Virus record (IMG/VR): IMGVR_UViG_3300034355_000641
Coordinates: 1 to 21,740 of that record
Source: a virus
Direction: 5' to 3' (one strand)
DNA length: 21,740 nt
How positions within the stretch are numbered: the stretch's first letter is position 1; the number at the start of each line of letters is the position of its first letter. The position numbers were made by a program, and so were the translations under genes. The notes under the pieces were generated by a model that saw only the letters and a list, made by a program, of their open reading frames with translations, ran no database searches and had not been told where the DNA came from. Below are positions 1 to 21,740 of the stretch, piece by piece.

Positions 1-2
1 AC

Positions 3-221
3 CAGACCTGGCCGAGCTCTCGAGGTCACATCAACGACGTCCGCATCCGCTACGTCGCAGGCTACGGTGCGCCGACGGATGTGCCGCCAGCGATCAAGGC
101 GGCGATCAAGCTGATGATCGCGCACCTCTACGAGAACCGCGAAGCGACGCTCACCGGGACGATCGTCACCGAGTTTCCGCTCGGCTTCACCGCGCTCCTG
201 TCACCCTTCAAGGTGTTCTGA
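3..221 (+). CDS. Head-tail connector protein, gp6-like (5' partial)
   Basis: The gene is already open at the left edge, so its start is missing; 72 residues are visible. The visible part has the look of the C-terminal half of phage gp6/QLRG-type connector proteins: an 'RYVAGYG' segment, then 'VPPAIKAAIKLMIAHLYENRE', then a hydrophobic tail ending in 'LLSPFKVF'. Family members form the dodecameric ring that joins the portal to the head-completion proteins. The TGA at 219-221 shares its last base with the ATG of the next gene, so translation is probably coupled. The following three genes are the head-closure and tail-completion proteins that normally come next, which supports the call. The assignment rests on sequence pattern and gene order. 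Confidence 0.75.
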   Translation, partial: QTWPSSRGHINDVRIRYVAGYGAPTDVPPAIKAAIKLMIAHLYENREATLTGTIVTEFPLGFTALLSPFKVF

Positions 222-547
222 TGCAGGCGGGGCGTCTTCGACATCGTGTCACCGTCCAACGGGCGACCGACGCCATCGACCAGTACGGAGACCAGACGCC
301 GACCTGGACAGCGCTCGGCACGGTCTGGGCGTCCGTCGAACCGCTCAACGGTCGCGAGTATTTCGCCGCCGCGCAGATGCAAAGCGAGATCTCGACGCGC
401 ATTGTCATCCGTCCAATCTCGGGCGTGACGCTGACGCCGAAGGATCGCGTCAAGTTTGGCTCGCGCTATTTCGACATTCAGTCGGTGATCAATCGCGACG
501 AGCGGAACCGCGAGCTCCAGCTACTCTGCGTCGAGCGATTTACCTGA
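221..547 (+). CDS. Phage head closure protein (SPP1 gp16-like head-tail adaptor)
   Basis: A 108-residue protein of the usual length for the head closure/adaptor family. It starts with the typical 'MQAGRLRHRVTVQR' strand, has the 'YGDQTPTW' and 'VWASVEPLNGREYF' segments seen across the family, and ends with 'FGSRYFDIQSVINRDERN' and a short C-terminal strand. Known members close the connector channel after DNA packaging and form the docking face for the tail. The start overlaps the previous stop by one base and the stop TGA at 545-547 overlaps the next ATG by one base, so the gene sits in a tightly coupled head-tail operon. Confidence 0.88.
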   Translation: MQAGRLRHRVTVQRATDAIDQYGDQTPTWTALGTVWASVEPLNGREYFAAAQMQSEISTRIVIRPISGVTLTPKDRVKFGSRYFDIQSVINRDERNRELQLLCVERFT

Positions 548-1119
548 TGGCAATCATCACGGATTTTCGCATTGAGGGATTGAAGGAGATCGAGGCGCGA
601 CTGACCGAGCTCGATGCTTTGGCCGGTAAGCGGCTCCTTACTCGAGCAACCCGTCGCTCGCTAATTAAGCTCGAGCGCCAGGCAACCTCGAACGCGGAAA
701 GCTTCGCTCGATCGGGCGCGCTCGCCGAGTCGGTTCGAATCGTCACAGTCAAGCCTCGAGGGACTAACGTCGTCGAGGTCCAGGTCGGGCCGAAGAAGTC
801 AGACAAGAAAGCGAAGGCGCTGCATAACGTCTACTACGACAGAAAGCGGAAGGGGATTTTTTACGGTCACCTGATCGAGTTCGGTCACCGTGTCGGAACT
901 CGCTCGACCGGATGGCTCCGCAAGGGGAACAAGACAAAAGGGAAGGGCGGCTCTAGCTCGGGCCAGGTTCCGGCGCGTCCCTGGTTTACTCCGGCCTGGA
1001 ACGCAACCCGCACCGACATCATCCCGGAGTTTCAACGCATCCTCGCGCAGGGGCTCTCACGCCTCGAGCGTCGAATGCAAAAAAAGGCCGCAGACGCAGA
1101 GGGGCTCGTCGATTCGTGA
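547..1119 (+). CDS. HK97 gp10-like head-tail joining protein
   Basis: A 190-residue protein resembling HK97-gp10 family tail-completion/head-tail joining proteins. Supporting features are the N-terminal 'IEGLKEIEARLTELDALAGKR' segment, a basic central region, the 'HLIEFGH' segment followed by 'PARPWFTPAW', and a charged C-terminal helix. Family members act at the head-tail interface during assembly. It is somewhat longer than the compact members because of a Gly/Lys/Ser-rich insertion around residues 125-140. The start overlaps the preceding stop by one base; the end overlaps the next gene by four bases (GTGA). Confidence 0.87.
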   Translation: MAIITDFRIEGLKEIEARLTELDALAGKRLLTRATRRSLIKLERQATSNAESFARSGALAESVRIVTVKPRGTNVVEVQVGPKKSDKKAKALHNVYYDRKRKGIFYGHLIEFGHRVGTRSTGWLRKGNKTKGKGGSSSGQVPARPWFTPAWNATRTDIIPEFQRILAQGLSRLERRMQKKAADAEGLVDS

Positions 1120-1502
1120 GTATCGAGAACGCAATCATCGCGAAGATCGCCTCGCTCAACACGGGCGCGGGCTCGCGAATCTACCGCGAGATCATTGTCC
1201 AGGAACCGCAGCTCCCCGCCATCGCGGTCAGTCGCACAAGCGGACAGGGCATGGCTCGCACCCTGGGAAACAACCCGCTCCTACAGCGCGCGATTCTCCG
1301 AATCGAGACCGTCGGCGAAACAATGGCGCAAGTGTCGCCGGTCGCCGAGGCGATCCGCGCAGGACTCGACGGGTGGTCTGGGACGCAGAGCGGAGTCGCG
1401 GTCCTAATGTCCAGGCTCTCGCAGCAGCAGGAGCAAGCGGACGCAATGGGTGATCGCACGATGCGAATCGTTCAACAAGATTTCGAGTTCGTCTTTCGAT
1501 AG
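1116..1502 (+). CDS. Tail completion protein (DUF3168-like, gp17 type)
   Basis: A 128-residue protein starting with GTG at 1116, which overlaps the preceding TGA in a GTGA motif. Size, position and pattern fit the DUF3168/gp17-type tail completion proteins: a short N-terminal helix, a 'PQLPAIAVSRTSG' strand, a central 'AILRIETVGETMAQVSPVAEAI' segment and a C-terminal 'MRIVQQDFEFVFR' strand. Members cap the tail tube on the head side. Recognition is from motif layout and synteny between HK97 gp10-like and major tail genes, so the fold is inferred. It is the last gene before two tandem terminator-like hairpins. Confidence 0.75.
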   Translation: MSIENAIIAKIASLNTGAGSRIYREIIVQEPQLPAIAVSRTSGQGMARTLGNNPLLQRAILRIETVGETMAQVSPVAEAIRAGLDGWSGTQSGVAVLMSRLSQQQEQADAMGDRTMRIVQQDFEFVFR

Positions 1503-1526
1503 TTGGGTTAGCTACCGCAGATAGTT

Positions 1527-1553
1527 CGGCGCCTTCGGGCGCCGTTTTTTTTT
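1527..1553 (+). terminator. Rho-independent terminator-like hairpin 1
   Basis: A perfect 7-bp GC stem (CGGCGCC / GGCGCCG at 1527-1533 and 1538-1544) is closed by a UUCG tetraloop and followed at once by nine T residues (1545-1553). This is a textbook intrinsic terminator. It lies 25 bases after the tail completion gene and upstream of the co-directional major tail gene, so late transcription has to read through it or be partly stopped here. Confidence 0.9.
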
Positions 1554-1560
1554 AACAACG

Positions 1561-1582
1561 ACCGCCTCTGGCGGTTTTTTTT
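1561..1582 (+). terminator. Rho-independent terminator-like hairpin 2
   Basis: A second hairpin follows the first within 8 bases: a 6-bp stem ACCGCC / GGCGGT (1561-1566, 1570-1575) with a TCT loop, running into a tract of eight T (1575-1582). The Shine-Dalgarno GGAG of the major tail gene begins on the next base (1583). The space between this terminator and the next start is too short for a promoter, so the hairpin must be transcribed as part of the message for the major tail gene. Confidence 0.8.
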
Positions 1583-1594
1583 GGAGTAATCAAA

Positions 1595-2017
1595 ATGCCT
1601 GCAAACATTTCGACCGGCACCTTGTTTAAGGTCGGCAACGCCGCCTCACCGGAAACCTTCGCGACCATTGCCCAGGTGCAAGAGATCAAGTGGAGCGGAT
1701 ACGCTCGCAAGATCGTCGACACCTACACGATGGGCTCGTCCTACCCGACGCGCCTGATGAGCTCGCACGATCCGCAGAATGTGGAGCTGAAGCTCCTCTT
1801 CGATCCGGCCGACAACGCTCACGAAGCGATGCGGACGAAGCTCGTCGCGGGAACGCTGTCGAACTATCAGATCATCCTCCCGGATGCGAGCGCCTATCAG
1901 GTGCAGTTCGGCGGCTATATCACGAAGTTCGAAATCGACGCGCTGACGGCTGAAGGCGCCGAGATCGTGGCGAACGTGACGATCGAGCTGACCGCTCTGC
2001 CGACGGTGACTCCGTAA
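1595..2017 (+). CDS. Major tail (tube) protein
   Basis: A 140-residue protein with the features of siphovirus tail tube subunits: N-terminal 'STGTLFKVGNAASPETFATI' strands, a central 'NVELKLLFDPADNAHEAMRTKL' segment and a 'YQVQFGGYITKFEIDA' strand before a Thr/Pro-rich C-terminus. Subunits stack as hexameric rings around the tape measure protein. It is preceded by a clear GGAG at 1583-1586, eight bases from the ATG, and by the tandem hairpins, an arrangement suggesting its expression is set separately from the upstream genes. Its TAA shares one base with the next ATG (TAATG). Confidence 0.88.
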   Translation: MPANISTGTLFKVGNAASPETFATIAQVQEIKWSGYARKIVDTYTMGSSYPTRLMSSHDPQNVELKLLFDPADNAHEAMRTKLVAGTLSNYQIILPDASAYQVQFGGYITKFEIDALTAEGAEIVANVTIELTALPTVTP

Positions 2018-2358
2018 TGAGTCGCGACCTACTGAAGGCGCAGATCGTCGACACCTTCCGACGCGCATCGGTGCGCCAGGTTGAGGTCGGCGGTCTGAAG
2101 CTCTACGTCCGCGGATTAACGGGCGGCGAGCGCATCCAACTTCAGCAGATGGCGGCGGAAGCGCAGAAGGGCGGCGAACCGTTGGCCGACTTTAAGGTCG
2201 CGGTCCTCGGTCTCTGTGACGAGAGCGGAGCGCGCCTGTTCGAGGATGCGAAGGATCTCGCAAACCTCGACGGCGCCGTTCTCGCCGAGATCTCGAAGCA
2301 CATCATCGAGGCCTCGGGTCTCGGAGAAGCTGCGAGGGAAATCGCCGCAAAAAACTAG
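2017..2358 (+). CDS. Tail assembly chaperone, short form (gpG analogue)
   Basis: A 113-residue acidic, helix-rich protein ending with TAG at 2356-2358. Position between the major tail and tape measure genes, size, and the frameshift site at its 3' end identify it as the G-type tail assembly chaperone, which coats the tape measure protein and recruits tail tube subunits. The stop is reached only by ribosomes that do not slip on the heptamer A AAA AAC at 2349-2355. The sequence itself is poorly conserved, as is usual for this class, so the call relies on synteny and the frameshift element. Confidence 0.88.
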   Translation: MSRDLLKAQIVDTFRRASVRQVEVGGLKLYVRGLTGGERIQLQQMAAEAQKGGEPLADFKVAVLGLCDESGARLFEDAKDLANLDGAVLAEISKHIIEASGLGEAAREIAAKN

Positions 2359-2675
2359 CGAGCGAGTCGGAACTTCTGATGTGGTTCCGGCTCGCGGCGC
2401 AGTTTGGACGGCCGGTCGGTGAGCTCATGGAAAGCATGAGCTCTGCCGAGTTTACCTACTGGCTCGCCTTCTACTCGATGGAGCCTTTCGGCTACGAGAT
2501 CGAGAGCTGGCGCGCAGGAATGCTCGCTGCGGCGACGGCGAACACAGCAGGCACGAAGAAGGGCGGCAAGCCTTTCGTCCCGTCCGACTTTATCCCGACA
2601 AAGAAGCAGGCACCTCGAGGTCAAGAGATCTCGGAGCAGCGCCGCATTCTCGAGGCAATGGTGAAGCATGGCTGA
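2017..2675 (+). CDS. Tail assembly chaperone, frameshifted long form (gpGT analogue)
   Basis: Product of a -1 slip: codons 2017-2355 are read in the first frame, then base 2355 is re-read and translation continues to TGA at 2673-2675, giving about 219 residues. The new frame is open right through the junction ('LASESELLMWFRLAAQFG...'), and the T-part resembles DUF4035-type extensions ('AAQFGRPVGELMESMSSAEFTYWLAFY'). The ATG at 2379 lies in the loop of the stimulatory hairpin, so independent initiation of the T-part is not needed to explain the ORF. In lambda the G:GT ratio is critical and GT bridges tape measure and tube protein; the same role is inferred here. The end overlaps the tape measure start by eight bases. 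Confidence 0.9.
2349..2395 (+). promoter_or_regulatory. Programmed -1 frameshift signal (slippery heptamer plus hairpin)
   Basis: The heptamer A AAA AAC at 2349-2355 is exactly in the X XXY YYZ phase of the upstream frame (codons GCA AAA AAC TAG). After a 6-base spacer (2356-2361) comes a 12-bp stem pairing 2362-2373 with 2384-2395, uninterrupted except for one U-G wobble (2367/2390), with a 10-nt loop 2374-2383. Heptamer type, spacer length and stem length match classical -1 frameshift stimulators. Confidence 0.94.
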
Positions 2676-4530
2676 TATAGGCACCCTAGTCGTCAAAATG
2701 GCGGCGGACTCGGCGCAGATGCGCTCCGAGATCGACAAGATGCAGCGCCAGATGAAAACGTCCGGCGATGCCGTCGCGGCGCTGAATAAGTCGCTCAAAA
2801 TGGTCGGCGGTGCGGTCCTCGCGGCGTTCAGCGTCGGCCAGGTGGTCGCCTTCGCGGGGCGCTGCATCGAGGCAGCGGACGCACTCCAGGACATGAGCGA
2901 CAAGCTCGGGATGTCCGCGGCGCAGCTAAACCTCCTACAGCTTGCGGCAACGCAGTCGGGCGGCTCTGTCGACGGTGTCAATACTGCGCTGACCAAGATG
3001 TCATCGACTCTCGGCGATGCGGTCAACGGTCAAAAGGAAGCCTCAAAGGCCTTCGCTTCGCTGAACCTAAACGCCGCCGAGCTTGCACAACTCGCGCCCG
3101 ACCAGGCCTTTATTCGGATTTCGGATGCGCTTGCGGGAATTGAGAACCCGTACCAACGCGCCGCCGCTGCCCAGGACATCTTCGGCAAGGGTGCGAAGGA
3201 CATCGCGGGCCTTTTAGCCGAGGGCAGCTCGGGCATCAACGAAGTCGGCGCTCGCCTCGAGGAGATGGGTGCAAAGCTGACCGACCTCGACATCTCGCGA
3301 ATCGCCCAGATGAAGGATGAGGCCGCGTTCGTCGGGACCGCATTCCAAAACCTTGCGACCGTGATGATCTCGAATGCATCACCCGCGATGGGTGTCCTCC
3401 TCGATAGCTTCTCGAATCTGATGAAAACATTCGGAGGCGCCGACCAAGCGGGCCGCTACTTTGGCATCACCGTAGTCGCGCTGATCAAGGCCGTCGAGGC
3501 GCTCGCGCAGACGGTGATCGCGGTGTTCGAGCAGATCCGAGGAGTTTTGATCGGTATCGGCGCCGGGGCGCTTGACATTGTCGGGATTTTTTCCGACGGC
3601 GCTCGCCAGATGGCAAGTGCGTGGACCGCATCCGCAAATAGCGCGCTTGCGAATTCCGAGCGAGCCGCAGGCGCCGCTCTCCAGGCCGGGCGTGACGTCT
3701 TCAATGCCGCGACAATCTTCGACGAGAAAGCGCGGAAGATGGAAGAGCGAGCCGCTGCCGCCGCCGCGAAGATCACCAGCGTCGTCGGGCCGACAGGACC
3801 GGGTGAGAAGACCGCAGCCGAGCGTCGCATGGAAGGCGTCGACGGTCGACAGCAAGGCCTCGACCTGACGAGCATGATGACCGATCAGCAGATGATCGAG
3901 GCGCTCAAGGTTCAACACTACGGAAACCTCGAGACCTTGCAGTCGGATCACATTCAACGGGTGGTCGATCAAGCGGCGTGGCAGTACAGCACGATGGGGC
4001 AGCTCGCGCAGCTATTCGGTATCGAATACCAAGACCTACAGACGCAGCAATACGACCAGGAAATGACCCTCCGCGAGTCTCTGTTCTCGGCGGGAACCGC
4101 GATCATGGGCGCGCTTTTTGCGTCCGACAAAAAGTTCGCGATCGCCCAGGCGCTCATCTCGACTTACGCAGGCGCCGCTCGGGCATACAAGGACGTCCCG
4201 TATCCGGCAAACATCGCGGCCGTCGCGAGCATCATCGCGTCCGGTTTGAAGCAAGTCGCGCAGATTCGCAAGACGCAGCCCGGCAGCTCTTCGGGTGGCT
4301 CTGCGGGGAGCGCTGGGGTGAGCAGCTCCGCGGCAATGCCGCGCGAGACACCGGGCCTGCAACAGCAGCAACCCTCGCGAATCGCCCAGGTCGTCGTCCA
4401 GGGCAGCGTCTTTTCGAGCCGAGAGACCGCCGACTGGCTGATCGGTCAGCTCTCCGAGGCGATCAATGACCGCGACGTCGTCTTCATCAACGGCAACAGC
4501 CGGCAAGCCGGACTCATCGGGGGCACCTAA
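2668..4530 (+). CDS. Tail tape measure protein
   Basis: A 620-residue Ala-rich, largely helical protein directly after the G/GT chaperones, the standard place for the tape measure. The N-terminus 'MADIGTLVVKMAADSAQMRSEIDKMQRQM' is a typical tape-measure coiled coil. Hydrophobic stretches lie at about residues 46-66 and in the central region, the usual membrane-active parts, and the C-terminal part is Gly/Ser-rich with a poly-Gln patch. Using the known rule of thumb of about 0.15 nm of tail per residue, the tail would be near 90 nm, short to medium for a siphovirus. The start overlaps the previous gene by eight bases; the stop TAA overlaps the next ATG by one. Confidence 0.92.
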   Translation: MADIGTLVVKMAADSAQMRSEIDKMQRQMKTSGDAVAALNKSLKMVGGAVLAAFSVGQVVAFAGRCIEAADALQDMSDKLGMSAAQLNLLQLAATQSGGSVDGVNTALTKMSSTLGDAVNGQKEASKAFASLNLNAAELAQLAPDQAFIRISDALAGIENPYQRAAAAQDIFGKGAKDIAGLLAEGSSGINEVGARLEEMGAKLTDLDISRIAQMKDEAAFVGTAFQNLATVMISNASPAMGVLLDSFSNLMKTFGGADQAGRYFGITVVALIKAVEALAQTVIAVFEQIRGVLIGIGAGALDIVGIFSDGARQMASAWTASANSALANSERAAGAALQAGRDVFNAATIFDEKARKMEERAAAAAAKITSVVGPTGPGEKTAAERRMEGVDGRQQGLDLTSMMTDQQMIEALKVQHYGNLETLQSDHIQRVVDQAAWQYSTMGQLAQLFGIEYQDLQTQQYDQEMTLRESLFSAGTAIMGALFASDKKFAIAQALISTYAGAARAYKDVPYPANIAAVASIIASGLKQVAQIRKTQPGSSSGGSAGSAGVSSSAAMPRETPGLQQQQPSRIAQVVVQGSVFSSRETADWLIGQLSEAINDRDVVFINGNSRQAGLIGGT

Positions 4531-4952
4531 TGACCGCAGTCGTCTACACCGCAAAGCGTTCCGTCATCGCCGGGCATAGCTCCGGCGATCAGTATTCGCT
4601 AAATCTCCGCGTCGTCGAGGCCGGTCTCGCGATCGGGCGCAAGGTTGGCTCCGAGGTTCAGCGGACGCTCTCCGACAAAACCGAGACGCTCTATTACTAC
4701 GGGAAGATGACCTGGTCAGTCTCCGCAATGGTAACAAGTTCGAGCGAGCTCGCCGCGCTCCAGGAGTTCCTGCATTCCGTCGAGGCCCAGGAGAGCTTCA
4801 CGTTCTCACCGTATGGCACCGCCGCGTCGCTCGGGACGACCTACACCGTTCGCCGTGTCCAGGCGAACTACTCCCTCGAGCGACAAGACGGGACCGGCAG
4901 CTCGCCGAGCGAGGATGCGATGCGCGTCACCTTTGACCTCGAGGAGGCCTGA
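4530..4952 (+). CDS. Putative minor tail / distal tail protein
   Basis: A 140-residue, beta-rich protein between the tape measure and the hub/fibre gene, which is where distal tail or lambda gpM/gpL-type tip proteins are found. Segments such as 'TETLYYYGKMTWSVSAMVTSSSELAALQEFLHS' and 'MRVTFDLEEA' fit a beta-barrel tip protein, but I do not recognise a specific family. The TAATG overlap upstream and the one-base overlap with the next ATG (TGATG, 4950-4954) place it in the same translationally coupled tail-tip block. Confidence 0.6.
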   Translation: MTAVVYTAKRSVIAGHSSGDQYSLNLRVVEAGLAIGRKVGSEVQRTLSDKTETLYYYGKMTWSVSAMVTSSSELAALQEFLHSVEAQESFTFSPYGTAASLGTTYTVRRVQANYSLERQDGTGSSPSEDAMRVTFDLEEA

Positions 4953-7900
4953 TGCGTACCGACGGCGAAGTCTTCAACGTACTCAATACGTCCTCGGTCA
5001 AGGAGCCGCGGTTCGTAGTCAAGATCGAGTACCCCGTCGATTCGATCTACATCACCTCGCACAGCGGCATCGCCGACGTGCCTGGAACCGTCCTGCAAGG
5101 CGCGCTCCAGGAACCGTCCATCGTCTCGCAGCGATTGAACCCGATCGAGGGCCGCAGCGAGATCGGCTCCGCGTCGTTCTCCGTCGTCGACGTCGGCGCG
5201 GAGTTCACAACAGAGATCCGCGAACGACTCAACGATGACGTCGGTCTCCGTCAGCGCCAGGTGCGCTTCTACCTGGGCTACGCCGGGCTCTCGTTCAACG
5301 ACTTCGTCATGGTCGGAACGCAACAGGTCACCCAGGCGGCCTACGACCGCGGGCGCTACTCGATCTCCTGCGCGGACGTTCAGCGCTCCGCAAAGAAGGA
5401 CATCTTTTCGCTTGCCGAGACAACCCTCGCGCAGTCTTTAAGCGCGACGGACACGACCGTCTACGTCAGCTCGACGAGCGGCTTCTCGACTGTGTATCAC
5501 GGCTCCAGCTATTCGGACGCCGCGAACTCGACCGTCGGCTACATCAAGATCCGCGACGAGGTCATCCGCTACACCGGCAAGACCGCGACAACTTTCACCG
5601 GGTGCACTCGTGGCGTCCTCGGGACGATCGCGAGCAAGTACGACGTCGACGCCGCAACACCATCCGCGCGTCGCGAGAAGGTCTCGGAGCACGTCTACCT
5701 CGAGCTCCCGGCCGTCAAGCTCGCCTATGCCATCCTCACCGGCACTCTCTACGGCGACAACGCAACTCTCCCGTCGACCTGGCATCTCGGAATCAGCGCG
5801 GCTCTGATCCGTCTCGCGGACTACACCGGCATCGGCTCGGATATATGGGACGGCGCGGACCAAGGCGTCATCGTTCGATTTGAAGGTCTAAAGAAAACCG
5901 ACGGCAAGAAGTTCCTCGAGGAGGAAATCTGTCGCCTGCTCGGGATGTTCATGCCGGTCTATGCCGACGGCGCGCTCGGGCTCAAGCGAGCGGCGCGCGT
6001 TCTATCGGACGCGGGAACCGTCGCAACGCTCGACGAATCGAACTCGATCCAGGTCGGCGAGCTCACGCACGACATGGAAGACGTCCACAATGTCTTCCGC
6101 ATCTCCTGGAACTGGACCGGCTCCGACTACTCCCGCACGACCTCGCTGATCGACGCGACGTCCGTCGCTATTCACGGCCGTGCGGACCCTCTCGATCTCA
6201 AGTTCAAGGGACTCTACGGCGGACGCGCGACCGACTCGCTGCTCTTTCAGCTTGTCGATTCTCTGCGTGATCGCTACGCCTCACCGCCGGAGCGGATGTC
6301 CGTCACGGTCGTCCATTCGCTGAACAAGCTCGAGGTCGGTGACGTCGTCCGCGTGAAGTACGCGAGCGTCCGCGACTTCTCCGGGACTGGCTCGAGCATC
6401 GACCGCGCGTTCGAGATCCAAAATATCTCCGTCAATCACCGCACCGGCCAGGTGCAGCTCGAGCTCTTCGGCTCGACCTCTCCGGCCTCCGCGCTCTCGC
6501 CGACGACGGCGACGACCGCACTCCCGGACGCCTTCTACACCGCAACCGGAACGCCGCTCTCGAGCGTCGCAACGATCACCGCAGGCGTGATGGCTGTCGG
6601 AACCTATTCGCTCGCAGGCGGCGCCGACATGACGGCCGCGGGTTCGATCTGGTATCACAACGGCGACCTCACGATTCCGCAAGGGTGCACGATCAATATC
6701 AGCGGGAACGTGCAGCTCCGCGTGAAGGGCTACCTGACGATCAACGGAACCATCAACGGCACCGGCGGCGGATTGCCAGGCGTCGCGGACGACACCAACC
6801 CGCAGACCTCAACGCTTGGGAATCCTGGCTGGGTCGGCAACTCGCGCGGCTGGGATGGCATCGACGCACACGCGGCCTACAAGTCAGGCAACCCGAAGCT
6901 CCTCACGCTCCCGGTTCCCGTCACGCAGGGGAAACACGCGAGCTTCCCGTACCTCCAGCTCCAAGTCTCGGGAAACGCTCTGACCGGAATCCCGACTGAT
7001 CTGCGCGGTACAGGCGGCGGTCCTGGCGGCAGCATTTTGAGCGGAAACAAAGTAGATTTTCGCGCCGCTGGCGGTACAGGCGCCGCAGGAGGCGCGGGCC
7101 TCTGCACAGTATCGCGCGGGTTTTCGACCGGCGCGTCGGCGACGATCAACTTGTCCGGCAACTCGTCGGTCATGCCGCCGATGCACAACGCGAACCCGAA
7201 CAAATACTACCCCGGCGCTGGTGGCGCGGGCGGTCCGGGTTCGATGCTTCTGCTCCTCGATGGCTCGGCCGTTTCGGCACCGGATCTCACGAACCGATTC
7301 GTCGCGAACACCGGCGCGGTCCCAATCGCGCAGCCCTATCTCGGCTTCCTGACGTTCCTCGATAACGAGGGGCTCAAAAGATACGACGACAACGAAGACC
7401 CCTGGGCGGGCTATGCCGACCCCGCAGTAATCTCCGAGCGATCTCTCGCGGGCTCGTGCCTTCGCATCCAATTCGTCCCGGCGCCGGAGACCGCAACAGC
7501 CGACCAGGACAGCAAGCCTCCTGCGATCGGCGTCCTCACCGCAAGCGCCCAGGATGGCTTTGCGCTTATCGCCTGGACGCTTCCAAACGATCCCGCCTCT
7601 TATGACTCGGTCGAGCTCTACGCCTCGATCACAAACGATCGCGGCACCGCGACGAAGATCTTCGACGGTCGCGCGTCCGACTTTCAGCACGTTACGAACG
7701 ACACCTCCGCGCGCTACTACTGGATCAGGACTCGCCGCGCTCGCGTTCGCTCTGACTGGTATCCGAACACGACCTCGAGCTCGGTGACAATCGCCGCGAA
7801 ACCGCCGACCCTGGTCGGCTACCTTACGAACGAAGCGGTCACCGTACCGGCAGACTCCGCCGGGACTGTCAGCTCCTTCGCGACTGCGGTCGGCGACTTT

Positions 7901-10216
7901 AAGGTTTTTGTCGGCACGACGGACGTCACCAACGTCTGCACGTTCTCGATCCTGGGACAGACCAACGTCACCGCCTCGATCAACGCTTCGACCGGCGCGT
8001 ACTCGGTGAGCGCGATGTCCGCCGACACCGGCTCGGTCGCCTTCCGCGCGACTTACGCCGGGAGCTACTCGATCGACAAGGTGTTCTCCGTCACAAAGGC
8101 GCGGCAGGGCAACAACGGCACCAACGGGATCAACGGCACCAACGGCACCAACGGGACGAACGGTGTCGATGCCGTCAACATTCAGCTCTCGAAGAGCTCC
8201 TTCCAGCTCAACGCCTACGCGGACGGCACCGTTCCAGACTTCTCGGGCGCTGACGGTACGCTGAAGGTTTACCAGGGAGCGACCGATGTCACAGCCTCGG
8301 CGACGCTTTCGGCGACCGCGGGCTCCGGTGTCACCGGCTCGATCAATACTGCAACGAACTCGCCGGTCAGCGGTCAGCCGAAGGGCTACTATCGCATCAC
8401 GGCGCTCTCGGTCGATGTCGGGACTCTGACTCTGTCGGCGGTCTATAACGGCGTCACCTACACCGCGACCTTCGCTGTCTCAAAGAACAAAATCGGCTAC
8501 GAGATCGTCAGCTCGCTTCCATCGACGAACCTCTTCGTCGGCCGGATGGCATTCCTGACGACGGACTCGAAGCTGTACCGCTACACCGCCTCCGGCTGGA
8601 CGACTGCGGTCCCAGCGGTCGATATTTCCGGGCAGCTTCAGGACGCGCAAGTCTCCGCGCTCGCCGCCTCGAAAATTACCGGGCAGCTCTCCGACGCACA
8701 GATTCAAGCGGTCGCGGCGGCGAAGGTATCCGGGCAGCTTACGAACGCGCAGCTCCAAGATATTGCAGCTACAAAGATCACCGGCCAGCTTACAAACGCA
8801 CAGCTCGAAGCGATCGCGTCGACGAAAATCACCGGCCAGCTTACAAACTCGCAGATCGAATCCATCACAGCGGCAAAGCTCACCGGGCAGATCGTCGGAA
8901 CGCAGATCACAGACGGCGCAATAAGCACCGCAAAAATTGCCGCGGGTGCAATTACCGCCAACGAGATCGCAGCCGATACGATCACCGCAGCGAACATCGC
9001 AGCGGGCGCCGTTACGGCTTCGGAAATCTCGGCGGGTGCGGTCACGACTGCAAAGCTCGCAGCAGGCGCGGTCACCGCGAACGAGATCGCCGCCAATGCG
9101 ATCACCGCGGGAAAGATTTCAGCCGGTGCTATAGAGACAGCAAAAATCGCCGCCGGAGCAGTAACCGCGAACGAGATCGGCGCGAACGCGATCACAGCAG
9201 TAAAGATCTCCGCCGGAGCGATTGAGACCGCAAAGATCGCAGCCGGGGCGGTCACAGCCGACACGATTGCGGCCAACGCTATCACCGCTGCGAAGATTTC
9301 CGCTGGAGCGGTCGAGACGGCAAAGCTCGCCGCCGGAGCGGTGACCGCGGAAAAAATCACCGCGTCGACAATTACCGGCGACAAGATCGCCGCGAACGCA
9401 ATCACGGCGACGAACATCGCTGCGAATGCTGTCACCGCCGACAAGATTTCCGCGGGCTCGATCACGGCCGCGAAGATCTCGGTCACCGACCTCTCGAGCA
9501 TCACGGCAAACATCGGAACGCTCACCGCAGGAACGATCCGCAACTCCGCGGACAGCTTCCGCGTCGACGTCACCAACGGTCGCACGATCACGACGACCGG
9601 CTCCTACATGAAGGTCACCGGCGCGCCGTTCGGAAGCACCTCGCAGTTCATCGAATGGTACGGGCCGTACTTCGCAAGCCTCTCGAGCTGCACCGAGGCG
9701 AACGCGACCTACTACCTCAAGACAAACGGCTCCGCCTATTTCGGCGGAACACTCTCGGCGGGCACTCTTACAAACCGCGGGGAGACGAGCGACCTCTCGG
9801 CGACTGCACAGATCACCGTCGGTCCGTTCGGCACCAATGGCGACCCGAAGGTCGTCACGGTCAGCTATGCGTACAGCGGGAACTGGACGCAAATGCAAGG
9901 CTCGTCGACTGGCACCGGGAGCGGCTCAATCTCGGCCACGGTCAAGCTCTACCGAAAGATCGGCAGCGGAGCAGAGACCGAGGTTGCAACCCTAAACGTC
10001 ACAGGGAGCTGGTCTTATGAGACCGACAGCGAGCCGTATCCGGGCAATCTCTACGCGCGAATCTGGACTCAAAACATGAGCGGCTCGGCGAGTTACACCG
10101 ACAACGACGCGAGCCTTTCGGATCGCACCTATCGCGCCGCAATCACGGCGCGGTCGATTCAGTTCAGCTCTGGCAACAACAGCCAGAGGGTGTCCATTGT
10201 GAGTGTCGAGGAATAG
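4952..10216 (+). CDS. Giant tail hub/fibre protein with internal repeat shaft
   Basis: A 1754-residue protein that appears to fuse tail hub and fibre. Residues about 1-520 look like a hub/tip-attachment module. About 560-780 is Gly-rich with a short parallel-beta pattern (around 'ISGNVQLRVKGYLTINGTI'). About 855-945 resembles a fibronectin III domain. Two similar beta-sandwich domains (about 949-1050 and 1073-1185) flank a collagen-like run of seven Gly-X-Y triplets, mostly Gly-Thr-Asn (1053-1073). Residues 1225-1309 are five 17-residue repeats of the ITGQLTNAQ type, 1319-1510 are nineteen 10-residue repeats of the IAAGAVTANE type, and the C-terminal ~240 residues form the probable receptor-binding tip. 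Function as host-recognition fibre at the tail end is inferred from architecture and position; no chaperone gene for it was recognised. Confidence 0.85.
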   Translation: MRTDGEVFNVLNTSSVKEPRFVVKIEYPVDSIYITSHSGIADVPGTVLQGALQEPSIVSQRLNPIEGRSEIGSASFSVVDVGAEFTTEIRERLNDDVGLRQRQVRFYLGYAGLSFNDFVMVGTQQVTQAAYDRGRYSISCADVQRSAKKDIFSLAETTLAQSLSATDTTVYVSSTSGFSTVYHGSSYSDAANSTVGYIKIRDEVIRYTGKTATTFTGCTRGVLGTIASKYDVDAATPSARREKVSEHVYLELPAVKLAYAILTGTLYGDNATLPSTWHLGISAALIRLADYTGIGSDIWDGADQGVIVRFEGLKKTDGKKFLEEEICRLLGMFMPVYADGALGLKRAARVLSDAGTVATLDESNSIQVGELTHDMEDVHNVFRISWNWTGSDYSRTTSLIDATSVAIHGRADPLDLKFKGLYGGRATDSLLFQLVDSLRDRYASPPERMSVTVVHSLNKLEVGDVVRVKYASVRDFSGTGSSIDRAFEIQNISVNHRTGQVQLELFGSTSPASALSPTTATTALPDAFYTATGTPLSSVATITAGVMAVGTYSLAGGADMTAAGSIWYHNGDLTIPQGCTINISGNVQLRVKGYLTINGTINGTGGGLPGVADDTNPQTSTLGNPGWVGNSRGWDGIDAHAAYKSGNPKLLTLPVPVTQGKHASFPYLQLQVSGNALTGIPTDLRGTGGGPGGSILSGNKVDFRAAGGTGAAGGAGLCTVSRGFSTGASATINLSGNSSVMPPMHNANPNKYYPGAGGAGGPGSMLLLLDGSAVSAPDLTNRFVANTGAVPIAQPYLGFLTFLDNEGLKRYDDNEDPWAGYADPAVISERSLAGSCLRIQFVPAPETATADQDSKPPAIGVLTASAQDGFALIAWTLPNDPASYDSVELYASITNDRGTATKIFDGRASDFQHVTNDTSARYYWIRTRRARVRSDWYPNTTSSSVTIAAKPPTLVGYLTNEAVTVPADSAGTVSSFATAVGDFKVFVGTTDVTNVCTFSILGQTNVTASINASTGAYSVSAMSADTGSVAFRATYAGSYSIDKVFSVTKARQGNNGTNGINGTNGTNGTNGVDAVNIQLSKSSFQLNAYADGTVPDFSGADGTLKVYQGATDVTASATLSATAGSGVTGSINTATNSPVSGQPKGYYRITALSVDVGTLTLSAVYNGVTYTATFAVSKNKIGYEIVSSLPSTNLFVGRMAFLTTDSKLYRYTASGWTTAVPAVDISGQLQDAQVSALAASKITGQLSDAQIQAVAAAKVSGQLTNAQLQDIAATKITGQLTNAQLEAIASTKITGQLTNSQIESITAAKLTGQIVGTQITDGAISTAKIAAGAITANEIAADTITAANIAAGAVTASEISAGAVTTAKLAAGAVTANEIAANAITAGKISAGAIETAKIAAGAVTANEIGANAITAVKISAGAIETAKIAAGAVTADTIAANAITAAKISAGAVETAKLAAGAVTAEKITASTITGDKIAANAITATNIAANAVTADKISAGSITAAKISVTDLSSITANIGTLTAGTIRNSADSFRVDVTNGRTITTTGSYMKVTGAPFGSTSQFIEWYGPYFASLSSCTEANATYYLKTNGSAYFGGTLSAGTLTNRGETSDLSATAQITVGPFGTNGDPKVVTVSYAYSGNWTQMQGSSTGTGSGSISATVKLYRKIGSGAETEVATLNVTGSWSYETDSEPYPGNLYARIWTQNMSGSASYTDNDASLSDRTYRAAITARSIQFSSGNNSQRVSIVSVEE
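8624..9481 (+). repeat. Coding repeats of the fibre shaft (17-aa then 10-aa units)
   Basis: Within the fibre gene, five consecutive 51-bp units (8624-8878) encode 17-residue repeats with a conserved GQL..AQ core. A 27-bp partial unit follows, then nineteen 30-bp units (8906-9475) encoding decapeptides with alternating Ile/Val at fixed positions. Part of the decapeptide block shows a 30-residue superperiod: IAAGAVTANE, IAANAITAGK, ISAGAIETAK recur in the same order three times around 9059-9328. This points to trimeric shaft structure and to expansion by unequal crossing-over. Confidence 0.9.
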
Positions 10217-10220
10217 TTCA

Positions 10221-10481
10221 ATGTTTGATGCAGCAAAGCTCAAGGTGCCGCCGGGATCTCTCCTGGTCGATATTTCCCTCGTGATCGCGCTCGTGTACTG
10301 GGGCGGTCAGATGACGGAGCGTCTGGAGAACATCTCGAAACGCATCGACGTCGTCGAGCAAGTAAAGATTCAGCCGGAGGCCGATCGGCGGATTGCCGTT
10401 ATCGAGGCGCAACTTGCGAACCAGACAGAGCGTCTGAAGTCGATCGAGGACAAGCTCGACCGAGCTCTCGTTCGTCGCTGA
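10221..10481 (+). CDS. Membrane-anchored coiled-coil protein, possible lysis accessory
   Basis: An 86-residue protein. The ATG at 10221 is chosen because GAGGAA at 10208-10213 sits seven bases upstream; an upstream in-frame GTG at 10203 lies inside the fibre gene and has no such site. A single hydrophobic segment at about residues 13-31 ('SLLVDISLVIALVYWGG') is followed by a long charged heptad-like helix, so it is probably anchored in the inner membrane with a coiled coil. It directly precedes the endolysin (TGATG overlap at 10479-10483), so a role as holin, anti-holin or lysis accessory is plausible but not shown. Confidence 0.7.
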   Translation: MFDAAKLKVPPGSLLVDISLVIALVYWGGQMTERLENISKRIDVVEQVKIQPEADRRIAVIEAQLANQTERLKSIEDKLDRALVRR

Positions 10482-11023
10482 TGCTTTTCCTATCGGCCGG
10501 ACACCATCCGCGCGCACCTGGCGCGGCCTGGCGCGGCTTCGTGGAACACACCGAAGCGCAGGCCTGGGTGACGGAGCTTTCTCGGCTTATGCCCGACGCG
10601 ATCGTCGTCCCGCCTGGTGAGCTCGGCGCAAAGGTCCGATGGATCAATGCCAGGGCGACCTCGAGCGACCTCGCGATCGAGATCCACTTTAACGCGAGCC
10701 CGAAGAACGCAGGGCAGGGCAGCGAGACGCTTTATATGCCGGGCAGCTCGAGCGGGCTCCTGCTTGGGCGCGAGGTCCAGGCGGTGCTGGCGCAACATTT
10801 CTCACCGGACCGAGGCCTCAAGCCTGGCTTCTACCAGGCAGACAAGTCGAAGGGGCCGCTCTACTTCCTACGCGCGACTCGATGCGCGTCGCTGATTCTC
10901 GAGCCGGAGTTCATCTATCACGCCGACCGCATCAGGACTCTTCGTCCGACGTGCTGCGTCGGTCTTTCCAACCTACTACGGAGATTCGCCAATGACCGAA
11001 GAGTCGCAGATCACGTCGCTTGA
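10481..11023 (+). CDS. Endolysin, N-acetylmuramoyl-L-alanine amidase (Amidase_3 type)
   Basis: A 180-residue single-domain amidase that should cut the bond between MurNAc and the stem peptide of peptidoglycan. Zinc-ligand signatures are visible: 'SAGHHP' with His8, an early glutamate (Glu22 or Glu25), and 'IEIHFNAS' with His68; the catalytic glutamate is probably Glu140 in 'LILEPEF'. No cell-wall-binding domain or signal peptide is seen, consistent with a holin-released cytoplasmic endolysin for a Gram-negative host. The last 32 bases overlap the next, holin-like gene. Confidence 0.88.
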   Translation: MLFLSAGHHPRAPGAAWRGFVEHTEAQAWVTELSRLMPDAIVVPPGELGAKVRWINARATSSDLAIEIHFNASPKNAGQGSETLYMPGSSSGLLLGREVQAVLAQHFSPDRGLKPGFYQADKSKGPLYFLRATRCASLILEPEFIYHADRIRTLRPTCCVGLSNLLRRFANDRRVADHVA

Positions 11024-11219
11024 CTGGCTCCGCGGGGCGATTCGCTCACGGACGGTCTGGATCAATGTCGCGCTCGCCGTCCTGGGAGGCCTCGAGCTCT
11101 CCGGCGCTCACCTGACGACGCTATTCGGCGCCCAGGTCGCCGCGGCCATTCTGCTCGTCGGGTCGATTGCGAACCTGGCGCTCCGGGCGATTACGACGAC
11201 ACCGCTCCCGCATCGGTGA
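10992..11219 (+). CDS. Putative holin (two membrane segments)
   Basis: A 75-residue protein with two hydrophobic segments, about residues 22-40 ('TVWINVALAVLGGLELSGA') and 45-66 ('FGAQVAAAILLVGSIANLAL'), a short hydrophilic N-terminus and a small basic tail. This is a class II holin-like layout and resembles small phage membrane proteins annotated as holins beside endolysins. A CGGAG at 10979-10983 lies upstream of the ATG. Starting inside the endolysin gene suggests coupled expression. Which of this protein and the one at 10221 forms the lethal pore cannot be decided from sequence. Confidence 0.72.
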   Translation: MTEESQITSLDWLRGAIRSRTVWINVALAVLGGLELSGAHLTTLFGAQVAAAILLVGSIANLALRAITTTPLPHR

Positions 11220-11223
11220 CCTA

Positions 11224-11520
11224 GTGGCGACCGGCATCCCGAAGGAGTTCCAGCTCCTCGGTCATACGATCAAGGTCCGCGTCATTCCGCGCTCGAAATG
11301 GCGTCACGGCAAGGGCAACGTCGGGATCTGGATACCCGACAAGCTCCGCATCGACCTCCTAGCAGATCCGATCGAGACGCAGCTCCAGGCGACCTTCTGT
11401 CACGAGCTGTGTCACGCACTCCTGGACATGATGAACCACGATCTCTCTCACGATGAGACGTTCGTCGACAACCTGGGCGCGCTCTTACAACAAGCGCTCA
11501 CGACTTTCAAAACAGAATGA
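11224..11520 (+). CDS. HExxH zinc-peptidase-like protein
   Basis: Taking GTG at 11224 as start gives 98 residues; the longer reading from a TTG at 11167 would overlap the holin-like gene with an unusual Arg-rich extension and is less likely. The motif 'CHELCHALL' is a clear HExxH zinc-binding site (His60, Glu61, His64), followed by an acidic stretch with Glu78 as possible third ligand, as in SprT/ImmA-like minimal metallopeptidases. Substrate is unknown: a cytoplasmic protease acting on a regulator or a processing enzyme are both possible. It overlaps the next ATG by four bases. Confidence 0.7.
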   Translation: MATGIPKEFQLLGHTIKVRVIPRSKWRHGKGNVGIWIPDKLRIDLLADPIETQLQATFCHELCHALLDMMNHDLSHDETFVDNLGALLQQALTTFKTE

Positions 11521-12713
11521 CAACAGCAAAGAAGAACCTCGACTCGGTGGCTGTTCACGCAGCCTGGCTAAAAAACGGTCGCAACTTGCGACAGACGGCA
11601 CTCGCTCTCGGAGTGAACTCCGGCACGATCCGTCTGCACGTCGACAAAATCGAAGGAGCGGAGCAACGTCCGCACACCCTCGAGGAGCAGCTTCGCGCGG
11701 CTCGAGCTCACATCAAAGAGCTTGAGGGCAAGATGCTGAACGACGCAGTCGTCCGCGATGAGATCTTCAAGCTCTCGCGCGCATCCGTCGACCCTCCGTC
11801 CTGGCTTACGAAACCTTCGAGGCCGGTGTCGGAGTTTGCAGGCGTCCCGACGCTGTTCGCGAGCGACTGGCACTTCGGCGAGGTCGTTCGTCCCGCAGAG
11901 ATCGGAGGCGTGAACGAGTACAACGTCGAGATCGCAAAGGATAGAGCGCGCACCTTCATCACGGTCGCGATCGAGCTCCTGCGGAAGCACATCCAGGGCG
12001 GCAAGTATCCCGGCTGTGTCTTTATCCTGGGCGGCGATATGCTCTCGGGCGACATTCACGAGGAGCTATCCGAAACGAACGAAATGCCGACGATGCCAGC
12101 TCTGATCGAGCTCGTCGGTGTCCTGTCCTGGTGCGTTCGCACCCTAGCGGATGAGTTTGGCGCCGTCTTCATTCCCTGCGTCACCGGCAACCACGGCCGC
12201 ACTAGTCGCAAGCCTCGAGCGAAGCGACGCAACCACACGAACTTCGACTGGCTTCTGTACCAGATGCTCGCCAAGGTCTTCGAGGCCGATCGCCGCGTGA
12301 CGTTCCTGATCCCGGAAGGGCCGGACGCCTACTACAAGATCTTCGGGACGCGATACCTCCTCACGCACGGCGACCAGTTCCGAGGCGGCGATGGCATGAT
12401 CGGCGCGCTCGGTCCGATCGCTCGAGGCGACAAAAAGAAACGCGCGCGCAACGTCCAGACCGACAAGAGCTTCGACGTCATGCTCCTCGGGCATTGGCAC
12501 CAGTACATTCACATGAATCGCTTCATCGTGAACGGGACGCTGAAGGGCTACGACGAGTACGCCGACGCGAACAACTTCGACGTCGAACCGGCGCAGCAGG
12601 CGCTCTGGATCACGCACCCGCAACACGGCATCACGTTCCGAATGCCGGTCTATGTGCAACGCGGCACGACCACATCGAAGACCGAATGGATCACCATCCC
12701 GAGGGCGGCATGA
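11517..12713 (+). CDS. HTH-domain calcineurin-like metallophosphoesterase
   Basis: A 398-residue protein. Residues about 10-45 ('AAWLKNGRNLRQTALALGVNSGTIRLHVDKI') form a helix-turn-helix, 55-90 is a charged helix, and 110-350 is a metallophosphoesterase core with all signature elements: D117-W-H119, GGD174, TGN225H226, H284-G-D, and GH326WH328. Such folds act as nucleases or phosphatases with two metal ions. The fusion to a DNA-binding HTH suggests a nucleic acid substrate, but this is inference. It lies inside the lysis/late block, overlapping its neighbours by four bases on both sides, so it is expressed late. Related HTH-phosphoesterase proteins occur in phages without an assigned role. 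Confidence 0.85.
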   Translation: MTTAKKNLDSVAVHAAWLKNGRNLRQTALALGVNSGTIRLHVDKIEGAEQRPHTLEEQLRAARAHIKELEGKMLNDAVVRDEIFKLSRASVDPPSWLTKPSRPVSEFAGVPTLFASDWHFGEVVRPAEIGGVNEYNVEIAKDRARTFITVAIELLRKHIQGGKYPGCVFILGGDMLSGDIHEELSETNEMPTMPALIELVGVLSWCVRTLADEFGAVFIPCVTGNHGRTSRKPRAKRRNHTNFDWLLYQMLAKVFEADRRVTFLIPEGPDAYYKIFGTRYLLTHGDQFRGGDGMIGALGPIARGDKKKRARNVQTDKSFDVMLLGHWHQYIHMNRFIVNGTLKGYDEYADANNFDVEPAQQALWITHPQHGITFRMPVYVQRGTTTSKTEWITIPRAA

Positions 12714-12925
12714 AGGACGCGATCAACCCGAGCCACTACCAGGGCGACATCGAGTGTATCGACGCGCTGCGCGCGGCTCTGACGCCGGAGGAGTTCCAGG
12801 GCTACGTCAAGGGCTCCGCGATGGCTTACCTCTGGCGCCTGGGAAAGAAGGACGCGCCGGAGCAGGAGGCCGGGAAGGCGATCTGGTACATCACCTGGCT
12901 CACCGGCCGAGACCCGCGCGAATGA
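12710..12925 (+). CDS. DUF3310-family small phage protein
   Basis: A 71-residue protein with the conserved DUF3310 pattern 'INPSHYQ', 'IECID', 'FQGYVKGSAMAYLWRLGKKD' and 'KAIWYITWL'. The ATG at 12710 overlaps the previous TGA (ATGA); an in-frame ATG at 12686 would add eight residues but lacks the coupling. Members are widespread in phages, usually of unknown role; I recall T7 gp1.7, reported as a nucleotide kinase, as a relative but cannot confirm that here. It overlaps the spanin start by four bases. Confidence 0.85.
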   Translation: MKDAINPSHYQGDIECIDALRAALTPEEFQGYVKGSAMAYLWRLGKKDAPEQEAGKAIWYITWLTGRDPRE

Positions 12926-13287
12926 CTCCTCCCTGGCTACTACGCTACCTCCCGTACCTAGTGGCACTCCTGGCGTTCCTGGCGTTCCTGGTCGGGGCTT
13001 ACCGTTGGGCTTACGGGAACGGCGTCGACGCCGAGCGGGCTCGATGGGAGGCCGCGACGGCGGAGGCGGGCGAACGATTCGCCGAGGCACTCGCCGAGCA
13101 GCAGCTCGTCCTGACCAGCCTCGAGCGTGATCTGGTAGCGATACGTCGCTCCGCAAATAGGAAACGCGAGGATCTATCCAATGCCACGACGACCGACCCG
13201 GAGAGCCGCGATTGGGCTCTCGATCCTATCCCTGACCGGGTGCGCTGGTCGCTCGGTGATCGTCGAGACGTGCCCGCCGATCCCTGA
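12922..13287 (+). CDS. Rz-like inner-membrane spanin
   Basis: A 121-residue protein starting at ATG 12922 (ATGA overlap with the previous gene). Residues about 5-25 form one N-terminal membrane anchor ('YLPYLVALLAFLAFLVGAY') followed by an Ala/Glu-rich periplasmic coiled coil (about 33-75), the signature of i-spanins. In the periplasm it should pair with the lipoprotein encoded from 13181 to fuse inner and outer membranes in the last lysis step. The presence of spanins indicates a Gram-negative host. Confidence 0.85.
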   Translation: MTPPWLLRYLPYLVALLAFLAFLVGAYRWAYGNGVDAERARWEAATAEAGERFAEALAEQQLVLTSLERDLVAIRRSANRKREDLSNATTTDPESRDWALDPIPDRVRWSLGDRRDVPADP

Positions 13288-13456
13288 CTACCTGACGTCC
13301 GAATGTGTCGTCCCGGAACGATCGCTCCAGACGAACGGAGACCTCGCCAGGGCGTACCTCGATGCGACCGAATGCCTCGACGAGGCAAACCTCAAGCTCC
13401 GCTCTGTGCGCTCCCTGGCGAGCTGTAGGCTAGGCCGCGAGCAGCTTGGAAAATAA
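13181..13456 (+). CDS. Rz1-like outer-membrane spanin lipoprotein
   Basis: A 91-residue protein in the +1 frame relative to Rz, starting inside Rz (107 bases of overlap) and running 169 bases beyond it. The N-terminus has basic residues (positions 3-8), a hydrophobic stretch and a lipobox 'SLTGC' with Cys21 as lipidation site. The mature part has a short Pro-containing segment ('CPPIPDYL') and several more cysteines. Overlapped Rz/Rz1 architecture plus lipobox identifies the o-spanin. Its last 27 bases overlap, tail to tail, the 3' end of the serine integrase gene on the other strand. Confidence 0.85.
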   Translation: MPRRPTRRAAIGLSILSLTGCAGRSVIVETCPPIPDYLTSECVVPERSLQTNGDLARAYLDATECLDEANLKLRSVRSLASCRLGREQLGK

Positions 13457-15025
13457 GGGCGGACCGCCTCGAACAAGTGGTACCATTTCATAATAAGGAA
13501 GCGAGCCCCCGCTACCATTCTGTGAAACACCCGCCGCTCGCATGAGCGGCGCGGTATTCACAGCGACAGCAGCGACCAGGACTCCAGCCTCGGGACGGCA
13601 CACAACGTCCCCGAGCAGCTCGTGAACCGCAGCTCGAGCTCGAGCCGCCGGTCCCTGCAAAGCCTCTCGCATATTCTCGACCGCCTGCCGATACGCCTCC
13701 TCGGCGACCGCCTGGTCGACGTTCGACCTCGAGTTCGCCTTCCGCCAGGACTTCGCCAGCAGGGCTCGACGGCGCTCCAGGAGCGCGGCTACCGAGGGCG
13801 CGATGTCCTCCCGGTCGAGTATCCCTTGGGATACTTGCGCCTCGAGCTTGGCAATCCGGCGATCAAGCTCCTCGAGCTCTGCCGGGCGCGTCGACTCCGT
13901 GCGTTCATCCCGCCGCCATTGGCGGATCATTGCGACCGCCAGCTCGACCGCGTCGCTCGAGAGGAGCTGTTTTGTAATCGGCTCGAGCAGCTTCTCCTCG
14001 GCAACGTCCCGCCTGGCGCCGATCGCCATCGAGCAGGCCGAGTCGCCTCCCTGGTGCCGGGTGCCGCAGTAGTACCAGGAACCGTTCGCGCCGGTCGCGA
14101 CCAACTTCCCGCCACATTCCCCGCAGACCAGAATCCCCGAGAGGATGTACTTCGGACCGCGACCTTTCGTTCCATTGTGGAACTTTCTCGGCGTCGCCAG
14201 GGCGCGAACCTTCTCCCAGGTCTCGAGCTCAACGATCGCCGGACCTTCGGTCACGATCCATTCCGACTCCGGTCGCTCGACGCGCTGACGCTTGCCGGTG
14301 TCTGGGTCTCGCTTCCAGATCGAGCGATTCCACACAACCCGGCCAATGTAGCGATCGTTCCCGAGCATCGAGTGAATCGCCGAGACGAGCCACATACCGT
14401 CCGATCGGCGAGCCTTTCGCTCCCAGGTCGAGCCCGGTGACGGCACTCCGCGTCGGTTCAGATCCGACACGATCGCCTTCATTGCCTCACCTCGAGCTGC
14501 GCGGTCAAAAACCTCGCGCACGATCGAGGCCTCCGCCTCGATGATCTCTCCCGCCTTCGAGTACCCGTAACACTTCCCGCCAGTCGCCTTTCCCTGGCGC
14601 GCTCTCATATCGAGCGCCGAGTGAGTTCTCGAGGCAATCTGCGCGCGGAACTCTTCGGACATAATCCCGGAGAGACCCGCCTGCATCCTGGCGGTGCGAC
14701 TGTCAGAGTCGAAACCGTCCAGGACGCCGACGACGCGGATGCCGCGGTGACGTAACCGAGTGAGAAGCGGCGCAAGATCCTGGGAACGCGAAAGGCGCGT
14801 AGTGTCGACGACCAGGAGAACATCGCCTCGCTCGAGCTCGGCGAGCGCCTTCTGAACGCCTGGTCGATTGCCGATCGCAGCGCCGGAGATACCCTCGTCC
14901 GTGTACTCGGCGGCGATCTTTAATCCGTGATTTTTCGCGTAGTCGCGACACCGACGGAGCTGATCGAGAATCGTCGACTCCGTCTGATGTTCGGTCGAAT
15001 ACCGGGCGTAGATAATTGCGCGCAT
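13430..15025 (-). CDS. Large serine integrase (site-specific recombinase)
   Basis: A 531-residue large serine recombinase. The resolvase domain (about 2-145) has 'YARYSTEHQ' with Arg8 and the nucleophile Ser10. A recombinase domain follows (about 155-275), then a zinc ribbon with 'LVCGECGG' and the later 'YYCGTRHQGGDSAC' cysteines (about 300-335), then a coiled-coil region (about 370-440). It should catalyse attP x attB integration through a phosphoserine intermediate. An AAGGTGA site precedes the ATG. It is the last gene of the minus-strand early operon. The last ~25 residues are atypical in composition, and the 3' end overlaps Rz1 by 27 bases. No terminator separates the convergent genes. 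Confidence 0.93.
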   Translation of the reverse strand: MRAIIYARYSTEHQTESTILDQLRRCRDYAKNHGLKIAAEYTDEGISGAAIGNRPGVQKALAELERGDVLLVVDTTRLSRSQDLAPLLTRLRHRGIRVVGVLDGFDSDSRTARMQAGLSGIMSEEFRAQIASRTHSALDMRARQGKATGGKCYGYSKAGEIIEAEASIVREVFDRAARGEAMKAIVSDLNRRGVPSPGSTWERKARRSDGMWLVSAIHSMLGNDRYIGRVVWNRSIWKRDPDTGKRQRVERPESEWIVTEGPAIVELETWEKVRALATPRKFHNGTKGRGPKYILSGILVCGECGGKLVATGANGSWYYCGTRHQGGDSACSMAIGARRDVAEEKLLEPITKQLLSSDAVELAVAMIRQWRRDERTESTRPAELEELDRRIAKLEAQVSQGILDREDIAPSVAALLERRRALLAKSWRKANSRSNVDQAVAEEAYRQAVENMREALQGPAARARAAVHELLGDVVCRPEAGVLVAAVAVNTAPLMRAAGVSQNGSGGSLPYYEMVPLVRGGPPLFSKLLAA

Positions 15026-15034
15026 TGCGTCACC

Positions 15035-15157
15035 TTATGATGACAGGCGGCTCTCGATCAACTTCTGCTCATCCTGGGGCGGCGGAGGCGCGTCCCGGAG
15101 CTCCTGATAGGCGGCTCGAGCGAGCAGCTCGACAAGCTCTCGAAGGGCGGGATTCAT
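15035..15157 (-). CDS. Small ORF upstream of the integrase (40 aa)
   Basis: A 40-residue ORF starting at ATG 15157 and ending at TAA 15037-15035, nine bases before the integrase ATG. GGAG lies seven bases upstream of the start (15165-15168 on the plus strand). The protein starts 'MNPALRELVELLARAAYQEL', an amphipathic helix, followed by four prolines and an acidic helix. The good ribosome site and spacing make it a real gene candidate. Small proteins beside serine integrases are sometimes directionality factors, but those are usually larger, so the role is unknown; coupling to integrase translation is an alternative. Confidence 0.6.
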   Translation of the reverse strand: MNPALRELVELLARAAYQELRDAPPPPQDEQKLIESRLSS

Positions 15158-15197
15158 TTCAGTACTCCGTCGTCCATGCCTTGAATTTCTCGCGTAC

Positions 15198-15413
15198 CCG
15201 ATGCCGACCTTGCCGTGTCATTCCAAGCCCTTCCCAAATGTCCATGCCTAGCCGCGCCGTGCACCACCGAGCCCTGCCATGCCTAGCCAAGCCGAGCCAT
15301 GCCGATCCCGGCCAAAATTTCCTTGCCGCGCCTAGCCGTGCCTGGCCGCGCCGTTCCCAGCCGAGCCCTGCCGAGCCCCGCCGTGCCAAGCCTTAACATC
15401 CAAACCCTGCCAC
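15198..15413 (-). repeat. Two-level pentanucleotide array (NNGGC units, 79-nt superunit)
   Basis: On the plus strand the stretch reads as GCCNN pentamers; on the transcribed minus strand, NNGGC. Block A (15241-15315) and block B (15320-15394) each hold exactly 15 pentamers, each followed by a 4-nt break (AATT 15316-15319, AACA 15395-15398), giving a 79-nt unit. A third block starts at 15399 and is cut after three pentamers by the upstream gene's stop. Another break (AATG) lies at 15237-15240, before which pentamers continue degenerately to about 15198. Of 33 well-phased pentamers, 25 have GCC, 5 TCC, 2 ACC and 1 GCA at the fixed positions. The first pentamer after each break is always TCC. 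The dinucleotides differ between blocks, so this is not simple recent duplication. Other than a TTG-initiated frame it holds no convincing gene. Confidence 0.9.
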
Positions 15414-15414
15414 G

Positions 15415-16032
15415 TTATGCGGCGATTTTTAGTTCCCGTTTAATTTCATCGAAACGCTCAACCGTAAATCTGCCGTATCGAGGCCGATAATCACCGAGGC
15501 CGATGAACGCACCAGCGTCCGACAGCCAACGATGCAGCGCAGCGGCGTCAGCGACGACCTCATTTGATGCCGACACTTCAAACGTAATGCGCCAATCGTG
15601 AAAAATCGGGCGGGTTCGCATGACGCGCGCTTGACCTACACGAACGCCGACCGTCAAGCGAAAGAACGGATCGGCACACATCTCATCGACGGTCTTTCCG
15701 GCACCGGCAAAAGACAGCGCGCCGTCTGTTTCAACAAACACGCCAGAAAGCGCTTGCTTGCCTTCTTTGCTCCGCGTCGCGCCTTTTGCGATCACCGCCT
15801 CGAGAATGCGGCTCGGAATCATCGGCGCGCCATTTGCGTCTACATAAAGCCCGCCTTTCCACTCGATGTCCGCCATCGCGGCAAGATCGGCGTCTGTCTT
15901 TTTTCGTTTAGACGAGACCGCCTTCATCGCTTTTGAGAATGGATTGAGGGGGTCCGCTAACTGCCCGTTGTGCATAACGAGCGGAGACAGGCCGGAAATC
16001 GTTGCGCTGAAGAACCGATAACCTATCGACAT
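15415..16032 (-). CDS. Phage protein with RAMP/Cas7-like features, next to the array
   Basis: A 205-residue protein; ATG at 16032 with GGAG seven bases upstream. I recognise it as a recurrent uncharacterised phage protein. The N-terminal strand 'FFSATISGLSPLVMHNGQ' (7-24) leads into a basic helix (33-45). 'GAPMIPSRILEAVIAKGATR' (68-87) recalls the 'IPGSSLKG' motif of Cas7/Csm3-type RAMPs, and the C-terminus has a Gly-rich loop 'GLGDYRPRYGRF' (178-189) like RAMP G-loops. These would suggest an RRM-type RNA-binding fold. That is eye-level motif similarity, not a proven homology. The stop codon lies two bases from the pentanucleotide array, which therefore forms the 3' UTR of this gene's message. 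The upstream HNH ORF overlaps it by 125 bases. Confidence 0.7.
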   Translation of the reverse strand: MSIGYRFFSATISGLSPLVMHNGQLADPLNPFSKAMKAVSSKRKKTDADLAAMADIEWKGGLYVDANGAPMIPSRILEAVIAKGATRSKEGKQALSGVFVETDGALSFAGAGKTVDEMCADPFFRLTVGVRVGQARVMRTRPIFHDWRITFEVSASNEVVADAAALHRWLSDAGAFIGLGDYRPRYGRFTVERFDEIKRELKIAA

Positions 16033-16393
16033 TTGATAACTCCATACCCACCAGGGGCGTCAGATTTTTGCGCGCTGTTTCAATGCGGCCGGGTCGCGCG
16101 ACTTTTTCCCGGACGCAATCAATCATCGGAGCCGGTCGCTCCTGTCGAAGTCGCGATGTAATCGCCTCGTGGCATTGGCGGCACAGCACAACGACGTCGG
16201 CAAGAGATTCGGAACCGAATGTCTCGTAGTGCCGGTGATGCAACTCAAGCCCGTAGCCAGTAGCGGCGGACGCAGGGCAGCAGCGACATTCAAAATTTGC
16301 CGCGGCGAGCGCTTCATCGCGCAAGCGCGACCAATGGCTCGGCGCTGGATGCTCGGATGAGGGGCGCTTTGTTAATCGACCCGCAATCTTCAC
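15908..16393 (-). CDS. HNH endonuclease
   Basis: A 161-residue protein from a GTG start (16393-16391) overlapping the previous stop in GTGA. The HNH/zinc module spans about residues 34-80: 'FECRCC' (Cys36, Cys38/39), 'LELHHRHYETFG' (His52, His53), then 'VVLCRQCHEAI' (Cys71, Cys74, His75). Family members cut DNA with a beta-beta-alpha metal finger. The last 41 residues overlap the start of the RAMP-like gene in another frame and have unremarkable composition, so either the true protein functions without them or a frameshift extended the ORF. In-operon partners could be the recombination genes upstream or the array/RAMP-like pair downstream. Confidence 0.8.
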   Translation of the reverse strand: MKIAGRLTKRPSSEHPAPSHWSRLRDEALAAANFECRCCPASAATGYGLELHHRHYETFGSESLADVVVLCRQCHEAITSRLRQERPAPMIDCVREKVARPGRIETARKNLTPLVGMELSNVDRLSVLQRNDFRPVSARYAQRAVSGPPQSILKSDEGGLV

Positions 16394-16626
16394 GCGGCCT
16401 TCTCCACGATCTCGACATAAGCGTCGAGCTTGTCTTCAGCGATCCCGAGCTGCAAAGAAAGAAGCTTTTTCTGTAGCTCACCGACGGCCTTCTGCAACTC
16501 GTCGCGCTCCTCAACGAGTAGCTTCACTCGAGAGGCGAGCGCCTGCGAGAGATCGCTTGCGTCGGGGATCGCGGAGACGTGACCGACAATCTCAAGATCA
16601 GACATCAAAGAATAAAATCCAGACAT
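16390..16626 (-). CDS. Hypothetical coiled-coil protein
   Basis: With ATG at 16626, 78 residues; an in-frame ATG at 16683 (97 residues) is possible but gives a Pro-rich start, and neither has a strong ribosome site. The centre, about residues 28-60 ('ASRVKLLVEERDELQKAVGELQKKLLSLQ'), is a clear heptad coiled coil, so it probably self-associates. No family recognised. It overlaps the HNH start by four bases (GTGA), in the early operon. Confidence 0.62.
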   Translation of the reverse strand: MSGFYSLMSDLEIVGHVSAIPDASDLSQALASRVKLLVEERDELQKAVGELQKKLLSLQLGIAEDKLDAYVEIVEKAA

Positions 16627-16692
16627 AACTGTTCCGGCTTGCACGACGGGGCCGGGCTCCGTTGGGGGGTGTGACGCGCGCATCGTCGATGA

Positions 16693-16917
16693 CTACATGA
16701 CGAGCTCGAATCCAGGGAGCACCGGCTGTGCAACGCGATACCGCGCAAACTTTTTCCCGTTCCTGGTCTCGGTGACGGTCTCGATGTCCATGCCTTCGGC
16801 GCGCAGCTCTGCAACTCGAGCGGCCAGGCGAAAGCACCCGAACTGATCGAGCGCTGTGAGCGGCGTTAGCTCGATTCCAGAGAGCAGCGCGGCGCGGATC
16901 TGTTCCGTTTGTGTCAC
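16693..16917 (-). CDS. Small helix-turn-helix protein
   Basis: A 74-residue protein starting at GTG 16917 (GTGA overlap with the preceding gene). The pattern 'LSGIELTPLTALDQFGCFRLAARVAELRAEG' followed by a beta wing 'ETRNGKKFARYRV' is that of the small winged-helix proteins often found in phage early operons. It may bind DNA, but its target is unknown. A 66-base gap without a clear signal separates it from the next gene. Confidence 0.72.
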   Translation of the reverse strand: MTQTEQIRAALLSGIELTPLTALDQFGCFRLAARVAELRAEGMDIETVTETRNGKKFARYRVAQPVLPGFELVM

Positions 16918-17096
16918 GACAACACCTCCCGATTCATCTCGAGTTCTCTGCGGCGCGCGTTCAACTCGGTCAGCGTCGACTCGATGACCGCGTCGAACTT
17001 GCCGAGGGCGTAGGCGGTGCGAACGACCTCGGCGACAAGCTGACGCGAGCTCGCCTGGTCGGCCATCGCGACAAGGTTCTCGAGGGCGGTGTTCAT
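16914..17096 (-). CDS. Hypothetical protein (60 aa)
   Basis: A 60-residue helical ORF from ATG 17096, which overlaps the stop of the RecT-type gene (ATGA). The sequence 'MNTALENLVAMADQASSRQ' and the heptad-like remainder suggest a small all-helical protein. The frame stays open further upstream, but that extension lies antiparallel in frame over the RecT gene and is disregarded. No family recognised. Confidence 0.6.
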   Translation of the reverse strand: MNTALENLVAMADQASSRQLVAEVVRTAYALGKFDAVIESTLTELNARRRELEMNREVLS

Positions 17097-17806
17097 GCTG
17101 CGACCTCCTGCGGCTCGACGACGATCGCCTCGAGCTCCGCCTTCCTGGCGTCCTTCGCGTAGTTCAGCGACTCCTCGAGCTCGCGATCCTTTGACTTCCT
17201 GGCGAGCACTACCGAATCGCGGAAGCGAGTCTTCAGCGTCTCGAGATCCGGTGCCTCGCGTACCAGGTGAACCGGATCGGCGAGCGGCGGCTCCTGGGCG
17301 ACGACTGTCGCGCTCGAGCTCGAGATCGTCATGTCCTGGACCTCTTCGGAGGTGTAGACGCCGACGGCAACACCAGGGAACACAGCGCGAACGCCTTCGG
17401 AGATCACGCGAGCGCGGAGCATCTGTCGCGGGTACTGACGCCAGGTCGCGTTTTTTGTGAGCCCAGCGCGTTCGGCCATCTGGAAGGTCCAGCGGATCTC
17501 GACCGTCCCGCCTTGCGGGTGCGACACCTTCGCGGCGACCGCCTGATCGGTGTATTCGATCCACTCGATCTTTCCGCCGTTCGCCTGGAATCGAGCGAGC
17601 AGAGCGTCGCTCTTCAGCGAGGGTCGTCCCTGGATGATGTGATAGTCGCGCGCGGCGATCGCTGGGTGCAGGCCTTCCGCCTGGGCGATCAGCATCAAAG
17701 ACATCGCCTGGTCGGGTGTACGGACTCCAAAGAGCCCAGACTTCGCGACCGCCGTCGCCATCTTCTCGATGTCCGTCACGCTGACGGATTGAATCGCTGT
17801 CGTCAT
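17093..17806 (-). CDS. RecT-family single-strand annealing protein
   Basis: A 237-residue protein; the ATG at 17806 is chosen because GGAGAAGG lies just upstream, and the longer open frame has a basic extension that overlaps the exonuclease gene. The block 'LMLIAQAEGLHPAIAARDYHIIQGRPSLKSDALLARF' and 'RWTFQMAERAGL' with 'WRQYPRQMLRARVISEGVRAVFPGV' are the recognisable core of RecT-type recombinases, which anneal complementary single strands after exonuclease resection. The variable acidic C-terminus is also typical. It pairs with the YqaJ-type nuclease directly upstream, as exo and bet do in lambda. Confidence 0.85.
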   Translation of the reverse strand: MTTAIQSVSVTDIEKMATAVAKSGLFGVRTPDQAMSLMLIAQAEGLHPAIAARDYHIIQGRPSLKSDALLARFQANGGKIEWIEYTDQAVAAKVSHPQGGTVEIRWTFQMAERAGLTKNATWRQYPRQMLRARVISEGVRAVFPGVAVGVYTSEEVQDMTISSSSATVVAQEPPLADPVHLVREAPDLETLKTRFRDSVVLARKSKDRELEESLNYAKDARKAELEAIVVEPQEVAA

Positions 17807-18450
17807 GCTGCCTTCTCCCTTAATTGGCGCTCGAGGTCGTCCACCTCGGCGAGAAACTGTCGGACCTCGAGGTCCAGGTTCGCAATGAAGACGTCGTCGC
17901 GCTCGACGTGCTCGATGTAGAGCTGGTGTGATTTCGGAAAACGCGGGTCGTAGCTGCAAAACAGCGCGCGCTTGCGACCCGTTATCCAGAGCTGGCCTTG
18001 CACCTGTGCTCTGTGCTCATGCGGCATCCCGTACAACCAGGTCTCGGCGTGTACGATGCTCGATGGACATTTGAATTCGACGACGGATGCGTTGGGGTCC
18101 GAGTCACTTCCGATGAGACCGTCGGGAGACGCTCCACACATCAACGACGGGTGACGGTGGAATCCGGTCTCGCGCACCTCGACGCCGAGCTTGAACTCAA
18201 GCTCGATGCGCGCGCCTGGCTCCTGGTCAATTCCCCATTGCATCGCCGCGGTGGTGAAGTGTGGCGTCGGCTGGCCGGTGAGGCGCTCGGTGACCAGCTC
18301 GATCGCGTAGTCGATGCGAGCCTGCGCCGGTGCGCCTTTCGTTTCGTCTTTCTTTGGCTTTAGCCTGGCGAGCGCGTGCTTAAAACGAGAGGCGCTGCAA
18401 AGTCCGAGGCGGGCCGCGAACCACTCCGCGGATCGTTGCTGTTCCATCAT
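17803..18450 (-). CDS. YqaJ/lambda-exonuclease-type recombination nuclease
   Basis: A 215-residue protein of the YqaJ viral recombinase family. Signature elements: 'WFAARLGLCSASRF' near the N-terminus, a 'GIDQEPGARIE' glutamate, 'GASPDGLIG' with the metal-binding Asp, 'VVEFKCPSS' with the catalytic E-x-K, and 'AQVQGQLWITG' with the conserved Gln. It should degrade the 5' strand of double-stranded ends processively to feed the annealing protein. Two ATGs are possible (18450 and 18447) behind AGGAGG; the second has the better spacing. It overlaps neighbours by four bases on both sides. Confidence 0.9.
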   Translation of the reverse strand: MMEQQRSAEWFAARLGLCSASRFKHALARLKPKKDETKGAPAQARIDYAIELVTERLTGQPTPHFTTAAMQWGIDQEPGARIELEFKLGVEVRETGFHRHPSLMCGASPDGLIGSDSDPNASVVEFKCPSSIVHAETWLYGMPHEHRAQVQGQLWITGRKRALFCSYDPRFPKSHQLYIEHVERDDVFIANLDLEVRQFLAEVDDLERQLREKAA

Positions 18451-18683
18451 GCGGCCTCCTTCGGCGCTCGATGGATGAGCTGCCGTCCGCCGTGCAACGT
18501 CGAGAGCGCAAGGCCCGATGCGCTCAATGCGCGGATGAGCTCACCGAGCGGAACCTCCGGGTCGAGCTCCATGCGGACAACAGGAGGCGGGGCGTCACGC
18601 TCGATCCCTCGGACGAACTCGGCCACCGCTCTCGTATCGCGCGGGTCGATGTACTCAACCGAGCTCACAGCGGCACCTGCCAT
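18447..18683 (-). CDS. Hypothetical protein (78 aa)
   Basis: A 78-residue ORF from ATG 18683, lying partly within the preceding small membrane protein gene (19-base overlap) and ending on the exonuclease start. The N-terminal half ('EYIDPRDTRAVAEFVRGIERD') is acidic, the C-terminal half short and hydrophobic. No ribosome site is visible, so translation is probably coupled to the upstream gene. No family recognised. Confidence 0.6.
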   Translation of the reverse strand: MAGAAVSSVEYIDPRDTRAVAEFVRGIERDAPPPVVRMELDPEVPLGELIRALSASGLALSTLHGGRQLIHRAPKEAA

Positions 18684-18865
18684 TGACGGCCGCGGCGCTG
18701 CGAGCGGACGTTCGGGCCAGGCAGAAGCTCCCGGCGGCGACGGTTACGTCGGCGCGTCTCGATCAGATTGAGGAGATACTCGACGATCCCGCCGAACACG
18801 GCGAAGACGCCGAAGACGACCAAAATGGCCGAAAACGCGATGATCCCGTCGATTGCTGTGTCCAT
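18665..18865 (-). CDS. Small membrane protein, first gene of the left early operon
   Basis: A 66-residue protein from ATG 18865, with GGGAGG four bases upstream. One hydrophobic segment at about residues 6-28 ('GIIAFSAILVVFGVFAVFGGIV') is followed by a strongly basic run 'RRRNRRRRE', giving a single-pass protein with a cytoplasmic basic tail. First genes of left operons are often host-takeover, exclusion or antitermination functions; none can be assigned here. The stop codon lies inside the next gene. Confidence 0.7.
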   Translation of the reverse strand: MDTAIDGIIAFSAILVVFGVFAVFGGIVEYLLNLIETRRRNRRRRELLPGPNVRSQRRGRQWQVPL

Positions 18866-18909
18866 GTAACCTCCCAAGTCAGGGGCCGCGAACTGCGGCT
18901 TCCTGGGGA

Positions 18910-18938
18910 GTATTACCGGGTGGTACTTATTAAGTCAA
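18910..18938 (-). promoter_or_regulatory. Left early promoter PL
   Basis: On the minus strand a -35 TTGACT (18938-18933) and a -10 TAATAC (18915-18910) are separated by exactly 17 bases. The operator at 18911-18928 fills the spacer and the -10, so a bound repressor would block it. The start site would be near 18903, giving a leader of about 38 bases to the ATG at 18865. All minus-strand genes down to 13430 are read from it, with no visible terminator. Confidence 0.82.
18911..18928. promoter_or_regulatory. Left operator (ACC-N4-GGT palindrome)
   Basis: Half-sites TATTACC and GGTACTT flank a 4-bp GGGT centre. The ACC-N4-GGT core matches the two operators between repressor and cro. A lone half-site GGTAATG follows at 18947-18953. 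Confidence 0.7.
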
Positions 18939-19001
18939 CAACAGACGGTAATGGTTGACTAAAAGGTTATTGCGGGATAGCGGCTACCAGGCCAGGCGGA
19001 C

Positions 19002-19670
19002 CTAGATCCGCTCGGAATTCTTATAGACGACGCGCCCGATGATCTCGACGCCTTCGCCGCATCGCTTGTCACCGTAGCGGCGCTTGTCTGGGTTATCGGA
19101 AGAGAGAAACCATTCGCCGGAATCTCGGCGCAGGCGCTTGATTACGAGTTCGCCTTCATAGTTCACGGCGAAGACCTCGCCATCGACGATGGCGGTGTCG
19201 CCTTTGTTGATGACGATCGTGTCGCCGTCATAGAGGCCTGGCTCCATCGAGCGGCCCTCGACTTTTACGGCGACAAGATGATCGGGCCGAAAGCCTCGCG
19301 ACTCGAACCATTCCCTGCGGAAAAACAGGGGCGGGGCTTCGTCCTGGTGGCATTCCACCGCCCAGCCGATCACTCCTGCGGAGAGTTTTATTTTGACTCT
19401 CTTCACCGCGACAAATCCCTCCGGCGCTTCTTCTCCGACGTTTTGTGCATCGTCGACGCGATCGAGCCATCCTTTAGGTAGTCCGACCGCCGCCTCGATC
19501 TGCCGGGCGAGCTTTTCTCCGAACCCTTTCTTTGATGTGAGCGTACCGGAAAGCTGACTCTGGCTCTTTCCGACTATCTGCCCAAAACGCGAAGTATTGC
19601 CACCGTACTCGTCGCTGATGAGGCGCCGAAGGCGTTCTCGTCTGATTTCCTGAATGTCCACGGTTTGCAT
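19002..19670 (-). CDS. CI-type prophage repressor, S24/LexA-like
   Basis: A 222-residue repressor when read from ATG 19670; a GTG at 19688 would add six residues but lies at or upstream of the expected transcript start. Residues about 8-70 are a helix-turn-helix domain. The C-terminal S24 domain has the Ala98-Gly99 cleavage site ('LSAGVIG'), nucleophile Ser141 ('EGRSMEP') and general base Lys178 ('LVIKRL'). It should keep the prophage silent and self-cleave on RecA activation during the SOS response. It faces the Cro-like gene across shared operators, and transcription from its 3' side runs toward the left operon. No terminator was recognised at 18939-19001. Confidence 0.93.
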   Translation of the reverse strand: MQTVDIQEIRRERLRRLISDEYGGNTSRFGQIVGKSQSQLSGTLTSKKGFGEKLARQIEAAVGLPKGWLDRVDDAQNVGEEAPEGFVAVKRVKIKLSAGVIGWAVECHQDEAPPLFFRREWFESRGFRPDHLVAVKVEGRSMEPGLYDGDTIVINKGDTAIVDGEVFAVNYEGELVIKRLRRDSGEWFLSSDNPDKRRYGDKRCGEGVEIIGRVVYKNSERI

Positions 19671-19683
19671 TGTCGCATTATTG

Positions 19684-19699
19684 TTCACCTATAGGTGAA
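19684..19699. promoter_or_regulatory. Operator palindrome overlapping the repressor promoter
   Basis: A perfect 16-bp palindrome, TTCACC-TATA-GGTGAA. It shares the ACC-N4-GGT core with the other operators and covers the presumed -10 of the repressor gene, so occupancy would stop repressor synthesis (autorepression or Cro action). Confidence 0.78.
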
Positions 19700-19717
19700 T
19701 TACCGTGTGGTATTGAA
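19688..19717 (-). promoter_or_regulatory. Probable repressor maintenance promoter (PRM)
   Basis: On the minus strand a -10 TATAGG (19693-19688) has a weak -35 TTCAAT (19717-19712) 18 bases upstream. The -35 overlaps that of PR on the other strand. A start near 19682 leaves only about a dozen bases before the ATG at 19670 and no Shine-Dalgarno, similar to the leaderless lambda cI message. Confidence 0.5.
19698..19715. promoter_or_regulatory. Second right operator (ACC-N4-GGT)
   Basis: Half-sites AATTACC and GGTATTG around GTGT, sharing two bases with the neighbouring palindrome. It lies between PRM -10 and PR -35. A further half-site GGTAATA at 19733-19739 lies in the PR -10. Confidence 0.7.
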
Positions 19718-19740
19718 CAATAATGGCTTTTTGGTAATAC
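19713..19740 (+). promoter_or_regulatory. Right early promoter PR
   Basis: -35 TTGAAC (19713-19718) and -10 TAATAC (19735-19740) with a 16-bp spacer. The -10 and its flanks repeat those of PL (GGTAATACTCC). A start site near 19747 would lie only about four bases before the cro ATG at 19751. Confidence 0.68.
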
Positions 19741-19750
19741 TCCGGGCGCC

Positions 19751-20008
19751 ATGACACTCAAAGAGTTCCTTCAAACCATGACCCTCCGGCAGCGCGACCG
19801 TTTCGCAGAGCGCGTCGGAACGACGGGAGGCCATCTGCGGAATGTGAGCTACGGCTACAAAAAGGCCGCGGAATCGCTGGCGATCAACATCGAGCGGGAG
19901 AGCAACGGGATCGTCACGGTCGAAGAACTCCGACCGGATGTCGACTGGCGCGTGATCCGCGACTCGAGAGCTAGACGCCGCGTGAACCAGGTCGGGGAGG
20001 CGGCGTGA
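19751..20008 (+). CDS. Cro-like repressor
   Basis: An 85-residue protein divergent from the CI repressor. The segment 'LKEFLQTMTLRQRDRFAERVGTTGGHLRNVSYGYKKAAESLAINIERESNG' has the spacing of a helix-turn-helix of the YdaS/Cro type, followed by a short C-terminal tail. It should bind the same operators and shut off repressor synthesis, favouring lytic growth. There is no Shine-Dalgarno before the ATG, and the predicted PR start is only about four bases upstream, so the message is probably leaderless. It overlaps the replication gene by four bases (GTGA). Confidence 0.82.
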   Translation: MTLKEFLQTMTLRQRDRFAERVGTTGGHLRNVSYGYKKAAESLAINIERESNGIVTVEELRPDVDWRVIRDSRARRRVNQVGEAA

Positions 20009-20823
20009 ACTTCTACAAGCACTACATCGGCGACTTCCAACGCGACACCGGGCACCTCTCGCTAACCGAGCGCGGCGCATACAGGTCGCTCCTCGATCAT
20101 CACTACGCGACCGAGCGTCCGCTCCCGTCCGACATGACGCAGCTCTGCCGCATCGTCGGCGCAGTCTCGAAGCTCGACCGAGACGCCGTGAAGCGCGTCC
20201 TCGAGGAATTCTGGGAGCAGGGCGAGGGTGGGTGGACTAACTCGAGAGCCCAGCGCGAAATCGCGAAGGCGGACGAGCAGCGAGAGACGAATCGACGCAT
20301 CGCCGAGCAACGAGAAGCGCGACGAAGAGCGGACCGACAGGGCAACGAGCCGAGCACGACTCGTGCTACGAATCGTTCAACGAACGATCAACCTATCCAG
20401 ACACCAGACTCCAGACACCAGACTATATCTCCAACGACATCTAACTCCCCATGTGTAATCTCTTCGCTTGAGGTGGCAAAAATCGCGCGCGCCGAAGGCG
20501 AAGAACGGCAGCACCTCGACGCGATCAAGAGCGCATACCCGCCCCACGCAGGCCGCACGGACTGGATCACGGCAGAGCACCACATCCGCAGGCACCTCGA
20601 GCTCGGCGCGTCCTGGGAGAATCTGCGCGAAGGCGTCGAGCGATACGCCGCTCACGTCCAGGCGACGAACCGGATGGTCTTGAACCCGGCGAGATTTTTC
20701 GGCGATCCCGATCGTCCCTGGTCGCAACCCTGGCCGATCCCGCCGACGAAGGCGAAGCGCGCCCAGGACACCAACATCGCAGCAGCGCAGGCGTGGCTGG
20801 AGAAGGCAAGTGCAGCCGGGTGA
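20005..20823 (+). CDS. DUF1376/YdaU-type replication initiation protein
   Basis: A 272-residue protein from GTG 20005. The N-terminal ~90 residues ('NFYKHYIGDFQRDTGHLSLTERGAYRSLLDHHY' and the following 'PLPSDMTQLCRIVG') are the DUF1376/YdaU winged-helix-like domain seen in lambdoid replication modules. A charged helix (about 90-110) is followed by a low-complexity Thr/Ser/Gln linker (about 112-152) whose DNA carries inverted repeats and iterons, then a C-terminal helical domain. This is the O-gene arrangement of lambda: initiator with the origin inside its own linker. It probably recruits the helicase loader encoded next. Confidence 0.82.
   Translation: MNFYKHYIGDFQRDTGHLSLTERGAYRSLLDHHYATERPLPSDMTQLCRIVGAVSKLDRDAVKRVLEEFWEQGEGGWTNSRAQREIAKADEQRETNRRIAEQREARRRADRQGNEPSTTRATNRSTNDQPIQTPDSRHQTISPTTSNSPCVISSLEVAKIARAEGEERQHLDAIKSAYPPHAGRTDWITAEHHIRRHLELGASWENLREGVERYAAHVQATNRMVLNPARFFGDPDRPWSQPWPIPPTKAKRAQDTNIAAAQAWLEKASAAG
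20353..20465. other. Candidate replication origin inside the initiator gene
   Basis: Two perfect 7-bp inverted repeats (20353-20359/20361-20367 and 20372-20378/20382-20388) precede four tandem 7-bp iterons CCAGAC(A/T) at 20397-20424, alternating A and T in the last position. A comparatively AT-rich stretch begins with ATATCT and runs to about 20465. Iterons plus an AT-rich region inside the linker of an initiator gene match the lambda origin plan. Confidence 0.65.
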
Positions 20824-21304
20824 TCGCGCCGAAATGGCTCGCATCCTGGTCTCGCTTGCCGAAATGAAACCCGGCGGAAAGATCACGCCGGAAGCGCTCG
20901 AGCTCTGGTTCGCAGCGATGAGTACCTGGTCGATCGAGGAGTTTCGCGCGGCAGCGCAACACCTGATGCTCCACGAGGAATACTTCCCGAACCCTTGGCA
21001 TTTTCAGCAGCTCCGCAAAGCGCAGCGCATGACACCAGGCGAGGCGTGGGCCATCGCGCTACAGCACGTTCGCTCGGGCGCCTATCACGCCGGGCCCGCC
21101 GTTCCCGAAGTCGAGCGCGCCGTCCAGGCGCTCGGCGGATGGAAGATTATCGCCTGGTCGAGCGTCGATGCGCTCCCGTTCCTGGAGAAGCGGTTCGCTT
21201 CGCACTACGACCAACTGGCCGACGTCGCGGAGACGCGCCAGGAACTCCCGCAGCTCGCGCAGGACAACCCGGTCCGCGGACTGATCGAAGCGATCGGCAA
21301 GTGA
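20810..21304 (+). CDS. Putative helicase loader / replication protein (G39P-like)
   Basis: A 164-residue protein. The GTG at 20810 overlaps the previous gene by 14 bases and follows GAGAAGG closely; ATG 20834 is an alternative start. The N-terminal ~80 residues ('LWFAAMSTWSIEEFRAAAQHLMLHEEYFPNPWHFQQL') resemble the helical loader/inhibitor domain of G39P-type and related phage proteins, in which counting helices and a 'YFPNPWHF' turn are common. Its place after the initiator supports a role in bringing host DnaB-type helicase to the origin. No ATPase motif is seen, so it would not be a DnaC-type AAA loader. Confidence 0.65.
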   Translation: MQPGDRAEMARILVSLAEMKPGGKITPEALELWFAAMSTWSIEEFRAAAQHLMLHEEYFPNPWHFQQLRKAQRMTPGEAWAIALQHVRSGAYHAGPAVPEVERAVQALGGWKIIAWSSVDALPFLEKRFASHYDQLADVAETRQELPQLAQDNPVRGLIEAIGK

Positions 21305-21537
21305 GACTCGCGGATCTGATCACCGAAGCCTGGATGGCGCGACGCCTTGGGATGTCGCTCGATTGGGACTCCGGCGTCACAACCGCCGAGCAGCGCCGCG
21401 AAAAGATTCGCACCGCGATCCTCGAGCAGCAGCGCGCGCTCTCGATCGCAGGCAAGCGCAAAGGAAAACCCGCCGAGACCTGGCAGTCGCTCTTCCAGCG
21501 TCTATATCGCACACCGTTAAACCCACCGGAGACCTAG
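21301..21537 (+). CDS. Hypothetical protein (78 aa)
   Basis: A 78-residue ORF from GTG 21301 (GTGA overlap with the previous gene). It is rich in Arg and Ala helices ('LITEAWMARRLGMSLDW', 'EKIRTAILEQQRALSI'), with a basic C-terminal part. The open frame upstream of 21301 is a shadow of the previous gene. No family recognised; it belongs to the replication operon by spacing. Confidence 0.6.
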   Translation: MRLADLITEAWMARRLGMSLDWDSGVTTAEQRREKIRTAILEQQRALSIAGKRKGKPAETWQSLFQRLYRTPLNPPET

Positions 21538-21540
21538 ACG

Positions 21541-21740
21541 ATGCCTCAATACGACAACACGAACAGCGGACTCCTCGCGAAAAACAAACGCAAGGAGAAG
21601 GACACGCACCCGGACTACTCCGGCTCGATCAACGTCGGCGGCGTCGAGTATTGGCTCTCGGGATGGCTGAAGACTGGCAAGGAAGGATCGAAGCTCGCAG
21701 GGGAAAAGTTTTTCTCGCTCTCCGTTCGACCGAAAGACGA
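21541..21740 (+). CDS. Conserved small phage protein (3' partial)
   Basis: The first 66 codons are visible before the window ends. The start '[20 protein letters not shown]' and '[20 protein letters not shown]', then '[12 protein letters not shown]', follow the pattern of small OB-fold-like conserved phage proteins similar to DUF736, common in replication modules. Function is unknown; a single-strand nucleic acid role is sometimes suspected for such beta-barrels but is not shown here. The ATG lies three bases after the preceding TAG. Confidence 0.75.

What the first reader, a model, noticed from the sequence alone, without database searches (positions are those of the whole stretch)
15035..16393. 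Possible new phage system: HNH nuclease, RAMP-like protein, array and small ORF in one transcript
Four elements lie head-to-tail on the minus strand: an HNH nuclease overlapping the RAMP-like gene, the array starting two bases after that gene's stop, and a 40-aa ORF. A nuclease, an RNA-binding-type protein and a repetitive RNA are the parts list of an RNA-guided or RNA-scaffolded system, for example inter-phage competition or control of the adjacent integrase. The set is compact and next to the integrase, a common site for accessory cargo, but the linkage could also be ordinary early-operon crowding.
Basis: inference. Interest (0 to 1): 0.75.

Follow-up and report, generated by a model that had tools for sequence, protein, structure and literature searches.

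The report
Phage VIPR cassette with HNH nuclease
This phage carries a small RNA-guided weapon of the newly described VIPR kind (a CRISPR-like RNA-binding protein plus guide RNAs that spell their target two letters at a time), here paired with an HNH DNA-cutting enzyme and inserted as one block next to the phage's integrase; the kind was published in 2026, but the stable HNH partner suggests a version that cuts DNA.

Summary
The block 15158-16389 (- strand) holds an HNH gene, an overlapping RAMP gene and a GGYNN pentanucleotide array. It belongs to the published VIPR family (bioRxiv 2026, PMC13142463): the protein matches the solved SUSP1 Vipr (E 1.7e-29) and models as a Csm3/Cas7-type RAMP. 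In 87 loci from unrelated phages and prophages, 70 have such an array within 1.5 kb downstream (1.3 expected). GG is fixed, the third base leans to a pyrimidine, the last two carry almost no information.

The HNH is not a bystander. In 66 of 146 vipr loci an HNH gene sits directly 5' of vipr, nowhere else within 2.5 kb, 59 times in one overlap phase, and the label clusters on the Vipr tree. Two other HNH-VIPRs target each other's putative capsid gene under the published 1-nt-skip rule, skipped base at the wobble position; other skips and shuffles give nothing comparable. In eight close relatives the site is empty, so HNH, vipr and array travel as a block.

The 40-aa ORF belongs to the backbone: relatives without VIPR keep it. 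No target was found for this window's own two guides. HNH cutting of the target is inferred from its closest structural matches (Cas5-HNH Cascade), not shown.

The parts
15908..16393 (-). HNH endonuclease gene (161 aa, GTG start), candidate VIPR accessory protein (vap). CxxC...HH...CxxCH core at residues 36-75; C-terminal third predicted disordered
   Evidence: HNH families; invariant W21 R25 C36 C39 H52 H53 Y56 C71 C74 H75; AF2: HNH core pLDDT above 90, tail below 60; top Foldseek matches Cas5-HNH and type I-E HNH Cascade, E 0.011-0.07; substitutions biased to codon position 3
15415..16032 (-). vipr gene, RAMP (Cas7-like) protein, 205 aa, phrog_4652
   Evidence: PDB 36pp SUSP1 Vipr, E 1.7e-29; AF2 pLDDT 89.3; Foldseek Csm3/Cas7, best E 8e-7; invariant MHNGQLADP and C-terminal glycine-rich loop
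15908..16032 (-). 125-nt overlap of the HNH 3' end with the vipr 5' end
   Evidence: 59 of 66 HNH-vipr pairs in the same phase, overlap mostly 100-170 nt
15393..15411 (-). leader of the array: GGCAGGGTTTGGATGTTAA, partial units and junction motif
15318..15392 (-). vrRNA 1 guide tract, 15 GGNNN units (NN: TT AC GG TC AG TC TG AC GC CA AC TA GC AA, then GGAAA)
15239..15313 (-). vrRNA 2 guide tract, 14 of 15 units (NN: CG TC AT TC TT TA AT AG TC GG AC GC TA AT, then GGACA)
15195..15234 (-). third, degenerate block (6 GG units), possibly a decayed guide or the tail of vrRNA 2
15158..16389 (-). whole cassette HNH-vipr-array, absent from eight related contigs that join the flanking genes directly
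15035..15157 (-). 40-aa ORF: NOT part of the system; backbone gene kept in relatives without VIPR
   Evidence: (L211, L212, L216, L221, L227, L229)
16390..16629 (-). upstream flanking backbone gene (79 aa); its stop codon overlaps the HNH start codon here and the 40-aa ORF start codon in most empty-site relatives

Best explanation
This is a VIPR system of an HNH-bearing lineage, carried by a phage as accessory cargo beside its serine integrase. The array is transcribed and cut into guide RNAs (vrRNAs). Copies of the Vipr protein bind one GGY each and line up along the RNA, leaving the two variable bases of every repeat free to pair with DNA as NNxNNxNN with one target base skipped. The complex locates matching double-stranded DNA in competing phages or prophages. 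The HNH protein, made from an overlapping gene, most likely joins the complex and cuts or nicks the target, as HNH domains do in Cas5-HNH and Cas8-HNH Cascade. Shown here: family membership, fold, array anatomy, HNH linkage, block movement, and the 1-nt-skip code in two other HNH-VIPRs. Shown elsewhere for other VIPRs (PMC13142463): vrRNA production, RNP formation, skip-rule binding, phage repression. Inferred: RNA processing in this phage, HNH recruitment and cutting, and the identity of its targets.
For: phmmer to SUSP1 Vipr in the PDB (36pp), E 1.7e-29; AF2 model pLDDT 89 matching Csm3/Cas7. Downstream GGYNN arrays in 70 of 87 vipr loci against 1.3 expected; information 1.66, 1.53, 0.48, 0.05, 0.01 bits over the five unit positions. 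HNH directly 5' of vipr in 66 of 146 loci, never elsewhere within 2.5 kb, 59 in one phase; HNH label needs 7 changes on the Vipr tree against 39 for shuffled labels (quick tree). Empty sites in eight relatives with both flanking genes preserved. Skip-rule test over 290 arrays in 5.4 Mb: only skip 1 gives strong matches, L149 array to L121 putative capsid gene 38/48 (E 2.9e-8) and L121 array to L149 putative capsid gene 31/38 (E 2.1e-6), while the best shuffled order gives 0.002; the skipped base falls on the codon wobble position in both. HNH model closest to Cas5-HNH and type I-E HNH Cascade. HNH substitutions against L008 biased to codon position 3 (25, 27, 60 at positions 1, 2, 3). Mechanism of VIPR in general: PMC13142463.
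Against: No target for this window's own guides: 16-base seeds in IMG/VR gave only chance extensions, a 20-base seed found nothing in 84,980 genomes, and guide 1 with up to 3 mismatches found nothing in 385 genomes of the class of a Brevundimonas MAG (the host of this phage is unknown). The HNH has Asp (D66) where classic HNH enzymes have Asn; Foldseek E for its CRISPR matches is only 0.011-0.07; no experiment links HNH to Vipr. More than half of the sampled vipr loci lack an HNH. The array shows no structured 3' tail (fold z -1.4), unlike SUSP1 vrRNAs.
Confidence: 0.8

Rival explanations
1. It is a VIPR system that works by binding and transcriptional repression alone, and the HNH is an auxiliary DNA-binding protein or a degenerate nuclease, not the cutter.
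For: VIPR repression without a nuclease is demonstrated for other types (PMC13142463); most sampled HNH members have Asp or Ala instead of the classic Asn before LC; the C-terminal third is predicted disordered.
Against: All metal and zinc ligand positions and the HH pair are invariant in 28 divergent members; selection on the HNH frame; closest folds are CRISPR HNH nucleases.
Confidence: 0.25
2. The HNH is a selfish homing-type endonuclease that hitch-hikes with or spreads the cassette, unrelated to how Vipr works.
For: Free-standing HNH genes are common in phages as homing endonucleases (established knowledge); the cassette is present or absent between close relatives.
Against: 66 of 66 HNH genes lie at the same side of vipr, 59 in one overlap phase, and the association follows the Vipr tree across many phyla. 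A homing enzyme would not be expected to stay with one gene at that depth.
Confidence: 0.12
3. The array guides Vipr to the phage's own DNA to control the adjacent integrase or lysogeny.
For: Position beside the integrase; some published vrRNAs hit lysogeny regulators, though of other phages (PMC13142463).
Against: No significant 1-nt-skip match of either guide in the window itself or in related contigs that keep the same integrase; relatives with a 94-99% identical integrase lack the cassette.
Confidence: 0.03
4. The repeats are a chance or low-complexity GC-rich stretch without function.
For: High G+C region; one 76-aa ORF also spans it.
Against: Shuffles never reach the run length and the same array type recurs in dozens of unrelated loci; the spanning ORF has no credible family match.
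Confidence: 0.01

Closest known systems
VIPR, Viral Interference Programmable Repeat (Escherichia phage SUSP1 type II and other types; bioRxiv 2026.04.26.720920, PMC13142463; PDB 36pp)
   Same: Homologous RAMP protein, GGY/NN arrays, minimal locus with one accessory gene next to vipr, phage-borne, 1-nt-skip targeting of competing phages seen in two HNH relatives
   Different: Accessory gene here is an HNH overlapping the 5' end of vipr, not a DNA-binding vap; vrRNA blocks are joined by a short GGAxxTTTx(x) linker without a structured tail. The paper says types III-V carry enzymes and that only III and V carry predicted nucleases, but its main text never names HNH and the supplement could not be read, so the type number cannot be given
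Cas5-HNH / Cas8-HNH Cascade (type I-E and I-F HNH variants; PDB 8zlu, 8yha, 8yb6, 9shx)
   Same: RAMP-based RNA-guided complex with an HNH nuclease; top structural matches of the HNH model
   Different: HNH fused to Cas5 or Cas8, CRISPR array with contiguous spacers, many Cas subunits; here a separate HNH protein and one RAMP
Type III Csm3 / Cas7 backbone subunits
   Same: Fold of the Vipr model
   Different: Only 10-15% sequence identity, no Cas10, no CRISPR array, no other subunits
IscB (NCBIfam NF040563)
   Same: HNH segment resembles the window HNH weakly (23 bits, cut-off 175)
   Different: No RuvC, no omega-RNA; not a member

Membership tests
VIPR | Vipr-type RAMP protein (about 20 kDa, RRM core, G-loop) | tested here: met
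   wV8 homologue (a near copy of SUSP1 Vipr) lies in the same tree
VIPR | vrRNA tracts of 9-16 tandem units with conserved GGY and hypervariable NN | tested here: met
   two tracts of 15 and 14 units; positions 4-5 carry almost no information over the family; closest relative L008 (79% protein identity) has six entirely different tracts
VIPR | Invariable 3' tail with conserved secondary structure (as in SUSP1 clade) | tested here: not met
   no unusual structure (z -1.4); blocks are separated only by GGAAATTTT / GGACATTTG. The paper says array architecture varies by type, so this concerns the SUSP1-like type, not the family
VIPR | Target recognition by NN letters with a 1-nt skip | tested here: inconclusive
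   Met for the HNH relatives L121 and L149; no target found for the window's own guides
VIPR | vrRNA transcription and co-purification with Vipr | not testable with these tools
   needs RNA sequencing and pull-down
VIPR type with nuclease vap (III or V of PMC13142463) | nuclease accessory gene linked to vipr | tested here: met
   for HNH linkage; the type number itself could not be tested because the supplement is out of reach
CRISPR-Cas class 1 | CRISPR array with contiguous spacers and several cas genes | tested here: not met
   repeat unit of 5 nt, no Rfam match, no cas genes among the neighbouring genes scanned
Rfam RNA families (including CRISPR direct repeats, hammerhead) | covariance-model match in or near the array | tested here: not met

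The most novel reading that the evidence does not exclude
HNH-VIPR is a distinct, widespread branch in which a non-contiguously coded, two-letter RNA guide directs a separate HNH enzyme to cut double-stranded DNA: a roughly 40-kDa, PAM-free programmable nuclease used by phages against each other, including reciprocal targeting of capsid genes.
Probability: 0.4. Interest if true: 0.85.

Novelty: new member of a known kind. Interest (0 to 1): 0.6.

Why it matters
VIPR is a newly described RNA-guided principle thought to be older than CRISPR. Only DNA binding and repression have been shown so far, in the main text of the one paper found. This locus and its 65 counterparts show a nuclease gene genetically tied to vipr over large evolutionary distances and carried by phages as well as bacteria, which makes the question whether VIPR can cut DNA directly testable with two small proteins and one RNA. 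The empty site shows how such weapons are gained and lost between sister phages, and the reciprocal capsid-gene targeting gives an independent check of the 1-nt-skip code outside the experimentally studied clades.

Tried and rejected
Targets of the window's guides: four 16-base gapped seeds in IMG/VR gave only extensions at chance level (0.23, 0.24 and 0.29 match for the first three; no long extension for the fourth); a 20-base seed found nothing in 84,980 genomes; up to 3 mismatches found nothing in 385 genomes; mismatched search of related phage contigs gave best E 0.2, in a conserved stretch of other vipr genes and not in wobble phase, so rejected. L008 guides match recT-like and tail genes of the related contig L228 at 20/26, wobble phase, but E 0.22 each: suggestive only. 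Overall counts of weak matches (E below 1) for skip 1 (69 of 290) barely exceed shuffled order (54), so only the reciprocal pair is claimed. Promoters: none found in the region. RNA fold of the array: not unusual. Searches failed on input or file errors. Hypothesis that the 40-aa ORF is part of the system: rejected by empty-site relatives. Rfam: no match. IscB: weak HNH-only similarity.

Full report
What is there. On the minus strand an HNH gene (16393-15908), a RAMP-like gene (16032-15415), a pentanucleotide array and a 40-aa ORF (15157-15035) follow one another, then a serine integrase. The HNH and RAMP genes overlap by 125 nt. The array is statistically strong: GG pairs at distance 5 number 33 against 10.7 +/- 4.5 in first-order shuffles, and the longest run is 15 GGNNN units against 8 at most. 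It has two guide-like tracts of 15 and 14 units, joined by the short linker GGAAATTTT, and a third degenerate block. The window is an IMG/VR fragment of 21,740 bases with no larger genome behind it.

Which family. tblastn of the RAMP protein hit 129 phage records, all under 60% identity. In five unrelated phages (Gordonia MakoManhole and Trine, Mycobacterium LittleE, Pseudomonas Medea1, Escherichia wV8) a GGNNN array lies in the noncoding DNA around the gene. A literature search then found the published system: VIPR, with vrRNAs of alternating GGY/NN, non-contiguous DNA recognition by a 1-nt-skip rule, and action against competing phages (PMC13142463). The window protein matches the solved SUSP1 Vipr protein, PDB 36pp, at E 1.7e-29, and its AF2 model (pLDDT 89.3) matches Csm3/Cas7 subunits (best E 8e-7).

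Array statistics over the family. Of 87 vipr loci from viral and phage collections, 70 carry an array of 7 or more units within 1.5 kb downstream; 1.3 are expected from shuffles, and most of the rest carry one upstream. Over 307 distinct arrays and 4339 units, information content is 1.66, 1.53, 0.48, 0.05 and 0.01 bits for positions 1 to 5: GG fixed, third base mostly a pyrimidine, last two free. These loci were chosen by protein similarity, not by array, so the association is independent; the composition of positions 1-2 is partly by construction, since arrays were called on GG.

HNH linkage. In 146 vipr loci (87 viral or phage, 59 from genome contigs), 66 have an HNH ORF ending close to or inside the 5' end of vipr, and no other HNH of this family lies within 2.5 kb. 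The overlap is in the same phase in 59 of 66 and is mostly 100-170 nt. On a tree of 123 Vipr proteins (quick method; the careful search did not finish) the HNH label needs 7 changes against 39 for shuffled labels, and the window groups with L008 and other HNH loci. The HNH core is invariant at W21, R25, C36, C39, H52, H53, Y56, C71, C74 and H75 in 28 members. Substitutions between the window and L008 in the HNH-only part fall 25, 27, 60 on codon positions 1, 2, 3, so the gene is under selection. Its predicted structure is confident only for the HNH core; the best structural matches are Cas5-HNH Cascade (8zlu, E 0.011) and type I-E HNH Cascade (8yha, 8yb6), RAMP-based complexes that carry an HNH nuclease. 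This E-value is weak, and the HNH has Asp66 where the classic motif has Asn, so catalysis is likely but not established. Neighbours of HNH loci in bacterial genomes are a mix of phage integrases and defence-type genes.

A mobile block. Relatives of this phage were found through the tail protein (27 loci). None of these stretches has vipr or this HNH, and twelve of the underlying records searched whole have no vipr either. In eight of them (L211, L212, L215, L216, L221, L226, L227, L229) the 79-aa gene upstream of the HNH and the 40-aa ORF (diverged in L215 and L226) are joined directly, in most by a shared ATGA. In the window the same two ends flank the 1.2-kb cassette, whose first codon (HNH GTG) overlaps the upstream stop codon. 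So HNH, vipr and array are gained or lost together, while the 40-aa ORF and the integrase belong to the backbone. In L230 about 590 other bases lie at the same site, so the site accepts different cargo.

Does the code hold in HNH-VIPRs? For 290 arrays the NN letters were matched against 5.4 Mb of both-strand sequence from all loci, arrays masked and pattern-selected loci left out, with skips of 0 to 3 (first run). Only skip 1 gave outstanding matches, and they are reciprocal: the L149 array matches the L121 contig at 38 of 48 letters (E 2.9e-8), and the L121 array matches the L149 contig at 31 of 38 (E 2.1e-6). The best of 290 shuffled orders reaches 0.002. Both targets lie in the gene just upstream of the HNH-vipr cassette (L121 2687-3691, L149 165-1169), which I read as the major capsid gene from its length and position; this name is an inference. 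In both cases the skipped base is the third codon position, as reported for other VIPRs. Each contig carries an HNH-VIPR, so two related phages appear to aim at each other.

Targets of this window. None found. Four 16-base seeds from the two guides in IMG/VR gave only chance-level extensions, a 20-base seed gave nothing in GTDB genomes, and up to three mismatches gave nothing in 385 genomes of one class. Guides of the sister system L008 match recT-like and tail genes of L228 in wobble phase but at E 0.22 each, which is not enough. Absence may reflect missing freshwater phages, so it does not count strongly against the function.

How it most likely works. Vipr coats the vrRNA with one subunit per repeat; NN letters pair with DNA, skipping one base; the bound complex blocks the target, and the HNH, produced from the overlapping gene, probably cuts or nicks it. 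Binding and repression follow from published work on homologues; HNH action is inference by analogy with Cas5-HNH and Cas8-HNH Cascade. I put VIPR membership at about 0.95 and HNH cutting of the target at about 0.6.

Novelty. VIPR is known, and its paper says that some types carry nucleases, without naming HNH in the main text; its supplement could not be read. The locus is therefore a new member of a known kind. What this work adds is the conserved HNH-vipr overlap, the empty site in sister phages, phage carriage of the nuclease-bearing form, and a reciprocal targeting pair that supports the code outside the tested clades.

Noticed in passing
L010 5098 and 5205, L106 3898, L144 4898, L181 5850, L189 6174, L191 5954; also L001 about 2975 and 3100, L003 about 5195 and 5340, L004 about 4575, 4700 and 4805: In several HNH-less VIPR loci (Actinobacteria phages, Bacteroidota and others) a tRNA-like acceptor plus T-arm minihelix (TTCGANT loop) lies in the array region, directly after the repeat blocks in L010. 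Stem sequences differ completely yet pair perfectly; a strict search found 7 on the sense strand and 0 on the antisense strand. This looks like a tRNA-mimicking vrRNA tail, perhaps for RNase P/Z processing; the main text of the VIPR paper does not mention it.
   Followed up: partly
L121 3124-3195 and 4589-4683; L149 1097-1153 and 2064-2183: Two HNH-VIPRs of related phages target each other's putative capsid gene under the 1-nt-skip rule, skipped base at the wobble position.
   Followed up: yes
L230 about 12318-12910: At the site where the window carries the VIPR cassette, this relative carries about 590 bp of other small ORFs: a cargo hotspot beside the integrase.
   Followed up: no
L005 3756-3813 and 5149-5206 (phage wV8): Annotated direct repeats 'DR_4' flank the vipr gene pair; the second follows directly on a GGTNN array, so they look like the conserved part of type II vrRNAs.
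   Followed up: no
loci of alignment A4 (genome neighbours of HNH-VIPR): Six of 86 neighbour proteins match the IetA defence ATPase models; a possible further partner or a defence island.
   Followed up: no
L003 3977-5139 (Mycobacterium phage LittleE): vipr and its partner gene sit in reverse orientation between tail genes, as an independent insertion.
   Followed up: no

Follow-up and report, generated by a model that had tools for sequence, protein, structure and literature searches.

A phased pentanucleotide array beside a phage vipr gene, interpreted as a VIPR guide array

Genes at the locus

The window analysed here is the whole 21,740-nt stretch of viral DNA in IMG/VR record IMGVR_UViG_3300034355_000641, and the feature under study is a pentanucleotide array first delimited at 15198–15413. 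The array begins right after the stop codon of a minus-strand gene (15415–16032) that encodes a 205-aa Vipr protein of the RAMP family. VIPR is an RNA-guided DNA-recognition system first reported in a 2026 preprint, the main text of which describes it as consisting of the RAMP protein Vipr and of vrRNAs built from 9–16 YNNGG repeats, found in phages and prophages, and proposes it as a CRISPR ancestor (PMC13142463). The identification of our gene is supported both by homology and by fold. Its product shares 35% identity over 193 aa with the candidate Vipr CDS of phage SUSP1 (E 4e-38) and matches PDB entry 36pp ('SUSP1 Vipr protein') (E 1.7e-29 when the sequence is used alone, 1.5e-56 when its family profile is used). 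It belongs to phrog_4652 (E 5e-53), which is a family without a name, and neither NCBIfam nor PADLOC holds a model for the Vipr family. The AlphaFold2 model (pLDDT 95) finds its nearest folds among the Csm3/Cas7 RAMPs, with Z 12.0 and an rmsd of 4.2 over 168 residues against Csm3 6ifl_F, and the protein is a single-RRM RAMP homologous to a known Vipr. This adjoining gene, which accounts for the array, was overlooked in the first reading of the sequence.

A second minus-strand gene (15908–16393), recognised by PHROGs and by a sub-threshold Pfam match, encodes a 161-aa HNH endonuclease and overlaps the 5' end of vipr. The association of the two genes is a frequent one: of the 147 collected loci that have enough upstream sequence, 89 (about 60%) carry an HNH homolog in the same orientation as vipr and no more than 900 nt upstream of it. 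The HNH gene is present in all four members of the clade to which the window belongs (see below), where the CxxC, LHHRHY and LCxxCH residues are invariant. It is a candidate Vipr-accessory gene (vap), and for this VIPR branch we regard the HNH protein as the foremost accessory candidate.

On the other side of the array, a serine integrase gene (13430–15025, minus strand) forms part of the context and lies outside the VIPR system. Together with the genes for an S24 repressor, RecT and a YqaJ exonuclease, it places the locus in a temperate phage or a prophage. Between the array and the integrase gene there is a 40-aa reading frame (MNPALRELVELL...) at 15035–15157 on the minus strand. Comparison of positions 14400–19000 with the related locus L002 revealed identity over approximately 14.4–17.0 kb, covering the integrase end, the array, vipr and the HNH gene, and divergence of up to about 30% at 18.0–18.4 kb, in the RecT and YqaJ genes; this distribution suggests that the VIPR-integrase block was exchanged as a module in recent times. 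The phage records searched contained no near relative of the window, and the tape-measure and integrase matches were too distant to name a host. Elsewhere in the window, strong tandem repeats of 51, 90 and 102 nt occupy positions 8670–9349 within an ORF of 1754 aa (4952–10216) that probably encodes a repetitive tail protein.

Structure of the array

The recount of 15198–15413 reproduced the composition given in the original prediction exactly: 33 plus-strand pentamers (25 GCC, 5 TCC, 2 ACC and 1 GCA) grouped as 15 + 15 + 3, with two full 15-unit blocks and three 4-nt breaks at 15237, 15316 and 15395 (AATG, AATT and AACA). The 5-nt phase is equally real. On the minus strand GG recurs at every fifth position up to 15 times in a row, on the plus strand no more than 4 times, and none of 2000 shuffles of the 216-base segment that preserved its dinucleotides produced a run above 8; GG pairs spaced 5 apart number 32, compared with 10.4 ± 2.8 in the shuffles, whose maximum was 21. 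While the trinucleotide count on the plus strand stood, the natural unit is better described on the minus, transcribed strand, where it is YNNGG and the array takes the form [YNNGG]n interrupted by 4-nt linkers of the type RNNT, represented here by ATGT, AAAT, ACAT and AATT.

Starting from the vipr end, the array opens with a leader (15396–15414) made of CGTGG CAGGG TTTGG and the linker ATGT, which resembles the leader of the related locus L003 (TGCGG TAGGG TTTGG TTCGG + ACAT). It is followed by vrRNA block 1 (15321–15395) with 15 YNNGG units, the NN series of which is AA TT AC GG TC AG TC TG AC GC CA AC TA GC AA; by the linker AAAT (15317–15320); and by vrRNA block 2 (15242–15316), also of 15 units, one of them being TGGTG, with the series TT CG TC AT TC TT TA AT AG TC GG AC GC TA AT. 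In these two blocks GG is kept in 29 of the 30 units. After the linker ACAT (15238–15241) comes a third block of 10 units (15188–15237) which, with its linker AATT, occupies 15184–15237; it is in register and degenerate, GG standing at the expected place in 6 of the 10 units, and it is probably a decayed vrRNA. Two final units, CAAGG and CATGG (15174–15183), mark the end, so that the array found at 15198–15413 is genuine over that interval and its extent was underestimated, since it continues to about 15174. All these elements lie on the minus strand. When decoded with one base skipped between successive NN pairs, the predicted target of block 1 reads AANTTNACNGGNTCNAGNTCNTGNACNGCNCANACNTANGCNAA and that of block 2 TTNCGNTCNATNTCNTTNTANATNAGNTCNGGNACNGCNTANAT. 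RNA folding of the array gave z = -1.44, i.e., no unusual structure and no sign of a hidden tail hairpin, and the tRNA search found none.

The array had been judged to be neither a CRISPR nor a microsatellite nor a gene, and our data support this judgement. CRISPR-Cas was considered and rejected, the array having no long direct repeat and the genes scanned nearby being phage genes; PADLOC applied to three genes yielded zero cas matches. Translation deserves separate discussion, since a plus-strand ORF of 126 aa (15016–15396) covers part of the array and might be taken to specify a real product containing a low-complexity repeat. Every 5-nt unit, however, shifts the reading frame, the 5n+4 lengths of the blocks differ between relatives, and it is the GG that is conserved and not the codons. 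We consequently give this explanation practically no weight.

Arrays, linkers and tails in related loci

The comparison covered 151 vipr loci, 71 of them in genomes of bacteria and archaea and 80 in viral contigs, an array being called wherever an uninterrupted GG-every-5 run of at least 6 was present. Such runs lie on the vipr strand in 49 of the 71 genome loci and 66 of the 80 viral loci (115 of 151 together), whereas on the opposite strand there were 0 in either set. The absence of a phased array from most relatives with the same neighbouring genes had been named as the outcome that would make the regularity accidental; relatives with a neighbouring vipr mostly carry such an array on the same strand, as the window itself does. 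In 237 interior units of the window clade the two N positions carry 0.07 and 0.02 bits and the two G positions about 1.4 bits each, and the window's tracts of 15 + 15 units show the conserved GGY and hypervariable NN described for vrRNA tracts of about 9–16 YNNGG units. The claim of a fixed trinucleotide next to a free dinucleotide is borne out by these values, and the idea that the format is kept by selection and not by copying was the right one. The same is seen in a pairwise comparison: the Vipr proteins of the window and of L003 are 79% identical, yet their guides are unrelated while the format is identical, which indicates that guides turn over and the format stays. Two departures from the general pattern were encountered among the relatives. 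At L004 (positions 4596–4970), where Vipr is 48% identical to that of the window, the GG-every-5 tracts form a variant consensus in which A nearly always replaces the pyrimidine as third base (GGANN). At L043 and L045, both at position 3588, Azospirillum oryzae and A. soli share nearly the same guide, against the usual rapid turnover.

Arrays of short protein-binding sites do occur in phages, and the location of our array between vipr and the serine integrase gene might suggest a structural or regulatory repeat independent of vipr, such as a terminator, an attP arm or a set of protein-binding sites serving the integrase. In the many genomes and phages compared, however, the arrays track vipr and not the integrase, always on the vipr strand; the NN positions are free, unlike those of binding-site repeats; and the Rfam scan returned zero families at gathering thresholds. 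An origin of this kind is very improbable.

The window and the loci L001–L003, L101 and L102 share a layout in which consecutive guides are separated by only 4 nt, a gap absent from all the other fetched loci. The four distinct Vipr proteins encoded by these loci form a single clade (support 99/97). The linker is RNNT in all 23 of the parsed junctions, and the blocks comprise 9–15 units, setting aside one shorter tract and the leaders, which corresponds to a pitch of 49–79 nt and always to 5n+4. The exact 79-nt higher-order period of the original prediction therefore holds only for the two intact blocks of the window, the invariant being 5n+4.

Many other relatives (e.g., L006, L018 and L107) possess a hairpin tail after a GGGTG-like end, and an invariable structured 3' tail behind every repeat tract is part of the description of type II; in the window clade the next guide follows after 4 nt and this tail is absent. 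Its absence bears on the VIPR type and not on membership in VIPR overall, given that the main text of the preprint describes several architectures of the array besides that of type II (PMC13142463). Family-wide, 250 of 370 tracts (68%) have a purine directly behind their final GG, compared with 465 of 3992 interior units (12%) behind theirs, and such a purine generally marks where a repeat tract ends. In view of this purine the RNNT linker has the look of a remnant of the tail seen in other relatives, keeping its opening bases without the hairpin. Within the clade a bias is seen on both sides of the linker, towards YRA in the unit before it and towards A at N1 in the unit that follows, and owing to these biases the outermost NN pairs of each block may not belong to the guide. 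A clade without tails makes it testable how Vipr recognises the end of its guide.

Targets, interpretation and known systems

Targets of the window's guides were sought in IMG/VR with exact skip-1 cores of 10, 11, 9 and 9 NN and then with two 8-NN cores followed by extension; these gave either no matches or matches that failed outside the seed, at 19–22/30, in unrelated genes. This is not surprising for an uncultivated phage. To test the code on a relative, we took a 12-NN guide of L057 (P. juntendi), which under the skip-1 rule has matches in 10 of 249 Pseudomonas genomes at up to 3 mismatches. Five of these matches (at most 2 mismatches) fall at the same site and in codon phase, the skipped base coinciding with the wobble position, within one gene family of about 100 aa; the predicted target genomes are G062 (L198), G166 (L192), G177 (L197), G201 (L191) and G205 (L194), and the family member tested (L194) belongs to phrog_12894, which has no assigned function. 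The reversed pattern and skip-2 each gave 0 matches and skip-0 gave two, both at 3 mismatches. The L057 guide thus obeys the 1-nt-skip rule, providing an independent check of this code on a relative's guide. As the vipr gene of L057 has no adjoining HNH homolog, this support covers the Vipr family and not the HNH branch specifically. Among HNH-type relatives, the guides of L029 (Methylobacterium) and L059 (Bradyrhizobium) had zero targets in their own genera, and that of L045, searched in four genomes only, had two sites with 2 mismatches. An all-against-all guide/target search within the collected loci (about 2.2 Mb, both strands) found matches of at least 85% for 5 guides under skip-1 versus 1 and 1 in the comparisons, a weak excess in a target space that is too small.

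The lack of targets in the search with the window's own guides, taken together with the degenerate third block and the missing tail structure, might be understood as signs of a degraded or inactive VIPR locus, in which the protein gene is intact and the array is a relic without working guides. The retention of GG in all but one unit of blocks 1 and 2 is at odds with such decay, as is the fact that L002 and the window have vipr, the HNH gene and the array in identical form although their recombination genes have diverged; moreover, the unrelated guides that L003 holds in the same format show that arrays turn over and get renewed. A relic seems unlikely to us, though less so than either of the explanations discussed above.

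The array is best explained as the set of vrRNA guides of a VIPR system encoded by the phage, and we put the probability of this at about 0.95. This explanation rests on the homology and the RAMP fold of Vipr, on the phased arrays found on the same strand in relatives with GGY kept and NN free, on the RNNT linker at every parsed junction, on the monophyly of the 4-nt-gap layout and on the skip-1 match of the L057 guide. The locus may accordingly be viewed as a VIPR guide array rediscovered independently, from raw sequence.

The system might operate as follows. Transcription of the minus strand probably runs from the HNH and vipr genes on through the array, and processing of the transcript would make each 15-unit YNNGG block one guide. 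Vipr monomers would line this RNA, each of them gripping the GGY of one unit and leaving NN exposed. Pairing with the target DNA would be through the NN dinucleotides, and as each is set off from the next by a single unread base, a 15-unit guide could specify about 30 of 45 target bases. The RNNT linker, in which a purine replaces the usual post-GG pyrimidine, would end one guide and reset the phase for the next. Guide binding may shut down a gene belonging to a rival phage or mobile element, and with the HNH protein the target may also be nicked or cut. We advance only tentatively, at rather less than even odds, the extended proposal of a VIPR sub-type without guide tails, in which guides stand back to back on one transcript, the RNNT phase reset both ends and starts them, and the HNH protein converts phage-versus-phage silencing into target cutting.

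The closest described system is the VIPR of Escherichia phage SUSP1, at whose locus vrRNAs have been reported (PMC13142463). Like the window, it is phage-borne and combines a homologous Vipr (35%) with same-strand GGY/NN arrays of 9–16 units per guide; in the SUSP1 record itself, GG-every-5 tracts of the YNNGG type flank the vipr gene. The two differ in that the SUSP1 vrRNAs are about 100 nt long with a structured 3' tail, whereas the window's next guide starts 4 nt on, and in the accessory gene, which is HNH here, while the type II vaps are, according to the preprint's main text, predicted DNA-binding proteins (PMC13142463). The same text mentions VIPR types with nuclease accessory genes linked to target destruction, as well as 'staggered arrays with overlapping vrRNAs' (PMC13142463). 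A nuclease-type accessory and a compact multi-guide array are what our locus has in common with the types carrying nuclease/helicase vaps or staggered arrays, and, likened by description only, its layout is possibly the same architecture; the tail-less layout may already be known under the name of staggered arrays. Compared with the main text of the preprint, the tail-less layout, the RNNT linkers and the HNH partner may add to the published knowledge of VIPR, and the window locus is possibly an unusual VIPR sub-architecture. In the preprint, the vrRNA is matched to DNA through its NN pairs, with a single base passed over from one pair to the next (PMC13142463). Class 1 CRISPR-Cas effectors are also close, in that their Csm3/Cas7 backbone RAMPs have the same fold as Vipr and line a guide RNA whose pairing is periodically disrupted. 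The window differs from those systems in having no CRISPR repeats and, as far as the genes scanned around the array go, no cas genes, and, whereas a CRISPR spacer is continuous, the guide information of VIPR resides in two of every five bases.
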